Positions 1 through 64,000 of a stretch of DNA of 64,000 bases are shown here, piece by piece; position 1 is the first letter of the stretch, and each line of letters starts with the position of its first letter. A program made the translations under genes and the position numbers. Source of the DNA: Vreelandella aquamarina (GTDB lineage: Bacteria > Pseudomonadota > Gammaproteobacteria > Pseudomonadales > Halomonadaceae); the NCBI RefSeq assembly GCF_900110265.1, contig NZ_FODB01000005.1, forward strand, positions 1 through 64,000. The letters are read 5' to 3'. The notes beneath the pieces are model-generated. The model searched no databases. It saw only the letters and a list, made by a program, of their open reading frames with translations, and was not told the DNA's origin.

Positions 1-119
1 AACACGTGATGGGGTTCCGGCAGTTCTCGCTACGCGGACTGGATAAGGTCAGCGGCGAGTGGCGATTGGCCACCATGGCGTGGAATATCAAGCGGATGCA
101 CCGGTTGACGGCGGGCTGA
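1..119 (+). pseudogene. Transposase C-terminal end (IS1182/IS5-like DDE), cut by the window edge
   Basis: The reading frame is open from base 3 to a TGA at 117-119 and encodes about 38 residues. They include the pattern F-R-Q-F-S-L-R-G-L-x-K-V-x-G-E-W, followed by an A-W-N-I-K-R stretch, which I recognise as the usual tail of IS1182/IS5-type DDE transposases. The catalytic part lies outside the window, so whether the element is intact cannot be judged. Downstream, an 8-bp perfect hairpin (148-155 with 163-170) may end the transposase transcript. A CACCAA-type low-complexity run and eight G residues (228-235) follow before the next gene. The fragment sits where teaA/teaB would be expected, so the element may have disrupted the TRAP operon. 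Confidence 0.6.
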
Positions 120-298
120 GGGCTCGCCGCGCCCAACCGGCCAGCAGGCAAGGCGTCAGAACCGCCTTGCAGAAGCTGAGGGGCAGGTTAAGAGCCACAC
201 AACAGCACCAACACCAACACCAACACAGGGGGGGGTGAAGAACCCACGCCTCAGCTCATCCATTAACCTCAAGTCCGACAGACTGCTAGGGGAACGCT

Positions 299-1582
299 AT
301 GACGACGATAATGGTAGTCACCATGATTGCCCTGCTGCTGCTGGGCTTTCCAATGATGATCCCGCTGATCACCGCCGCGGTGATTGGCTTCTATATGATG
401 TTTAACGGCTTTGGTCAAATGGATACGCTGATTCAGCAGATGATGGCGGGCATTCGCCCTGCCTCGCTGATCGCCGTACCGATGTTTATTCTGGCCGCCG
501 ATATTATGACTCGTGGGCAATCCGCGAACCGCCTGATTGATATGGTGATGTCGTTTATTGGCCATATTAAAGGTGGGCTGGCGGTGAGTACTGCCGCTTC
601 TTGTACGCTGTTTGGGGCGGTATCGGGTTCGACCCAGGCCACCGTGGTGGCTGTGGGGTCTCCGCTGCGTCCGAAGATGTTAAAGGCGGGCTACTCTGAT
701 CCCTTTACGCTGGCGCTGATTATTAATGCCAGTGACATTGCCTTTTTGATCCCACCCAGCATCGGCATGATTATTTATGGGGTGATTTCCGGTACCTCGA
801 TTGGCGAGCTGTTTATCGCCGGGATTGGGCCGGGCCTGTTAATACTGTTTATGTTCTCTGCCTACTGCATTGTTTATGCCATCGTAAAAGATGTTCCTAC
901 CGAAGAGCGCGCCAGTTGGAAAGAGCGGGCCACCGCCGTGCAAAAAGCGCTCTGGCCGCTGGGTTTCCCGGTGATTATCGTGGGTGGTATTTATGGCGGT
1001 ATCTTTAGCCCCACCGAAGCGGCGGCAGCCTGTGTGCTATACGCGGTGCTGTTAGAGTTTGTGGTGTTCCGCTCGCTGAAAATGCGCGATATCTACGCCA
1101 TCGCCAAATCCACTGGCCTGATTACCGCTGTGGTATTTATCCTGGTGGCCGTAGGCAATGGGTTCTCCTGGATTATCTCTTTTGCGCAGATACCCCAGGC
1201 TATCCTGGAGGCCGTGGGCGTGAATGACGCCGGGCCAACGGGCGTACTGATCGCTATCTGTATCTCGTTCTTTGTGGCCTGTATGTTCGTTGACCCTATC
1301 GTGGTTATTCTGGTGCTCACACCTATCTTTGCACCGGCGATTGCGGCCACCGGGCTAGACCCCGTGTTGGTGGGTATTCTGATTACCTTGCAGGTGGCGA
1401 TAGGTTCGGCAACGCCACCGTTTGGCTGCGATATCTTTACCGCTATTGCAATCTTTAAGCGCCCCTACTGGGAGGTGATCAAAGGCACCCCGCCGTTTAT
1501 CTTTATGCTGATTCTGGCGGCGGCGCTGCTGATTATGTTCCCGCAAATTGCGCTGTTCCTGCGTGATGTTGCCTTCCGTTAA
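299..1582 (+). CDS. teaC: TRAP transporter large membrane subunit (DctM type), TeaC-like
   Basis: This is the large, roughly 12-helix permease of a TRAP transporter, which with a periplasmic binding protein and a small DctQ subunit imports solutes using the sodium gradient. The 427-residue protein is hydrophobic throughout, with DctM hallmarks such as the G-A-V-S-G-S-T-Q-A-T stretch near residue 105 and P-P-S-I-G-M near residue 152. Length and the TeaD-like gene 21 bp downstream match the ectoine/hydroxyectoine transporter TeaABC of Halomonas elongata. The ATG follows AGGGGAACGCT. What is odd is that no teaA or teaB precedes it: 180 bp of non-coding DNA and a transposase end lie upstream. The substrate is inferred from the teaD neighbour only. 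Confidence 0.75.
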   Translation: MTTIMVVTMIALLLLGFPMMIPLITAAVIGFYMMFNGFGQMDTLIQQMMAGIRPASLIAVPMFILAADIMTRGQSANRLIDMVMSFIGHIKGGLAVSTAASCTLFGAVSGSTQATVVAVGSPLRPKMLKAGYSDPFTLALIINASDIAFLIPPSIGMIIYGVISGTSIGELFIAGIGPGLLILFMFSAYCIVYAIVKDVPTEERASWKERATAVQKALWPLGFPVIIVGGIYGGIFSPTEAAAACVLYAVLLEFVVFRSLKMRDIYAIAKSTGLITAVVFILVAVGNGFSWIISFAQIPQAILEAVGVNDAGPTGVLIAICISFFVACMFVDPIVVILVLTPIFAPAIAATGLDPVLVGILITLQVAIGSATPPFGCDIFTAIAIFKRPYWEVIKGTPPFIFMLILAAALLIMFPQIALFLRDVAFR

Positions 1583-1603
1583 GCAGTCACAAGGAGAACG
1601 CGG

Positions 1604-2047
1604 ATGTTTAATCGCATTTTGGTTCCAGTCGATGGCTCCAAGGGGGCCATCAAAGCGCTAGAGAAAGCCGTTGGCCTGCATATGCTCACTGGTGCAGAGC
1701 TGTACCTGCTGTGCGTATTTAAGCACCACAGCCTATTGGAAGCGTCGCTCTCTATGGTGCGCCCCAATAGGCTGGATATCCCCGATGATGCGCTCAAAGA
1801 GTACGCCACGGAAATTGCTGTACACGCTAAGTCCCACGCCATTGAATTAGGGGCGGATAGCATGCGAGTACGTGCCTTTGTGAAAGGAGGACGACCCTCC
1901 CGCACAATTGTACGCTTTGCCCGTAAACGGGAGTGCGACCTGATTGTGATTGGCGCTCAAGGCACGAACGGTGAGAAAAATCTGCTGCTGGGCAGTGTGT
2001 CCCAGCGTGTTGCCGGGGCCGCCCACTGCCCAACGCTGGTGGTGTAA
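1604..2047 (+). CDS. teaD: UspA-family ATP-binding regulator TeaD
   Basis: This is a single-domain universal stress protein of 147 residues. It opens with the family start [11 protein letters not shown] and closes with the nucleotide-binding pattern G-x2-G-x9-G-S/V near residues 119-137 (G-A-Q-G-T-N-G, then G-S-V-S-Q). It closely resembles H. elongata TeaD as I remember it, an ATP-binding protein that down-tunes ectoine uptake by TeaABC. An AAGGAG box sits just ahead of the ATG, and the 21-bp gap to teaC indicates co-transcription. A strong hairpin at 2098-2145 ends the unit. Function in this strain depends on whether a complete TRAP transporter exists elsewhere. Confidence 0.88.
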
Positions 2048-2097
2048 TAACGTACGCGGTAGCATTGGCTAAACCTCTACGCATCATTGTGGTCTGA

Positions 2098-2145
2098 CTA
2101 ACACCCGCCGTTTCAGGTAATGCAGCCTGAAGCAGCGGGTGTTAG
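2098..2145 (+). terminator. Hairpin terminator after teaCD
   Basis: CTAACACCCGC pairs perfectly with GCGGGTGTTAG, and inner bases (TTCAGG/CCTGAA) extend the stem. TCTTT follows. It lies 50 bp after the teaD stop and 55 bp before the next gene. Confidence 0.7.
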
Positions 2146-2200
2146 TCTTTGAGGCACCCAAAAACATATGGCGCACTGCGCCGCTGGATAAGGTTTTTCC

Positions 2201-2881
2201 ATGAAAGCACTACTCTCTTCTACCGCGCTGACTGGCCTTCTGCTGGTAGCGCCGTTTGCCGCCGCCGCCCCGGAAACCGACGAGCAGCGCTTGGCTTACA
2301 GCCTGGGTGTTACGCTGGGCGAAAGCATGCAGGCAGATATTGAAGATCTCGATATTGATGCGTTCACCGACGGTATGCGCGATGTCTTCGATGGCAACGA
2401 GCTGGCGATGAACGAAGAAGAGATGATGGAAGCGCTAATGGCTTTCCAAGAGAGTTCAATGGAAGCGCGTGAACAGCAAGCCGCCGAGCTGGCGCAGACG
2501 AATCTTGAAGAAGGACAAGACTTCCTGGCAGAAAACGCTGAGCGGGATGAAGTCGAAGTAACCGAGTCTGGCTTGCAGTACGAAGTGCTTGAGTCTGGCG
2601 ACGGCGCAACGCCCGGCGCAGAAGACACCGTAGAGGTGAACTACGAAGGCATGCTGCTCGACGGTACCGTATTTGATAGTTCCTTCGAGCGCGGTGAGTC
2701 GGTTAGCTTCCAGGTCAACCAAGTGATCGAAGGCTGGCAAGAAGCCCTGCAACTGATGAGCGTTGGCGATAGCTGGATGCTCTATATTCCTGCTGATCTT
2801 GCGTATGGCGAACGCGGCCAAGGCCCCATTGGCCCGAATGAAATGCTCACGTTCCGCGTTGAACTGCTAGGCATTGAATAA
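2201..2881 (+). CDS. Periplasmic FKBP-type peptidyl-prolyl isomerase (FkpA/Mip family)
   Basis: It catalyses cis-trans isomerisation of prolyl bonds and acts as a folding factor in the envelope. The 226-residue protein has a signal peptide (K at position 2, hydrophobic core, cleavage near A-A-A-A-P at residues 19-23), then an acidic helical dimerisation domain (about 25-110), then a C-terminal FKBP domain (about 120-226). The FKBP domain shows V-N-Y-E-G-x-L-x-D-G-T-V-F-D-S-S and, near the end, I-P-A-D-L-A-Y-G-E-R-G, the usual active-site segments. Architecture and length fit FkpA and Mip. It is followed after 3 bp by the PHB-depolymerase-like gene, so the two may be co-transcribed. Which of FkpA, Mip or FklB is closest cannot be settled by eye. 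Confidence 0.88.
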   Translation: MKALLSSTALTGLLLVAPFAAAAPETDEQRLAYSLGVTLGESMQADIEDLDIDAFTDGMRDVFDGNELAMNEEEMMEALMAFQESSMEAREQQAAELAQTNLEEGQDFLAENAERDEVEVTESGLQYEVLESGDGATPGAEDTVEVNYEGMLLDGTVFDSSFERGESVSFQVNQVIEGWQEALQLMSVGDSWMLYIPADLAYGERGQGPIGPNEMLTFRVELLGIE

Positions 2882-2884
2882 GCC

Positions 2885-3952
2885 ATGGGCATAGCCGTTC
2901 ATCAGCGCCGTCTCATGGCTGCGCTTATTCTGTTGGGCAGCGCCGTTGCCCACGCCGAGGAAGAGGCACCCGGCCTACCTGCGCTGGGTGCTGCTAACGA
3001 CCAAGCCAGCGTGGTAGGAGTCTCTTCTGGCGGCTATATGGCCTCTCAGTTGGCAGTTGCTTGGCCTGAGCGCTTTAGCGGTGTGGGCATGCTAGCCGCA
3101 GGCCCATGGGGGTGCGCTCAAGGGGCATTAAGCCTAGCCCTGAACCAGTGCATGATGACACGCCGCGGGCTCCCATCGCTGGATGAACTGGAACAGCGGC
3201 GTGAGCGCTATCTTTCATTAGACCAAGTAGGCAGCCAAGACGCGCTAAGCCAGCTACGCGCTTTTGTGTGGCATGGCGATGCGGACGAGACGGTGTCGCC
3301 TGCGTTAGGAGATCTGCTGGCTCAGCAGTGGCAAGGCTGGCTGGAAAGCCCTGAGCAGCAACTGCGCTACGTTCAGCGGGCAAACACCGGGCACGGCTGG
3401 CCGGTAGCGATGCCAAAAGACGCCCCTATTGACCCGCAGTCTTTGGGCGATTGTCGCAACGGCGGCGGCAGTCATGTGCTGGCGTGTGGAGAAGACGTGG
3501 CCGGTGAGATGATGGCTTGGCTCTATCCCGAGCGTGAGACGAACGCCAGCGAAGGCGAGCTGTTAGCTTTTGACCAGTCCGACTTTGCAGCGAAGGGCTT
3601 TGCCGATACCGGTTATGTGTTCGTACCAGAGGCATGTGAGGCGGGCGGCTGCCCGGTAACGGTGGCGCTGCACGGCTGCCAGATGAACGCGGAGGCCATC
3701 GACGACACCTTTGTTCGCTACAGCGGCTTAAACCGCTGGGCGGCGGAGCATGGTCAGGTGGTACTTTACCCACAGGCAGAGAGCAGCATGGCCAACCCGC
3801 AAGCGTGCTGGGACTGGTGGGGCTTTGCTGAGAGTACGTGGCAGATCAATCCGCTGCACGATACCCGCGATGGCACCCAGACACAGGCGCTGATGGCGAT
3901 GTTGGATCATCTACAATCGGCAACTGCTAACAAAGCCGCAACGGCTGAGTAA
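2885..3952 (+). CDS. Secreted PHB-depolymerase-family esterase
   Basis: This is a predicted serine hydrolase of the poly(3-hydroxybutyrate) depolymerase family. A signal peptide covers about residues 1-24. The lipase box G-V-S-S-G lies at residues 45-49 (nucleophile Ser47), a W-H-G-D-A-D-E segment near residue 123 would supply the acid, and T-G-H-G-W-P near residue 160 the histidine. Several cysteines suggest disulfides and an exported enzyme. The 355 residues include a second half with V-A-L-H-G-C-Q-M and C-W-D-W-W-G, as in other family members. PHB storage is common in this group, but periplasmic location would suit external polymer or another ester. It follows the FKBP gene after 3 bp, and the upstream isomerase may help it fold. 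Confidence 0.8.
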   Translation: MGIAVHQRRLMAALILLGSAVAHAEEEAPGLPALGAANDQASVVGVSSGGYMASQLAVAWPERFSGVGMLAAGPWGCAQGALSLALNQCMMTRRGLPSLDELEQRRERYLSLDQVGSQDALSQLRAFVWHGDADETVSPALGDLLAQQWQGWLESPEQQLRYVQRANTGHGWPVAMPKDAPIDPQSLGDCRNGGGSHVLACGEDVAGEMMAWLYPERETNASEGELLAFDQSDFAAKGFADTGYVFVPEACEAGGCPVTVALHGCQMNAEAIDDTFVRYSGLNRWAAEHGQVVLYPQAESSMANPQACWDWWGFAESTWQINPLHDTRDGTQTQALMAMLDHLQSATANKAATAE

Positions 3953-3991
3953 CTACATGGCAGCTAACTTATTGAGGTTCCCCTTTTAGCG

Positions 3992-4618
3992 TTAGCTGCC
4001 AAGTTCGCTTTCCAGCGCCGATACTAACCCGTGGGGCGTTGGAGAGTAGAGCACCCGCTGCAATATTTCCCCTTCACGGTTGACCAAAAACAGCGAAGCG
4101 CTGTGGTCGATGGTATACGCCATGGCCGATTCCGGCGCTTCTACCCGCCGCCAAATCACCCCGTAACGCTCAGCCACATCGGTAAGCTGCTCTTGGCTTC
4201 CCACTAAGCCGATAAACTCACTGCCGAAGAATTGCATATATTCGCTCATCCGGTCGAGCGTATCGCGCTCTGGGTCGACCGTAATCATGACAGGCACAAC
4301 CCGCTCACGTTGAGCATCGCTCAATTGAGCCAGGGCTTGGCGTTTGACCGCCTGATTCATGGGGCAGACATCGGGGCAGTAAGTGTAGCCAAAGGAGATA
4401 ATGGCAATTTCATCATCGCCTAGCTGGGTAAGGGAGACGTCACCCAGGGTAGAGGGCATTGCGATAGGGCCGCCCTGCGGTTCGTCGCTCTCCTGGCCGA
4501 CGCCTAGCTGGTAAAGGCCCAGGGTGGCCGCCACCACTAGCACGCCTAACAGGGCTAGGCCAAGCCAAAGCGGCTTGCATTTTATGGAGGCTGCCATGCG
4601 CTTAACTCCTTTTAACAT
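3992..4618 (-). CDS. SCO1/SenC/PrrC family copper chaperone
   Basis: This is a membrane-anchored thioredoxin-fold protein that delivers copper to the CuA site of cytochrome c oxidase or acts as a thiol reductant. The 208 residues start with a transmembrane anchor (about 16-35). The metal-binding C-x3-C motif is seen as Y-C-P-D-V-C-P, and the distal histidine ligand appears in Y-T-I-D-H-S-A-S. A V-T-V-D-P-E-R-D-T segment is a family signature. The start overlaps the end of the upstream membrane protein gene by 17 bp, so the two are translationally coupled. No oxidase subunits are in the window. Confidence 0.88.
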   Translation of the reverse strand: MLKGVKRMAASIKCKPLWLGLALLGVLVVAATLGLYQLGVGQESDEPQGGPIAMPSTLGDVSLTQLGDDEIAIISFGYTYCPDVCPMNQAVKRQALAQLSDAQRERVVPVMITVDPERDTLDRMSEYMQFFGSEFIGLVGSQEQLTDVAERYGVIWRRVEAPESAMAYTIDHSASLFLVNREGEILQRVLYSPTPHGLVSALESELGS

Positions 4619-5105
4619 CGAAATCGAACCAGCTACCCAGCTTACCGTCAGGCGTCTCCAGAATAACCCTAGCGCGCCACGGCATCACCTCTTGCGTGCA
4701 AACGCCCACTTGGCCCTGGCCATGAAAGTGTCCGGGCGCAGTGGTGGTAAGCGCAAAGCGGTTTAACCCCATATCCATATCGCGGCCAACAAAATCCACC
4801 GTCACTTGGCTGGGGGTGATGCCCTCCACCTCGACATCCAAGGGCAGCACTTCAAGCGCCTCGATACGGCCATCGGCATCAATGGCTAACGTAAGACGGC
4901 CTCTGTCCCCCAGCGTTGTCGAACAGGGAGTCATATGCAAGTTGCATTCGCCGCTAGGAGAGAACCACACGATATCGCTATCGGCGCGAAGCCAGTTAGC
5001 GAACACGTACCATGTGCACGCAGCCAGCGCGAGGCCAGTCACCAGGATAAGCACTTTTAGCGCTGGAAAACCCGTAACATCGACAGGTTTAGGCAAATTC
5101 TTCAT
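4602..5105 (-). CDS. Membrane-anchored hypothetical protein, probable partner of the SCO protein
   Basis: I do not recognise a named family with certainty. The 167 residues have one N-terminal transmembrane helix (about 17-38) and an extracytoplasmic domain with beta-strand character. Notable residues are an E-C-N-L-H-M-T-P-C cluster near 53-61 and a second cysteine, V-C-T-Q-E, near 140. Together they would make a plausible metal or thiol site. It is co-oriented with and overlaps the SCO1 gene, and shape and context recall FixH-like or oxidase-assembly accessory proteins. A role in copper handling or oxidase assembly is inferred from context only. Confidence 0.7.
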   Translation of the reverse strand: MKNLPKPVDVTGFPALKVLILVTGLALAACTWYVFANWLRADSDIVWFSPSGECNLHMTPCSTTLGDRGRLTLAIDADGRIEALEVLPLDVEVEGITPSQVTVDFVGRDMDMGLNRFALTTTAPGHFHGQGQVGVCTQEVMPWRARVILETPDGKLGSWFDFDVKRS

Positions 5106-5227
5106 GGCAGAATAGTCGCTACGCAGGCCATAAGGCGGGGAAATTTATTACATGGTATGCGTTTCATGGTAACAGCTATCCCGCAGATGTCGCTGTGCTG
5201 GGATGTCGCACTTAATAAGGAAGAACA

Positions 5228-6142
5228 ATGGAGAGCATTACCGGAGCACTAGGACCGCTGTTTTTATTGATTTTATTGGGTGCCGCCATGGGGTATGGGC
5301 GCTGGCCTCATCTCGATTTTTGGGCGCAAATGGAGCGGTTTATCTATTTTGTGCTGTTCCCTGCCATGCTGGTGGGCACGCTGGCGACAGCCGATGTGAG
5401 CCAAGTGCCCGTTGGCCGGTTGGCGCTGGCATTGCTGGGGGCAATAGCGCTGTTTGGCCTTGTGCTGTGGCATTTTCGAGCCTGGTTACAGCTCAGCCCG
5501 GCGGCATTCACCTCGGTGTTTCAAGGTGCCGTGCGCTTTAATACCTATGTGGGCGTAGCGGGGGCCGCCGCGCTGCACGGCCCGTTGGGGGCCACAACGG
5601 CTGCGGTCGCCGTGGCGCTGATGGTGCCCGTGGTGAACGTTATGTGCGTGGCCAGCTTTGTGGCGGCGGGCACGCTGGGTCGCGCAAGTCTGGGTAAAAG
5701 CGCGCTAGCGCTGGCGAAAAATCCGCTGATTTTGGCTTGCTTGGCAGGGATTGGGCTGAATCTTAGCGGCGTTGGCCTGCCCGGCTGGAGCGAAGATACC
5801 GTCACGTTACTGGGACGCGCAGCACTACCGCTGGGACTGGTGGCCGTGGGGGTCGCGCTTAAGCCTATGGCGCTGCTGCGTATTGACCGAGGGGTGATTG
5901 CTACTAACGCCATTAAGCTACTGTGCATGCCAGCATGTGTACTGCTGTTAGCGTGGCTACTGGGGCTCGACCCCGTCAGCCGGAACGTCGCGCTGCTGTT
6001 TGCTGCGCTACCCACGGCCACCTCGGCATACATCCTTGCCCGCCAGCTGGGCGGCGATGCGGAATTAATGGCGGCCATTATCACCGGGCAAACACTGCTT
6101 GCCATGCTGACGCTGCCGTTTTGGCTCAAGCTGGTCGGGTGA
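5228..6142 (+). CDS. AEC-family permease
   Basis: This is a ten-helix secondary transporter of the auxin efflux carrier family; bacterial members carry organic acids such as malate or malonate. The 304-residue protein is hydrophobic throughout, with the glycine-rich first helix G-P-L-F-L-L-I-L-L-G-A, an R-F-N-T-Y-V segment near residue 104 and the late P-T-A-T-S-A-Y-I-L-A motif typical of the family near residue 264. The ATG follows AAGGAAGAAC. It stands alone: the gene before it is on the other strand and a separate transcription unit begins just after it. The substrate cannot be predicted. Confidence 0.85.
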   Translation: MESITGALGPLFLLILLGAAMGYGRWPHLDFWAQMERFIYFVLFPAMLVGTLATADVSQVPVGRLALALLGAIALFGLVLWHFRAWLQLSPAAFTSVFQGAVRFNTYVGVAGAAALHGPLGATTAAVAVALMVPVVNVMCVASFVAAGTLGRASLGKSALALAKNPLILACLAGIGLNLSGVGLPGWSEDTVTLLGRAALPLGLVAVGVALKPMALLRIDRGVIATNAIKLLCMPACVLLLAWLLGLDPVSRNVALLFAALPTATSAYILARQLGGDAELMAAIITGQTLLAMLTLPFWLKLVG

Positions 6143-6172
6143 AAAAATAAATAAAAAGTATTCGCATTTGTG

Positions 6173-6207
6173 TTGACGGGGTGAATGAGAATGATTATAT
6201 TGTGTTT
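6173..6207 (+). promoter_or_regulatory. Sigma-70 promoter with embedded Fur box
   Basis: The -35 element TTGACG (6173-6178) and the -10 element TATATT (6196-6201) are separated by exactly 17 bp. AATGAGAATGATTAT, lying across the spacer and the -10, matches 13 of 15 core bases of the classical Fur box. Fur with iron would block this promoter. Transcription would start near 6208. Confidence 0.75.
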
Positions 6208-6338
6208 GTCAGCGTTTGATGAGCCGCTGGCAACCACGACAGCGACTAGGCAGTTCAGCGCCGGTACCCTGTTATGGTTTCTCCCTCTCATTGCTAGTCA
6301 CGGTCTTTTGCCGCTCCTTTGGAGCGGCTTTCTTTTTT
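6208..6338 (+). ncRNA. Candidate Fur-repressed small RNA (RyhB/PrrF-like role)
   Basis: A transcript of about 131 nt is predicted from the promoter at 6173-6201 to a strong intrinsic terminator: stem GCCGCTCC/GGAGCGGC at 6310-6328 followed by a T-rich run to 6338. No convincing reading frame fits within it. The 5' part can fold (CAGCG with CGCTG). The 3' part before the terminator is U/C-rich and looks single-stranded, and carries CATTGCT at 6289-6295, a heptamer that, as I recall, also occurs in the RyhB pairing core. Iron-repressed RNAs of this kind silence mRNAs of iron-using proteins. The rest of the 366-bp gap between AEC and GST genes (6339-6507) shows nothing further. Homology to RyhB or PrrF is not claimed; the call rests on promoter, Fur box and terminator. 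Confidence 0.6.
6310..6338 (+). terminator. Rho-independent terminator of the candidate sRNA
   Basis: Perfect 8-bp stem GCCGCTCC/GGAGCGGC with a TTT loop, then TTTCTTTTTT. This is one of the clearest terminators in the window. Confidence 0.85.
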
Positions 6339-6507
6339 ATGCCTTCCTATAAATACCACTCAGCCCTTCATGCCCTGTTGATGGGCTGTAGGGCAAACTT
6401 TTTCCCATGGGTTGTGCGTTGACGTCGGTGGCCTACCTCAAAAGTGGTAGCGGCAGGCCGCATCGAGTGGTTTACGATACGTTTTCGTCACCTGAGGGGA
6501 ATCCACC

Positions 6508-7110
6508 ATGCAGCTTTATCTCAATACTTCTTCACCTTACGCCCGCGTCGTGCGGGTATGCTTGTATGAAAAAGAGCTAATGGAGCGCACAGAGCTTTGC
6601 TGGTGCGACCCCTGGGCAGCGGATAGCGAGCTTTTAAAGATTACCCCGCTGAGTCGTATTCCGACGCTGGTGACGGAAGGCGGCGAGGTGCTGACAGAGT
6701 CGCTACTGATTGCCCACTATCTGGATGCCGTGGGCGAAGGCGCGAAGCTGCTACCAGCGGATGGTTTAGCGGAAACCCTGGCGTTGGCGGGGCTGGGGCA
6801 GGGCTTGATGGAGGCGGCGTTTAACGTGGTGATTGGCCGCAAGCATGGTGGGCCAGACGTGGATGAGACGCTGTTAGGAAACCGGCGGTTAAAAGCGATT
6901 GAGCGCACACTGGTGACGCTGGAAGCGCACCCTAGCGTGCTGGCTGGCCATACCCAGTGCACGCTAGGGGCGATTGTGGTCGCTGTCGCCCTGGCTTACC
7001 TCAGCTTTCGCTTACCGGCCTTTGATTGGCCGAACCGCTTTCCACGGCTGCAGGCGTGGTTTGCCAAGGTGACCGAGTGCGACAGCTTTGCGCTAACGGC
7101 GTTTGAGTAA
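6508..7110 (+). CDS. Glutathione S-transferase family protein
   Basis: The 200-residue protein has the thioredoxin-like N-terminal domain (about 1-80), with S-S-P-Y-A-R-V-V-R near residues 8-16, a cis-proline region I-P-T-L-V near 52 and a glutathione-gamma-glutamyl contact T-E-S-L-L near 63. A helical C-terminal domain (about 88-200) follows. The ATG is preceded by GAGGGGAATCCACC. The exact class and substrate cannot be named. It ends 3 bp from the convergent trmB gene. Confidence 0.85.
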   Translation: MQLYLNTSSPYARVVRVCLYEKELMERTELCWCDPWAADSELLKITPLSRIPTLVTEGGEVLTESLLIAHYLDAVGEGAKLLPADGLAETLALAGLGQGLMEAAFNVVIGRKHGGPDVDETLLGNRRLKAIERTLVTLEAHPSVLAGHTQCTLGAIVVAVALAYLSFRLPAFDWPNRFPRLQAWFAKVTECDSFALTAFE

Positions 7111-7113
7111 GCG

Positions 7114-7863
7114 TTACGCTTCCCGCCGGTAAATCAGATCCCACACGCCGTGGCCGAGCTTTTCGCCGCGGGCCTCAAACTTGGTGAGCGGGCGGAAGGC
7201 CGGGCGGGGCACGTAGGGCGACGTCTCGGCGGTGGCGGTGTTAGCGTAGCCGGGGGCAGCTTCCATCACTTCCGCCATCCACTCGGCGTAGGCTTCCCAG
7301 TCGGTGGCCATGTGGAACGTGCCGCCGGGCTTGAGGCGTGTGCGAATCAGCTCCACGAACGCAGGCTGCACGATGCGCCGCTTATGGTGCTTCTTTTTCG
7401 GCCATGGGTCGGGGAAGAATAGCTGTAGCGTAGTCAGCGAGCCTTCGGGCAGACACTGCTCCAGTACCGCCAGGGCGTCTTCACGGTAAACGCGCAGGTT
7501 GGTCAGGCCGCGTTTATCCACTTCATCGAGCAGTTTACCAACGCCGGGGGCGTGCACTTCGATGCCGATAAAGTCGGTATCGGGATGAGTTTCAGCCTGT
7601 TCGATCAGCGAGTTACCCATACCAAAGCCAATTTCCACCACGCGGGGGGCTTGGCGGCCAAACAGGGCGTCTAAATCCTGGCGACCATCGGCAATGGTCA
7701 GCCCCAGGCGCGGCCATACGTCTTCCAGGCCGCGTTGTTGGGCTTGGGTCATGCGCCCGGCGCGAATCACATAGCTTTTAATGCCGCGGCGGTGCAGCGG
7801 CGCATCGGCACTTTCGGGGCCAGTGGTGTTGCTCTCGGGCGCGGTGTCGTTCGTATCGGTCAT
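7114..7863 (-). CDS. trmB: tRNA (guanine-N7-)-methyltransferase
   Basis: It methylates G46 of tRNA with S-adenosylmethionine. The 249 residues show the SAM-binding segment E-I-G-F-G-M-G near 76-82, an I-G-I-E-V-H segment, and the family signature [14 protein letters not shown] near residue 150, followed by T-D-W-E near 195. The length is a little above average because of a 25-residue polar N-terminus. It lies 12 bp after thiG in the same direction, so thiS, thiG and trmB may form one transcription unit. Confidence 0.95.
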
Positions 7864-7875
7864 GGTGTCTCTGTA

Positions 7876-8670
7876 TCAGCCGTTGATTCGGCCTGCAAAA
7901 GGCGAAGAGGGGTCGGCACTTTGGCGGCGCGGCATGCGGCCTGCCAAAAACGCATCGCGGCCAGCCTCGACGGCGAGCTTCATGGCGTTGGCCATGCGCA
8001 GCGGGTCGCGGGCGTGGGCAATGGCGCTGTTGAGCAGCACGCCGTCGCAGCCAAGCTCCATGGCCATAGCGGCATCGGAGGCCGTACCAATGCCTGCATC
8101 CACCAGGACCGGCACGCTGCTCTGCTCCACGATCAGGCGGACATTATGCGGGTTTTGAATGCCGTGGCCCGAGCCAATCAATGAGCCCAGCGGCATGATG
8201 GCGCAGCAGCCCATGGCTTCCAGCTCGCGTGCCACAATCGGGTCATCGCTGGTGTACACCATCACGTCGAAACCGTCGGCCAGCAGGGTCTCGGCCGCTT
8301 TGAGCGTCTCGACCACGTTGGGGTAGAGCGTGTGATCGTCGCCGAGCACTTCCAGCTTGACGAGGTTGTGGCCATCCAGCAGTTCGCGGGCCAAGCGGCA
8401 GGTGCGCACGGCATCTTTCGCGTTGTAGCAGCCAGCGGTATTGGGCAGCAGGGTGTACTGCTTGGGCGAGATGACGTCGAGCAGGTTCGGCGCATCGGCA
8501 TCCTGGCCAAGGTTGGTACGGCGCACGGCAAAGGTGACGATTTCGGCACCGCTCTGGGCAATGGCAGCACCGGTTTCGGTAAAGTCTTTGTACTTGCCGG
8601 TACCCACTAACAGGCGGGAGCTAAAATCACGTCCGGCAATGGTGAACGGTGTATCAGTCAGTTGCGTCAT
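7876..8670 (-). CDS. thiG: Thiazole synthase ThiG
   Basis: It builds the thiazole phosphate of thiamine from deoxyxylulose 5-phosphate, dehydroglycine and the thiocarboxylate of ThiS. The protein is a TIM barrel of about 264 residues, showing L-L-V-G-T-G-K-Y (about 23-30), the Schiff-base region V-K-L-E-V, and the phosphate-binding [10 protein letters not shown] segment. The ATG at 8670 is chosen because AAGGAATCGCT precedes it; a GTG seven codons upstream lacks such a site. thiS lies 27 bp upstream and deoxyxylulose 5-phosphate, made by Dxs at 43-45 kb, is its substrate. Confidence 0.95.
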
Positions 8671-8697
8671 AGCGATTCCTTGAAAAAGCACCGGCAG

Positions 8698-8919
8698 CTA
8701 GCCGCCGCCAATGGCATGGACCACTTCGATCTGGTCGCCTGCGGCCAGCGGGGTCGCGGCCAGTTGGCTCTTGGGCACAATCTGTTCGTTGATTTCGACA
8801 GCGATACGACGCCCGCCCAGGCCAAGCTGCTCGACCAAGTCGGCAGCGGTGAGGCCAGCGGTCATGGCGTAGGGTTCGCCGTTGAGCGTAAGCTGTATCG
8901 ACTCATTGGGGGTAGGCAT
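8698..8919 (-). CDS. thiS: Sulfur carrier protein ThiS
   Basis: This small ubiquitin-like protein of 73 residues carries sulfur as a C-terminal thiocarboxylate to ThiG. It ends in A-I-G-G-G, giving the required terminal Gly-Gly, and shows I-A-V-E-I-N-E-Q-I-V-P-K, typical of the family. I take the ATG at 8919; a TTG ten codons upstream is also possible. It is directly upstream of thiG. I see no TPP riboswitch before it. Confidence 0.92.
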   Translation of the reverse strand: MPTPNESIQLTLNGEPYAMTAGLTAADLVEQLGLGGRRIAVEINEQIVPKSQLAATPLAAGDQIEVVHAIGGG

Positions 8920-9061
8920 AAACAGTAAGCACCCTGGTGGATGAGGCAAAACGGCCTCTATTGTAGCGGTTTCGACCCGTGCAAGGTATGCAGCGGGGTG
9001 AATATCTCAATGATTAACGGGGTGGCGATGCGCCGCCAACATAGGTGAAAAGGAGTCAGGC

Positions 9062-9442
9062 GTGCAGCGAATCGACAAGCTGTGGTGGTGTGTGGTGGCG
9101 CTTTTAGGGGCAACCATGGTGATGCTGGGGGCTTACGCCGCCCACGGGTTGGCGGCACGCACCAGCGCTGCCATGGTGGATATCGTAGAAACCGGCGTGC
9201 GCTACCAAGCGTGGCACACGCTGGCCATGCTGGCGGTGCTTGCTTGGCGCAGCCAACGTCCGCTCCCCGGTCAGCAGGTCGTACTCGCCTTATGGGTGTT
9301 AGGTGTACTGGCCTTTGCCGGTTCGCTCTACCTGATGGCGCTGGCCGGGTTGAGCGTAGGTATCGTGACGCCGATCGGCGGACTGCTGCTGATGGCCGGT
9401 TGGCTGGCCCTGGGCGTCACGGCGCTGCTAAGCCGCTCTTAA
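9062..9442 (+). CDS. DUF423 family membrane protein
   Basis: A 126-residue protein with four predicted transmembrane helices and the family pattern G-A-Y-A-A-H-G-L near residues 19-26 and Y-Q-A-W-H-T-L near residue 50. The family (YgdD in E. coli) has no established function. The start is GTG with AAAGGAG nine bases upstream; no ATG is suitably placed. It is divergent from thiS and convergent with the glutaredoxin-fusion gene 6 bp downstream. Confidence 0.85.
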   Translation: MQRIDKLWWCVVALLGATMVMLGAYAAHGLAARTSAAMVDIVETGVRYQAWHTLAMLAVLAWRSQRPLPGQQVVLALWVLGVLAFAGSLYLMALAGLSVGIVTPIGGLLLMAGWLALGVTALLSRS

Positions 9443-9448
9443 TCGACG

Positions 9449-10204
9449 CTAGCCCAGTAGCATGCGCAGCGGCATCCACAGGCCCATGCCGATCATCACC
9501 AGGTTTTCGGTGAGCGACACAAAGCCGAGCGGTACGTTGCTGTTGCCACCCACGCAGGCGCACTTGAGTTCGCGCTTATCGATGTAAACCGCTTTGAAGA
9601 CTGATACCGCGCCCACGGTGCCGACGAATAGCGCCAGCGGCGCGGCTACCCAAATCAGTGTACCAGCCAGCATCAACAGCCCGGCGGCGGTTTCGGCGTA
9701 GGGGTAAACGTAGCTATAGGGCACGTAGCGCTGGGCGAGCAGGTCGTAGTTGAGAAACATGGTGCTGAAGCTTTCGATATCCTGCAGCTTCTGCAGGCCC
9801 AGCAGCACCATCGCGGTCGCTACGGCAAACTCTGGCATGCGCGCCGTGAGCAGCGTGCCCTGGGTCGTCCAGCTCATCGCCAGGCCTATCAATAGCGCGA
9901 TGGCAAAAATGGCCAGCACCGGGCGGTAGGTAGTCTCTTTGGCATTGGGAACGCTCATCCCTAGATGCTCACGCAGCTCTTCGTAGCCGCCGATACGTTG
10001 GTTATCTATGTACACCTGTGGCGTGGTATCGACGTTCTCCTGCTCCTTGAACGCGTCGATCTCCTCACGAGAGGTGAGGGTGTGGTCATCCACCGCGTAG
10101 CCTTTGCGCCTGAGCAGGTCGACGGTCTTCAAGCCGAACGGGCACATGTGCTCGGCGGTTTTCATCCGATACACCTGTGCGGTGTGGTGGGTCGTTGCTG
10201 CCAT
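9449..10204 (-). CDS. Glutaredoxin domain fused to MauE/DoxX-like membrane domain
   Basis: The 251-residue protein joins a glutaredoxin-like domain (about 1-85) with active site C-P-F-G to a four-helix MauE/DoxX-like domain (about 100-251). The C-P-F-G site lacks the second cysteine, like monothiol glutaredoxins. T-T-P-Q-V-Y-I-D and R-I-G-G-Y-E-E-L mark the cis-proline and glutathione-binding parts. Between the later helices is E-L-K-C-A-C-V-G-G, a cysteine motif typical of MauE-type redox membrane proteins. It may pass thiol electrons across the membrane. The ATG at 10204 sits six bases after AGGAGG. Its promoter is a MerR/CueR-type element pointing away from the DUF411 gene, so both are probably metal-induced. 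The physiological substrate is unknown. Confidence 0.82.
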   Translation of the reverse strand: MAATTHHTAQVYRMKTAEHMCPFGLKTVDLLRRKGYAVDDHTLTSREEIDAFKEQENVDTTPQVYIDNQRIGGYEELREHLGMSVPNAKETTYRPVLAIFAIALLIGLAMSWTTQGTLLTARMPEFAVATAMVLLGLQKLQDIESFSTMFLNYDLLAQRYVPYSYVYPYAETAAGLLMLAGTLIWVAAPLALFVGTVGAVSVFKAVYIDKRELKCACVGGNSNVPLGFVSLTENLVMIGMGLWMPLRMLLG

Positions 10205-10245
10205 CATCAGCCTCCTTGTCGTCTTACGATCAACGTCCAACCTTT

Positions 10246-10276
10246 AGCGTAGAACCTGGTGCCGCCCATAGGTCAA
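10246..10276 (-). promoter_or_regulatory. CueR/MerR-type promoter for the glutaredoxin-MauE gene
   Basis: On the minus strand, -35 TTGACC is followed after 19 bp by TACGCT. The long spacer holds an inverted repeat starting ACCTATGGG and ending CCAGGT. An over-long spacer with a central dyad is the signature of promoters activated by MerR-family metal sensors. ACCT...AGGT ends fit CueR-like copper sensors. Confidence 0.65.
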
Positions 10277-10305
10277 ATAACCGGGCTGATGCTGCTGCAG
10301 CGGGC

Positions 10306-10337
10306 TTGACCTATGGGCAACCCCTAGGTTGTAAGCT
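10306..10337 (+). promoter_or_regulatory. CueR/MerR-type promoter for the DUF411 gene
   Basis: TTGACC (10306-10311) is followed by a 21-bp dyad from 10309 (ACCTATGGG, CAA, CCCCTAGGT) and a -10 candidate TAAGCT (10332-10337), giving a 19-20 bp spacer. The 12 bases TTGACCTATGGG are identical in the divergent promoter at 10276-10265. No merR/cueR gene is in the window. Confidence 0.7.
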
Positions 10338-10369
10338 TTATAACAGAGACCATTTAACAGGAGATACAT

Positions 10370-10810
10370 ATGAAACGTAACGCCACGGCGCTCTTGGTAT
10401 CCGGTGCACTGATGTTTGGTGCCGCAACAGCCCAAGCGGCGCTGCCGGATGAGGCGACGCTGTATAAAAACCCGCAATGCGGCTGCTGCGATGAGTACGC
10501 GCGTCATCTTGAAGCGCTGGGCGTAGACGTCACCATTATTGATGACGTCGAGCTGGGTGATATCAAACAGCAGGCGGGCGTGCCTTACGGCATGGGCTCT
10601 TGCCACACCATTGAGATAGGCAACTATTGGATTGAAGGACACGTGCCGATGGAAGCGGTTGAGGCACTGTTTGAACAGCAACCGGATGTCGATGGCATCG
10701 GCTTAGCCGGTATGCCAATTGGCACACCGGGCATGCCTGGGCCCCAAAGCGAGCCTTACAACGTTTACCTATTCAGCGATCAAGACGCCCAGCCGTTTAT
10801 GACGCTGTAG
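10370..10810 (+). CDS. DUF411 periplasmic metal-binding protein
   Basis: The 146-residue protein has a signal peptide ending near A-Q-A-A (residues 20-23). The mature part begins with the family motif Y-K-N-P-Q-C-G-C-C-x2-Y, a thioredoxin-like start with a C-x-C-C cluster, and continues with P-Y-G-M-G-S-C-H-T near residue 78 and E-G-H-V-P near 92. DUF411 proteins occur beside copper-resistance genes and are thought to bind copper in the periplasm. The ATG follows CAGGAGATACAT. Its MerR-type promoter and the shared element with the divergent redox gene support a copper or related metal response. Confidence 0.88.
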   Translation: MKRNATALLVSGALMFGAATAQAALPDEATLYKNPQCGCCDEYARHLEALGVDVTIIDDVELGDIKQQAGVPYGMGSCHTIEIGNYWIEGHVPMEAVEALFEQQPDVDGIGLAGMPIGTPGMPGPQSEPYNVYLFSDQDAQPFMTL

Positions 10811-10991
10811 GCGAAGAAGCGCCGTTGCGTCGCGCAAACTCTGCTGCGGGTGCTGGCTTGCCAAAATAGTAGCCTTGATACACATGGCATCCTAAGCGAA
10901 CCAGCACCGTGCACTGGTCGGCAGTTTCCGTGCCTTCGGCAATCACGTCTAATCCCAGGCTCTCTGCTAGGGCGATAATGGTGGCGGCTGC
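10797..10991 (-). pseudogene. Remnant of an EAL-domain c-di-GMP phosphodiesterase (C-terminal end)
   Basis: About 65 codons read I-I-A-L-A-E-S-L-G-L, then A-E-G-T-E-T, then L-G-C-x-V-Y-Q-G-Y-Y-F-G-K-P, the last quarter of an EAL domain. The catalytic E-A-L segment and everything before it are missing, and upstream codons in this frame resemble nothing. The remnant therefore cannot be an active phosphodiesterase. Its last codons overlap the end of the DUF411 gene on the other strand. Confidence 0.75.
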
Positions 10992-11105
10992 CAGGTGGCT
11001 GTGGCGGGGTTTGTGCAGCGTTTCCTTAACGCCACCGGTATTCGCGTACGGGACTACCCGATGACGCTGGATCGGCTGATCGACCAGCTCCCCAAAGTGA
11101 GTTGA
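10992..11105 (+). pseudogene. Possible C-terminal remnant of another gene (molybdopterin-oxidoreductase-like tail)
   Basis: Directly abutting the EAL remnant, but on the plus strand, 37 codons run open to a TGA at 11103 and read F-V-Q-R-F-L-N-A-T-G-I-R-V-R-D-Y-P-M-T followed by a short tail. This resembles the end of xanthine dehydrogenase/aldehyde oxidase-type large subunits, but the stretch is short and I am not sure. No start codon context exists. If real, it marks a deletion junction at about 10991. Confidence 0.3.
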
Positions 11106-11142
11106 GCGCGTTAAAGCGTGAACGACCGCGCTGTTCGGCTGC

Positions 11143-11559
11143 CTAGAGTTTATCCGGCAGCGCATAGCTGGCGGTGACATGCACCACGGGGCGCGTGTCA
11201 TCGCTGGCGGAGAAAATCTGTACTTCGCCCACCGCCAGGCGGCGGCCCAGCTTAATCAGCTTGGCGTGGGCGATAATATCGTGATCGCCGGAGGCTGCGC
11301 GTAGAAAGTGGCAGTTTAAATCGCTGGTCACGGCCATCGCTTCGGGGCCTATTTGGGCGAGTATCGCCACGTACAGCGCCACATCCGCAAAGCCCATCAT
11401 GGTAGGGCCTGACACGCGGGGGCCAGGGCGCAGGTGCTCATGGCCAATGTGTAGGCGCATGGTGGCGCACATCTCTCCAACGCTCACTATCTTGCCCATC
11501 CGCTGGGGAAAGACTTCATCTAAAAAGTGCTCAATCTGCTCGGCGGTCATCACGGTCAT
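11143..11559 (-). CDS. PaaI-like hotdog-fold thioesterase
   Basis: The 138-residue protein has the single hotdog domain of the PaaI/4-hydroxybenzoyl-CoA thioesterase group. It shows R-L-H-I-G-H-E-H-L-R-P-G-P near 34-46, followed by S-G-P-T-M-M-G-F-A-D near 50-59; the acid in the latter is the expected catalytic residue of the long helix. Such enzymes hydrolyse acyl-CoA thioesters. The start has two in-frame ATGs three codons apart. It stands alone, between decayed DNA and the glcB terminator. Confidence 0.8.
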   Translation of the reverse strand: MTVMTAEQIEHFLDEVFPQRMGKIVSVGEMCATMRLHIGHEHLRPGPRVSGPTMMGFADVALYVAILAQIGPEAMAVTSDLNCHFLRAASGDHDIIAHAKLIKLGRRLAVGEVQIFSASDDTRPVVHVTASYALPDKL

Positions 11560-11751
11560 TGTTGTTATTCACTCTGACAGGCTGGGGATCTGCTGCCAGT
11601 AGGTCGCCAAGAGGGCGCTGTGAACCCATCCCTGGGCGCTACTTATGCCATCCTTGGCATAAGACCCTCTCGGCAACCTACTGCCAGCGCATTAAATTGT
11701 CGCGTAGCTTGCTGTGTGTTTCTTTTACGTCAACGTAAGGCTAGCATAAAT

Positions 11752-11782
11752 AAAAAAGCCCCAAGGCGCGAGCCTTAGGGCT
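11752..11782 (-). terminator. Terminator of glcB
   Basis: On the minus strand AGCCCTAAGGC pairs with GCCTTGGGGCT (one mismatch) around TCGC, followed by six T. It lies 22 bp after the glcB stop. Confidence 0.85.
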
Positions 11783-11804
11783 GGGGGCTATTAAGCGATA
11801 GGGC

Positions 11805-13979
11805 TTACTTAGCCTTATGTACCTGACGCCATGCGTGCAGGAGCGGCTCGGTGTAGCCAGACGGCTGTACGCGACCTTTGAATACCAGGTCAGAGGCGGC
11901 TTTGAACGCGGTAGAGCTTTCAAAGTCGGCGCTCATGGCCGTGTAAGTGGGGTCGCCAGCGTTCTGCTCGTCAACTACTTTCGCCATACGCTTGAGGGTT
12001 TCCTCAACGCGGGGTGCATCAACGATGCCGTGGTGCAGCCAGTTGGCAATGTGCTGGCTTGAGATACGCAGCGTGGCACGGTCTTCCATCAGGCCAACGT
12101 TGTGAATATCCGGCACCTTGGAGCAGCCGACGCCGTGTTCCACCCAGCGCACGACGTAACCCAGAATACCCTGGCAGTTGTTATCCAGCTCTTGCTGAAT
12201 CTCTTCATCCGACCAGTTGGGGTTTTCCGCTACCGGCACGGTGAGCAGGTCATCCAGGAAGTCCGGCTCGCCCTGGGCTTCCAGCTCGCGCTGAACGTCG
12301 TTCACGTTTACTTGGTGGTAGTGTAGCGCGTGCAGGGTCGCCGCTGTGGGGGAAGGGACCCACGCCGTGTTGGCACCGGCTTTCGGGTGGCCAATCTTCT
12401 GCTCCAGCATGCTGTGCATCAAATCGGGCATGGCCCACATGCCTTTACCAATCTGGGCGCGGCCGCGCAGGCCACAGGCCAAACCGACCTGCACGTTGTT
12501 TTTCTCGTAGGCAGTGATCCACGCGGCGCTCTTCATATCGCCTTTGCGAACCATCGGGCCTGCTTCCATGGCGGTGTGCATCTCATCGCCGGTACGATCC
12601 AGGAAGCCGGTGTTGATGAATACCACGCGCGAGGTGGCTTCGGCAATACATGCCTTGAGGTTGACCGTGGTGCGACGCTCTTCGTCCATGATGCCCATTT
12701 TCAGGGTGTCACGGCTCATGCCGAGAATGTCTTCCACGCGGCCAAATAGCTCGTTAGCGAAGGCGACTTCTTTAGGGCCGTGCATCTTCGGCTTGACGAT
12801 ATACACCGAGCCTGCACGGGAGTTGCGCGGCTGGTCGGCGTCTTTCTTCAGGTCGTGCAGGGCCAGCAGCGAAGTCACCACCGCGTCCAGAATGCCTTCC
12901 GGCAGCTCGTTGCCGTTTTCGTCCAGAATCGCCGGGGTGGTCATCAGATGACCCACGTTGCGCACGAACATCAGCGAACGGCCCGGCAGCGTGACGGTGT
13001 TGCCGTCAGTGGTTTGCCAAGTGCGGTCGGCGTGCAGCTTACGGGTGAAGGTTTTGCCGCCTTTCTCGATGGTCTCTTCCAGGTCACCCTTCATCAGGCC
13101 GAGCCAGTTGCTGTACACACCGACTTTATCTTCAGAATCCACCGCCGCAACGGAGTCTTCGCAATCCATGATGGCGGTCAGCGCGGCTTCAACCACGACG
13201 TCTTTGACGTGTGCCGGGTCGGTCTTGCCGATGGGGTGGCTGGCGTCGATCTGGATTTCCAGGTGCAGGCCGTTGTTGGCCAGCAGAATCGATTCGGGGG
13301 CGGAAGCATCACCGTTAAAACCAATCAGCTTACCGGAGTCTTTTAGGCCGGTTTCACGGCCGCCTTCCAGACTGACGACCAAGTGGCCGTCGCGGATGGT
13401 GTACTTCACGGCATCCCGGTGCGAGCCAGTGGCCAGCGGGGCGGCACGGTCCAGCACGCCACGGGCGTAAGCGATGACTTTTTCGCCGCGTTTCGGGTTG
13501 AAGCTGGTGCCTTTTTCCGCGCCGTCCTCTTCGGAGATGGCGTCGGTGCCATACAGCGCGTCGTACAGGCTGCCCCAGCGGGCGTTGGCCGCGTTCAGGG
13601 CGTAGCGGGCGTTGCTCACCGGCACCACCAGCTGCGGGCCTGCTTGCGTGGCGACTTCGCGGTCAACATTGGCCGTGGTGGCTTTCACGCTATTTGGCGC
13701 GTCTACCAAGTAACCCACTTCTTTCAGGAAGCTGCGGTAGGCGGGCATGTCGCTGACCGGGCCGGGGTTTTCCCGATGCCAGGCGTCCAGCTTCTCTTGC
13801 AGCGTGTCGCGCTCTTCGAGCAGCTGGCGGTTTTTTGGGGTCAAATCGTGGAACAGAGCATCGACACCGGCCCAGAAGGCGCTTTCGTCGACGCCGGTGC
13901 CCGGCAGAGCCTGCTCGTTGATGAAACGATCTAGGTCGGCTGCCACCTGTAAACGGTGACGCGTGATACGCTCGCTCAT
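11805..13979 (-). CDS. glcB: Malate synthase G
   Basis: It condenses glyoxylate with acetyl-CoA to malate, letting cells grow on acetate or glycolate. The 724-residue length fits the single-chain G isoform (about 723) and not the shorter A form. Recognisable segments include [12 protein letters not shown] near residue 270, [14 protein letters not shown] near 340 and G-M-W-A-M-P-D near 540. I use the ATG at 13979, which has AGGAGAA seven bases upstream; an open frame extends 27 codons further without support. It is a single-gene unit with its own terminator. No isocitrate lyase is in the window. Confidence 0.96.
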
Positions 13980-14198
13980 GGGGTTCTCCTGTGAAGGTGC
14001 CCGTGGTTGGTTTGAGTGCCACGGTTCGGGTGAAGGGTGATTTATGGAAAATACTTCCACACCTGCGTTGGCATGTAAACAGCGTAGACCCTAAAGCGTT
14101 AAAATGCTCGACCAAATGATAAGAGCGGGCGGCACCGCCGCTGTTATTTTGTGCTGTTACTCAGTCCATGGAAGTGTGGTGTTCACGGAGAGATGTCA

Positions 14199-15182
14199 AT
14201 GCATAATTTCCAGCACTTGGAAGACCTGTTCCGGCAGGCGCAAGGGGAGTCGTCGCTCTCCCGCTTGGCGCCAGGCGATGCGCTAACGGACGCTGTGCAT
14301 GACTACTTTCGCCACTACGGTCTAGAGGCGCTGCTCAACGACACTAGCGAAGTGCATGCTGGATTCGTCGATACCGGACGGTTCGCGCTGTGGTGCCAAG
14401 TGTGGAGTCCCCCCGAGCCTACCGGCACCGCCTTTGTCATTCATGGCTATTTCGATCATTTGGGCCTGTACCGCCACCTGCTCAGTTGCCTGCTGGCCAA
14501 AGGCTGGCGCGTGGTGCTGTGGGATTTGCCCGGCCACGGGCTTTCCAGCGGCCCCCGGGCGGAAATTGAGGACTTCGATGACTACCAGCACTGCTTGGCG
14601 CACCTGCAAGAGACGCTGCAAACTCTCGGCATGGCACCGGAACCGTGGCTGGGCGTTGGCCAAAGCACCGGCGCGGCGATTCTCGCCACCGATGCGCTCA
14701 CCCGTCGCGACACGGCCGGCTGGGCTGGCATTGTGCTGCTGGCCCCGCTGGTGCGCCCCTGGCGCTGGAGCCAAGCCAGCTGGCTGCATTTAATCGCCAG
14801 CCCCTTTGTCAAAGAGCTGCCGCGCAAGTATCGTCCCAACTCCACCGATGAAGCGTTCACCGCCTTTCTACGCGACCAGGACCCGCTACAGCCCGAGCGC
14901 TTGAGCGTGGCCTGGATCACGGCCATGCGCCGTTGGATGCCGCGCCTGTTAGCGCTTGAGCCCAACCCGCTGCCCACGCTGATTCTGCAGGGCGAGCAGG
15001 ACCTCACCGTGGATTGGGAGTGGAACCTGGCCATCCTGGCGGAAAAATTCCCCAACGCGGAGATTCACCGCCACCCGGAGGCGCGCCACCACTTGGTGAA
15101 CGAAGCAGATCCTATCCGTGAAGTACTGTTTGAAGCGCTGGATAATTTTGTCGATGGGGTTGTCGAGAGTGCTCACCGATAG
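14199..15182 (+). CDS. Alpha/beta hydrolase (serine aminopeptidase S33 / monoacylglycerol-lipase-like)
   Basis: The 327-residue protein shows the alpha/beta-hydrolase layout: F-V-I-H-G-Y-F-D-H (oxyanion region, near 82), D-L-P-G-H-G-L-S-S-G (near 110), the nucleophile elbow G-Q-S-T-G (near 157), L-Q-G-E-Q-D-L-T-V (acid, near 265) and A-R-H-H-L (histidine, near 296). The H-G-Y-x-E/D-H and P-G-H-G-x-S-x-G motifs are those of lysophospholipase and monoacylglycerol lipase relatives. The ATG at 14199 has GGAGAG at good spacing; one two codons earlier is too close to it. The stop overlaps a 10-bp inverted repeat (15172-15205) that may act as terminator. Confidence 0.82.
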   Translation: MHNFQHLEDLFRQAQGESSLSRLAPGDALTDAVHDYFRHYGLEALLNDTSEVHAGFVDTGRFALWCQVWSPPEPTGTAFVIHGYFDHLGLYRHLLSCLLAKGWRVVLWDLPGHGLSSGPRAEIEDFDDYQHCLAHLQETLQTLGMAPEPWLGVGQSTGAAILATDALTRRDTAGWAGIVLLAPLVRPWRWSQASWLHLIASPFVKELPRKYRPNSTDEAFTAFLRDQDPLQPERLSVAWITAMRRWMPRLLALEPNPLPTLILQGEQDLTVDWEWNLAILAEKFPNAEIHRHPEARHHLVNEADPIREVLFEALDNFVDGVVESAHR

Positions 15183-15288
15183 GTTTCGTCAACGATATCG
15201 GTGAGAGGTCTGTCTAAACGTTACGAGCACGAAATGAACGCCGCTGAGCATTCATTCCGTGCTTCACCGACCTATGTTCACACTCATC

Positions 15289-16602
15289 TTACTGGGCGTT
15301 CAGAAAGTCCTCTACATCGAGCAGTATCAGCTCATTATCATCCGCTTGCCCCTGCTGGCGTCCAATCGAGAACGGATAGTTATTATCGTTGGCGACTACG
15401 ATGGTGCGCTCATCGACGCGATCAACGTTCTCAATGGTGACGAAGGGGAAATTAAAGGTGCCGTCGATCGTGCCTCTCGGCGCAAGGCCCTCTGGATCCT
15501 GGATGTCCATCAAATCGATATAGGCGATTTTCTCAAGCACGCCCTGCTCGTCCTTACGTTCGAGATCAATGAGATAGATACGTTTGAATTCGGCGGGGTT
15601 CTCTGCCCACGCTTCTCGCGGATCGCCCTGGCGACCATCACGCTCGATGATTAGGCCGCGGGTGCCACCGATAAGATTGAAATCGCCGATGGCGTGACCC
15701 GCTGATTCCAATGGGTAATAGCGGGTGGTGTCGCCCCATTCGCCGGTGTCAGTGTCGAGTTCGAACATTCTCAAGACGGGAGTGCCATTGATGGTTTCCG
15801 GGGCATTGGCGGTGCTGTCCCAGATCGGCTTTTCCAACAGCGGATAGAGGGTCGTTTGATCTTCGGAGAGCGCCATGCCCTCATAACCGCCGGAGCGAAA
15901 CACCACCACATCCTCAGCGAGAGGTGCGCCGGGATTTGGGGTGAGGGCAAAGGCATTGTCAGGGGAGCGCAGCGGCGTGCCGTTGGGGTCTGTGGCCAGC
16001 ACCTGAAGCACTTCGCCTTCGCTATCGACCTGGATGATCCAGGGGCCGAATTCATCGCCAATCCAGTAGTTATCGCCCACTGGCTGTATCGATTCGATAT
16101 CGAAATCAGCGCCGGTTAAAAAACGACCTGGCGTGGCTTCATTCATAATCGGGAAGGGGACTCGGCGGTTTGGGTCCGATAGTCGAACGGTCTTTTCGAT
16201 GGCGACGCGGCCGGTGTCCCAGTCGGGCTTGATGATGTTAAACATCAGAATGACGTCGGAGGAGTTCGCTTTGGAGCCAAAGCCGTTATCGGTTAAGACC
16301 AAGAAACGGTCATCGCCCAGCGAGCGAATGCCTGAAAAACCCTGCAGTGGCTGGCTGGGGAACGGAAGCGCTAGCCCCGTGGCTTGAACGGTGGTGTAGA
16401 GTTGCTCAGCGCGTCCCTCTTGGGCGGTAAAGCGGCCAGAGACGTTGTAGTGCTCAGGGGCGCCGGCCGGAGCCGCCACAAAGGTGCTGCCGGGCAGCTG
16501 GGCATGACCGGTTAAGGTGGCGGGAAAGACTGCTTGAGCGTTTGCCGTGCCGGTAAGCGCAAAGAGAGTAGTAAGGGCAGTGGCTAGTGCTGGCTTTATC
16601 AT
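15289..16602 (-). CDS. Secreted esterase-like activity of phytase family protein
   Basis: The 437-residue protein has a signal peptide (cleavage near A-N-A-Q, residues 20-23) and a single large beta-propeller-like domain of the esterase-like phytase family: G-F-S-G-I-R-S-L, F-L-V-L-T-D-N-G-F-G near residue 105, and Y-W-I-G-D-E-F-G-P near residue 180. Family members have been linked to phosphate release but most are uncharacterised. A Pho-box-like direct repeat lies 71-88 bp upstream, which supports induction by phosphate shortage. An imperfect inverted repeat (about 15226-15262) follows the gene and may terminate it. Confidence 0.82.
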   Translation of the reverse strand: MIKPALATALTTLFALTGTANAQAVFPATLTGHAQLPGSTFVAAPAGAPEHYNVSGRFTAQEGRAEQLYTTVQATGLALPFPSQPLQGFSGIRSLGDDRFLVLTDNGFGSKANSSDVILMFNIIKPDWDTGRVAIEKTVRLSDPNRRVPFPIMNEATPGRFLTGADFDIESIQPVGDNYWIGDEFGPWIIQVDSEGEVLQVLATDPNGTPLRSPDNAFALTPNPGAPLAEDVVVFRSGGYEGMALSEDQTTLYPLLEKPIWDSTANAPETINGTPVLRMFELDTDTGEWGDTTRYYPLESAGHAIGDFNLIGGTRGLIIERDGRQGDPREAWAENPAEFKRIYLIDLERKDEQGVLEKIAYIDLMDIQDPEGLAPRGTIDGTFNFPFVTIENVDRVDERTIVVANDNNYPFSIGRQQGQADDNELILLDVEDFLNAQ

Positions 16603-16672
16603 TGCTATCTCACCATTTTAGACGAGGAGTGGTTGGGGCTGGTTCAGCTTTCGATGATTCTCCTCGGCAATG

Positions 16673-16690
16673 GTGACGATTGGGTGACAA
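16673..16690 (-). promoter_or_regulatory. Pho box (PhoB site) upstream of the phytase-like gene
   Basis: Minus-strand TTGTCAC and TCGTCAC are spaced 11 bp start to start with CCAA between them, as in the two-repeat PhoB site (CTGTCAT-like, 7+4+7). Each matches five of seven positions. Confidence 0.5.
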
Positions 16691-16820
16691 TCAGCAGACG
16701 TTTCAGTGGCTGTTAGTGTCCAGCGTGAGCCTGTCCGTTAATAAGCCAAAAACGCCTTGCCTATCAGGCGTAAATGCTAAATGGTTGAGTCTTTAAAGTA
16801 CGTTACGGAAGGGGAGGAAA

Positions 16821-17405
16821 ATGGCGTCATCGGTAGCGAAAGTTCTTGTATTTGCAGGCAGCGCCCGTGAAGGCTCACTCAATAAACAGCTTGCCAAGCT
16901 AGCCGCCCGGCGCATCGAGGCGTTGGGCGGCAAGGCCACGTTCATCGACTTGAAAGCGTACCCCTGCCCGCTGTTCGATGAGGATATCGAAGCCCAAGGA
17001 ATGCCGGAGAACGTGCTGAAACTGCGTGAAATCTTGGCGGATCACCAGGCGCTGCTAATCGCTTCGCCGGAGTACAACGGTTTTATCACGCCGCTGCTGA
17101 AAAACACCCTGGACTGGCTCTCGCGCCCCTACGGCGATACCCCCGGCTTGGGACTGTTTGCCGGTAAGTGGGCGGCGCTGGTGGCGGCTTCCCCCGGCGG
17201 CCTAGGCGGTATTCGCGCGCTGCCATTGGGCCAGCAGTTGCTGGCCAACTTGAGCCTCACCGTACTGCTCCAGCCGCTCTCGCTACCTAAAGCGGGCAGC
17301 GCCTTCAACGACAGCGGCGCGCTGCATGATGACGCCACGGGGCAAAAGCTGGATGCGCTGTGCCAGCGCTTGGTCGATGCCCTTGCAGCAACGCACGCCC
17401 AATGA
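16821..17405 (+). CDS. NADPH-dependent FMN reductase family protein
   Basis: A 194-residue flavodoxin-like protein with the FMN phosphate loop G-S-A-R-E-G-S-L-N near residues 13-21, a D-L-K-A-Y-P-C-P-L-F-D-E-D segment near 45 and S-P-E-Y-N-G-F-I-T-P near 80, the motif of the chromate/quinone/azo reductase group (ChrR, YieF, ArsH relatives). It probably reduces quinones or other electrophiles with NAD(P)H. GGGGAGG is just upstream of the ATG. It converges with comM 9 bp away. Confidence 0.87.
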   Translation: MASSVAKVLVFAGSAREGSLNKQLAKLAARRIEALGGKATFIDLKAYPCPLFDEDIEAQGMPENVLKLREILADHQALLIASPEYNGFITPLLKNTLDWLSRPYGDTPGLGLFAGKWAALVAASPGGLGGIRALPLGQQLLANLSLTVLLQPLSLPKAGSAFNDSGALHDDATGQKLDALCQRLVDALAATHAQ

Positions 17406-17414
17406 CGAAGGGGC

Positions 17415-18923
17415 TTATGCCCCTTTCAACAGCCGGTCCAACTGCCGGTAGCCGATGGCTTCGATAAAGTGCGGCTGGGAGGGCTTGGGCTCGCCCTGCA
17501 GGTCGGCCAGGGTGAGGGCAACGCGCAGCACGCGGTGGTAGGCGCGGGCGGAGAGCTTGAGCTTTTCCAGCACGCCTGCCAGCCAGGCGCGCTCTTCATC
17601 ATTAAGGGCGCAGGCGGCTTCCAGCGCTTTACCGCTGAGCTGGCTGTTGAGCGCGCCCCGAGCCATTTGCCGCTCCCGGGCCGCCATCACTCGCTCGCGC
17701 ACCGCGCTGGAGGGCTCGCCCTGGGTTTGTGCGGTGAGTTGCTCCGGGGGCAGCGCGGGCACTTCCACTTGCAGATCAATACGATCCAACAGCGGGCCAG
17801 AGAGGCGTGCCTGATAGCGCTGAATTTGGCTGGCACTGCACTGGCAGCGTTGGCGTGGGTCGCCCAGGTGCCCGCAGGGGCAAGGGTTCATCGCGGCAAC
17901 GAGCTGAAATTGAGCGGGATATCGGCGCTCATGGCTGGCGCGAGACAGATGAATTTCCCCTGTTTCTAGGGGTTGCCGAAGGACCTCCAGTACGTTGCGG
18001 GAGAACTCTGGCAGCTCATCCAAAAACAGCACGCCGTGGTGCGCAAGCGATATTTCACCCGGTTTGGGTTTGGAGCCGCCGCCGACCAGTGCGGCGGCGC
18101 TAGCGCTGTGGTGGGGTTGGCGGAAGGGCCGCTGGCCCCAGTCGGCTTCCAGCGGCAAGCCACATACCGAACGCACTGCCGCCACCTGTAGCGCATCGTC
18201 CTCGGAAAGCGGCGGCAAAATGCCGGGTAAGCGGCTGGCGAGCATGGTTTTGCCGGTGCCGGGTGGGCCTGCCAGCAATAAGTTGTGGCCCCCTGCCGCG
18301 GCGACTTCCAGCGCCCGGCGCGCCTGATGCTGGCCGCGCACGTCGGCTAAGTCCGCCACCGGGGCGGTGGATTTAACGGAGGCTGAGAGCTGGTGGGGCT
18401 GAATTTTCTCCTGGCCCAGCAAGTGAGCCACCACTTGCCAAAGCGAGTCGGCGGGCAGCACCGGTAAATCGCCCGCCAGAGCGGCTTCATCGGCGCAGGC
18501 GCGGGGCACAATCAGCGCTTTGTTGGCGCGGCGGGTCGCCAGCGCAAATGGCAGTACGCCGGGTACCGCCCGCAGCTTGCCATCCAGGGCCAGTTCGCCT
18601 GCGCACTCCATGCCTTCCAGCGCATCCACCGGGATTTGGCCGGAGGCGGCGAGGATGCCCAGCGCAATCGGCAAATCAAACCGGCCACCCTCTTTGGGTA
18701 GATCCGCCGGGGCGAGGTTGAGGGTAATGCGCTTGGTGTTGGGGAAGTCAAAGCCCGCGTTGATCAAGGCGCTGCGCACCCGTTCGCGGCTCTCTTTCAC
18801 GGCGGTTTCCGGCAACCCTACCAGGGTTAACCCCGGCAAACCGTTAGCTAAGTGAACCTCTACATGTACCGCCGGTGCTTCCAACCCCACGCCCGCCCGC
18901 GTGGCCACAATGGCTAGCGTCAT
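17415..18923 (-). CDS. comM: ComM/YifB Mg-chelatase-like AAA+ ATPase (branch-migration helicase)
   Basis: ComM is a hexameric helicase that extends joint molecules during natural transformation. The 502 residues contain an N-terminal ChlI-like domain (about 1-170) with [12 protein letters not shown], a Walker A G-P-P-G-T-G-K-T near residue 220, Walker B L-F-L-D-E-L-P-E-F near 300, and a C-terminal zinc-like C-P-C-G-x-L-G-D stretch near 348. The gene is intact. Oddly, codons 25-79 have a second, 96% identical copy at 19965-20127, beyond a toxin-antitoxin pair. comM is a known insertion hotspot in other bacteria, and the first 79 codons here may be an imported allele. Confidence 0.95.
   Translation of the reverse strand: MTLAIVATRAGVGLEAPAVHVEVHLANGLPGLTLVGLPETAVKESRERVRSALINAGFDFPNTKRITLNLAPADLPKEGGRFDLPIALGILAASGQIPVDALEGMECAGELALDGKLRAVPGVLPFALATRRANKALIVPRACADEAALAGDLPVLPADSLWQVVAHLLGQEKIQPHQLSASVKSTAPVADLADVRGQHQARRALEVAAAGGHNLLLAGPPGTGKTMLASRLPGILPPLSEDDALQVAAVRSVCGLPLEADWGQRPFRQPHHSASAAALVGGGSKPKPGEISLAHHGVLFLDELPEFSRNVLEVLRQPLETGEIHLSRASHERRYPAQFQLVAAMNPCPCGHLGDPRQRCQCSASQIQRYQARLSGPLLDRIDLQVEVPALPPEQLTAQTQGEPSSAVRERVMAARERQMARGALNSQLSGKALEAACALNDEERAWLAGVLEKLKLSARAYHRVLRVALTLADLQGEPKPSQPHFIEAIGYRQLDRLLKGA
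18690..18852. repeat. 163-bp direct repeat, copy A (inside comM)
   Basis: This stretch matches 19965-20127 at a constant offset of 1275 bp with 7 differences in 163 positions. All seven fall at third positions of comM codons and keep the amino acid. Identity stops sharply at both ends. Confidence 0.95.
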
Positions 18924-19051
18924 CGCCTTTCCTCTGCTGTTGTCACTTACTCCAATGTAGGATAAAGCTACATTAGCTTAAGTATTTAACCTAACGTAAT
19001 TAAGAGGGCTTTGGTAGCGCTTAAGCAACTGGTTCAAGTAGCGGAGACGGC

Positions 19052-19094
19052 TTGACGAGGTAATGCGCTTGCATTAACTTTGTATGCATTACCT
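19052..19094 (+). promoter_or_regulatory. prlF promoter with overlapping inverted-repeat operator
   Basis: TTGACG (19052-19057), a 17-bp spacer and TAACTT (19075-19080) form a sigma-70 promoter. AGGTAATGC (19058-19066) and GCATTACCT (19086-19094) are a perfect 9-bp inverted repeat flanking the -10, with a further GCATTA between them. PrlF-YhaV represses its own operon in E. coli, so this is the likely binding site. Confidence 0.65.
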
Positions 19095-19122
19095 TTGCAT
19101 TGCTATCAAGCGGAGAGCGACA

Positions 19123-19458
19123 GTGAGCACGTTTATCGAAGACGACTCAACTCTGACGGATCGCTATCAAACGACTGTTCCGGCATCGATTCGCCGGGCG
19201 CTAAAGCTGAAGCGCCGAGACCGTATCCATTATACCGTTCGTCCTGATGGAGAAGTGGTGCTTTCACGGGCGAGTGATGAGGCCAAGCACGACCCTGTGA
19301 TGGTCAACTTCCTCAATTTTCTAGAGCGCGATCTTCTGGCGCATCCGGAAAATATTCGCCCGGTGACTGCCAGTAGCTTTGCCGAGGCCGAACGGCTTAC
19401 CGCAGGTATTGAGGTAGATCTCGAAGAGGCGCTGGAAGAGGATGATGACGACGAATGA
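19123..19458 (+). CDS. prlF: PrlF/SohA antitoxin (AbrB fold)
   Basis: This antitoxin neutralises the YhaV ribonuclease and represses the operon with it. From the GTG at 19123 (CGGAGAGCGACA upstream) the product has 111 residues, the same as E. coli PrlF. It has an N-terminal swapped-hairpin AbrB domain (L-T-D-R-Y-Q-T-T-V-P-x2-I-R near 10-22) and a long acidic tail ending in E-E-D-D-D-D-E. The last four bases overlap the toxin start (ATGA), so translation is coupled. The pair lies between comM and a displaced comM fragment, which points to arrival on an inserted segment. Confidence 0.92.
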   Translation: MSTFIEDDSTLTDRYQTTVPASIRRALKLKRRDRIHYTVRPDGEVVLSRASDEAKHDPVMVNFLNFLERDLLAHPENIRPVTASSFAEAERLTAGIEVDLEEALEEDDDDE

Positions 19459-19952
19459 AGCCTCTGGAGGTTAATGGATGGACGATTTATGCCCATCCCT
19501 TGTTCTTGGAACAAGTCGAAGCACTCACCTTGAAGGTGAGACATCTTCAATCGAAAGATCCTGCCGGATATCGCAACAAGGCGGCCACCAAGCGCCTAGC
19601 AGCGATCATGAAGCTGGCCTTGAATGATATTCCGCAGGATCCATCAGGCACTCAATACCGCCAAGGGAACACGCTTGGCACAGAGCACACTCATTGGCAA
19701 CGAGCAAAGTTCTACCAGCAGTACCGGCTGTTCTTTCGCTACGATGCTGCGAGCAAAATCATTATTTATGCGTGGGTCAATGATGACGCTGCAAAACGCG
19801 CTTATGGCAGTAAGCATGATGCTTACTCTGTCTTTCAGAAAATGCTCAGCAGTGGCAACCCACCGGATAGCTGGAAAGCCTTACAGAAAGCCTCAATGAG
19901 CGAAGTTGAACGAATGCATTTACTTTTAACGGCAGATAACAACGATAACTAA
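19455..19952 (+). CDS. yhaV: YhaV toxin (RelE-like ribonuclease)
   Basis: This is a ribosome-associated mRNA interferase of the YhaV family, 165 residues compared with about 154 in E. coli. Typical segments are N-G-W-T-I-Y-A-H-P-L-F-L near the start, the basic H-W-x-R-A-K-F-Y-Q-Q-Y-R-L-F-F-R-Y near residue 80, and Y-A-W-V-N-D near residue 108; the basic and aromatic residues there form the RelE-type active site. The gene is full length, so the module should be functional. It overlaps prlF by 4 bp. Confidence 0.93.
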   Translation: MKPLEVNGWTIYAHPLFLEQVEALTLKVRHLQSKDPAGYRNKAATKRLAAIMKLALNDIPQDPSGTQYRQGNTLGTEHTHWQRAKFYQQYRLFFRYDAASKIIIYAWVNDDAAKRAYGSKHDAYSVFQKMLSSGNPPDSWKALQKASMSEVERMHLLLTADNNDN

Positions 19953-19964
19953 TTCACACTAGAT

Positions 19965-20127
19965 CTCTTTGGGGAGATCCGCCGGGGCGAGGTTGAGGGT
20001 AATGCGTTTGGTGTTGGGGAAATCAAAACCCGCGTTGATCAAGGCGCTGCGCACCCGTTCGCGGCTCTCTTTCACGGCGGTTTCCGGCAAGCCCACCAGG
20101 GTTAACCCCGGCAAACCGTTGGCTAAG
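19965..20127 (-). pseudogene. Displaced comM fragment (codons 25-79), copy B of the 163-bp repeat
   Basis: The minus strand encodes the same 55 residues as ComM 25-79, with seven silent differences from the intact gene. It has neither start codon nor downstream body: the codon-79 side touches the yhaV unit and the codon-25 side lies 25 bp from the end of the FhuD-like gene. Because all differences are silent, the two alleles diverged while both were functional genes, and so were brought together by transfer and not by a recent local duplication. Confidence 0.9.
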
Positions 20128-20152
20128 CCTACTTTATTTCAAGCGTTGAGCG

Positions 20153-21022
20153 CTACTCAGCATAATGGGCATTCAACGCGCTGGTTAGCTCGCGGGCAAA
20201 GCGCTGGGCGGAGGGGAGAGCGCCAAAGCTCCAAACTGGCGGCAGGCGCAGCAGTCGGCCGTTTTGCACGTTGGGTAAGTGCTGCCAGAGGCCGCTTCCT
20301 TCAAGCTGCTCTTCCACGCCTGCGGGGAGCGGGTCGACGACCACCAGCGTGGCATCGGGGTAGCGTGCCAGCGCTTCAATACCGGCCAGTGAAAACCCCC
20401 AGGCGTTAGTGGGTTGGTCCCAGGCGTTGGGCAGTTCAAGCTGCTCTAGCACGGCGTTGTAGAGGCTGTTCTCGCCAAATACCCGCACATGCCGGGCATC
20501 CATAAACTGCACCATCAGCAGTGGGGGCGAGTCGCTGTGCTGGCGGCGCAGCTCGGCCATCAGCTGTTGGGTGCTCTCGATCAGCGCCTCGGCTTCGGCG
20601 TTGCGGTCGGTCAGCTCGCCCAGTTGGTGGGTGAGGCTCTGCATCTCTTGCCATGTATCCGCGCCCGGTGAGTAGAGGGTGAAGGTGCCTACTGGGGCGA
20701 TTTTCTCCAACCGGGGAATTAGCCCGGTAAACATAGGCGAGAGCAGCGTTTGCTCGGGGGGCGATTGGGCCAGCAGCTCGAAGTTGGGCTGGGTGCGCAG
20801 GCCAATATCCATCACATGCTCGGGAATGCGCGGCTCGCCCACCCAGTTGTGGTAGTCGGGCTGCTGCGCAATGCTGCTGACCGGCGCGTCAATCGCGAGC
20901 AGCGTCTCGGCAATGGTCCAGTCGATGGTGGCCCATTGGGCGTGGCTGGCGGTAGACAACAGCAGGCCAGCCGCAAGCAGGCTGCGGCGAGCCAGGATAA
21001 GCAGTCGGGGGAAACAGCGCAT
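20153..21022 (-). CDS. FhuD-like siderophore ABC transporter binding protein
   Basis: A periplasmic binding protein of about 289 residues with a signal peptide (R-R-S-L-L-A-A-G-L, cleavage near S-H-A-Q). It has the two-lobe TroA/FhuD fold with a long central helix, and family landmarks such as I-D-W-T-I-A-E-T-L-L-A near 40, P-N-F-E-L-L near 80 and a late S-F-G-A-L-P-S-A segment. It should carry ferric hydroxamate or a similar siderophore to an ABC permease. It follows the TonB receptor gene by 109 bp in the same direction. The expected fhuB/fhuC are absent; the comM fragment begins 25 bp downstream, so the operon may have been cut. I take the ATG at 21022. Confidence 0.8.
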   Translation of the reverse strand: MRCFPRLLILARRSLLAAGLLLSTASHAQWATIDWTIAETLLAIDAPVSSIAQQPDYHNWVGEPRIPEHVMDIGLRTQPNFELLAQSPPEQTLLSPMFTGLIPRLEKIAPVGTFTLYSPGADTWQEMQSLTHQLGELTDRNAEAEALIESTQQLMAELRRQHSDSPPLLMVQFMDARHVRVFGENSLYNAVLEQLELPNAWDQPTNAWGFSLAGIEALARYPDATLVVVDPLPAGVEEQLEGSGLWQHLPNVQNGRLLRLPPVWSFGALPSAQRFARELTSALNAHYAE

Positions 21023-21131
21023 GAGGTTAGTACCTAGCAATAAGCGCCTTATTTAAACGAGTCTGTTTATCAATTGCAAATAGAAACACCCAGGCATGCA
21101 CAGGGCGCGTGCGTCTGGGTGTGGTCGCTGC

Positions 21132-23228
21132 TTAGAATCGGTAATGAACGCTGGCGGTGACGCCGCGTTCAGCACCGAAATAGCAGTACTCCAGTGAGTT
21201 ACACGACGCCACGTACGCTTTATCCAGCGCGTTGTGCACATTCAGGCGGGTTTCGACGCCATTGAGGCCTGCTTGGCTCCAGTCGTAGCCCAGCGTGGCG
21301 TCAACGAGGGTGTAGTCCGGCACCGTGGCAGTGTTGGCTCGGTCAGCGGCAATGTCAGCGTAGTGGCGCACGCCCACGCCGATATCCACACCGCTTAGCC
21401 AACCCTTCTGCACGGCATAGTGGCCCCACAGCTGTACTTGGTGGCGGGGTGAGTAAATGGCGTTATTACCCTGGTTGCCGTCGTCGCTTTTGGCGTAGGT
21501 AATATCGGTAAAGCTATAGCCCGCCTGGAGCGAGAGCGCCTCGGTGAGCTGCGTTTGGGCTTCCAGTTCGATGCCTTGCGACTCAATCTCGCCCACGGCA
21601 CGGTAGGGGTCGGTAGGCTGCTCTTTGGTAGCCACGTTCTCCTGGCTGATGTGGAACAGCGCTGCGCTGTACTGCTGCTGTTCGTTGGGCTGGTATTTCA
21701 CGCCGGTTTCCCACTGTGCACCCTCCATAGGAGCAAGCAGGTCGCCGTTGGCATCGACGAAGCTGGTGGGGGTAAAGGCCGTCGAGTAGCTGACGTAGGG
21801 GGCGATGCCGTTATCGAACAAGTATACCACCCCGGCGCGGCCGCTAAATTGGGTGTCGCTGAGCGTGCTGGTAGCGCCGCTGTCGCGGTTGGTGTTATCG
21901 ATATTCACCCAGTCAAAGCGCCCGCCCAGCGTCACGCGCCAGTTATCCACGGCGATCTGATCCTGAAGGTAGACGCCGGTTTGCTCCAACTCGTGGTTCT
22001 CACGAACGGGCGCATAGAACGCCAGCGGCTCGCTACCGTAGACTGGGTTGAAGGCATCCAGCGAGGGAAACGCCCCGGAAGGCCAGGCAACCTCGTTTTC
22101 ACGCTGCTGGTAATCCGCTCCTAACAACAGGGTGTGCTCCATAAAGCCGCTGGTCAGGCGGGCTTCTAACTGATTATCCACCGTTAAGGCCTGAAGCGAC
22201 TCCTCGCTGCCGGAGTAGTAGCGGGCCAGTTCGTTTGAGGTCGGCGATGCCCAGCCAAAACCATACACCTGATTTAGCGTCACATCTGAATTGAGATAGC
22301 GCAGCAGTTGGCGGGCGGACACGCGATCGTTAAAGCGGTGCTCAAGGGTATAGCCGAGCATGCGCTGGGTGCGCTCATAGGCGTCGTAGTCGGCTTCGCC
22401 ATCGAAAAAGTTGTTGCTAATAGTACGGCCATTGCGAGCCACCACAGCGCCTTCATAAGGTACGCCGGAGTGGTACCCGCCCTCCGGTTCGTCTTGCAGG
22501 TAGGCTTCTACGGTGAGGCTGGTAGCGTCGGTCATGTCCCAGGTCAGCCGTGGCGCAATGGCGTAGCGCTCCTCCTCGGCTGGGCCAAACTGGGTATCGG
22601 CGGCGCTGGCAATACCGGTGAGCCGAAACGCAACGCGCTGCTCTTCCCCCAGCGGGCCCGTGAGATCGAACGCGGCACTGCGCTGGTTATTGTTGCCGAC
22701 TCTGAAGCGCAGCTCGCCGCCCGGTTCAAACTCAGGGCGTTTGCTGTTGAGGGCCACCACGCCGCCCGGTGAGGCGCGGCCATACAGCACGGATGCAGGG
22801 CCGCGCACCACTTCGATGCTGTCTAAAAACCAGGGGTCGATGCGCATGCTGCTATGGGAGTTGGCGTCGCCCATCACCTTCAAGCCATCTAAAAAGGTGT
22901 TGCTCAAGCTGCCGTCGGAGAAGCCTCTTAACACCAGGTAATCAAAACGGTTAGAAGCCCCTACTTGGTTACTGTACACGCTGGGAGTGTAGTCGGTGGC
23001 GCGCTGTACGGTACTGACGCCGCGTTGCGACATCTGCGTTTCGGTGATGGTCGAAACGCTCTGCGGGGTTTCGATAAAGGGCGTAGCAACTTTGGTCGCC
23101 GCCTGTTGGGCAGTCACAGTGACGGTGGCTAAAGCAGTGCTCGGCTGTGCCGCAGCAGGCGTTGCCAGCGCGATGAGCAGCGCACTGCTCAAGGGAGCCA
23201 GTAAAAACAGACGATGGGTGGAGGCCAT
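21132..23228 (-). CDS. TonB-dependent siderophore receptor (FhuA/FoxA/FpvA type)
   Basis: This outer-membrane gated channel imports ferric siderophores. The 698 residues comprise a signal peptide (to about A-A-A-Q, residue 28), a short TonB-box region (V-T-V-T-A), a plug domain (about 50-160) with T-P-Q-S-V-S-T-I and L-R-G-F, G-P-A-S-V-L-Y-G-R-A-S-P-G-G, and a 22-strand barrel ending in a C-terminal phenylalanine (H-Y-R-F). There is no extra N-terminal signalling domain, so control is through the adjacent AraC regulator and Fur. A Fur box lies 40-54 bp upstream. Ferrichrome-type hydroxamates are the likely ligand class, inferred from the FhuD-like neighbour. Confidence 0.92.
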   Translation of the reverse strand: MASTHRLFLLAPLSSALLIALATPAAAQPSTALATVTVTAQQAATKVATPFIETPQSVSTITETQMSQRGVSTVQRATDYTPSVYSNQVGASNRFDYLVLRGFSDGSLSNTFLDGLKVMGDANSHSSMRIDPWFLDSIEVVRGPASVLYGRASPGGVVALNSKRPEFEPGGELRFRVGNNNQRSAAFDLTGPLGEEQRVAFRLTGIASAADTQFGPAEEERYAIAPRLTWDMTDATSLTVEAYLQDEPEGGYHSGVPYEGAVVARNGRTISNNFFDGEADYDAYERTQRMLGYTLEHRFNDRVSARQLLRYLNSDVTLNQVYGFGWASPTSNELARYYSGSEESLQALTVDNQLEARLTSGFMEHTLLLGADYQQRENEVAWPSGAFPSLDAFNPVYGSEPLAFYAPVRENHELEQTGVYLQDQIAVDNWRVTLGGRFDWVNIDNTNRDSGATSTLSDTQFSGRAGVVYLFDNGIAPYVSYSTAFTPTSFVDANGDLLAPMEGAQWETGVKYQPNEQQQYSAALFHISQENVATKEQPTDPYRAVGEIESQGIELEAQTQLTEALSLQAGYSFTDITYAKSDDGNQGNNAIYSPRHQVQLWGHYAVQKGWLSGVDIGVGVRHYADIAADRANTATVPDYTLVDATLGYDWSQAGLNGVETRLNVHNALDKAYVASCNSLEYCYFGAERGVTASVHYRF

Positions 23229-23267
23229 AAGTGATCCTGGGAGGAAGTGGAATCAGTATTATTAAGC

Positions 23268-23282
23268 AATGAGAATTATTAC
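23268..23282 (-). promoter_or_regulatory. Fur box upstream of the TonB receptor
   Basis: AATGAGAATTATTAC matches 12 of 15 core positions of the Fur consensus (AATGATAATCATTAT), 40 bp before the receptor start. Confidence 0.6.
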
Positions 23283-23365
23283 TTTTTATGGCATCGTAAA
23301 GGTATGCGTTGTGCCAAGCCAGCTATGCGCGCTGTCATAAGTGATCGCATCAAGGGAACGATGGC

Positions 23366-24301
23366 TTATGGCTTGTCTCGTTGAAGCTCGTGAGGGGAAA
23401 CACCGAAGTGGCGCTTAAAGGCGCTCGAAAAATTGCTGGCATGGCGGTAACCGCAGCGGTGGGCCGTGTGTTGAACGCTGTGGCCTTGGCGCAACGATGC
23501 GTGCGCCTGCTCCAGGCGCACTTGGCGAATATAGTCGAACAGCGTGCAGCCGTAGCAGGCGCGAAATTTCTGCCGCAGGCTGCTGGCGCTCATGGCGGCC
23601 TCTTTGGCTAGAGCCGCGAGGCTATAGGGCTCGGCGGGATGCTGAGTGATGCGCGCGTGCAGTGCTGCTAGGCGGCGTCTGTCTCGGGTGGAGAGGCCGT
23701 GATGCTTGGGGAGTGCGGGCGTCGTTTCCGGCAGTCCCAGGCCAATCAGTTGTATCGCGAGACCTTGCCACACGAGGGGCTGGCGCCAGGTGGTGGGTGG
23801 TTGCTCACTTATGGTGCAAAGGTGCTGGTGTAAGGCACTCGGCAGCCGCCAACGGTGCAAGGCCGGTTGGCTGCCGGGAGCGGGAAGCCCTAACGGCGCG
23901 GTCGTACGCACCGCAATATTCACGGTACTCAGGCGCGGCTGAGCCGGTTGGTGCACCGTTAGCGGGTGGTGGGCATCAAAGTGAGCGCACACTCCCTCCC
24001 CGGCACCTAGCTGCAGGTGCTGCTGGCCTATTTGTAGTTGAATCGTGCCTTCCAAAATAATGCTAAAGAACCAGGGGACGCTTTGGTAAGACGTGGAGGT
24101 ATAGCCGCGCTCTACTTGCAGGTTAGACAGCGTTAGGTGCAGCCCTTGGGGTAAGCCAACATCGTGCACATGGCCCAGCGCGACCGGCTGGTGCTGTAAA
24201 GGGGTGCCGTCCACGCGGTAGTGAATGCCAAATCGTTGGCCAAGCTGGACCAGCGAGCGGTGGGTGATTTCGGGCGTGATGAGGCGTTCCTGCGGGGGCA
24301 T
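23366..24301 (-). CDS. AraC-family regulator of siderophore uptake (PchR-like)
   Basis: A protein of about 311 residues with a cupin-like sensor region and a C-terminal double helix-turn-helix (last 95 residues). The HTH shows S-L-A-A-L-A-K-E-A-A-M-S and, for the second helix pair, C-G-Y-R-H-A-S-N-F-S-S-A-F-K-R-H-F-G-x-S-P. Such regulators sense the ferric siderophore and activate the receptor gene. It lies 137 bp upstream of the receptor in the same direction. A TTG at 24334 would add 11 residues; the ribosome site is not decisive. A Fur box at 24368-24382 suggests that it is itself iron-repressed. Confidence 0.85.
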   Translation of the reverse strand: MPPQERLITPEITHRSLVQLGQRFGIHYRVDGTPLQHQPVALGHVHDVGLPQGLHLTLSNLQVERGYTSTSYQSVPWFFSIILEGTIQLQIGQQHLQLGAGEGVCAHFDAHHPLTVHQPAQPRLSTVNIAVRTTAPLGLPAPGSQPALHRWRLPSALHQHLCTISEQPPTTWRQPLVWQGLAIQLIGLGLPETTPALPKHHGLSTRDRRRLAALHARITQHPAEPYSLAALAKEAAMSASSLRQKFRACYGCTLFDYIRQVRLEQAHASLRQGHSVQHTAHRCGYRHASNFSSAFKRHFGVSPHELQRDKP

Positions 24302-24367
24302 CTGAGCCGTCGCTATCGTGAATGAGGCAGCCAATCAACGCACGATAGCACTATCGCGACGGGAGTC

Positions 24368-24382
24368 AATGATAGTGATTCT
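24368..24382 (-). promoter_or_regulatory. Fur box upstream of the AraC regulator
   Basis: AATGATAGTGATTCT matches 12 of 15 core positions of the Fur consensus and lies 34-67 bp upstream, depending on the start codon. Confidence 0.55.
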
Positions 24383-24435
24383 TGTTCGCTAATTTGGGGC
24401 AGCTCAGCCTGCCCCATTCTGAGCACAACGGCGGC

Positions 24436-24792
24436 TTACTCAGTATCGCCAGTGGACGGTTTATCGGACGTTGGTTTCGTCGCCCCGGAGGGGTGCGCAG
24501 GGGCGAGCGGCACTTCGGCTTCTACGGGCGTGGACGCGGTGTTGCTAGAGGCTTCTACGGCCGCTTCCAGGCTGGCCACTTGGCGCTCTAGAGCTTCTAC
24601 CCGCGAGCGGGTGCGCTGCAGCACATCCATCAAAATATCAAAGTCTTCCCGCGATACCAGCTCCAGGCGGTCAAACGCGCCGCGTACCACTTGCTGGACA
24701 CCTTTCTGAATATCTTCCGGGGCTTGCGACGCATTCTGTAAGCGGTCGCCGATCTGCTGGGCTAAGCGGCTAATGCGGTCTTGGGGCGCCAT
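24436..24792 (-). CDS. ubiK: Ubiquinone biosynthesis accessory factor UbiK (YqiC/BMFP)
   Basis: UbiK helps aerobic ubiquinone synthesis together with UbiJ. The 118-residue protein has the BMFP domain: an amphipathic N-terminal helix (D-R-I-S-R-L-A-Q-Q-I) and a coiled-coil (F-D-I-L-M-D-V-L-Q-R-T-R-S-R-V-E, then A-L-E) over residues 10-85, followed by an unusual proline/threonine-rich tail of about 35 residues. It stands alone beside the glnK regulatory region, which occupies the following 350 bp. Confidence 0.88.
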   Translation of the reverse strand: MAPQDRISRLAQQIGDRLQNASQAPEDIQKGVQQVVRGAFDRLELVSREDFDILMDVLQRTRSRVEALERQVASLEAAVEASSNTASTPVEAEVPLAPAHPSGATKPTSDKPSTGDTE

Positions 24793-24911
24793 GGCTCTCT
24801 CCTTAAACGATCACGCATAAATGTGAACTGCTTGTGAGTAAGGATACGCAACCCGCCGACGATTCGCATGTACCGTTTGTTAATTAAGCGCGGTGGGCGT
24901 ACGTGTACAAA

Positions 24912-24928
24912 TGCATCGAAATGGAGCG
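24912..24928 (+). promoter_or_regulatory. Probable NtrC binding site upstream of glnK-amtB
   Basis: TGCATC, five bases and GGAGCG match the NtrC palindrome (TGCACC-N5-GGTGCA) at 9 of 12 positions. It lies about 160-170 bp before the predicted start site, a normal enhancer distance. A GGTGCA half-site follows at 24955-24960. Nothing else is evident in 24793-25057. Confidence 0.5.
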
Positions 24929-25048
24929 ACTAGCTTTTTTCAATGTTCTTTTATGGTGCAGGGCAAGTCCGGCACGTAGTAGGTAGCGGTGCTTAGTTAC
25001 CGCCACTTACTTATGTTAATAATTTAAGTTTTTGAATTTAAATAATAA

Positions 25049-25480
<432 letters not shown>

Positions 25481-25580
25481 GGGCCGACTTTGAGTTGCTG
25501 ATGACGTTGCAACGTCAACAAGTATCTCTTCCAAGTACCTTTTCCAAGTACCTCTTCTTAGTACAAACGGGGAACACCTC

Positions 25581-26828
25581 ATGAATGAGTTAGCTGATTT
25601 GAGCTATGCGCTCGATACGTTTTACTTCTTGATCTGCGGCGTGCTGGTCATGTGGATGGCTGCAGGCTTCTCTATGTTGGAGGCGGGCCTAGTTCGCTCC
25701 AAAAACACCGCCGAAATCCTGACTAAAAACATCGCACTGTTTGCGATTGCCTGCACCATGTATTTACTGGTGGGCTACTACATCATGTACTCCAGCAGCG
25801 CAGGCGGCTTCCTGCCGAACCTGGGCTTCTTGATCGGTACTGAAAACAGCGCCGATGCAGTGCTGGCCGGTGGCGACGATGCGCCTTACTACTCGATGCG
25901 CTCTGACTTCTTCTTCCAGGTGGTGTTTGTGGCCACCGCCATGTCGATTGTTTCGGGTGCCGTGGCTGAGCGTATGAAGCTGTGGGCATTCCTGGCCTTT
26001 GCCGTGGTGATGACTGCGTTCATCTACCCGGTGTCTGGCTACTGGACCTGGGGCGGCGGCTGGTTGTCTGAAGTGGGCTACTCTGACTACGCGGGTTCCG
26101 GCATTGTGCACATGGCCGGTGCGGCTGCAGCGCTTGCAGGTGTGCTGGTACTTGGCCCGCGTAAAGGCAAGTACGGTAAAGATGGCTCTATCCACGCCAT
26201 TCCCGGTGCCAATATGCCGCTGGCAACGCTGGGTACCTTCATCCTGTGGATGGGCTGGTTCGGCTTCAACGGTGGCTCTGAGCTGAAAATGTCCGATATC
26301 GGTTCAGCTAACAACGTTGCGCAAGTGTTCGTGAACACCAACGCAGCGGCTGCTGGTGGTGTCATCGCCGCGCTTATTCTAGCCAAGCTGTGGTTCCGCA
26401 AGGCGGACCTCACCATGGCGCTGAACGGTGCGCTGGCTGGCCTGGTCGCTATCACCGCTGACCCGCTTTCTCCTTCAGCGCTGGGTGCTGCCATTATTGG
26501 CGCAGTAGGTGGCCTGATTGTTGTCGCGGCTATCGTAACGTTGGACAAACTGAAGCTGGACGATCCGGTTGGTGCGATCTCCGTTCACGGTGTGGTCGGT
26601 ATCTGGGGTGTGTTGGCAGTACCGCTGAATAATGGCGATGCTTCTTTCGGTGCACAGTTGATCGGTATCGTGGGCATCTTTGGCTGGGTCTTCATCGCAA
26701 GCTTAGTGGTATGGCTGGTGCTGAAAGCGATCATAGGTATCCGCGTTAGCGAAGAAGAAGAGTATGAAGGCGTCGATATCGCTGAGTGCGGTCTGGAAGC
26801 CTACCCCGAGTTTAGCGTTAAGAAATAA
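25581..26828 (+). CDS. amtB: Ammonium transporter AmtB
   Basis: A trimeric ammonium channel of the inner membrane, 415 residues with 11 helices. Family landmarks are W-M-A-A-G-F-S-M-L-E-A-G near 25-36, D-Y-A-G-S-G-I-V-H-M near 172-181 (first pore histidine) and V-H-G-V-V-G-I-W-G near 335 (second pore histidine). Unlike E. coli AmtB it shows no clear cleaved signal peptide. The C-terminal tail that contacts GlnK is present. A strong terminator follows at 26865-26891. Confidence 0.96.
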   Translation: MNELADLSYALDTFYFLICGVLVMWMAAGFSMLEAGLVRSKNTAEILTKNIALFAIACTMYLLVGYYIMYSSSAGGFLPNLGFLIGTENSADAVLAGGDDAPYYSMRSDFFFQVVFVATAMSIVSGAVAERMKLWAFLAFAVVMTAFIYPVSGYWTWGGGWLSEVGYSDYAGSGIVHMAGAAAALAGVLVLGPRKGKYGKDGSIHAIPGANMPLATLGTFILWMGWFGFNGGSELKMSDIGSANNVAQVFVNTNAAAAGGVIAALILAKLWFRKADLTMALNGALAGLVAITADPLSPSALGAAIIGAVGGLIVVAAIVTLDKLKLDDPVGAISVHGVVGIWGVLAVPLNNGDASFGAQLIGIVGIFGWVFIASLVVWLVLKAIIGIRVSEEEEYEGVDIAECGLEAYPEFSVKK

Positions 26829-26864
26829 GCTTGCGCTAATCATGTGAGCTGGCGTGCTCCTTTT

Positions 26865-26891
26865 GGCCTCCCCACCGTGGGAGGCCTTTTT
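26865..26891 (+). terminator. Terminator of glnK-amtB
   Basis: GGCCTCCC/GGGAGGCC stem with a six-base loop followed by TTTTT, 37 bp after amtB. Confidence 0.9.
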
Positions 26892-27063
26892 GTCCTTCAC
26901 AGGTAGGTTGCACGCTGGTTGTTATGAGCTAGGTACATACGGGTTTTTTATTCTCCGCCCATGGCGGTGTATGCTTAACCGACTGGGTAACGGGCTTGGC
27001 TATGCAAGCGCCCCGCCAACCTTGATGGGTTATGACAACCGTTTAACAACGCTGTTTTGATAA

Positions 27064-27432
<369 letters not shown>

Positions 27433-27489
27433 CGGTGAAGCGTCAGTAGTGAAGGGTAAGGCGTGAACAGTGAGTTGCGCTGAATAGAC

Positions 27490-27522
27490 AAAGCCCCTGT
27501 GGATATCATCCACAGGGGCTTT
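27490..27522. terminator. Bidirectional-looking terminator after the second PII gene
   Basis: A perfect 15-bp inverted repeat (AAAGCCCCTGTGGAT with ATCCACAGGGGCTTT) around a 3-base centre. It could end transcription from either side. Confidence 0.8.
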
Positions 27523-27559
27523 GTGCATAAGGCGATGGTGATACGGGCTACGATTTTCT

Positions 27560-27594
27560 ATTCACCATTCACCATTCACCATTCACCATTCACC
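27560..27594. repeat. Tandem heptamer repeat, five copies of ATTCACC
   Basis: Five exact head-to-tail copies, immediately followed by ATCCA, lie between the PII terminator and the end of fpr. It is non-coding and prone to slippage. Confidence 0.95.
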
Positions 27595-27607
27595 ATCCAA
27601 GCAGCAC

Positions 27608-28384
27608 TTACTTCTCAACGAACGCACGCTCGATGACGTAGTCGCCCGGCTCGCCCATACGCGGGGAGATGTTCAGGCCCAGCTCATCGAGCAGGGCGCT
27701 GGTGTCGTCCAGCATCGCCGGGCTGCCGCAAATCATCGCGCGGTCTTGGCGCGGGTCGATGGGCGGTAGGCCGGTGTCCTCGAACAGCTTGCCGGTGCGA
27801 ATATGGTCGGTCAGGCGACCCATGGTGTGAAACTCTTCGCGAGTCACCGTGGGGTAGTACACCAGCTTCTCGGCGATCTCTTCGCCCAGGTACTCGTGGG
27901 CGGGCAGCTCTTTGGTGATGAAGTCGGCGTAGGCCAGCTCAGAGACTTCACGCACGCCATGTACCAGCACCACTTTTTCAAAGCGCTCGTAGATTTCCGG
28001 GTCTTGGATCAGGCTCATAAACGGCGCCAAGCCAGTGCCGGTCGAGAGCATATACAGGTTGCGGCCCGGCAGCAGGTCGTCGCACACCAGTGTGCCGGTC
28101 GGCTTGCGGCTGACCATGATCTGGTCGCCCACTTTCAGGTGTTGCAGGCGCGAGGTGAGCGGGCCATCCGGCACCTTGATGCTGAAGAACTCAAGGTGAT
28201 CTTCGTAGTTGGGGCTGGCGATGGAGTAAGCGCGCATCAGGGGTTTGCCGTCCACTTCCAGGCCGATCATAACGAACTGGCCGTTCTTGAAGCGCAGGCT
28301 GCGCTCGCGAGTGGTGCGGAAGCTGAATAGGGTATCGTTCCAGTGGTGAACGCTTAACACTTCTTCCAGGGCAAACTTGCTCAT
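27608..28384 (-). CDS. fpr: Ferredoxin/flavodoxin-NADP+ reductase
   Basis: An FAD enzyme of 258 residues that exchanges electrons between NADPH and ferredoxin or flavodoxin. R-A-Y-S-I-A-S near residue 51 binds FAD, S-T-G-T-G-L-A-P-F near 112 and C-G-S-P-A-M-L near 218 bind NADP+, and the C-terminus ends F-V-E-K as in Pseudomonas Fpr-1. The ATG at 28384 has GGAGG upstream. The divergent LysR gene next door matches the FinR-fpr arrangement known from Pseudomonas, where FinR induces fpr under superoxide stress. Confidence 0.94.
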   Translation of the reverse strand: MSKFALEEVLSVHHWNDTLFSFRTTRERSLRFKNGQFVMIGLEVDGKPLMRAYSIASPNYEDHLEFFSIKVPDGPLTSRLQHLKVGDQIMVSRKPTGTLVCDDLLPGRNLYMLSTGTGLAPFMSLIQDPEIYERFEKVVLVHGVREVSELAYADFITKELPAHEYLGEEIAEKLVYYPTVTREEFHTMGRLTDHIRTGKLFEDTGLPPIDPRQDRAMICGSPAMLDDTSALLDELGLNISPRMGEPGDYVIERAFVEK

Positions 28385-28575
28385 GCTAACTCCTCCAGGG
28401 GCAGCGAGGCCTAAGCCTTGCTCGCCATATTCCAAAAAAGAATAAAAAATAGCTCTATAGGTTGCTCTCAATTCTAAATAAGGGTGGTATATCTGTTAAG
28501 CAAATTATCTTGATAACGCTTATCTTTAAAATCGATATATCCCTTCGCCGATCACTCTACAGATAGGTTTTGGTC

Positions 28576-29502
28576 ATGCACTACACCCTGCGTCAGCTAG
28601 AAGTCTTCGTAGCCGTTGCCCAGCACGAGAGCGTTTCCCACGCGGCGCGCGCGCTGGCCATGTCGCAATCGGCTACCAGCACGGCGCTGGCCGAGCTGGA
28701 GCGCCAGTTCGATTGCCAACTGCTTGATCGCATCGGGAAACGGCTGAAACTCAACGCGCTCGGCTTCCAGCTACTGCCCAAGGCGGTGGCCCTGCTCGAC
28801 CGCGCCGAGGAGGTCGAGGAGCTACTGCGGGGCCAACAGGGCGTGGGCGCATTGGACGTGGGGGCAACGCTCACCATTGGTAACTATCTCGCCACGCTGC
28901 TGATCAGCGATTTTATGCAGCGCTATCCTGGCAGCCGGGTGCGGCTGGCGGTGCGCAATACGCGGCATATTATCGAGGGCGTGCGCCAGCACTCGCTGGA
29001 TTTAGGGCTGATTGAGGGGCAGTGCGATGACGATATGATCATCAGCCAGCCCTGGGTCGAGGATGAGCTGTGCGTATTCTGCTCGCCGCGCCACCCGCTG
29101 GCGGGGCGGGAGCATCTGGAGCTGGATCAGCTGCTGCGGGAGGATTGGATCATGCGTGAGGAGGGCTCAGGCACGCGCATGACGCTGGAGCATGCCGCCC
29201 GCCACCGTCGTAGCCGGTTCAATACGCTGTTGGAGCTGGAGCATACCGAGGGCATTAAACGCGCGGTGGAGTCGGGATTAGGGATTGGCTGCGTGTCGCG
29301 GCTGGCACTGCGTGATGCCTTCCGGCGCGGCAGCTTGGTGCCGCTGCCCACGCCGGAGTTGGATCTCAAGCGCCAGTTCACGTTCATTTGGCATCGCCAC
29401 AAGTACCTCACCACCGGCGTGCGGGAGTTTTTACGCCTCTGCCGCGAAATGACCGCCGGGGCCAAGCGCAGTGACGATATTCCGCTGCCACCGATTCCCT
29501 AG
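28576..29502 (+). CDS. finR: LysR-type regulator, FinR-like
   Basis: A LysR protein of 308 residues with an N-terminal winged HTH (L-R-Q-L-E-V-F-V-A-V-A, then S-Q-S-A-T-S-T-A-L-A-E-L-E near 31-43) and a substrate-binding domain (about 90-295). It is divergent from fpr across a 191-bp AT-rich gap, as FinR is in Pseudomonas, so it probably activates fpr. The ATG at 28576 is preferred to a TTG two codons earlier. The FinR name rests on context more than on recognised sequence. Confidence 0.82.
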   Translation: MHYTLRQLEVFVAVAQHESVSHAARALAMSQSATSTALAELERQFDCQLLDRIGKRLKLNALGFQLLPKAVALLDRAEEVEELLRGQQGVGALDVGATLTIGNYLATLLISDFMQRYPGSRVRLAVRNTRHIIEGVRQHSLDLGLIEGQCDDDMIISQPWVEDELCVFCSPRHPLAGREHLELDQLLREDWIMREEGSGTRMTLEHAARHRRSRFNTLLELEHTEGIKRAVESGLGIGCVSRLALRDAFRRGSLVPLPTPELDLKRQFTFIWHRHKYLTTGVREFLRLCREMTAGAKRSDDIPLPPIP

Positions 29503-29505
29503 CGG

Positions 29506-30016
29506 TTACACCTTGGCCTTTTCAGGGCTTGGCAGCGCCTGAGCCAGGTGCTGCGACGCCTCTAGCGTAAAGCCACCCACTAGCGCGGCCAGCCTGTCCG
29601 CTTGGTCTTTAAGCTGCTCGGCCGCGGTGGTGGACTCTTGCACCAGGGCGGCGTTTTGCTGGGTCATCTGATCCAGGTCGGTCACCGCGATGCTGACTTG
29701 GTTGATCCCGTCGTTCTGCTCACCGGCTGCCGTACTGATATCGCCCAGCATTTGGGTGACGCGCGTCACGCTATCGGCCAGCTCGTGCATGGCGGCTTCG
29801 GCGTCGCGTACCATTTGCGTGCCGCTTTCGACCTTATCGGCAGACGCATCGATGCGCTGGCGAATGTCCTTGGCGGCGTCGCTGCTGCGCGAGGCGAGCT
29901 TGCGCACTTCATCGGCCACCACGGCAAAGCCGCGCCCGTGTTCGCCAGCCCGCGCTGCTTCTACTGAGGCGTTGAGTGCCAGCAGGTTGGTTTGGAAGGC
30001 AATGCTGTTCATCAGC
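29506..30016 (-). pseudogene. Truncated methyl-accepting chemotaxis protein (signalling tip and C-terminal arm only)
   Basis: The frame encodes about 170 residues from [14 protein letters not shown] onward, containing the hairpin tip [16 protein letters not shown] and the return helix. The sensor, HAMP and first half of the signalling domain are gone. Homology to the intact chemoreceptor upstream ends abruptly at about 30016 and the preceding bases are unrelated. It is most likely the residue of a tandem duplicate after an internal deletion. A 33-bp G+C-rich inverted repeat (about 30088-30120) lies between the two. Confidence 0.85.
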
Positions 30017-30140
30017 AAGAGGCGAAAGAGTGTATCGAGTGCCATCCTTGAACCAGTAGAACAAAGATTCATGGTTAACGCATGACATGGCCGCCACCGC
30101 GAGCGCTGCGGCGGCCATGGAGGAGTGGCAGACGAGACGT

Positions 30141-32009
30141 TTAGAAGGTCTCTGACGTGCGCGGTAAGCGATCCTGCGGCGCTTGCAGCGCGGGTGATGC
30201 CGCGTTAGAGAGTTTGAAACTGCTGATCGTGCCGGTCAGGCGATCCGCCTGCTCTTTCAACTGCTCGGCGGCGGTGGTGGACTCTTCCACCATGGCGGCG
30301 TTTTCCTGGGTCATCCGGTCCAGCTCGGCCACGGCGATGTTGACCTGTTTGATGCCATCGCTTTGCTCGCTGGTTGCAGCGTTGATCTCTTCCAGTACGT
30401 CGGTTACGCGGGTGATGTGGTCTACGATATCCTTCATCGTGCTACCCGCATTGCGTACCAACGAGGTGCCGTTATTCACCTTGGCTTGCGAGTCTTCGAT
30501 CAGTTTCTGGATATCGTTGGCCGCGTCGCTGCTGCGGCCAGCCAGTTTGCGCACTTCCTCTGCCACGACGGCAAAGCCACGGCCATGCTCGCCAGCCCGC
30601 GCTGCTTCTACCGAGGCGTTGAGCGCCAGCAGGTTGGTCTGGAAGGCAATGCTGTTCATCAGCGTGACGATCTCGCCAATCTTGTTGGAGGCGTCGGAAA
30701 TATCTTCCATGGTGGTGACCACGTTCGACACCACCTGACCGCCCTCTTTCGCGACTTCGGTGGCCGCGTGGGAGAGCTTGTTGGCTTCCTGTGCTGAGGC
30801 CGCCGTGTGCTGCACGGTGCTGGTGATTTGCTCTACCGATGCGGAGGTTTGCTGAAGGCTAGACGCCGCGTTGTCGGTACGGCGGGAGAGGTCTTGGCCG
30901 CCCATGGCAATCTCGTTAGCGGCGTGGTGCACCGATTCGCTGCTGGTGCGCACATCGATTAAGACGTGCTCCATTTTGTTAACAAAGCGGTTAAAGGCGC
31001 TAGCGATTTGAGTGACTTCGTCGTTGCCTTCTTCTGGCAGACGCTGGGTGAGGTCGCCCTCGCCGGAGGCGATATTATCCATCGCGTTGCGCACCCCCAG
31101 CAGGCGGCGCAACAGTAGCGACAGCAGCAGCCCAAATACCACAGCGGTAATGGCCGCGACGATCAGCAGGGTAACGATGGACGTGGTGGCAATGGCGCGC
31201 AGGTCTGCGGTGGCCTCTGCTTCGTCTAACGCGACGACCAACTGCCAACCGCTGTTGCCGCCTACAGCACTGCCCATTAGCAGTTTATCGCTGCCTTGCA
31301 GAGCTAGCGGCTGTGGGGAGTCTGCCTGCACGATGCGAGTGAGGTCCGAAGGCGTGAGCGCATCGCTTAATACACTTGAAGGCTCCAGCGTCAGCGACTC
31401 ATCCGGATGGGCAACCAGCGTGCCATCGTTGGTGGTTAGAAAGCCAAAGCTAGACGGTGTGGGGGAAATGCTGGCAACAATATCGATAACGTCAGCAATC
31501 GTAATATCGGCCCCAACCACAGCGGCTAGTTCGCCGTTTTGATAGAAGGGGCGAGCGAAGGTAATGATCAGGCCGCCCGTTTGAGCATCGACATACGGGG
31601 CGGTGATGATAGTGTCTTGCGCGTTCACCGCGCCTTGATACCAGGGACGCTGGCGTGGGTCATAATCGCTAGGGGGTTGCCAGCCGTCTGAGAAAATTCC
31701 CTCTGATGTGGACGGGTAAGCAATGTAAGCGGTCATAAAGTCGCCAGAATCGGCTAATTGTCGCAAGGCTTGTAGCGGCTCTTCGCTACCTGCAGTGTGT
31801 TCCATGCTGGCTAACATCGTGTAGCGCGCATTGAACCACTCATCGATGGCCTGTGTGTTTCCATTCACAACAGCGCTTAGGTTGCGATTAACCTGCTCAC
31901 TATTGTGATGCTTTACAGTCGTGTAACTAGCAATGCCATTCACCGTTAAAGCCAACACAATAGCGATAAGGGCCGCTAGCAAGATACGTAAACGTAGGGA
32001 AGAAAACAT
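30141..32009 (-). CDS. Methyl-accepting chemotaxis protein with periplasmic dCache sensor
   Basis: A chemoreceptor of about 622 residues: transmembrane helix 1 (about 5-25), a periplasmic double-Cache domain (about 35-270) with R-P-W-Y-Q-G-A near 120 and the small-ligand-pocket motif Y-V-D-A-Q-T-G-G near 140, transmembrane helix 2 (about 275-300), HAMP (about 300-355) and the cytoplasmic signalling coiled coil with tip [12 protein letters not shown]. The Y-x-D motif suggests amino-acid or related ligands. There is no C-terminal CheR-binding pentapeptide. The ATG at 32009 has GAGAG at better spacing than the one six codons earlier. Confidence 0.93.
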
Positions 32010-32110
32010 AGTCGCTCTCGGGATCATCAGGGTTCATGATGGGTATCGGCGAGAGCGACTACGCCTTTAGTAAAAAGCAGGAAAAAAGTTAGTAAGCGCT
32101 AACTGTAGTG

Positions 32111-32548
32111 TTAACGAAGATCGCTGACCGCGTTCTGAATATCAGCCATGGACGCTTTGCTGAGGTCTTTCGAGAGCGTGTGGGTGACCAGCTTCTGCGT
32201 GGGGTTATCGAGCTTCTCTTTGAGCAGCCCCAAGAACTTGGGAGGCGCGACCATGATCAGCTTGTCCATGCTGTTGTCCACCCGCGCAGTGTAGAGTCGC
32301 TGGGCGACTTCTTTGGCAAACAGCTCGTTTTCATGTTGGGAGGCCGCGCCTTCCTCGCCGGATGAGCGCGATGACGTTGACGTAGACTCATGAACATCGG
32401 CACCGCGGCGGTCCGTGATCAAGTCGCCTTCATGCAGCCTGCCTGCAGCGTGTACCAAGCTCTCCTGCTCGGCGAGGTGAAGTGCATCACGGGTGAAGAT
32501 ACGTGCCCGAGCGGCGTCGGCTACCACGATATAGGTGGTCATTGTCAT
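32111..32548 (-). CDS. Host attachment family protein
   Basis: A 145-residue protein of the family described in Agrobacterium as required for attachment to host cells (PF10116). Visible signatures are I-V-V-A-D-A-A-R-A-R-I-F near the start, an acidic serine-rich loop, F-A-K-E-V-A-Q-R-L near 82 and L-I-M-V-A-P-P-K-F-L-G-L-L near 102. The fold resembles release-factor eRF1-like domain proteins, so a role with ribosomes or RNA is possible. Its function in a free-living halophile is unknown. Two ATGs two codons apart both have GGAGG in range. Confidence 0.85.
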   Translation of the reverse strand: MTMTTYIVVADAARARIFTRDALHLAEQESLVHAAGRLHEGDLITDRRGADVHESTSTSSRSSGEEGAASQHENELFAKEVAQRLYTARVDNSMDKLIMVAPPKFLGLLKEKLDNPTQKLVTHTLSKDLSKASMADIQNAVSDLR

Positions 32549-32631
32549 ACGTCCTCCATGTCATTGATTACCCTTTAACCATGGCAACCGTTCCGTGTTT
32601 GGTCAAACACGGTTTTCATAGAGAAAAGAGC

Positions 32632-33219
32632 ATGGATATAGACGACTCACGTCATCATTGGCGAAACCGCTATCTGCTGATGCGCCACGGCCATAGCCAG
32701 GCTAACGCACAAGGCACCATCATCAGCTCCCCCGAGCGAGGGCTGTTGGCGTATGGGCTGTCGCCGCAGGGCGAGCAGCAGCTGGCAGATACCGTCGCAC
32801 GGTGGCACTGGCCGGTACCCACACAGGTCGTGCATTCGGACTTTTTACGCACCACGCACACCGCCGCCCGAGTGGCCGCCGCGTTTGGGTTGGAGATGCA
32901 AAAAGAGGAGCGCTTGAGGGAGCGCCACTTTGGTGAATTGGAGGGCAAGGCGGATAGCCACTACCCGGAGGTGTGGGCCTTCGATGCCCAGAACGCCGAC
33001 CACACCCAGTGGCAGGTGGAGCCGGTCAAGCGTGTCGCGGCGCGCATGGTCGCTGCGCTGGAAGCGTTGGAGCAACGCTTTGAGGGTGAAACGGTGCTGG
33101 TGGTCAGCCACGGCGACCCCCTGCAAATTCTGCTCACGGCGCTGGCGGGCAAGCCGCTGACGAAGCATCGGGAGCAGCCTGCGCTACTGCCTGCCAGCAT
33201 TACGCTTGTGGGCGGTTAA
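32632..33219 (+). CDS. Histidine phosphatase family protein
   Basis: A 195-residue phosphoglycerate-mutase-like phosphatase with the catalytic L-M-R-H-G-H-S at residues 16-22 and the second histidine in V-S-H-G-D-P near residue 163. The acid in R-E-R-H-F-G-E-L-E (near 93) completes the site. The substrate cannot be named; phosphosugars, alpha-ribazole phosphate or phosphoproteins are all possible in this family. The ATG at 32632 follows AAAGAGC. Its stop codon overlaps the stop of the RidA remnant on the other strand. Confidence 0.85.
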   Translation: MDIDDSRHHWRNRYLLMRHGHSQANAQGTIISSPERGLLAYGLSPQGEQQLADTVARWHWPVPTQVVHSDFLRTTHTAARVAAAFGLEMQKEERLRERHFGELEGKADSHYPEVWAFDAQNADHTQWQVEPVKRVAARMVAALEALEQRFEGETVLVVSHGDPLQILLTALAGKPLTKHREQPALLPASITLVGG

Positions 33220-33314
33220 GCGCCCTCTTTAGGAGGAATCCAGGCGATCATATCTACCTCCACATCCGCACTGCCCGCAAGCCCGGTCACGCCGATGCAG
33301 GTGCGGGTGGGCAG
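33216..33314 (-). pseudogene. RidA-family (YjgF) C-terminal remnant
   Basis: About 32 codons on the minus strand read L-P-T-R-T-C-I-G-V-T-G-L, then A-D-V-E-V-D-M-I-A-W-I before a TAA: the end of a RidA enamine deaminase with its catalytic arginine (P-T-R-T). The rest of the gene is missing, and the homology begins immediately after the aapP stop codon in another frame. A deletion has fused the end of the amino-acid transporter operon to this tail. RidA works on amino-acid breakdown products, so it may once have belonged to this region. Confidence 0.75.
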
Positions 33315-33316
33315 CG

Positions 33317-34093
33317 TTAATGCCCCAGAATCTGGCTCAAGAAGAGCTGGGTGCGCTCGGACTGCGGGTTATTGAAGAACGGCTCAGGCGCGTTCTCTTC
33401 AATGATTTGCCCTTGGTCCATAAAGATCACGCGGTCGGCCACGGTTTTGGCAAAGCCCATCTCGTGGGTGACACAGAGCATGGTCATGCCTTCTTCGGCC
33501 AGTTCCACCATGACGTCCAGCACTTCCTTGATCATTTCCGGGTCAAGGGCAGAGGTGGGCTCGTCAAACAGCATCACGTCCGGGTGCATGCACAGCGATC
33601 GGGCAATGGCGACCCGCTGCTGCTGACCACCGGAGAGTTGGCCAGGATATTTCTTGGCCTGCTCGGCGATGCGCACGCGCTCCAGGTACTGCATGGCCAT
33701 GGCTTCGGCCTCTTTGCGGGGCTTCTTCTGCACCCACATCGGTGCGATACAGCAGTTCTCCAGCACCGTGAGGTGAGGGAACAGGTTGAAGTGCTGGAAC
33801 ACCATGCCGACGCTACGGCGAATCTGCTCGATGCGTTTAACATCTTGGGTCAGCGGCACGCCGCCGACCACGATCTCGCCCTTTTGGTGCTCTTCCAGGT
33901 GGTTGATGCAGCGGATCATGGTGGATTTTCCCGAGCCAGAAGGCCCGCAAATGACGATCCGTTCGCCGCGTTTTACTTCCAGGTAGATATCGCGCAGCAC
34001 GTGGAAATCGCCGTACCACTTGTTCACGCCGCGCATTTCAACCATCAGGTCAGAAGTACTGGTACCAGGGTTGTTGGTGGCTGCTTGAGTCAT
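33317..34093 (-). CDS. aapP: General L-amino-acid ABC transporter, ATPase AapP
   Basis: A 258-residue ABC ATPase of the polar amino acid group: Walker [10 protein letters not shown] near residue 50, Q-loop V-F-Q-H-F-N-L-F-P near 99, signature L-S-G-G-Q-Q-Q-R-V near 159, Walker B V-M-L-F-D-E-P near 181 and the H-loop T-H-E-M near 215. It is the last gene of aapJQMP, 38 bp after aapM, and powers the import of many L-amino acids. Confidence 0.93.
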
Positions 34094-34131
34094 GTCACTA
34101 TCCTGCTAAAAAATCGTTGATAAAAGCGGCG

Positions 34132-35232
34132 TTAGCGCTTGTGGCCGGTATGCAGCTTGCGTTCTAGGTACTGACTGTAGCGCGACATGCTGAAACAGAA
34201 GATCCAGAACATGAAGGCCGCAAAGACATAGCCTTCCAACGAGAAGCCTAACCAGCGTGAGTCGGCCAGTGCCGCTTGCACGATCCCCAAAAGGTCAAAG
34301 AGCCCGATAATCATGACCAGGGTGGTGTCTTTAAACAGCGAGATAAACGTATTCACGATGCCGGGAATCATCATCTTCAGCGCTTGGGGAAGAATGATCA
34401 GCCCCATGCGCTTCCAGTAAGTCATGCCGAGCGCTGCCGCGGCCTCTTCCTGGCCTTTTGGAATCGCCTGCAAGCCGCCACGAATGACCTCTGCCATATA
34501 GGCGCTCTGGAACAGCGTTAAGCCGATCAGGGCACGCACTAGGCGGTCAACGCTCATATCGGAGGGCAGGAACAGCGGCAGCATGACCGAGGCCATAAAC
34601 AGCACGGTGATCAGCGGCACGCCACGCCAGAACTCGATAAAGATGACGCAGAAGCTCTTGACGATGGGCATGTTCGAACGCCGCCCCAGGGCCAGCACGA
34701 TACCGATCGGCAGCGCGCCTACCATGCCCACGGTGGCCAGCAGCAGGGTCAGCATCAGGCCGCCCCAGCGATGGGTCGGCACACGCGGCAGGTCGAAATA
34801 GCCGCCGTGCAGCAGCACGTAGGCGATCACGGGGAAGCCGACCAGCGCAAACACGGCCACCCAGTGCTTGAAGGGCAGGCGTGGAATCGCCAGCCAGGCA
34901 ATCAGGGTGAAGAACCCGGCAAAGACGATATTGGCACGCCAGATTTCCGAGCGCGGGTACAGGCCGTAGATGAACTGGGTGAAGCGTGCGTTGATGAACA
35001 CCCAGCAGGCGCCTTCGCGAGAGCAGTCGTCGCGGGTAGTGCCTACCCAGTCGGCGTTGATAAACGCCCATTGCACCGTGGGAACCACGAGCAGGTAGAG
35101 AATATACAGGCCGATCAGAGTAAAGATCGTGTTGATCGGGCCGTTGAACAGGTTGCTGCGTAGCCATGCCACAGGGCCCACAGAACTGCTGGGCGCCGGC
35201 TTTGGCTCGATCATCGTTCGGTTGTGAATCAT
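34132..35232 (-). CDS. aapM: General L-amino-acid ABC transporter, permease AapM
   Basis: A 366-residue inner-membrane subunit with a long N-terminal extension (helices before about residue 170), typical of AapM, and a C-terminal permease core. The coupling EAA loop is seen as E-A-A-A-A-L-G-M-T-Y-W near residue 263. A preceding F-W-R-G-V-P-L-I-T-V-L-F is shared with AapQ-type permeases. It forms the channel with AapQ. The ATG at 35232 has GAGGG in range, 21 bp after aapQ. Confidence 0.92.
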   Translation of the reverse strand: MIHNRTMIEPKPAPSSSVGPVAWLRSNLFNGPINTIFTLIGLYILYLLVVPTVQWAFINADWVGTTRDDCSREGACWVFINARFTQFIYGLYPRSEIWRANIVFAGFFTLIAWLAIPRLPFKHWVAVFALVGFPVIAYVLLHGGYFDLPRVPTHRWGGLMLTLLLATVGMVGALPIGIVLALGRRSNMPIVKSFCVIFIEFWRGVPLITVLFMASVMLPLFLPSDMSVDRLVRALIGLTLFQSAYMAEVIRGGLQAIPKGQEEAAAALGMTYWKRMGLIILPQALKMMIPGIVNTFISLFKDTTLVMIIGLFDLLGIVQAALADSRWLGFSLEGYVFAAFMFWIFCFSMSRYSQYLERKLHTGHKR

Positions 35233-35253
35233 GGGAATGCCCTCGACAACGGC

Positions 35254-36444
35254 CTAGCGTTCAACCAGCGCCACACGGGCGTTGAACCAGTTCATGAACA
35301 TGGAGACCAGCAGACTGATGGTCAGATAAACCGCCATGGTCATGGCAATGACCTCGATGGCTTGGCCTGTCTGGTTCAGCGTGGTGCCTGCAAAGACCGA
35401 AACGAGGTCCGGGTAGCCAATGGCCGTGGCCAGCGACGAGTTCTTGATCAGGTTGAGGTACTGGCTGGTGAGCGGGGGGATGATGACCCGCAGCGCCTGC
35501 GGAATGACCACCAGACGCAGCACCAGGTTACGCGGCAGGCTCAGCGCTTGTGCGGCCTCGGTTTGGCCATGGGAAATGGCCTGAATGCCGGAGCGCACGA
35601 TTTCGGCGATGAACGAGGCGGTGTAGATCGATAGTGCAAACCATAGCGCCAGGAACTCGGGAATCACCGTAATACCGCCGCGGAAGTTAAAGCCACGCAG
35701 TTCGGGCATTTCCCAAGTGATAGGCACGCCAGTCACCAACATAACCAACAGCGGCAAGCCAAAAATCAGCGCAAAGGAGATCCAGTAGGCAGGAATACGT
35801 TTCCCCGTGGCTTCCTGGCGGCGCTTCGCCCAAATCACCAGCGCAATGCTGGCCACAATGGCGATCACAAAGGTCACGGGAATTAGCCCAAAACCGGACT
35901 CAAACAGCGGTTCTGGTAGATACAGTCCGCGCACGTTGAGGAAAAACGCTTCCCCAAAGGCAAGGCTGTCCCTGGCGCTTGGCAGAGTGCGCAGCACGGC
36001 AAAGTACCAAAAGAAAATCTGCAGCAGCAGCGGAATGTTACGAAAGGTTTCGATATACGCGGCGGCTAGCTTGGCGATCAGCCAGTTGGGCGATAGACGA
36101 GCGATACCGACAATAAAACCAATGATGGTGGCGGCGATCACGCCTAACCCACCCACCAGCAGCGTATTCAGCAGGCCCACGAAGAAGGTGCGGCCATAGG
36201 TGCTTTGGGAGGAGTAGTCGATCAGACTCTGCACGATCCCAAAACCGGCGGTATTGTTTAGGAAACCAAAGCCGGTGGTGATACCCCGTGAGGATAAGTT
36301 GTCTTGAACATTGCCGACAATATAGAACAGAAACACAATGACAGCGGCAATCAATAGACACTGGAAAATGAGCGCACGCTTGGCGCGGTCTCGCCAAAAC
36401 GGTGGCTTGTGGCCAGCCGGGCGAGCATTAGGTCTTACAGACAT
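35254..36444 (-). CDS. aapQ: General L-amino-acid ABC transporter, permease AapQ
   Basis: A 396-residue permease with eight predicted helices, including E-T-F-R-N-I-P-L-L-L-Q near 128 and the coupling loop E-A-A-Q-A-L-S-L-P-R-N near residue 316. The large insert between helices 3 and 5 is typical of AapQ. I choose the ATG at 36444 (GGAG 10 bases upstream), ten codons into a longer frame. It is separated from aapJ by a 36-bp stem-loop that may lower read-through, so that binding protein is made in excess over permease. Confidence 0.92.
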   Translation of the reverse strand: MSVRPNARPAGHKPPFWRDRAKRALIFQCLLIAAVIVFLFYIVGNVQDNLSSRGITTGFGFLNNTAGFGIVQSLIDYSSQSTYGRTFFVGLLNTLLVGGLGVIAATIIGFIVGIARLSPNWLIAKLAAAYIETFRNIPLLLQIFFWYFAVLRTLPSARDSLAFGEAFFLNVRGLYLPEPLFESGFGLIPVTFVIAIVASIALVIWAKRRQEATGKRIPAYWISFALIFGLPLLVMLVTGVPITWEMPELRGFNFRGGITVIPEFLALWFALSIYTASFIAEIVRSGIQAISHGQTEAAQALSLPRNLVLRLVVIPQALRVIIPPLTSQYLNLIKNSSLATAIGYPDLVSVFAGTTLNQTGQAIEVIAMTMAVYLTISLLVSMFMNWFNARVALVER

Positions 36445-36480
36445 GGATGGCGTCTCCGCGATACGGCAGGTCAATCAGAT

Positions 36481-36516
36481 GGCCCGCCATTCCCTGTTAA
36501 GAGGGAGCGGCGGGCC
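36481..36516 (-). other. Intercistronic stem-loop between aapJ and aapQ
   Basis: GGCCCGCC pairs perfectly with GGCGGGCC, and inner TCCCT/AGGGA extends the stem. No T-run follows, so it is more likely an mRNA-stabilising or partial-attenuation element than a full terminator. Confidence 0.6.
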
Positions 36517-36533
36517 GGGGTCAAGCGAGACGC

Positions 36534-37559
36534 TTAGCGAATCGGCGGTGCGTACTGAATGCCGCCTTGGGTCCACAGAGCGTTAATACCACGCTCAATT
36601 TCCAGCGGTGAGCCCATGCCTACGTTGCGATCAAAGCTTTCGCCGTAGTTACCTACCTGACTCAGAATGTTGTAAGCCCAGTCGGCTTCTAAGCCCATAC
36701 CTTCACCGTAGTTGCCGTCCTGACCCAGCAGGCGAGCAATATCCGGGTTGTCTGAGTTGAGCATCTCGTCAACGTTTTCGCTGGTAATGCCATACTCTTC
36801 ACCGTTGATCATGGCGAACAGCGACCATTTTACGATGTTGAACCACTCATCGTCGCCTTGACGTACCACTGGGCCCAGCGGCTCTTTGGAGATGATGTCA
36901 GGCAGAATCATTGCAGAAGCGGGGTCGTCCAGTTGGATGCGTAAGGCCGCTAGCTGAGAAGTGTCGGAGGTCAGCACGTCACAGCGGCCAGCTTGGAAGC
37001 CGCCCACGGTTTGCTCAGACGTGTCGAATACGATGGGGTCAAACTCCATGCCATTGGCACGGAAGTAGTCGGCGACGTTAAGCTCGGTGGTAGTACCAGA
37101 CTGGATACAGATCGCGGCGCCATCGAGTTCGTCTGCGCTGCTAATACCTAAATCCTTGTTCACCATGAAGCCGATACCGTCGTAGAAGGTAACGCCGGTG
37201 AAGTTCAGGCCCAAGGTGGTGTCACGGGTAGTGGTCCAAGTGGTGTTACGGGACAGTACATCCACTTCGCCAGACTGCAGCGCGGTGAAACGCTCAACAG
37301 CATTCAGGGAGATGTAGTTGACGGCATCCGCGTCGCCCAGTACCGCTGCAGCAACGGCGCGACATACGTCAACGTCGAGGCCCTGCCAGTTACCGCTATC
37401 ATCTGGGGCGGAAAAACCTGGTAGGCCGTCGCTAACGCCACACTGTACAGCACCGCGCGCGCGGGTATCTTCTAACGTATTGGCTTGTGCGGTGGCGATA
37501 CCGGCGAGGGAGATGGCACCCGCTGAGGCGAGCAGTACCAGGTGTTTCTTATTAATCAT
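36534..37559 (-). CDS. aapJ: General L-amino-acid binding protein AapJ (copy 1, operon-proximal)
   Basis: A periplasmic binding protein of 341 residues with a signal peptide (cleavage near A-Q-A-N, residues 24-27) and the AapJ/GltI fold. V-Q-C-G-V-S-D-G-L-P-G-F near 37-47 and Q-G-L-D-V-D-V-C-R-A near 57-66 are family signatures; the two cysteines probably form a disulfide. It feeds AapQMP. The ATG at 37559 is preceded by GAGGAAGGGG. Its promoter is a sigma-54 element at 37618-37633 with an NtrC-like site upstream, so it should rise under nitrogen limitation. A paralogue lies directly upstream. Confidence 0.94.
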   Translation of the reverse strand: MINKKHLVLLASAGAISLAGIATAQANTLEDTRARGAVQCGVSDGLPGFSAPDDSGNWQGLDVDVCRAVAAAVLGDADAVNYISLNAVERFTALQSGEVDVLSRNTTWTTTRDTTLGLNFTGVTFYDGIGFMVNKDLGISSADELDGAAICIQSGTTTELNVADYFRANGMEFDPIVFDTSEQTVGGFQAGRCDVLTSDTSQLAALRIQLDDPASAMILPDIISKEPLGPVVRQGDDEWFNIVKWSLFAMINGEEYGITSENVDEMLNSDNPDIARLLGQDGNYGEGMGLEADWAYNILSQVGNYGESFDRNVGMGSPLEIERGINALWTQGGIQYAPPIR

Positions 37560-37617
37560 GTTTGTTCCCCTTCCTCGATTTAATGTCATTATGCATGGTG
37601 ATGCATCATTAAAAGCT

Positions 37618-37633
37618 AGCAAGGAAGGTGCCA
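37618..37633 (-). promoter_or_regulatory. Sigma-54 promoter of aapJQMP
   Basis: On the minus strand TGGCACCTTCCTTGCT has GG and GC separated by exactly 10 bases and matches TGGCAC-N5-TTGC completely. The start site would be near 37608, about 49 bp before aapJ. Unrelated to it, a 10-bp inverted repeat (37646-37655 with 37680-37689) lies just upstream. Confidence 0.8.
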
Positions 37634-37728
37634 AGAAAGATATGCCGTCAAATTCAGCGCTTTTCAACGTAAAATCAGCGAATTTGACGAAGGTAGTGGT
37701 GCAAAAAAGTAGGTCAGCAGCTACGCGT

Positions 37729-37745
37729 TGCGCTTTTTTGGTGCG
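37729..37745 (-). promoter_or_regulatory. Probable NtrC binding site upstream of aapJQMP
   Basis: TGCGCT, five T and GGTGCG match the NtrC palindrome at 9 of 12 positions. It lies about 120-140 bp upstream of the predicted start, a typical enhancer location. A GGTGCA half-site is at 37698-37703. Confidence 0.5.
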
Positions 37746-37784
37746 CAGCCGCTGGCGGAGGTCGGTGGCTAGTCGCCTAGCGTG

Positions 37785-38810
37785 TCAGCGAATAGGTGGC
37801 GCGTACTGAATGCCGCCATCTTTCCACAGAGCGTTCAGGCCGCGCGCAATGTTGAAATCAGAGTCCGCGCCCACGTTACGGTCATAAATGTCCGCATAGT
37901 TACCCACCTGTTTGACGATTTGGTAAGCCCAGTCTGACGAAAGGCCCATGGCTTCACCAAAATCGCCATCTTGCCCAAGTAGGCGCATCACATCGGGGTT
38001 TTCTGAGCTTAGCTGCTCATCCACGTTGGCTTGACTGACGCCCAGCTCTTCGGCATTCAGCATGGCAAACAGCGACCACTTCACGATGTTGAACCACTGG
38101 TCATCGCCTTGGCGCACTGCTGGGCCAAGCGGCTCTTTGGAGATGATCTCCGGTAGTACCACGGCCATATTGGGGTCGGCCAGTTGAATGCGCTGGGCAT
38201 AGAGCTGCGAGGCATCCGAGCTCAATACGTCGCAGCGGCCTGCTTCGAAGCCTGCAATCGACTGTTCAGGTGAATCAAACACCACCGCATCATAGGTCAT
38301 GTTGTTAATGCGGAAGTAGTCGGAAAGGTTTAGTTCGCTGGTGGTGCCTGACTGAGTGCAAATAGCCGCCCCATCCAGTTCTTTGGCGCTCTGTACGCCG
38401 AGGTCGCTGGCCACCATAAACGCCTGGCCGTCGTAGTAGCTGACGCCAGTGAAGTTCATCCCTAGCGTGGTGTCGCGGCTAGAGGTCCAGGTGGTGGTGC
38501 GGGAGAGCACGTCCACCTCGCCAGACTGCAGCGCGGCAAAACGCTCCACCGAGTCTAACGGTACGAAATTGACTTTGCTGGCATCACCTAGCGCGGCAGC
38601 GGCAATGGCGCGGCACACATCGGTGTCCAGGCCGCGGTATTGGTCGTTATCGTCCAGCGATGAGAAGCCGGGCTGGGCGGCGTTAACGCCGCAGCGCACG
38701 CTGTCGCGCTCTTGAACAGCCTCAAGGGTATCGGCCATGGCCGTGGCAGGTACCCAGAGGGTCGGGGCTAATAGAGTGATTCCCAATCCTAACCAACGCG
38801 TGGTGTTCAT
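37785..38810 (-). CDS. General L-amino-acid binding protein AapJ (copy 2)
   Basis: Also 341 residues, collinear with copy 1 from signal peptide to the identical ending G-G-I-Q-Y-A-P-P-I-R. Both cysteine motifs are kept (V-R-C-G-V, D-V-C-R-A). The two proteins differ at scattered positions, including in the ligand-facing lobes, so copy 2 may widen the substrate range of the single AapQMP channel. The 225-bp gap to copy 1 holds the copy 1 promoter, so copy 2 is separately controlled; no sigma-54 element is evident upstream of copy 2. A tandem duplication is the simplest origin. Confidence 0.92.
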   Translation of the reverse strand: MNTTRWLGLGITLLAPTLWVPATAMADTLEAVQERDSVRCGVNAAQPGFSSLDDNDQYRGLDTDVCRAIAAAALGDASKVNFVPLDSVERFAALQSGEVDVLSRTTTWTSSRDTTLGMNFTGVSYYDGQAFMVASDLGVQSAKELDGAAICTQSGTTSELNLSDYFRINNMTYDAVVFDSPEQSIAGFEAGRCDVLSSDASQLYAQRIQLADPNMAVVLPEIISKEPLGPAVRQGDDQWFNIVKWSLFAMLNAEELGVSQANVDEQLSSENPDVMRLLGQDGDFGEAMGLSSDWAYQIVKQVGNYADIYDRNVGADSDFNIARGLNALWKDGGIQYAPPIR

Positions 38811-38850
38811 TTGTTATTCCTTAACGTCGAGCGCAGCAACACTTGCGCAT

Positions 38851-38876
38851 AAAAAAGGCCGAGCAGAGCCCGGCCT
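38851..38876 (-). terminator. Terminator of hemE-speE
   Basis: On the minus strand AGGCCG and CGGCCT pair around a nine-base loop, followed by six T. It lies 23 bp after speE. Confidence 0.7.
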
Positions 38877-38898
38877 GATGCATGACGTTACCGCAACC

Positions 38899-39759
38899 TT
38901 ATGCGAAGTCTTTACGCATAAAGGGCGGCAGCGCCAGGGCACCACGGTGGGCATCTACTGTGTAGTACTGTAGCGGCATTTCGTGGCTGGCGGCAGCCTC
39001 TTCGCGGAAGCTTTCAACGCTGGTCGCTTTACCGGCCAACGTCACGCTCCACCAACCCGAGGGATACACCGGTTGGGGGAAAGGTAGCGTGGCAACGCTA
39101 TCGAAGCCTGCTTCGCGCATGTCGTTGCGCAGTTCGCGAATGATCGAACCGCTATGATAAAGCGGCGATTCGCTCTGCTGTACCATCACCCCGCCGCTTT
39201 TCAGAATGCGGTGGCAGCGCTTCAAAAAGTCGGTTTTGAACAGGCCTTCGGCTGGGCCGACCGGGTCGGTGGAGTCGATGATCAGCACGTCGATACTCTC
39301 GTCGGCCGCGTCGTCTACCCACTTCACGCCGTCGGCAAACAGCAGCTCGGCGCGGGGGTCGCCGTTGGCTTCTACCAGCGACGGGAAGAAACGCTCGGAA
39401 GCCTTGGTCACTTCTTCATCAATATCGATCTGAGTGACTTTTTCAACGCCCGGATGGCGCAGCACTTCTTTCAACGTGCCGCAGTCGCCGCCGCCAATGA
39501 TCACCACCCGCTTGGGGTCTTGGTGGGTGAACAGCGCCGGGTGGGCGATCATTTCGTGATATAGGAAGTTGTCGCGATCGGTGAGCATCACACAGCCATC
39601 CAGCACCATCAGGTTGCCGTAGGTTTCGGTGGCGTACACTTCCAGGTGCTGGTAAGGGCTCTGCACATCCAGCAGCTTTTCGGTCACTTTCAGCGAGAAA
39701 GCGCTGCCGTGGCTATCAAAAACTTCGGTAAACCACTGGTCGTCGCGTAAGTCGCTCAT
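38899..39759 (-). CDS. speE: Spermidine synthase (polyamine aminopropyltransferase)
   Basis: It transfers an aminopropyl group from decarboxylated SAM to putrescine. The 286 residues show the beta-strand N-terminal domain, then the SAM-binding [12 protein letters not shown] near residue 85 and the catalytic aspartate in I-D-S-T-D-P-V-G-P near 155-163. The ATG at 39759 follows CAGGAGCC and overlaps the hemE stop by 4 bp (ATGA), so the two genes are translationally coupled, an unusual pairing of heme and polyamine synthesis. No speD is in the window. Confidence 0.94.
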
Positions 39760-40871
39760 TGCTTGGCTCCTGGGCACTGGTCGTTCGTTTGAGTCGGAAT
39801 GCCCTGATGGTACTGCGGGCTTAAGTCGTGCAGCGCCTCCATAAAGGCGGTGACGTGATCGGGATTGGTAAACTGGCTGATGCCGTGGCCCAAATTGAAC
39901 ACGTGGCCCGGGCCGTGGCCGTAGCTCTCCAACACGCGGGCCACTTCGGCGCGAATGGCCGAAGGGCGAGCAAACAGCACGTTGGGGTCTAAATTACCCT
40001 GCAGGGCGACTTTATGGCCTACGCGGGCGCGGGCGTCGGAAAGCTCGGTCGACCAGTCGATACCCAGCGCGTCGGCACCGGCGCAAGCAATGTGTTCAAG
40101 CCACTGGCCGCCGTTTTTGGTGAACAGGATCACCGGCACGCGGCGGCCATCGTGTTCACGGATCAGCCCGGAAACGATCTGCTCCATATAGCGCAGCGAG
40201 AACTCTAAATAAGCAGGCGTGGAGAGCGCGCCGCCCCAGGTATCAAAAATCTGTACCGCCTGGGCACCGGCGCGGATCTGCGCATTCAGGTAGTCGGTGA
40301 CCGCTTGTGCCAGGGTGTCCAGCAGCTGGTGCATGGTGTCCGGCGTGTCATACAGCATGGTTTTTAAGTGACGGAAGTCTTTGCTGGAGCCGCCTTCCAC
40401 CATATACGTCGCCAGCGTCCAGGGGCTGCCGGAGAAACCGATCAGCGGCATGCGGCCGTTCAGCTCGCGGCGAATCGTGGATACCGCCCGCATCACGTAG
40501 TCCAGGTCGCGCTCGGCGTTTGGCACCGTCAGCGCAGCGACTTCTTCCGGTGTGCGGACGGTTTTTCTGAATTTGGGGCCTTCACCGGTTTCGAAGTAGA
40601 GGCCCAGCCCCATGGCATCGGGGATGGTCAAAATATCCGAAAACAGAATTGCAGCGTCGAGCGGGTAGCGCTCTAGCGGCTGGAGGGTCACTTCACAAGC
40701 CAGGTCATGATTGCGGCACAGGTCCATAAAGCTGCCTGCGTCGGCGCGGCTGGCGCGGTACTCCGGCAGGTAGCGGCCGGCTTGGCGCATCATCCACACC
40801 GGAGTGCGGTCAACGGGCTGGCGAGCCAGCGCGCGAAGAAAACGGTCGTTTTGCAAAGGTGTGGTGGTCAT
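39756..40871 (-). CDS. hemE: Uroporphyrinogen decarboxylase
   Basis: This heme pathway enzyme removes four carboxyl groups from uroporphyrinogen III. It is a TIM-barrel protein of 371 residues with the signature [15 protein letters not shown] near residues 23-37 and the second signature [12 protein letters not shown] near 143-154. About 15 extra residues at the C-terminus (rich in Q, T and P) exceed the usual 355-residue length. It overlaps speE by 4 bp. Confidence 0.96.
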
Positions 40872-41092
40872 AAACACTTGCTCTTGAGAAATTTGCCCGC
40901 ATTGTAAGGGAGTCATCGTACCTGAAGATAGGAATTGTACGTGAAGATAGCCGTGGGTGGCGGCGCAAACCGTGGCAAAAATCGTCGCACCCCGCTAAGA
41001 CCGTGAGGCCTGCGCGGCTTCCTGGTAAACTGTCCGCCCACTTCGCCAACACTGGTGTGGTTAACTGGTTTGGTTAATCAGCGAGGAACCCT

Positions 41093-41728
41093 GTGACCAT
41101 TCGCTTCATTGCTGCCTCTCGGCTGCCCACTCCCTGGGCCACATTCACCATGCATGGCTTCGAAGACGACGCCACGGGTAAAGACCATATCGCCCTAACG
41201 TTGGGCGATGTGAGCGGCGGCGAGCCGGTGTTAGGGCGCGTGCACTCTGAGTGTTTAACCGGCGATGCGCTATTCTCCATGCGCTGCGACTGCGGCTACC
41301 AGCTGCAAGAAGCGCTGAAGCGTATTGCCGAAGAGGGGCGCGGCGTGCTGCTCTATTTACGCCAGGAAGGGCGTGGCATTGGCCTGCTCAATAAAATTCG
41401 CGCCTATCATCTGCAGGACCAGGGCGCCGATACCGTAGAAGCCAACGAGCAGCTCGGCTTTGGCGCCGACATGCGCCGCTACGACCTCTGCGTGCCGATG
41501 CTCAACCACTTGGGCATTACCGCGCTCAAGCTGATGACCAACAACCCCCGCAAGGTGGATGCGCTAACCCGCGATGGCGTGAACGTCGTCGAGCGTCTGC
41601 CCATTACCACCGGTTTAAACCCCCACAACGAACAGTACCTCTCCACCAAAGCGGGCAAGCTCGGCCACATGATGGTGCTGGATGACTTTACCCAAGCCAG
41701 CGATGTGGATATCGAGCGTAAGGGGTAG
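41093..41728 (+). CDS. ribA: GTP cyclohydrolase II
   Basis: First committed enzyme of riboflavin synthesis, opening the imidazole ring of GTP. The 211 residues carry the zinc ligands in [15 protein letters not shown] near residues 54-68, the G-R-G-I-G-L-x-N-K-I-R substrate loop near 94-106, and M-T-N-N-P-R-K near 150. It is a stand-alone RibA without a fused RibB domain. The start is GTG (41093) with GAGGAACC upstream. It converges with a GST gene 3 bp away. Confidence 0.96.
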
Positions 41729-41731
41729 CGT

Positions 41732-42355
41732 TCAATCTTGCGCTGCCGCCTGCTCTTTTTCGGCGGCGCGGGCAAGCGCTGGGCGATTGGCGTGGCGGGC
41801 GCGATAGGCCACCAGCGGCTCCGGCAAGCGATGTTTCATGCTTGTGGCCCAAGTGAGCGTGTGCGTTAAGAACAGATCCGCCAACGTGAAGGTATCACCC
41901 ACTAGATTTTCCTGGCCACGATAGCGGCGCTCGAGCGCGAGCAGGGCTCGCTGGAATTCCCAAGCGGCGGTGGGTAGCACTGAGGGGACTCGCTTATCTT
42001 GAGGCAGGGCGAACTTGTGCTTGGCCTGTAACCACAGCGGCTGCTCGATCTCGGTAACGATAAAGCTGAGCCACTGGTCGACCTGGGCGCGCTCGGCAAC
42101 GCTTTGAGGCAGCAGTTGCCCAGCGCCATACTGCTCGGCGAGATAACGGCAGATAGGCGCAGACTCAAACAGCATTAGCTCGCCATCTTCCAGCACCGGC
42201 ACCTTGCCATCCGGGTGGCGAGCAAGATGCTCGGTACTTTGCCCCTCGCCTTTATCCAGCGCTACGTGGTGGCACTGGTACTCTAGGCCCAGCTCTTCAA
42301 GCGTCCAAGCAGCGCGTAGCGAGCGGGAATTGGGAAAGCTGTATAGCGTGATCAT
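41732..42355 (-). CDS. Glutathione S-transferase
   Basis: A 207-residue protein: thioredoxin-like domain (1-75) with Y-S-F-P-N-S-R-S-L-R-A-A-W near 5-17, cis-proline G-K-V-P-V-L-E near 50 and E-S-A-P-I near 64, then an all-helical domain. L-T-W-A-T near residue 170 is typical of the C-terminal domain. It is not close to the other GST at 6.5 kb. Substrate unknown; detoxification is the usual role. Confidence 0.86.
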   Translation of the reverse strand: MITLYSFPNSRSLRAAWTLEELGLEYQCHHVALDKGEGQSTEHLARHPDGKVPVLEDGELMLFESAPICRYLAEQYGAGQLLPQSVAERAQVDQWLSFIVTEIEQPLWLQAKHKFALPQDKRVPSVLPTAAWEFQRALLALERRYRGQENLVGDTFTLADLFLTHTLTWATSMKHRLPEPLVAYRARHANRPALARAAEKEQAAAQD

Positions 42356-42422
42356 TTGGCGGCTCCAGGCAGTACCGTGAAGTTTTCACTGTAGCGACTC
42401 CCTGGAACCCTGTCACGAGCTA

Positions 42423-43187
42423 CTAGCCCCGCGCCGCGCGGATGCGCTCGTAGGCATTGCCAATCTCGCTGGTGCGGGCCTGCGCCACCTCGCGCATGCT
42501 CTCCGGAAGCCCCTTGCCCGCCAGCTTGTCCGGGTGATTCTGGCTCATCAGGCGACGATACGCTTTCTTGATCTCGGCGTCGCTGGCGTCTTCTGATACC
42601 CCAAGAACGCGGTAAGCATCTTTTAAGGCTTCTTCGCTGGCACCTTGGGAGTTGGCCGCCGCACCGTGCAGCATCGCTTCGATTTGCTGAACTTCGGCCT
42701 CGCTACAGCCAACGCCGCGGGCAACGCGCAGAATCATCTCGTGCTCGGCGGGGTGCAGCACGCCATCGGCGGCAATCGCGCTCAACTGAACCTGTAAAAA
42801 CACTTGGCGCAGTACCGGCTGGCGCTGGGTGAGGCGGTTGACCTTGGCCAGCTCGGCATCCAGGTTGAAGTCAGCCGCGCGGCCCCGGTCAAAGGCGGCG
42901 CGAGCTTTGGCGCGGTGCTCGCCCTGCAGGTGCATTTGATCGAAGAGCTTTTCGGCAACGTCTAGCTCGCCCTCGGTGACTTTGCCATCGGCTTGGCAGA
43001 GGCAGCCCATCACGGAGAAGATCGATTCCAAAAAGCCTTCTTGAATTTGCACACGGGCAGCGTTCAAGCGACGGCTGATGCGCCGACCCAGCCACCAGCC
43101 AAGGCCGCCACCTACGAGTAAGCCAATGGGGCCACCGACGGCAAGGCCAATCAAACCAAACACAATAATTAGAAATAACATAGACAT
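42423..43187 (-). CDS. djlA: Membrane-anchored DnaJ-like co-chaperone DjlA
   Basis: The 254 residues have one N-terminal glycine-rich transmembrane segment (about 3-33), a central TerB-like helical domain (about 50-165, with A-D-G-K-V-T-E-G-E and A-D-G-V-L-H-P-A-E-H acidic loops) and a C-terminal J domain (about 185-254) with the H-P-D triad in S-Q-N-H-P-D-K-L. The J domain stimulates DnaK at the membrane. It is 37 bp after the dxs end in the opposite sense of neither neighbour: all four genes from xseB to djlA read the same way. Confidence 0.92.
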   Translation of the reverse strand: MSMLFLIIVFGLIGLAVGGPIGLLVGGGLGWWLGRRISRRLNAARVQIQEGFLESIFSVMGCLCQADGKVTEGELDVAEKLFDQMHLQGEHRAKARAAFDRGRAADFNLDAELAKVNRLTQRQPVLRQVFLQVQLSAIAADGVLHPAEHEMILRVARGVGCSEAEVQQIEAMLHGAAANSQGASEEALKDAYRVLGVSEDASDAEIKKAYRRLMSQNHPDKLAGKGLPESMREVAQARTSEIGNAYERIRAARG

Positions 43188-43224
43188 CTCAACAGGTTAA
43201 AAATACGTGGTTCACACGCGGAGG

Positions 43225-45159
43225 TTACGGCAGCCGGGCGCGAATAGCGCGCTCGATGCCTTCAGCGTCCAGGCCGCAGTCGCGCAATAGCTCGGCGGGG
43301 GTGCCGTGTTCCACAAAGGCGTCCGGCAGGCCTAAGTTCAGCACTTCCACCTGAACGCCTTCCGCGTTGAGCAGCTCGTTCACTGCGCTACCCGCGCCGC
43401 CCGCAATGACGTTCTCTTCCAGGGTGACCAGCAGTTCATGCTCGTCCGCCGCGTGGAGCACAGCATCGCGGTCCAGTGGTTTCACCGAGCGCATGTTGAT
43501 ATGGGTGGCGTTGAGCTTCTCAGCCACTTCGGCGGCGGCGCTATTGACGCTGCCAAACGCCAGCAGCGCGATGCGTACGCCGTCGCTGGTGCTCTCGCGA
43601 CGCACCTGGGCCTCGCCAATCGCCAGCGGCTCTAGGTGCTCTGGAATGACGGCCCCAGGGCCGGTGCCACGGGGGTAGCGTACGGCAGCCGGGCCAGGAT
43701 GGTGGTAGGCAGCGCTGAGCATGGCGCGGCATTCGGCTTCATCCGACGGGGCGAGAATCACCATGCCCGGCACGCAGCGCAGGAACGAAAGATCCATGCT
43801 GCCGTGGTGGGTGGGACCGTCTTCGCCCACTAGGCCTGCCCGGTCGATGGCGAAGGTGACATCTAACTCCTGTACCGCCACGTCATGAATCAGCTGGTCG
43901 TAGCCGCGCTGCAAGAAGGTGGAGTAGATCGCCACCACTGGTTTCATGCCTTCGCAGGCCATGCCGGCGGCCAGCGTGACCGCGTGCTGTTCAGCAATGG
44001 CGACGTCGAAGTAACGCTCGGGATAGGTTTGCGAGAAGCGAATCAGATCCGAGCCTTCGCCCATAGCGGGGGTAATGCCCATGAGGCGTGAGTCGGCGGC
44101 GGCCATGTCGCATAGCCAGTCGCCAAACACGTTGCAATACTTTTTCTTAAGGGCGTTCTTCGGCGCACTGGAGGCCGCTGCTTGCTTCACCAGCGGAGCG
44201 CTGACGGTCGTGGTGGTTTTTTCCAGCTTAGTAATCGCGTGATAGCCAATCTGGTCGGCTTCGGCGGGCAGGAAGCCTTTCCCTTTGACCGTTTTGATAT
44301 GCAGGAACTGCGGGCCTTTCTGGTCGCGCAGGTTACGCAGCGTTTGAGTCAGCGCCTCTAAGTCGTGGCCGTCGATGGGACCAACGTAGTGGAAACCCAT
44401 CTCCTCAAACAGGGTGGCGGGACTGACCATGCCCTTCATGTGCTCTTCGGTACGCTTGGCAAGCTCCAGGGCGCCGGGCAGGTGGGATAGCACCTTTTTG
44501 CCCTCTTCGCGCATTTTGAGGTAGGGCTGGCTGGAGAGCACCCGTGCTAAATACGTGGCAATGCCGCCGACATTTTCAGAAATCGACATCTCATTGTCGT
44601 TCAGCACTACCAGCATATTGGCATTCACGTGGCCTGCGTGGGCCAGCGCTTCAAACGCCATCCCTGCGGTGAGCGCACCGTCGCCAATGATGGCGCAGAC
44701 CTTGCGCGGGTCGTTTTGCGCCTGGGCGGCCAGGGCCATGCCCAGCGCTGCAGAAATGGAAGTGCTGGAGTGGCCAACGCCAAAGGTGTCGTATTCGGAC
44801 TCTGCCCGGCGGGGAAACGCCGCCAGGCCGCCGTGCTGGCGAATGCTGAGCATGGCATCGCGTCGCCCGGTGAGGATTTTATGCGGGTAGGCTTGATGAC
44901 CCACGTCCCACACCAAGCGGTCTTTCGGCGTGTGAAAGGCGTGGTGCAGCGCGACACTGAGCTCAACAACGCCCAGGCCTGCGCCAAAGTGGCCACCCGT
45001 CACGCCAACGCTGTAGAGCAGGTAGGCGCGCAGCTCATCCGCTAGCTGGGCGAGCTGTTTAGCATTCATGGCCCGCAGCGCGGCGGGATGATCAAAAGAG
45101 TCGAGCAGTGGCGTCGCCGGGCGCTCGCGGGGTATCTCGTCGAACAGCTTCATAGGCAT
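43225..45159 (-). CDS. dxs: 1-Deoxy-D-xylulose-5-phosphate synthase
   Basis: A thiamine-diphosphate enzyme joining pyruvate and glyceraldehyde 3-phosphate, first step of the MEP isoprenoid route and also the source of the ThiG substrate. The 644 residues show G-D-G-A-L-T-A-G-M near residue 158 and [10 protein letters not shown] near 185 (thiamine-diphosphate binding), [11 protein letters not shown] near 397 and V-R-Y-P-R-G near 500. A start two codons later is equally likely. It follows ispA by 3 bp, forming xseB-ispA-dxs. Confidence 0.97.
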
Positions 45160-45162
45160 GTG

Positions 45163-46056
45163 TTAGTGGTCGCGCTCGATCATATAGTGGGCAAGATCGG
45201 CCAGGGGTGCGGCCTGCTCGCCTAACGGGGCGAGGGCGGCAATGGCCTCGTCAATAAGCGTGTTCGCTTTGCGCTGCGCCCCCGCCAGCCCCAGTAAGCT
45301 TGGGTAAGTGGGCTTGGCACGGGCGGCGTCAGCGCCGGAAATTTTGCCCAGCGTGGCGGTGTCACCCGTCACATCCAGGATGTCGTCATGAATCTGGAAG
45401 GCTAGGCCAATGGCGCGGGCATAGCGAATTAGCGCTGCTAGGCGCGGGTCGTCCTCTTCCACCGCGACCAGACCGCCCAAGCGTACGGCCGCCACGATCA
45501 GCGCGCCGGTTTTATGGGCGTGCATATGCGCCATTGCTTCGGCGTCCGGGTGGCCTCCTACGGCGGCTAAATCCAGCGCTTGGCCAGCCACCATGCCATC
45601 GCGGCCAGAGGCGACCGCCAGCGTGGTGACTAGCTGGCCCAGGCGCGGGTGCGGGCGGCTGGCCAGCACTTCAAACGCCAGGGCTTGCAAGGCATCGCCC
45701 GCTAAAATAGCCGTCGCCTCATCAAAGGCTTTATGCACCGTGGGCTGGCCGCGGCGCAGGTCGTCATCATCCATGGCGGGCAGATCGTCGTGAATTAGCG
45801 AGTAGGCGTGAATCAGCTCGATGGCCGCCGCGGGAGCATCCAGGGCGTCGTCACTTGCCCCAAGGGCTTGACCCGCTAAATAGACCAGCAGCGGGCGTAA
45901 ACGTTTGCCGCCGACCAAAAGCCCGTGGCGCATGGCCGCCTCTAAACGCTCATCTACCGCTGGGCGTGCATCGAATAGCGCGGCCAGCGTGGCATCTACT
46001 CGGGTGCTGCTGGCATGGCGCAGCGTGGCTAGTCGGGAGGCGTGGGCGGTCACCAT
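45163..46056 (-). CDS. ispA: Farnesyl diphosphate synthase (geranyltranstransferase)
   Basis: It condenses isopentenyl diphosphate with dimethylallyl or geranyl diphosphate. The 297 residues include both aspartate-rich motifs, [10 protein letters not shown] near 91-100 and D-D-I-L-D near 233, and G-K-R-L-R-P-L-L near 51. The first five aspartate spacing (D-D-x4-D) is that of bacterial type FPP synthases. It overlaps the xseB end by 7 bp. Confidence 0.95.
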
Positions 46057-46325
46057 GGCGGCGTCTCCTCGCTGTCGTTGCCAGCATCCGGGGCACCTGC
46101 GAACGGGGCAACTGCCAGTTTGCCGTCGGTATCTTCGCTCAGGGCCCGTACTTTTAGCTCAGCGCTATCGAGGCGCTGCTGGGCGTCGCGGGTCAGGCGA
46201 ACGCCCTGCTCAAAAGCGGTCAGCGCATCTTCCAATGAGAGTTCGCCGGACTCCAGGCGTTCCACAATGGTCTCTAGCTGGGCAACCGTTGCGGCAAAAT
46301 CTTGTGGGGGTGTGGTGTCGCTCAT
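46050..46325 (-). CDS. xseB: Exodeoxyribonuclease VII small subunit
   Basis: A 91-residue helical subunit of the single-strand exonuclease. The conserved core is [16 protein letters not shown] (about 17-32) followed by A-F-E-Q-G-V-R-L. A short acidic tail extends the usual 80 residues. I start at the ATG at 46325, giving M-S-D-T-T-P-P; the ribosome site is weak. The order xseB-ispA-dxs is the standard one in gammaproteobacteria. Confidence 0.94.
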
Positions 46326-46602
46326 TGGGCAATGCCTACCGTTTTCCGGGCGCCCTGGTATCAGCAAGGGCGACGAGTGTGGCTGCGGATGCTGTTAAAT
46401 AAACGCACAGTATACACCGAGGCGAGGGGGTGGCGTCTGCCCTCCCTATGGGGTGATTGTTCGACTTGCACTCTGTTCATCTTGAAAGCGCACACTTTTC
46501 ATCACGCCAAGACACCGGGAGCGCAAGCGGCTGTGCTACTATACGGGCCTCCCGTGAACCGATACACGGCGCATGCCGCCGACCATAGAGGTTGATTCAG
46601 CC

Positions 46603-47847
46603 ATGGCCAAAACGTCCCTGGAAAAGAGCAAGATCAAGATCCTGCTACTCGAGGGCGTCCACCAAAGCGCGGTGGACAATTTTCACAACGCAGGTTACGA
46701 GAACATCGAGCATCTGCCGACTTCGCTGGATGAAGAGTCGCTGATCGAGAAGATTCGTGATGTTCACTTTATCGGCATCCGCTCCCGCACTCAGCTAACC
46801 GAGCGCGTGTTTGAGGCGGCCGAGAAGTTAGTAAGCGTTGGCTGTTTCTGTATCGGTACCAACCAAGTTGACCTGGATGCGGCGCTCAAGCGCGGTATCG
46901 CGGTATTTAATGCGCCTTACTCCAACACCCGCTCAGTGGCGGAGCTGGTACTGGCAGAAGCCATTATGCTGCTGCGCGGTATTCCCGAGAAGAATGCTCG
47001 CGCGCACCAGGGCGGCTGGCTGAAGTCGGCGAAAAACTCCCACGAAGCGCGCGGTAAAACCCTCGGTATCGTGGGTTACGGCAGTATCGGCGCACAGCTC
47101 TCTGTATTGGCAGAGTCGCTCGGCTTCAACGTGATTTACTACGATGTGATCACTAAGCTGGGTATGGGTAATGCCAGCCAGGTCGCCAGCCTGGAGGAGT
47201 TGCTGGATCGTTCGGACGTGGTCAGCCTGCACGTGCCGGACCTGCCCTCTACCCGCTGGATGATTGGCGCGAAAGAGATCGCCGCCATGAAGGATGGCGC
47301 TATCCTGATCAATGCCGCCCGTGGCAGCGTGGTGGAAATCGAGCCGCTGGCGGATGCCATTAAAGCAGGAAAACTCAATGGGGCGGCCATCGACGTCTTC
47401 CCGGTTGAGCCGAAAGGCAACGATGAAGAGTTCCAAAGCCCGCTGCGCGGCCTGGATAACGTGATTCTGACGCCGCATATCGGTGGTTCTACCCTGGAAG
47501 CCCAGGAGAACATTGGTATCGAGGTCTCCGAAAAACTGATCACGTACTCGGACAACGGTACCACGGTCACCTCGGTCAACTTCCCCGAAGTGGCACTGCC
47601 CGCGCACCCGGACAAGCACCGTTTGCTGCACATTCACGACAACGTGCCCGGCGTGCTTTCTCAGATCAACCGCGTGCTGTCAGAAAACGGCATCAACATT
47701 TCTGGCCAGTATCTGCAGACCAACGATAAGGTCGGTTACGTGGTGATTGATGTCGATAAAGCCTACGGCCCGCAGGCGCTGGAAGCGTTGAAGCAAGTAG
47801 AGCACACGCTGAAGATTCGCGTGCTCTATTCGGCGCAGAATAGCTGA
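46603..47847 (+). CDS. serA: D-3-phosphoglycerate dehydrogenase
   Basis: First enzyme of serine synthesis, oxidising 3-phosphoglycerate with NAD+. The 414 residues contain the D-isomer dehydrogenase fold with I-V-G-Y-G-S-I-G near 157-164, the catalytic R-G-S-V-V near 240, E near 265 and H-I-G-G-S near 290, plus a C-terminal ACT domain (about 340-414) with H-D-N-V-P-G-V-L near 346 that binds serine for feedback control. The ATG at 46603 is preferred over one ten codons earlier. The upstream 278 bp hold no gene. A clear terminator follows. Confidence 0.96.
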   Translation: MAKTSLEKSKIKILLLEGVHQSAVDNFHNAGYENIEHLPTSLDEESLIEKIRDVHFIGIRSRTQLTERVFEAAEKLVSVGCFCIGTNQVDLDAALKRGIAVFNAPYSNTRSVAELVLAEAIMLLRGIPEKNARAHQGGWLKSAKNSHEARGKTLGIVGYGSIGAQLSVLAESLGFNVIYYDVITKLGMGNASQVASLEELLDRSDVVSLHVPDLPSTRWMIGAKEIAAMKDGAILINAARGSVVEIEPLADAIKAGKLNGAAIDVFPVEPKGNDEEFQSPLRGLDNVILTPHIGGSTLEAQENIGIEVSEKLITYSDNGTTVTSVNFPEVALPAHPDKHRLLHIHDNVPGVLSQINRVLSENGINISGQYLQTNDKVGYVVIDVDKAYGPQALEALKQVEHTLKIRVLYSAQNS

Positions 47848-47871
47848 TATTACCGACCCGCGCAGCGTCAC

Positions 47872-47895
47872 AAAACGGCCCGAAAGGGCCGTTTT
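47872..47895. terminator. Bidirectional terminator between serA and the pirin gene
   Basis: AAAACGGCCC-GAAA-GGGCCGTTTT is a perfect 10-bp stem with a GAAA tetraloop, T-run on either strand, between two convergent genes. Confidence 0.92.
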
Positions 47896-47900
47896 GCCTA

Positions 47901-48590
47901 TCAGGCCAGGTCGAACAGCAGTACTTCGCTGGCGTCGCTGCTGGTGAGCTCGACGTGCTCATCCGGCGTAAACGCAGCGGCATCGCCGGTGGTGAGCCGC
48001 TCGCCGTTCACCTCGACAGCCCCCTTCACCACATGCAGCCATGCGTAGCGTGAGGGCGGGGACGTGACTTGCTCCCCGGCGCTCAGCAGGCTGGCGTACA
48101 GGCTGACATCCTGATTCACGCTCACCGAGCCATCGCGACCATCTGGGGAGAGCACCAAGCGCCACTGGCCCTGCCGCTCGGCGGTGGAGAAGTGCTTCTG
48201 CTCGTAGCTGGGCTGAATGCCACGCTGGGCGGTTTCGATCCAGATTTGCAGAAAGTGCAGCCCGTTTTCTTGAGAGTGGTTGAACTCGCTGTGCAGTACG
48301 CCCGTGCCTGCGGACATGCGCTGCACATCGCCGGGGCGCATCACTTCGCCATTGCCCATGTTGTCCTTGTGCTCCATCTCGCCATCAAGCACGTAGGAGA
48401 TAATTTCCATATCCCGGTGGGGGTGGGCGCCAAAGCCGTGGCCGGGGGCCACACGGTCTTCGTTGATCACCCGCAGCGCGCGGAAGCCCATGTGGTTGGG
48501 GTCCATGTAATTGGCGAACGAAAACGTGTGGTAGGAGCGCAGCCAGCCGTGGTCGGCGTAGCCCCGCTCGTGGGAGCGACGAATCTTCAT
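47901..48590 (-). CDS. Pirin family bicupin (YhhW-like)
   Basis: A 229-residue bicupin; E. coli YhhW, a relative, oxidises quercetin in vitro. The N-terminal cupin shows H-P-H-R-D-M-E near residue 56 and T-G-V-L-H-S-E-F-N near 97, the expected metal ligands (three His and one Glu). The N-terminus R-R-S-x-E-R-G is family-specific. Its physiological role is unknown. It is a single gene converging with serA. Confidence 0.9.
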   Translation of the reverse strand: MKIRRSHERGYADHGWLRSYHTFSFANYMDPNHMGFRALRVINEDRVAPGHGFGAHPHRDMEIISYVLDGEMEHKDNMGNGEVMRPGDVQRMSAGTGVLHSEFNHSQENGLHFLQIWIETAQRGIQPSYEQKHFSTAERQGQWRLVLSPDGRDGSVSVNQDVSLYASLLSAGEQVTSPPSRYAWLHVVKGAVEVNGERLTTGDAAAFTPDEHVELTSSDASEVLLFDLA

Positions 48591-48814
48591 TAAAGCACCT
48601 CATCACTGAGTTAAGTTACCGCCTACTATACGACCGAGTGCGCGTGGCGTGGGGTGAAGCTTTCTCAATGATGTCGTCGAAATAATCGACGGTTGGCGGT
48701 GTCGTTGATCTGCATCAAACACGCCGAGATGCACCCACGGCGGGCTTTTTGTTATCATGCGCGCCTTTATTGACCCGGTCCGCCCTTTGCGAGGGCGACT
48801 ACCAGGAGCACTCC

Positions 48815-49774
48815 ATGACGACCCCAACTCCCACTGCGCCCGTTGTGGTGGCAGCGCTGTATAAATTTGTCACCCTGAACGATTTCGAAGCCCTGCGCGA
48901 GCCGCTGCGCCAAACTATGCTGGATAACGGCGTAAAAGGCACGCTGTTGCTGGCCAAAGAGGGCATCAACGGTACCGTGGCCGGTAGCCGCGAAGGCATC
49001 GACGCGCTGCTAGCATGGCTCACCGCCGACCCGCGCCTTGCCGATATCGACCACAAAGAGTCATTTTGCGACGAGCCGCCGTTCTACCGCACCAAGGTCA
49101 AACTGAAAAAAGAGATCGTCACGCTGGGCGTGCCGGGCATCGACCCCAACGACACCGTGGGCACTTACGTGGAGCCAGAGAACTGGAACGACGTCATCTC
49201 CGACCCCGAAGTGCTGGTAATCGATACTCGCAACGACTACGAAGTGGCGATTGGCAGCTTCGAAGGTGCGGTGGACCCGAAAACCACCACCTTCCGCGAG
49301 TTTCCAGAGTATGTGCGCAAGCACTATAACCCGGAGCAGCATAAGAAGGTTGCTATGTTTTGCACCGGCGGTATCCGCTGCGAAAAGGCCTCCAGCTTTA
49401 TGCTGAAAGAGGGCTTTGAAGAGGTGTACCACCTGAAAGGCGGCGTGCTGAACTACCTGGAAAAAGTGCCGGAAGAGCAGTCGCTGTGGCGCGGCGAATG
49501 CTTCGTGTTCGATAACCGGGTCACCGTTCGCCACGACCTCACCGAAGGCGAGCACGAGCAGTGCCACGCCTGCCGGATGCCTATCTCTCAGGAAGATATG
49601 CAGTCGTCGGCCTACGAGCCCGGCATCAGCTGCCCGCACTGTATCGACTCACTGCCCGAGAAAACCCGCGCCGCCGCCCGCGAGCGTCAGCGCCAGATTG
49701 AGCTGGCCAAAGCCCGTGGTGAGCCTCATCCGCTGGGCTATAACCATCGCCAAGGCACTCGCGAGAAAGCGTAA
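48815..49774 (+). CDS. trhO: tRNA uridine(34) hydroxylase TrhO (rhodanese-related, YceA)
   Basis: TrhO makes 5-hydroxyuridine at the wobble position of some tRNAs with oxygen. The 319 residues have an acylphosphatase-like N-domain (about 10-100), a rhodanese domain with the catalytic loop C-T-G-G-I-R-C-E near residue 183 and a C-terminal cysteine-rich tail (C-H-A-C-R near 245 and C-P-H-C near 269) likely to bind zinc. The ATG at 48815 has CAGGAGCACTCC upstream. Length and domains match E. coli TrhO (350 residues) closely. Confidence 0.93.
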
Positions 49775-49776
49775 TC

Positions 49777-49851
49777 ATCCTGGTCGACGATGTGGCAGAA
49801 GGCATCGATGCGTTTATCGAAAAGCGCGCGCCTCGCTGGCAGCATCGCTAG
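49777..49851 (+). pseudogene. Enoyl-CoA hydratase C-terminal remnant
   Basis: Just after trhO, 24 codons end at a TAG (49849) and read D-D-V-A-E-G-I-D-A-F-I-E-K-R-A-P-R-W, the characteristic tail of enoyl-CoA hydratase/isomerase proteins. Nothing of the body remains; homology starts within bases of the trhO stop. A deletion is implied, like the RidA remnant. The rest of 49852-49962 is plain intergenic DNA. Confidence 0.7.
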
Positions 49852-49962
49852 TACACGCTGCTAGCCATTGGTGGAATTTGTTTCCGTAAACGCGACAGCG
49901 CCCGCGCGGCGCGTTATCCTGCTGGCTTTTTACGTCATTCAGCGCCTTCAGGAGAGTATCAG

Positions 49963-50787
49963 GTGAGTGAAGCCAAGCGCAGATCAGTCGGACGTCCGGC
50001 GGGAGCCACCAAAGCCAGCGGTGGGCATAGCCAATCGTTAGTACGCGGCCTCACGCTACTCGAGTATTTGTCCGCCAGCCCCTTGGGCCTTGCGCTCTCG
50101 GAACTGGCGGAGATGGCTGACCTTGCCCCCTCGACCACCCACCGCCTGCTGCAGGCGCTGCAAAGCCAGGGCTTTGTTACCCAAGAGAGCGAACAGGGCC
50201 TGTGGCGCATCGACGTCAAAACCTTCCGCATTGGTAACAGTTTCCTTGAAGCTCGCGACGTGGTGGCCAAAAGCCGCCCGTTTTTGCGCCGCTTAACCGC
50301 AGAAACCGGCGAAACGGCGAACCTGGGTATCCGCGATGGCGCTACGGCGGTCTTCCTGGCTCAAAACGAATCCCCGCAGATGATGCGCATGATCACGCGG
50401 CTGGGGTCCCGTGCGCCGCTGCACGCCTCCGGCGTGGGCAAGGCGCTGCTGGCGTGGATGAGCGAGGAGGAGCGCAGCGCGCTGTTAGAAGGCGGCTACG
50501 AGCTGGCCCGTGTGACTGAAAATACCCTCTATCAAACGGATTCACTGCAGGCGGAAATGGCCGCCATTCGCGCCCAAGGCTTTGCCTGCGACCGGGAAGA
50601 GCATGCGATTGGCCTGCACTGCGTGGCGGCCTGCATTTTCGACGAGCACCGCACCCCGTTAGCCGCTATTTCTGTGTCTGGCCCCATGGCGCGCATTCCC
50701 GAAGAGCGCCTGCTGGTACTGGGGGCGCTGGTGCGTCAAATAGCCGACGAAATTACCCAGCAGCTCGGCGGCCAGCTGCCCCGTTAA
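49963..50787 (+). CDS. IclR-family transcriptional regulator
   Basis: A 274-residue regulator with an N-terminal winged HTH (about 20-85; G-L-T-L-L-E-Y-L near 30, S-T-T-H-R-L-L-Q-A-L near 55) and a GAF-like effector domain (about 95-270) with A-S-G-V-G-K-A-L-L near 150 and the ligand-pocket cysteine segment G-L-H-C-V-A-A near 222. The start is GTG at 49963 with GGAGAG upstream. Members control aromatic, glyoxylate or allantoin breakdown; the adjacent enoyl-CoA hydratase remnant may point to its lost target. The current target is unknown. Confidence 0.88.
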   Translation: MSEAKRRSVGRPAGATKASGGHSQSLVRGLTLLEYLSASPLGLALSELAEMADLAPSTTHRLLQALQSQGFVTQESEQGLWRIDVKTFRIGNSFLEARDVVAKSRPFLRRLTAETGETANLGIRDGATAVFLAQNESPQMMRMITRLGSRAPLHASGVGKALLAWMSEEERSALLEGGYELARVTENTLYQTDSLQAEMAAIRAQGFACDREEHAIGLHCVAACIFDEHRTPLAAISVSGPMARIPEERLLVLGALVRQIADEITQQLGGQLPR

Positions 50788-50806
50788 ACGTTAGAGGGCG
50801 CGTATC

Positions 50807-51238
50807 GTGTTCAGCCTGTTTTGGGTGGCGCTTGCCAGTGCCACCCTGCTGCCTGGTGGCTCGGAAGTGTGGCTGGCGCGGCTATGGTGTGTTGGTGAGC
50901 CGGCACTGGTGCTGTGGGTTGTGGCGACGGCTGGCAACACGCTGGGCAGTTTGATCAATGTGGCCCTGGGCCGCTACGCTCGTCAGTTTCAACATCGCCG
51001 CTGGTTTCCGGCGTCGCCTGAGGGTCTGGCCCGCGCCGAGCGCTGGTACCACCGCTTTGGTGAGGCGAGCCTGCTGCTGTCTTGGTTACCCGTGATTGGC
51101 GACCCGCTCACCGTGCTGGCAGGGGTGATGCGCCTTGCCTGGTGGCGGGCGCTGCTCTGGATTGTGCTGGCAAAAGGTGCCCGCTATGGGCTGCTGATTG
51201 CGCTGGCCCATCAATGGTTGGCGCCTTACTGCCAATAA
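50807..51238 (+). CDS. YqaA/DedA-like small membrane protein
   Basis: A 143-residue protein with about four hydrophobic segments and the VTT/SNARE-associated-Golgi motif: N-T-L-G-S-L-I-N near 44-51 and R-F-G-E-A-S-L-L-L-S-W-L-P-V-I-G-D-P near 84-101. Such proteins are thought to move lipids or be secondary transporters, but YqaA itself is uncharacterised. The start is GTG. It lies 19 bp after the IclR gene and may share its transcript. Confidence 0.83.
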   Translation: MFSLFWVALASATLLPGGSEVWLARLWCVGEPALVLWVVATAGNTLGSLINVALGRYARQFQHRRWFPASPEGLARAERWYHRFGEASLLLSWLPVIGDPLTVLAGVMRLAWWRALLWIVLAKGARYGLLIALAHQWLAPYCQ

Positions 51239-51448
51239 ACGGCAATTACCTTCACTCGGTTTCATTGGTGTACCAAAAACAGCCGCGTTAACGTCTCTTA
51301 CATCGAGTCATGTTACGCTAGTCACTTTGGATCGAGCGTTATACAAAGCTTGCATTTCCATTGGATGCACTATCCTGTGTTTAACATTCTTAGGTTGAAC
51401 TTTAACGAGGGCAGGATGGCAAATACTCACCCAAAAGGAGGTTATGGT

Positions 51449-53839
51449 GTGACGTCACTACGTTTACTCCCCTGGCTCAGCGTCTGGATGCTGGCGCTGT
51501 TCGCCATGCTGGCCGGGCCAGCCATGGCGCAAACCACGTTAAGCGCCGAGAGCGATGCGTCCGTCGCTGAAGAGCAGCCCTCTTATGCGGCGCTGGCCGA
51601 CCTGCTGGAAGACGAGCAGGCCCGCCAGGAGCTCATTGAACTGCTGCGTAATCAAGCGTCTGAGTTGCCTGCTGGCGTTGCGGCCGAGCTGTCGCCGGAA
51701 GCCGCTGCCGCGGGGGGCAACGTAGCGCCCGAGGACGTCTCACTACCCCGCCAGTTGGCAGAGTTGACCAGCCGTGTAGTAGGTGATGTGGGCGGTCAGA
51801 TCGAGCAGGCTGTGGCGATCGTCGGCAATATATTTACCGGCCAAGGCGCGGGCAGCAGCTTCGATATGGCGGCCTTCATGAACGCAGCCATCAATCTGGG
51901 AATCGTGATCGTGGCGACCTTCGCCATTTTTATGGTGTTCCGCCGGTTGGCAAAATCATTGTTCACCAAAATCAGCGGCTGGTCACAGCAGGGCACGGGA
52001 CTGACGCCGGTGCTACGTTTAGTGCTGTGTGTCGCGGTCGCCGCGGTCGTCGATATTCTTTTGATCGCCCTGGCGTACGTTGGCGGTAACTTGGTGGCCA
52101 CCTTTGCCGTGGGGGAGACCGGTGAACTCTCTACCCGCGCGTCGCTCTTTTTAAATGCCTTCTTGATCATCGAGCTGCTCAAAGCCGGTGTGCGAATGCT
52201 GTTCTCCTCGCGTTACGAGGGTCTTCGCTTATTACCGATTTCAGCTCAAGAAGCCTCGTATTGGAACCGCTGGCTGGCGCGCCTGATTGGCATGGTGGGA
52301 TACGGCCTGATGGTCGTCGTACCGCTGGTCAACTTCTATGTGGCCGCCACCCTGGGACAAGCGGTCGGCACGCTGATCATGCTGCTGGCGTTCATCTATG
52401 CGGTGGGCGTGGTGCTCAAAAACCGCGTGCGCCTGCGCGATAATCTAAATAAAATGAGCGCGCGCTCGACGCTGACGGCGAGCCGTGTATCGCTGCAGCT
52501 GTTTGCCCGCACGTGGCACCTATTCGCGCTGATCTATTTCTTAATGGTGTTTGTGCTGACGCTTACCCGTCCGGGTGATGCGCTGCCCTTTGTCCTCTTT
52601 GCGACGTTGAAGACGCTCGGCGCCGTGGTCGTGGGCCTGCTGCTGTCTACGTTCCTGACACAGACCATTGGTCGTCGTATTCAACTCTCCGATGACCTGC
52701 GCCGCAAACTGCCGCTTTTGGAAGTGCGCTTGAATAGCTACGTGCCCAACGCGCTGCGCGTGCTGCGCACGGTGATCGTCGTTGCGGTGATCATGGTGGT
52801 GCTGGATGCCTGGGGAGCCTTTAACCTCGCCGCTTGGTATGCTTCCGAGCGCGGTGCCAATCTGGTGGGTAACCTGATCAGCGTAGCAGTGATCCTGATT
52901 GTGTCGCTGGGCATATGGCTGGGCTTGGCAAGCCTGATTGAGCACAAGCTCAACCCGGAAACCGGTCACGGCGAACCCTCTGCCCGTGCCAAAACGCTGC
53001 TGAGCCTGTTCCGTAATGCGCTGGCCATTGCCATGGTGACCATTACCGGCATGATCGTTCTGTCGGAGATCGGCATCAACATCGGGCCGCTGATTGCCGG
53101 TGCCGGTGTGCTGGGTCTGGCGATCGGTTTCGGTGCCCAGAGACTGGTGCAGGATGTCATCACCGGCGTCTTCATCCAGGTCGAAAACGCCATGAATACT
53201 GGCGATGTCGTGACCGTAGGCGGTATTACCGGCACTGCTGAGCGGTTGAGCATACGTTCGGTGGGTATTCGCGACCTTTCCGGCACCTACCATATCGTGC
53301 CGTTCTCCAGTGTGGACACGGTCTCCAACTACATGCGTGAGTACGGTAATCACGTGGGCGAATACGGTATTGCCTACCGCGAGAACATCGACGATGCCAT
53401 TGCCCAGCTCCAGTTGGCCTTCGAAGACCTTAAAGCCAGTGACGAACATGGCCATCAACTGTTGGCGGACATGACTGTGGCGGGCGTTACTGCGCTGGCC
53501 GACAGCTCGGTCAATATCCGTGTGGTCATCAAGACCACGCCGGGTGACCAGTGGGGCGTTGGCCGGGCATACAATCGCCTCGTCAAGATGCGCTTCGACT
53601 CGGCGGGTATCGAGATTCCGTTCCCGCATACCACCCTGTACTTCGGGCAGGACAAGTCCGGCTCTGCGCCGCCTGCCAACCTGCGTGTCATGCAGCAGGA
53701 CTTCACCATCGATGGTAGCCCGGCAGGGCAGCCCAAACGAGCAGAGCTCGAAGTGGATGACCGCCATCGCCCACGGCGTGGAAAATCACCGAGTGCGCAA
53801 GAGGCTGAGCACCATAAGCCTGACGATGAGGACGTGTGA
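51449..53839 (+). CDS. Large MscS-family mechanosensitive channel
   Basis: A 796-residue inner-membrane channel with a signal peptide (to A-M-A-Q, about residue 28), a periplasmic helical region (about 40-170), about eleven transmembrane segments and a C-terminal MscS core (about 545-760): pore helix G-A-G-V-L-G-L-A-I-G-F-G-A-Q (near 558), then the beta domain D-V-I-T-G-V-F-I-Q. A charged tail (R-H-R-P-R-R-G-K) follows. It should release solutes on osmotic downshock, useful to a halophile. The GTG at 51449 is chosen because AAAGGAGG lies eight bases upstream; an ATG 11 codons before lacks one. It recalls MscK/YbdG-type proteins in size, without being clearly either. Confidence 0.9.
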   Translation: MTSLRLLPWLSVWMLALFAMLAGPAMAQTTLSAESDASVAEEQPSYAALADLLEDEQARQELIELLRNQASELPAGVAAELSPEAAAAGGNVAPEDVSLPRQLAELTSRVVGDVGGQIEQAVAIVGNIFTGQGAGSSFDMAAFMNAAINLGIVIVATFAIFMVFRRLAKSLFTKISGWSQQGTGLTPVLRLVLCVAVAAVVDILLIALAYVGGNLVATFAVGETGELSTRASLFLNAFLIIELLKAGVRMLFSSRYEGLRLLPISAQEASYWNRWLARLIGMVGYGLMVVVPLVNFYVAATLGQAVGTLIMLLAFIYAVGVVLKNRVRLRDNLNKMSARSTLTASRVSLQLFARTWHLFALIYFLMVFVLTLTRPGDALPFVLFATLKTLGAVVVGLLLSTFLTQTIGRRIQLSDDLRRKLPLLEVRLNSYVPNALRVLRTVIVVAVIMVVLDAWGAFNLAAWYASERGANLVGNLISVAVILIVSLGIWLGLASLIEHKLNPETGHGEPSARAKTLLSLFRNALAIAMVTITGMIVLSEIGINIGPLIAGAGVLGLAIGFGAQRLVQDVITGVFIQVENAMNTGDVVTVGGITGTAERLSIRSVGIRDLSGTYHIVPFSSVDTVSNYMREYGNHVGEYGIAYRENIDDAIAQLQLAFEDLKASDEHGHQLLADMTVAGVTALADSSVNIRVVIKTTPGDQWGVGRAYNRLVKMRFDSAGIEIPFPHTTLYFGQDKSGSAPPANLRVMQQDFTIDGSPAGQPKRAELEVDDRHRPRRGKSPSAQEAEHHKPDDEDV

Positions 53840-53860
53840 TCCTCGACGCATCAACGACAA

Positions 53861-53878
53861 GGCCGCCTTCGGGCGGCC
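53861..53878 (+). terminator. Terminator of the MscS gene
   Basis: GGCCGCC-TTCG-GGCGGCC, a 7-bp GC stem with a stable tetraloop; the following TCATTGTG is only weakly T-rich. It lies between two convergent genes. Confidence 0.6.
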
Positions 53879-53891
53879 TCATTGTGTTGGG

Positions 53892-54650
53892 TCAGTCGCG
53901 CCGCTCGCCAGGGTAGTTTTCGGAGTGGCGACCCTCTAGGTTGATCGATTCGCCGCCGTCTACAAATAGCACTTGCCCGGCCACAAAGGCATTATCCAGC
54001 AAATAGTGCAGGGCTTGTACAAGGTGTGCTGGGTTGCCTTGGTGATTGACCGGAATGCCTTCGATGCGCCACTGGATATAGTCGCTGGTACGCTGGGAGG
54101 CAGGCAGCACGACACCAGGGGCGATACCGTTAATCCGTAGGCGCGGAGCAAACTCCAGCGCTGCCATACGGGTCATCTCAGCTAGGCTTTTCTTGGAGAG
54201 CAGGTACGCCGCATACGGATATTGGTGATAGGCCACTTTGTTGTCGATGATATTGATGACCTGGCCGTGTTCGACCACCTCGGCAAAGTGGCGCGTCAAT
54301 AACAGCGGGGTAAACATATTGACTCGAAACTGAGTCTCCAGCATGGCCATATCGGTACGGGCAATCGGCGCTGGTTCATAAGCTGAGGCGCTATTGAGCA
54401 GCACGTTCAACCCAGGAAAACGCGTTTTAGCTTGGGTGATTAATCCTTCTAGCGAATCCTCTAAAAAGTTGCAGGGCAGAATCTCGCACTCACGACCCTT
54501 CCCGCGAATTGCGTCTGCCACTTCCTCTGCTTCCCCCCGGGAGCTATTCACGTGTAGCGCGATATCAAAGCCCTTATCGGCTAGCGCTTCAGCAAAATAG
54601 CGGCCCAGGCGCGTGGCGCCGCCGGTTACAAGTGCAGCAGGTGTCTCCAT
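53892..54650 (-). CDS. SDR oxidoreductase, pteridine reductase / FolM-like
   Basis: The 252-residue short-chain dehydrogenase starts with T-G-G-A-T-R-L-G-R (residues 9-17), the T-G-x3-R-x-G form found in pteridine reductases (PTR1, FolM) in place of the usual T-G-x3-G-x-G. The catalytic Y-x3-K appears as Y-L-L-S-K near 149. FolM reduces dihydromonapterin and dihydrofolate. The divergent folK gene 231 bp away supports a folate or pterin role. The last residues (G-R-H-S-E-N-Y) are a typical FolM-type end. The symbol is withheld because other SDRs share these traits. Confidence 0.78.
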   Translation of the reverse strand: METPAALVTGGATRLGRYFAEALADKGFDIALHVNSSRGEAEEVADAIRGKGRECEILPCNFLEDSLEGLITQAKTRFPGLNVLLNSASAYEPAPIARTDMAMLETQFRVNMFTPLLLTRHFAEVVEHGQVINIIDNKVAYHQYPYAAYLLSKKSLAEMTRMAALEFAPRLRINGIAPGVVLPASQRTSDYIQWRIEGIPVNHQGNPAHLVQALHYLLDNAFVAGQVLFVDGGESINLEGRHSENYPGERRD

Positions 54651-54881
54651 TGCTTTATCCCTCGCAGCAGGTAGTGTTTGTTAACTAACGTTGTCATGGT
54701 AATCAAAAAGACTCTCTGCGTGAGTGCAGCGTTTGTCAATAACTTGTACAGAGCTTGAACGGGATGGTTAACCGTCTACTCTGTTGGAGCGCCGATTGAT
54801 ACCTATACGCTAAAACGGTGTGGGCTAGGTCATCGGCTCACCAGCCGTTAGTCATCCAGCCTCTTATATTGGGATATAGTT

Positions 54882-55322
54882 ATGTCATTAAGGTCGTCAC
54901 CCGTAACGTCAACCCCCCCGCCCGCGTCGGCTCAACACGAGTGCGTTATCTCGCTAGGAACCAATATTGAGCCAGAGCATCACTTTGCCAAAGCCCTTGA
55001 GATTTTGAGCAGTGAGTGCGAACTGCTGGCCCGCTCCGAAGCGGTGCGCACTGCCCCGGTAGGCTTTCAGCAGCAGCCAGACTTCTTAAATGCCGCCCTG
55101 GTGGTGCGCACTACGCTTGAGCTGGGCGACTTTAAAGCCTACCTAAAAGAGGTTGAGCATCGCTTAGGCCGTGTTCGCGGGCCGATCAAATCTGGCCCCC
55201 GGACCATGGACTTAGACATTGTGGTCTGGGATGGCGAAGTGGTCGACGATGGCTACTTTCATCACGACTATGTTCGGGGGCCAGTGGACGAAGTGCTAGC
55301 CGTACTGAAGAGACCGAACTGA
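54882..55322 (+). CDS. folK: HPPK (6-hydroxymethyl-7,8-dihydropterin pyrophosphokinase)
   Basis: It activates hydroxymethyldihydropterin for condensation with p-aminobenzoate in folate synthesis. The 146-residue protein, after a 20-residue unusual serine/proline-rich leader, has I-S-L-G-T-N near 24, G-F-Q-Q-Q-P-D-F-L-N-A-A near 63-74 and the signature G-P-R-T-M-D-L-D-I near 108, with substrate-binding aspartates. It is shorter than the usual 160 at the C-terminus, where the last beta strand appears reduced. It is divergent from the FolM-like gene and may be a second folK paralogue. Confidence 0.85.
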   Translation: MSLRSSPVTSTPPPASAQHECVISLGTNIEPEHHFAKALEILSSECELLARSEAVRTAPVGFQQQPDFLNAALVVRTTLELGDFKAYLKEVEHRLGRVRGPIKSGPRTMDLDIVVWDGEVVDDGYFHHDYVRGPVDEVLAVLKRPN

Positions 55323-55376
55323 AAAAAACGAACTGAAAAAAATAGTAGCGACTGGGAAAGTTTTACGGGGCAGGGC

Positions 55377-55403
55377 TCACGTTTTCTAAAGATAGGCCGA
55401 TAT
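55377..55403 (+). promoter_or_regulatory. Sigma-28 (FliA) promoter of the flagellin gene
   Basis: TCACGTTT, 11 bases and GCCGATAT match the FliA consensus (TAAAGTTT-N11-GCCGATAA) at 6 of 8 and 7 of 8 positions with exact spacing, 47 bp before the GTG start. Confidence 0.75.
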
Positions 55404-55449
55404 TCACGCTACCACCGCACTGTTTGCGTTCACTTCCGAGGTCACGCCC

Positions 55450-56271
55450 GTGATCAGCCTTGCGACTAATATCACGTCGCTACTGGTGATGAATAATCTA
55501 CGCAGTAGCCAGCAAGCGATGCAGACCTCCATGGAGCGTCTGTCATCTGGGCTGCGTATTAATAGCGCCAAGGATGATCCGGCAGGCCAGGCGATTGCCA
55601 ATCGCATGGGCGCACAAATTCGCGGTATGAACCAGGCGATCCGCAATACCAACGACGGTATCTCTATGGTGCAAACCGCCGAAGGCTCGCTGGACCTGAT
55701 CAACGACAGCCTTCAGCGCATCCGCGAACTCAGCGTTCAGGCGCTCAACGGCACCAATTCCTCAGAAGATCGGGCGTCTATTCAGTTAGAGATCGACCAA
55801 CGGCTGGAAGAGATTGACCGCGTCGCCAAGCAGAGCAACTTTAACGGCATTAAGCTGATCGAGCGCGATAAAACGCTCAATATTCAGGTAGGGGCCAACG
55901 CCGGGGATGTGATTGGCGTGAGCTTTTCGGCGATGGGGCGTCAGGCGCTGGGGTTGGATAACTTCAGCGTATTAGATAATGGTTCGGCCACGCCCAAGCC
56001 GATGGATGTCGTGGATGAAGCCATGAAGCAGGTCGACCGCCAGCGCAGCTATTTAGGCGCGGTGCAGAACCGCTTCGAGAGCGTCATTGACGGGCTTAAC
56101 ACCAACATCATTAACACCTCCGCCGCACAGTCGCGTATTCAAGACGCCGACTACGCGCAAGAAGTCTCCAATCTTATTCGCGCCCAACTGCTTCAGCAGG
56201 TGGGTATTGCCATGCTAACCCGAGTGAACCAACAGCCGCAGATGATTCTGCGGCTGTTGGAAGGGCTGTAG
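55450..56271 (+). CDS. Flagellin
   Basis: A 273-residue filament protein. The N-terminal D0/D1 helices (about 1-140) show L-S-S-G-L-R-I-N-S-A-K-D-D-P-A-G near 32-47 and the C-terminal D1/D0 part (about 205-273) shows A-x-S-R-I-Q-D-A-D-Y-A and ends in L-L. Only about 60 variable residues separate them, so the outer D2/D3 domains are missing and the filament subunit is minimal. The start is GTG at 55450; an ATG 13 codons on is possible but would cut D0. No other flagellar gene is nearby, so this is an orphan locus under sigma-28 control. Confidence 0.93.
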   Translation: MISLATNITSLLVMNNLRSSQQAMQTSMERLSSGLRINSAKDDPAGQAIANRMGAQIRGMNQAIRNTNDGISMVQTAEGSLDLINDSLQRIRELSVQALNGTNSSEDRASIQLEIDQRLEEIDRVAKQSNFNGIKLIERDKTLNIQVGANAGDVIGVSFSAMGRQALGLDNFSVLDNGSATPKPMDVVDEAMKQVDRQRSYLGAVQNRFESVIDGLNTNIINTSAAQSRIQDADYAQEVSNLIRAQLLQQVGIAMLTRVNQQPQMILRLLEGL

Positions 56272-56291
56272 TTAGAGCTAGCTGATCACCG

Positions 56292-57845
56292 TTAGTCGAT
56301 GATGCCCTGTTCCCGCGCCATGGCGTAAGCCGCTTGCGGGCCGTTCCATAGCGAGGGCAGCAGAATCAGCGACACCGGGATCGCGGTGATCACGATAAAC
56401 TGCTGCAGCGCGCCAATTTGACCTGCACCCATATACAGCAGCACGGCCGCCATCAGGGCCATCGCAATACCCCAAAAAGCGCGCATGTAAGGGCTAGGGT
56501 CATCATGGCCTGCGCCGACGACGGCAATCGCATAGCTCATGGAGTCGCCGGTGGTGGCCACAAAAATCGTGGTCAGTAGTAGAATCGCCAGCGCCATCCA
56601 GGTGCCGCCGGGCAGAGCTTGAGCCACCGTGAGAGTCGCCACGTCAAACTGGAAGTTATTGAGCGCTTCGGTCAGGTCAATTACCCCGGTCAACTGATAG
56701 TAAATGCCGGAGCCGCCCAGTAGCGTAAACCATACGGTAGTGGCAATCGGGGCGAGTACGGCAACCGCCAGAATCATTTCGCGAATGCTGCGGCCCCGTG
56801 AAATGCGTGCCACGAAAATCGCCATCAGCGGTGCATAGCCGATAAACCAAGCAAAGAAGAACACCGTCCACCACTGCATCCACCACGCCGGGGCGGTTTC
56901 AGCGGTCATCGTGGCCATGGTGAAAAACTCGCTGACATACGCGCCCATGCTGGAAACGTAGGTGTTCACCAAAAACAGCGTGGGGCCGAACACGATAATC
57001 ACGGCACCGATCGCTAAGGCCAGCAGTACGTTGAAACGGCTCAGCAGTTGGATGCCTTTATGCACCCCGCTCATCGAAGAGAGCACATAAACAGTGCCCA
57101 GTACGGCCAGAATCATCAGCTGCCCGGTGTAGCCTTCCGGCAGGCCAAACAGCTCATGCAGGCCAAAGCTTACCTGAGTGGCCAAAAAGCCGATGGGGCC
57201 GACTGTGCCCGCCACCAGCGCAATCACGCAGCAGGCATCCACTAAGCCGCCCAGCGGGCCACGCATCAAGCGCTCTCCCAAAACAGGGTAGAGCAGCGTT
57301 CGCGGCTGCAGCGGTTGGCCTTTCACGTAGTGCGCATGTGCCAGCACCACGGCAGTGAGCGAGCCCAGCACCGCCCAGGCCATAAAGCCCCAGTGCATAA
57401 ACGACTGCGCCAGCGCGCCGGATACCGCTTCAGCGGTGCCCGCTTCGGTATCAAAGGCGGGTGGGGTAACCACAAAGTGGTACACCGGCTCGCCTGCGGC
57501 AAAAAACACCCCACCACCGGCTAACAGCGTACATAGAATGATCGAGAGCCACTTAAAGGTGCTCATTTCTGGTGCATCGAGATTGCCGATCTTAGCTTTT
57601 GCCGCAGGCGTTAACGCCACGCCAATGGCGATAAAAAACGTCAGCAGAAGCAGCAGCTGGAAATAGCTGCCCAGCACCAGCGCGGTCCAGGCAAAGCCTG
57701 CGCTGATGGAATTGGCGACTAGGTCAATGTCGTAAAACGAAAGCGCCAGAAATGCCACGATGAAGCCGATGCTAAGCACCAGCACAATAGGGTCACCGAG
57801 GGAAAACCGCGAGGGCCCCTCGGCGCGTTGGGCAGGTTGGTTCAT
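56292..57845 (-). CDS. BCCT-family betaine/carnitine/choline transporter
   Basis: A 517-residue, twelve-helix secondary carrier. Family marks are a W-x-W-box-like aromatic segment (Y-A-P-L-M-A-I-F-V-A-R-I near 337) and E-P-V-Y-H near 123 with G-F-M-A-W near 152. Members import glycine betaine, choline or ectoine with sodium or protons, mainly for osmoprotection, fitting a halophile. No extended regulatory tail is present. Upstream of it on its own strand is a terminator at 57959-57987, 114 bp before the start, so the real promoter may lie between or the leader may be attenuated. Confidence 0.9.
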   Translation of the reverse strand: MNQPAQRAEGPSRFSLGDPIVLVLSIGFIVAFLALSFYDIDLVANSISAGFAWTALVLGSYFQLLLLLTFFIAIGVALTPAAKAKIGNLDAPEMSTFKWLSIILCTLLAGGGVFFAAGEPVYHFVVTPPAFDTEAGTAEAVSGALAQSFMHWGFMAWAVLGSLTAVVLAHAHYVKGQPLQPRTLLYPVLGERLMRGPLGGLVDACCVIALVAGTVGPIGFLATQVSFGLHELFGLPEGYTGQLMILAVLGTVYVLSSMSGVHKGIQLLSRFNVLLALAIGAVIIVFGPTLFLVNTYVSSMGAYVSEFFTMATMTAETAPAWWMQWWTVFFFAWFIGYAPLMAIFVARISRGRSIREMILAVAVLAPIATTVWFTLLGGSGIYYQLTGVIDLTEALNNFQFDVATLTVAQALPGGTWMALAILLLTTIFVATTGDSMSYAIAVVGAGHDDPSPYMRAFWGIAMALMAAVLLYMGAGQIGALQQFIVITAIPVSLILLPSLWNGPQAAYAMAREQGIID

Positions 57846-57958
57846 GAAGAGTACCTATTTGGAATGGGAGGTTGCAGGAAAGAGCGGGAGCAGAACCTTT
57901 AGCTTAATAAACCCAAGAGGGAGCCGACTTAACGCCGCTGGCCACAGGTTTTCAAAGC

Positions 57959-57987
57959 AAAAAAAAGCGCCATTCAATGAATGGCGC
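57959..57987 (-). terminator. Intrinsic terminator in the BCCT 5' region
   Basis: On the minus strand GCGCCATT and AATGGCGC form a stem with a five-base loop followed by eight T. There is no gene upstream on this strand (the next gene is divergent), so it ends either a small RNA or an attenuated leader. The surrounding gap 57846-58242 (397 bp) is otherwise AT-rich with no gene. Confidence 0.75.
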
Positions 57988-58220
57988 GAGGACAGGAAAC
58001 TGCGCATAGTATACGTGGTGTATAGACGAAAGTCTAAAAAAGTTGCTATTTGGTGCATATGGTTATGTCTACGCACCTTCATAAGGCATGTTGGCTTGGG
58101 AAGATAAGGCGATAGACGGCGATATATTCCTAAGTATTATCTATCAATGCTTATTAACGTATTGAGATAATTATAGTTGTAAAAGATTGGCAGCATTCAT
58201 GCTTGGTACGTAGCACAATT

Positions 58221-58230
58221 TTGTATACAA
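58221..58230. promoter_or_regulatory. Palindromic operator TTGTATACAA before the ABC-Tsx operon
   Basis: A perfect 10-bp palindrome, 12 bp before the start codon. TGTATACA cores of this type are bound by FadR-subfamily GntR repressors such as VanR. No such regulator is in the window. Confidence 0.5.
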
Positions 58231-58242
58231 GGTGTGCTTGCT

Positions 58243-59298
58243 ATGAATGCTTCAACAGCGGTTTTTCCGGGATTAAAACGCGTTGCATTATTGGGGGCGT
58301 CGGCTCTTTTATGGCTGCCTGGGGTCGGTCAGGCGGAAGAGACAACCATTCGCTTCCAGTTAGATTGGCGCTTTGAAGGGCCTTCCGCCCCCTTTCTGTT
58401 GGCTGAATCCCGCGGCTACTTTGCTGAAGAAGGCCTTGATGTACAAATTGATTCCGGCAGCGGGTCAGCAGGCGCGATTAACCGAGTGGCCTCGGGTGCC
58501 TATGAGATGGGCTTTGGTGATCTTAACGCGCTAGTCGAATTTCTTGCTGAAAACCCTGATGGCCCTGGCATTCAAGGTGTCTATATCGTTTACGACGGAA
58601 CGCCCACCGCGGTATTCACCCGTAAAGAGAGCGGGATCGAAAGTCCCGCTGATTTAGCCGGTAAAACCATCGCTGCCCCGGCCTTTGATACCGGCTACCG
58701 CGCTTGGGGTATTTTTGCAGCGGCCAATGATCTAGCGGCCGATGCGGTGGAGTGGCAAAACGTCGACCCTACGCTGCGCGAAACACTGCTTACCCGAGGT
58801 GATGTAGATGCCATTACCGGCTTCTACTTCACCAGCCTGCTGAACCTGGAAGAGCGGGGAATGAGCGAAGAGGAGCTCACCATCATGCCGTTCCCCGAGT
58901 ATGGGGTTCCGCTTTACGGCAATGCCATCATTGTTAGCGAGTCCTTCGCCAACGAGAACCCTGAGGCTGTGCAAGGCTTTTTGCGGGCGTTTAACCGCGC
59001 CCTGGGCGACACCCTGGATGATCCCGAAGCGGCGATTGAGTACGTGCGCGAGCGCGATAGCTTGATTGACGTTGAAATGGAAACCCGCCGTCTGAAGCTG
59101 GCCCTGGAAAGCGTGGTAGACACCCCAGATGCCCGCGAATATGGCGTGGGGGGAGTGGACGATGAGCGCCTACGGGATGCTGTTGCGCTAGTGGCTAAGG
59201 CCTACGACCTACCCACACTGCCATCACCCAGCCAAGTCTTCGACTCCCGTTTCTTACCGCCCGTCGATGAGCGCATGCTGCTGCCGGAGGCTGAGTAA
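58243..59298 (+). CDS. NMT1/THI5-like ABC transporter binding protein
   Basis: A 351-residue periplasmic binding protein with a signal peptide (cleavage near G-Q-A-E) and the NMT1/SsuA fold: R-F-Q-L-D-W-R-F-E-G near 38, G-Y-F-A-E-E-G-L-D-V near 62 and S-G-S-G-S-A-G near 75. The family binds sulfonates, hydroxymethylpyrimidine, nitrate or nucleobase-type compounds. I start at the ATG at 58243 (AAGGTG upstream); a GTG three codons earlier is possible. It is the first gene of an operon with ATPase, permease and a Tsx-like outer-membrane channel. Ligand unknown. Confidence 0.86.
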   Translation: MNASTAVFPGLKRVALLGASALLWLPGVGQAEETTIRFQLDWRFEGPSAPFLLAESRGYFAEEGLDVQIDSGSGSAGAINRVASGAYEMGFGDLNALVEFLAENPDGPGIQGVYIVYDGTPTAVFTRKESGIESPADLAGKTIAAPAFDTGYRAWGIFAAANDLAADAVEWQNVDPTLRETLLTRGDVDAITGFYFTSLLNLEERGMSEEELTIMPFPEYGVPLYGNAIIVSESFANENPEAVQGFLRAFNRALGDTLDDPEAAIEYVRERDSLIDVEMETRRLKLALESVVDTPDAREYGVGGVDDERLRDAVALVAKAYDLPTLPSPSQVFDSRFLPPVDERMLLPEAE

Positions 59299-60080
59299 TG
59301 TCGGCAGCGTTTGTCCGCTTTGATGATGTAAGCCTGGCCTATGACGGCACAGGCAACGCCATTGAGGATATTAATCTCTCCATCCGCGAGGGCGAGTTTG
59401 TCGCCTTCGTGGGGCCATCCGGGTGCGGTAAATCCACCTTTATGAAGTTATGCACAGGCCTGCACGCACCTACCCAAGGGAGTGTCAGCGTGGATGGCGC
59501 GCCGGTCACCGGACCACTGAAAATCTCCGGTATGGCGTTTCAGAATGCCAACCTGCTGCCCTGGCGTACCACGCTGGATAACGTGCTGCTGCCGCTGGAA
59601 ATTGTTGAGCCCTACCGTCGGCAGTTTCGTAAGCGCCGCGAGGAGTTTGTGGGCTGGGCGCGCTCACTGCTGAAAACCGTCGGGCTCGCCGAGCATGAGA
59701 ATAAATACCCTTGGCAGCTATCAGGCGGTATGCAGCAGCGGGCGTCCATTTGCCGGGCGCTGATCCACCAGCCGCGTCTGCTGATGTTGGATGAACCGTT
59801 TGGCGCGCTGGATGCGTTTACACGCGAAGAGCTGTGGTGCGTACTGCGGGATTTATGGGAAGCCCAGCGATTTACCGTTGTGCTGGTGACCCATGACCTT
59901 CGTGAAGCGGCCTTCTTAGCCGATACGGTGTATGTGATGAGCCGCCGCCCAGGACGCGTGATTGAGCGTCGCTCCATTGAGCTGCCTCGCCCCCGAGCGT
60001 TGGAGACCACCTACGAAAAACCCTTTATTGATCTGGTGCAGGAACTACGCGCCCAGATTGGTGAAGTGCGTAGCACCTGA
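59298..60080 (+). CDS. ABC transporter ATPase (SsuB/TauB type)
   Basis: A 260-residue ATPase with Walker A G-P-S-G-C-G-K-S-T near residue 39, Q-loop A-F-Q-N-A-N-L-L-P near 84, signature L-S-G-G-M-Q-Q-R near 146, Walker B L-L-M-L-D-E-P near 165 and the H-loop T-H-D-L near 199. M-Q-Q-R and the E-E-L-W segment are typical of the nitrate/sulfonate/taurine/pyrimidine group. It overlaps the binding-protein stop by one base (TAATG). Confidence 0.92.
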   Translation: MSAAFVRFDDVSLAYDGTGNAIEDINLSIREGEFVAFVGPSGCGKSTFMKLCTGLHAPTQGSVSVDGAPVTGPLKISGMAFQNANLLPWRTTLDNVLLPLEIVEPYRRQFRKRREEFVGWARSLLKTVGLAEHENKYPWQLSGGMQQRASICRALIHQPRLLMLDEPFGALDAFTREELWCVLRDLWEAQRFTVVLVTHDLREAAFLADTVYVMSRRPGRVIERRSIELPRPRALETTYEKPFIDLVQELRAQIGEVRST

Positions 60081-60119
60081 TCGATGACTCTCTGCGTCGG
60101 CACCATTAAGGCATTTTTT

Positions 60120-60881
60120 ATGACCGTAAATAGCAAACTGATTGAACGTCTGGCGCCCTGGATTGCGGTGGTGGTGCTGGTGATGATCTGGGAAGTCACG
60201 GTGCGGCTATTTAACGTACCGAGCTTTATCTTCCCCGGCGCCTTGGAAACCGCGCAGGCGTTGATTACCTATGCAGGCCCCATTGGTCAGCACTCTTGGC
60301 AAACCTTCTGGACCACGCTGATCGGTTTTGGGTTGGGAGTGGCGGTCGGGTTAGTGCTGGGCTTTATCATCGGCTCGTCGCGCTTTTTGTATAACGCCTG
60401 CTACCCGCTGCTGGTGGGGTTTAATGCCATTCCTAAAGTGGCCTTTGTGCCAATTCTGGTGGTCTGGTTTGGTATCGGTTCGGTACCTGCGATTCTCACT
60501 GCCTTTTTAATCTGCTTTTTTCCCATTGTCGTGAATGTGGCCACAGGGCTGGCAACCCTGGAGCCAGAAATGGAAGACGTGCTGCGAGTACTGGGTGCGC
60601 GGCGCATGGATGTGCTTTTGAAAGTAGGGCTGCCGCGTTCGCTGCCGTACTTTTTTGCCTCGTTGAAAATCGCCATCACCCTAGCGTTTGTGGGCACCGT
60701 CGTATCGGAAACCGTCGCCTCTAACCAGGGCATCGGCTACCTGATGATGAGCGCTGGTTCGCAAATGCGTATGGGGCTGGTATTCGCCGGGCTGCTGGTG
60801 ATCAGCGCGATGGCCATGGTGATGTACGAACTGTTTGCCCAATTAGAAAAGCGTATGACTGCCTGGGCACACCGTAGTTGA
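60120..60881 (+). CDS. ABC transporter permease (SsuC/TauC type)
   Basis: A 253-residue, six-helix permease with the coupling loop near residues 150-170 (E-D-V-L-R-V-L-G-A-R-R) and N-A-I-P-K-V-A-F-V-P near 103, characteristic of the taurine/nitrate family. The ATG at 60120 is chosen for its AAGG at suitable distance and because 12 earlier codons have none. It pairs with the upstream ATPase 39 bp away. Confidence 0.9.
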   Translation: MTVNSKLIERLAPWIAVVVLVMIWEVTVRLFNVPSFIFPGALETAQALITYAGPIGQHSWQTFWTTLIGFGLGVAVGLVLGFIIGSSRFLYNACYPLLVGFNAIPKVAFVPILVVWFGIGSVPAILTAFLICFFPIVVNVATGLATLEPEMEDVLRVLGARRMDVLLKVGLPRSLPYFFASLKIAITLAFVGTVVSETVASNQGIGYLMMSAGSQMRMGLVFAGLLVISAMAMVMYELFAQLEKRMTAWAHRS

Positions 60882-60966
60882 GAAAAGAAACGCCGTAGCG
60901 GCGAAGTACCGCTGCGGTTTAACTGAATTTGCTGGCATAGCCAGTGTTGAACAATAAGGGGACCCA

Positions 60967-61713
60967 ATGAAATATTTACCCATCGCTAGTTTAGCCGCTG
61001 CCATGTTGATATCACCGCTTGCCTCGGCTGAAAAACTATTTTCAGACTCAAGTATCTCGCTGCTATATAGCGATCAGTACCAAGCGTTTGGGCGTAATGA
61101 GCGCACCGATACCTATGTCACCTTTGAAAACGTGACGGCACACGACTGGGGCGGCACTTTTTTGTTTGTGGATCGTAACCAAGGGCGAGGTAAAGCCGAT
61201 GGTGACGACGATCTGTATGGCGAATTCTCCCCAACGCTCAGCCTTGGCTGGCTAAGTGGCGTCGATTTGCAGCGGGGCGCGCTGAAAGATGTGTCGCTAG
61301 CAGGAACCTATGAATTTGGCGGTGGCACCAATGCTACCAACATTCTGACAGGCGTGAGCTTCGCCTGGGACGTGCCAGGCACAACGTACTTCAACAGCAC
61401 GTTCTACTACGTCAATAACAGTGAAATCGCCGATGATCTGCAAATGACGCTCACCTGGGGTGCGCCGTTTGAGGTGGGAGCATCGCGTTTTCTGTTTGAT
61501 GGCTATATCGACTACTCAACGTCGGCATCGGACCATGACGCAGAGTTTCATTTCAACCCACAGCTAAAATTAGACTTAGGGCACTACCGTGGCCGTCCAG
61601 GAGTGCTCTACGCAGGGATTGAGTACTCCTACTGGCACAATAAATATGGCCTTTCCGACAGCGTTATGGATACGGAAAGCGCGGTGAGTGCACTGGTTAA
61701 ATTTCACTTCTAA
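60967..61713 (+). CDS. Tsx/OmpK-family outer-membrane channel
   Basis: A 248-residue outer-membrane beta-barrel with a signal peptide (to A-S-A-E, residue 22). The mature start L-F-S-D-S-S-I-S-L-L-Y-S-D-Q-Y and the ending A-L-V-K-F-H-F with terminal phenylalanine are typical of the nucleoside-specific Tsx/OmpK family. It is 85 bp after the permease in the same direction and is probably the outer-membrane gate for the same substrate, which hints at a nucleoside, nucleobase or pyrimidine-like ligand. Confidence 0.85.
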   Translation: MKYLPIASLAAAMLISPLASAEKLFSDSSISLLYSDQYQAFGRNERTDTYVTFENVTAHDWGGTFLFVDRNQGRGKADGDDDLYGEFSPTLSLGWLSGVDLQRGALKDVSLAGTYEFGGGTNATNILTGVSFAWDVPGTTYFNSTFYYVNNSEIADDLQMTLTWGAPFEVGASRFLFDGYIDYSTSASDHDAEFHFNPQLKLDLGHYRGRPGVLYAGIEYSYWHNKYGLSDSVMDTESAVSALVKFHF

Positions 61714-61739
61714 TCGGCGTGGGTAGCACCATGATGGTG

Positions 61740-62486
61740 CTACCAGCTATACAGCAGCGAGGCGCTGGTCGTGGTATCAGTGCGCTCGCTGGCATCCTCC
61801 GGGGGTTGTGAGTTGTGCTTCACTTCATAAGAGAGGCGCAGCGACAGCCTAGCGTTAAGACGGGCGGTAAGCGCCGTTAGCGAACGGCCGGTGGTGTTTG
61901 CATCGGTGTACTCTACCGACATCTCCTGGGCAATATCAGCGTAATCAGAGAGTCGGTAGCGGTAGTCCAGCGCGGTATAGGCCACGGCCAACTGCTGGTT
62001 ATCTTCTTTTCGCGGGCGATCATTGCGGTAACCCGGGCCTGCTTCCAGCGAGAGCGTGTGCTGCTTATTCTCTAACAACTGCCGTCCATAGCCACCAATT
62101 ACCGAAAGCTGTTGGTCGTACCCGGCAAAACGGTCCTTCTCCCAGCGGGCAAAGCCAAACAGGTAGTGCGGCCCGCTAAAGTCGTAGCGTTCACGCCCTG
62201 CGAGCAGATATTGCTCCGCGCTGGTTTCGCCATCCTTGCTGACGTTACGCACTTCGCCGCGTAGCGAATGGGTCAACTGACCGGTCAGCCAGGTCAGACG
62301 CGATTTGCCGATCAGTGTTTGGCTGTCGGTGTTGCCAGAAAGACGGGTAAAACCAAGCTCCGCATCGCCGCTAAATTCGGGGGTGTCCTCTTTCGGAGGC
62401 GGCGGCGCATAGAACGGCGAGGCCGCAACGCCGGTCGCCCAAAGTGCGCTGCTAGTGAATACCAGTGAGCGTAGCAAATGTCGCAC
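61740..62486 (-). CDS. DUF481 family outer-membrane protein (YdiY-like)
   Basis: A 248-residue protein with a signal peptide (to V-A-A-S) and a beta-rich DUF481 barrel: F-S-G-D-A-E-L-G-F near 40, G-N-T-D-S-Q-T near 52, a repeating alternation of hydrophobic residues and a C-terminal L-L-Y-S-W. The family responds to salt in some bacteria and its function is unknown. The GTG at 62486 has AAGGAGGAGTGTC directly upstream; the longer open frame lacks such a signal. Confidence 0.82.
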   Translation of the reverse strand: MRHLLRSLVFTSSALWATGVAASPFYAPPPPKEDTPEFSGDAELGFTRLSGNTDSQTLIGKSRLTWLTGQLTHSLRGEVRNVSKDGETSAEQYLLAGRERYDFSGPHYLFGFARWEKDRFAGYDQQLSVIGGYGRQLLENKQHTLSLEAGPGYRNDRPRKEDNQQLAVAYTALDYRYRLSDYADIAQEMSVEYTDANTTGRSLTALTARLNARLSLRLSYEVKHNSQPPEDASERTDTTTSASLLYSW

Positions 62487-62602
62487 GACACTCCTCCTTG
62501 AGCTTGGGTTCAGTAAGTGGCTGCTATATAAGCAAAGTGAGGTGAAAGCGCAACGACTAACGCCGCTTGGCACTGCGTGCCATAATGACGCGGTCGCGCA
62601 CC

Positions 62603-64000
62603 ATGAGTTCCGTTATGACCGCCCCCCGCCCTAGAACACTGGCCGAATTACAGCGCTGGCGCCGCACCCGCGCCAAGCGCCGCTGGTATAAGCGCAGTTT
62701 TCGCCTACAGGTAATGATGCTGGTGGGGCTACTGTTATCGGGCATGTTGCTGGCCCAGGGCACCTATTTGAACCACCGCAAAGCCGAGATCATCACCCAC
62801 CAAATGGGCTAGCGGGCACTGGCTGTGGCCAAAACCGTGGCCGGGATGCCGCAGATTGTAAACGCTTTTTCCTCTCCTGACCCCTCCGCCATTATTCAAC
62901 CCCTTGCCGAACGAGTGCGTCAGGAGACCGGCGCGCGCTACGTGGTGGTGGGTAATGCCCAATCGATCCGCTACTCCCACCCTGTGCCCGAGCGTATCGG
63001 CCAGCCCATGGTGGGCGGCGATAACGACCAGGCGCTTATCTATGGCCAGTCGTATGTCTCCGAAGCCACCGGCACGCTGGGTACGGCCATGCGCGGCAAA
63101 ACGCCGGTGTGGGATGAGGAGGGCAATATCATCGGGGTGGTCTCGGTGGGCTTTATGCTCGACCGCGTCGATATGGATGTGGCCCGCTACACCAGCCTCG
63201 GCTGGGCGCTGGTGGCGCTGATGATTGTGCTGGGGTTTGCGGGCGCTTACTGGCTGTCGCAGCACTTGAAAAAGATCATTTTAGGGCTGGAGCCTTACGA
63301 AATCGCCCGCTTGGCGATGGAGAAAGAGGCCATCCTGCAATCGATTCACGAAGGCATTCTCGCGGTGAACCAGGATGGCCATATCACCCTGGTGAACCAG
63401 CAGGCGCGGCGCTTTTTAGAGCTGCCCGACGAGCATGTGCTGCTGGGTCAGCCGATCCGTGAGGTGGTGCCCAATTCGCGGCTGTTGGAAGTCTTGAAGC
63501 ATGGCGAGCAGGAGTTTGACCAGGAGATGTGGCTGGGGGATCACCCGGTGGTGGTCAACCGAGTGCCGATTCTGCATGAAGGGGAAATAGAAGGGGCTGT
63601 GGCCACTTTTCGTAGCCGCCGAGAAATTATCGACCTCTCCCAAGCACTCACCCAAGCCAGTCGCGATGTGGATATGCTGCGCGCCCAGGCCCACGAGTTC
63701 TCCAACAAGCTCTACACCATCTCCGGCCTGTTGCAGTTGCAGCGTATCGACGAAGCGCTGGCGCTGATTCATCAGGAAACCGAGCGCGCCCAGGCGCAAA
63801 TGAGCTTTTTAATGCGCCACGTGGCGGATGCGGTATTGAGCGGCACGCTGCTGGGCAAACTCACCCGCGCCCGCGAGCTGGGCGTTACGTTAGAAATCGA
63901 CGAGCAGAGCTCGCTCTCCTGCCCGCTAACGCCCACCGGCCAAGAGGTCATGATGAGCGTGGTGGGTAACTTACTGGATAACGCCTGCCACGCCGCGCTC
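62603..64000 (+). pseudogene. CitA/DcuS-type sensor histidine kinase interrupted by an in-frame amber stop; runs past the window end
   Basis: The first part (62603-62809) encodes a transmembrane anchor (about 30-55). A TAG at 62810-62812 follows N-x-R-K-A-E-I-I-T-H-Q-M-G. Beyond it the same frame stays open to the end and continues the protein: periplasmic sCache sensor (V-W-D-E-E-G-N-I-I-G-V-V near 175), a second transmembrane helix, a PAS domain (G-I-L-A-V-N-Q-D-G near 255), the phosphoacceptor box A-H-E-F-S-N-K-L-Y-T-I-S-G-L-L near 370 and the start of the ATPase domain (N-L-L-D-N-A-C-H-A). A single base change from CAG would explain the stop. Such kinases sense C4-dicarboxylates or citrate. 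The start is uncertain (62585, 62603 or 62615). Whether it is a dead gene or is suppressed cannot be told here. Confidence 0.85.

Follow-up and report, generated by a model that had tools for sequence, protein, structure and literature searches.

A probable PrrF-type small RNA gene, divergent from its Rfam family, in Vreelandella aquamarina and its relatives of the Halomonas group

The closest known counterparts of the locus reported here are PrrF1 and PrrF2 of Pseudomonas aeruginosa (Rfam family RF00444), whose transcripts measure 114-116 nt; the parts of the source consulted name acnA, acnB, methyl-aconitase and sdhCDAB among the PrrF-affected genes, describe tandem prrF genes as restricted to P. 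aeruginosa among Pseudomonads and the read-through product of the tandem as PrrH, and list ArrF of Azotobacter vinelandii as an iron-repressed PrrF homologue (PMC2851614), which we liken to the present RNA by description. RyhB of Escherichia coli is likewise Fur-controlled and acts on the mRNAs of iron enzymes, according to excerpts of the literature. BrrF of Burkholderia cenocepacia does the same kind of job, the repression of acnA, a likeness by description; unlike the Halomonas-group RNA, it is described, in the portion of the article consulted, as lacking a Fur box directly upstream and as probably co-expressed with hemP (PMC7377471). Members of the Halomonas group are used as industrial hosts, and the PrrF1 scaffold of P. 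aeruginosa has been borrowed as a tool for work in them (PMC12164125, PMC13101641 and PMC13414033, each in the parts consulted). The titles and opening lines of abstracts in the literature searched, mostly open-access, describe no native PrrF for this group, and the consulted parts of a cheese review mention no Halomonas sRNA.

The window, a stretch of 64,000 nucleotides from the salt-loving V. aquamarina, carries such a gene on its forward strand, between two other genes: an sRNA gene of the PrrF kind, real and conserved, known in kind and undescribed in this group as far as the literature was searched. We hold with high confidence that it encodes a diverged sRNA of the PrrF type which is repressed by Fur, uses Hfq and spares iron; its transcription, its binding of Fur and Hfq, its control by iron and its effects on targets are what we infer from the sequence. 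Conservation, structure and homology to PrrF all support the original suggestion of an sRNA gene behind a Fur-box-like promoter. It is likely to be a native PrrF of the Halomonas group, which borrowed PrrF1-scaffold tools may meet.

The gene opens with a sigma-70-type promoter, TTGACG-17-TATATT (6173-6201), at the place given by the first-pass annotation and recognised by its match to the consensus (10/12) and its conservation; the alignment of the Rfam PrrF model begins at 6173. Overlapping the -10 element is a Fur-box-like site (6181-6199), which matches 14 letters of a 19-letter consensus and falls where the PrrF match is aligned with the model's 5' end. A Fur box had been reported there with 13/15 matches; the site stands, at 12/15 when the 7-1-7 form is counted by hand. 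Sites scoring at least 14/19 on either strand number four in the window, where 10 Markov-resampled windows hold 0.1 on average; the one at 6181-6199 is thus rare, though not unique in the window. As in PrrF1 and PrrF2, the Fur-box-like site stands directly at the promoter, by sequence and by conservation. Upstream of the -35 element lies an AT-rich element containing AATAAAAAGTATTCGCATTT (6148-6169), whose conservation is close to that of the Fur box and which matches the Fur consensus at just 10/19 positions and may be a UP element or a second, weaker Fur site. The same element reads AATATTCTCATTT in one locus from another genus of the family (L083), where it resembles a second Fur half-site.

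At the other end, an intrinsic terminator with U tail (6310-6338) is formed by the stem GCCGCTCC-TTT-GGAGCGGC followed by TTTCTTTTTT, in agreement with the terminator claimed at the outset. Promoter, Fur-like site and terminator together enclose some 130 non-coding nucleotides, the predicted PrrF-like transcript (6207-6338), with a start that probably lies at about 6207-6209. By count alone, promoter and terminator are at chance level: the 3-kb region scanned holds two promoter-like sites where 1.2 are expected, and four terminator-like sites against an expected 4.2. An argument for a gene from either part by itself was therefore dropped; the locus rises above chance because it is conserved, and it is the parts together, with their conservation, that mark a gene.

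Its upstream neighbour is a membrane transporter gene (5228-6142, forward strand; PF03547), which lies outside the sRNA and takes the place held by the phu operon at prrF1 and prrF2 (PMC7948967, consulted in part). This gene ends 30 bases before the -35 element and is found at 59/62 genus loci and at two of three loci from other genera of the family, a proximity and a constancy that would fit a transporter 3' untranslated or terminator region without iron regulation. We give that explanation very little credence: a promoter and a Fur-like site, both conserved, belong to the sRNA locus itself, and the stretch examined shows no transporter at three of the 62 genus loci and at one of the three from other genera of the family.

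Conservation follows the parts of a PrrF-type gene, the preferred reading. A DNA search with 6140-6345 finds a match in all 61 genus genomes, the window's own included, and, among 36 genomes from other families in the order, two matches that are short and partial. Identity was calculated over 61 loci, one copy each, with two loci from G007 and with G017 left out, its copy being cut by a contig end. It is highest in the pairing core (6277-6308; 0.994), the -35 element (0.981) and the U tail (0.956), remains high in the upstream AT-rich element (0.929, the mean) and the Fur box (0.913), and drops to 0.528 ahead of the promoter, 0.532 within the inner loop and 0.385 beyond the terminator. Promoter, CATTGCT and terminator, whose presence in relatives had been proposed as a check, are all retained across these loci. 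A pattern scan for YCTCATTGCTAGTCACGGTC through contigs of 84,980 species returned 116 matching stretches, and the 80 of them that are listed all come from organisms named Halomonas, Vreelandella, Billgrantia or Halovibrio.

A small protein gene could in principle account for such conservation, either as 55 codons from 6185 or as an 8-codon frame with the stop ATGGTTTCTCCCTCTCATTGCTAG, the latter being intact in 54/61 loci. The 55-codon frame begins inside the promoter; the 61 loci differ in the length of 6185-6338 by 0 (26 loci), 1 (20) or 2 (15) modulo 3, so that 35 carry changes that are not multiples of three, and the frame from 6185 meets a stop within 40 codons in 44. A small ORF was rejected on these frame-breaking lengths and early stops. 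Past the stop of the 8-codon frame, the core goes on being conserved letter by letter, and the frame is absent from the cores of other families shown, which makes a coding explanation highly improbable. The initial description of some 131 nt without a reading frame holds across the 61 loci, in that no frame is conserved over the stretch.

Homology to PrrF is seen below the threshold of curated membership. At Rfam's own cut-offs nothing is found in the window; at a loose threshold, RF00444 matches over the whole model (positions 1-150; 6173-6337 in the window) with 37.4 bits and an E-value of 5e-5 for 301 bases, and the sRNA locus is the one match at E ≤ 0.001 in its own 3.5-Mb genome (37.4 bits, E 1.4e-4). 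As the gathering score of 90 bits is not reached, the locus is a divergent PrrF homologue and not a curated RF00444 member, in which it differs from PrrF1 and PrrF2. The transcript without its promoter scores 18.2 bits (E 0.35); promoter and Fur box thus supply about half of the score obtained directly against PrrF.

The reverse search uses R1, a covariance model of the transcript alone, promoter excluded, which scores 133.3 bits at 6207-6336 by construction, that sequence being inside the model. In 12 loci of other families picked by RF00444, R1 finds all 18 PrrF-type copies, with 20.9-42.9 bits and E-values of 1.4e-7 to 0.0086 (rough values, for 102 kb); the copies of four of these loci (L067-L070), called Pseudomonas-type because they exceed the Rfam cut-off, score 20.9-31.1 bits. 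At genome scale the reverse search is weaker: R1 reaches E ≤ 0.001 in just four of the 12 genomes behind these loci, missing eight, and in none of the four genomes over Rfam's cut-off. Across the order, RF00444 matches 26/145 genomes, just four of them over the cut-off, and 0/14 controls, a sign that PrrF may extend far outside the membership curated by Rfam; R1 matches 11/145, including nine outside the genus, all matched by RF00444 at the same places. Two genus genomes are in this draw, and RF00444 matches the window's own and misses the other (G005), in which R1 finds two copies and RF00444 none. Homology is thus seen along the whole length whichever side supplies the model, with R1 the weaker at genome scale.

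BrrF in Burkholderia is said to be convergent and unrelated to PrrF, and an origin of that sort can be put forward here too, as a Fur-regulated sRNA that arose within the Halomonas group and came to the same layout by convergence. The low score of the bare transcript against RF00444, a core that differs from CATCARGCTAATC, the lack of any Rfam family at its cut-off and the failure of R1, at genome scale, in the genomes over that cut-off all speak for such an origin. We nevertheless judge it improbable, given that R1 recovers 18/18 PrrF-type copies in the 12 loci, that the cores of L082 and L083, which belong to two further genera of the family, join both forms, and that PrrF has the same GCTA.TCACGG block and its parts in the same order. 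The first-pass annotation had taken the sRNA for a possibly new, lineage-specific one; the RF00444 match, the reverse search with R1 and the intermediate cores make it look instead like a divergent PrrF homologue.

The pairing core GTTTCTCCCTCTCATTGCTAGTCACGGTCTTT (6277-6308) shows where the two forms meet. It shares with PrrF1 and PrrF2 the pattern UCUCC...GCUA.UCACGGU and differs from them in that CAUCARGCUAAUC is replaced by CAUUGCUAGUC. The cores of L082 and L083 read CATCAAGCTAGTCACGG, intermediate between CATCAGGCTAATCACGG of the four over-cut-off genomes and CATTGCTAGTCACGG of the window; a third genome, from another genus of the family (L081), has CATTGCTAGTCACGG. Within the core, at 6289-6295, stands CATTGCT, which we take to be the letters of the RyhB pairing core and on which the proposed link to RyhB was built. 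The heptamer is there as described; the kinship with RyhB was rejected, as the locus searches give no RyhB match among the Rfam matches up to E 10 and PrrF relatives carry CATCARGCTA in its place. CATTGCT probably represents a late change in the PrrF core within the Halomonas group, and, since it replaces CATCARGCTA, looks like convergence on the letters of RyhB. Of the layout first proposed, that of RyhB and PrrF, the PrrF arrangement is conserved through the Halomonas group and a link to RyhB through CATTGCT is unsupported.

A wider history is conceivable, if on balance doubtful: in the Halomonas group, the acnA leader would have changed along with the ancestral PrrF seed, in which CATTGCTA took the place of CATCARGCTA, a RyhB-like string arising by convergence, and in some species the gene would have multiplied to as many as four copies in an array, the later ones retaining core and terminator without promoter or Fur box and so depending on read-through for their production, as in the case of PrrH. 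The acnA leader has the letters AGCCTGAGGAGA in two of the four genomes over the PrrF cut-off and AGCAATCAGAGGAGA in the window's genome. The natural series of seed changes suggested by the wider spread of PrrF is one in which sRNA-target co-evolution can be tested.

The consensus structure, derived from 46 aligned transcripts, consists of a 5' hairpin (SL1, 6209-6230), a long-range helix (6232-6241 with 6270-6279) that closes a variable loop, a single-stranded core and the terminator; with the Fur-box-like promoter site, it reproduces the succession of 5' hairpin, second stem and terminator in PrrF1 and PrrF2. In the 5' hairpin, 97.0% of cells are paired and four of six pairs show two-sided changes over the 46 sequences; in the long-range helix, which spans 6232-6279 around a loop of identity 0.532, the values are 99.0% and one of nine, and in the terminator, helix 3, 99.7% and two of seven. 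The core is unpaired in the consensus from 6280 on. Over all helices 98.7% of cells pair, against 27-47% in slid versions, a control biased in favour of the structure because this was derived from the alignment used for testing. Two-sided changes occur in 79 cells against 26.0 in shuffles (0/500 as high) and in seven pairs against 4.4 (16/500 as high); further pair types are not raised over shuffles (22 against 21.8; 302/500). Consensus and covariation together thus bear out the 5' hairpin, second stem, single-stranded core and terminator of a PrrF-type RNA. The window's own RNA folded alone keeps the 5' hairpin and the terminator (z -2.09; 5/200 shuffles equal); its lowest-energy single fold pairs part of the core and has no long-range helix.

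The proposed mechanism is that of iron sparing. In an iron-rich cell, Fur with iron would sit on the box over the -10 element and block transcription; at low iron, a transcript of about 130 nt ending at the terminator would be made, its U tail and core held by Hfq, and the core would pair with mRNAs that encode iron-using proteins, acnA first and probably acnD, at the site where ribosomes bind; their translation would then stop and the mRNAs decay, sparing iron. The window's genome has one Hfq gene and two Fur-family genes.

Targets were scored by the energy of the duplex that the core forms with each start region, and ranked against a background of 308 starts predicted in 20 stretches from a single relative (for acnA, the 225 of these with ATG and a Shine-Dalgarno site). 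acnA is the best predicted target. Its leaders in 60 genus genomes, which as leaders of relatives are not independent and include three starts set 15 bases late but kept (L415, L416 and L425), average -23.7 kcal/mol against -17.2 in the background, and fall in the best 5% in 26/60, in the best 10% in 36/60 and outside it in 24/60. The core is partly anti-Shine-Dalgarno, and shuffled cores also beat the background on these leaders, with a mean of -20.2 (6/200 equal the real core), so part of the effect is composition. In the window's own genome, AGCAATCAGAGGAGAAAG precedes acnA and pairs at -29.9 kcal/mol, with a rank of 0.004. Exchanging cores and leaders between genomes gives a mixed picture in the seven that remain after three of 10 were dropped, their start not being located: three acnA leaders pair best with the core of their own genome (G161, G097 and G000, the window's genome), although the own pair of G161 ranks just 0.172, and the leaders of G181, G121, G153 and G080 pair better with the core of another genome, that of G080 reaching -31.6 with the core of G000 against -25.7 with its own.

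The other ranks are quoted for rows with a correct protein start; starts were misplaced in 4/24 sodB, 15/26 sdhC/D, 5/8 of the 'acnB' set, 1/9 leuC and 17/30 cytochrome c4 leaders, and four aconitase-family loci (L334, L335, L342 and L345) are unscored. Leaders of the gene that we presumptively label acnD, from its protein start, rank 0.003-0.042 (three usable of eight loci), so that the RNA, like PrrF1 and PrrF2 with acnA and methyl-aconitase (the source there being consulted in part), is predicted to pair with acnA and acnD-type mRNAs. The acnD-type leaders of L339-L341 (GGGCCGTGACTAAGTGAGAG in L341) show strong complementarity to the core in its 3' half. leuC leaders rank 0.023-0.162 (eight of nine usable), and those of a dihaem cytochrome c gene, presumably c4, 0.006-0.075 (13 usable of 30).

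For the targets proposed at the start, the predicted pairing is thus good with acnA, and sdhC/D ranks 0.13-0.35 (11 usable of 26). With sodB, pairing is not above background (0.33-0.94; 20 usable of 24), so that sodB, unlike with PrrF1 and PrrF2, is not predicted as a target of the Halomonas-group sRNA and was set aside. A gene with the Sod_Fe_C domain (PF02777) is present in 25/25 other genus genomes searched and was not found in the window's, possibly because of a gap in its 125-contig assembly.

A scan of the window's genome for near-complements of the core with at most three mismatches yields 22 sites, one being the sRNA gene itself, against 26 for a reversed control. In our reading, one of the other 21 appears to lie on a real start codon, that of the dihaem cytochrome c gene; conservation in relatives extends over the entire leader of this gene (29/30 starts placed), so the site proves little. 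The start region TTAGCAATGAGAA of this gene (L222:878-1507, reverse strand) is complementary to the sRNA core, and in many relatives the gene lies about 17-19 kb from the sRNA gene.

The number of copies varies within the genus. From its loci, 88 copies were extracted, some partial, and the stretch equivalent to 6207-6336 measures 114-144 nt in 83 of 85. The window's genome has one copy, and at least 19/61 genomes have two or more, 18 of them in a single locus and G007 with two copies on different contigs. In three genomes (G044, G049 and G058) no promoter or Fur box is seen upstream of the later copies, for which read-through is the obvious route of production. Tandem prrF-like copies with core and terminator and no visible promoter or Fur box are found at L064:2236-2736, L065:2235-2731 and L014:1691-1953, with a spacing of 183 bases in two of these genomes and 135 bases in the third; in L014 and L065, some copies have a decayed core. 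Insertions break the core after CTCATT in L061 and L062 (G009 and G048). In L041, L036 and L037 (G013, G057 and G036), the copies stand about 1.3 kb apart, leaving space for an intervening gene.
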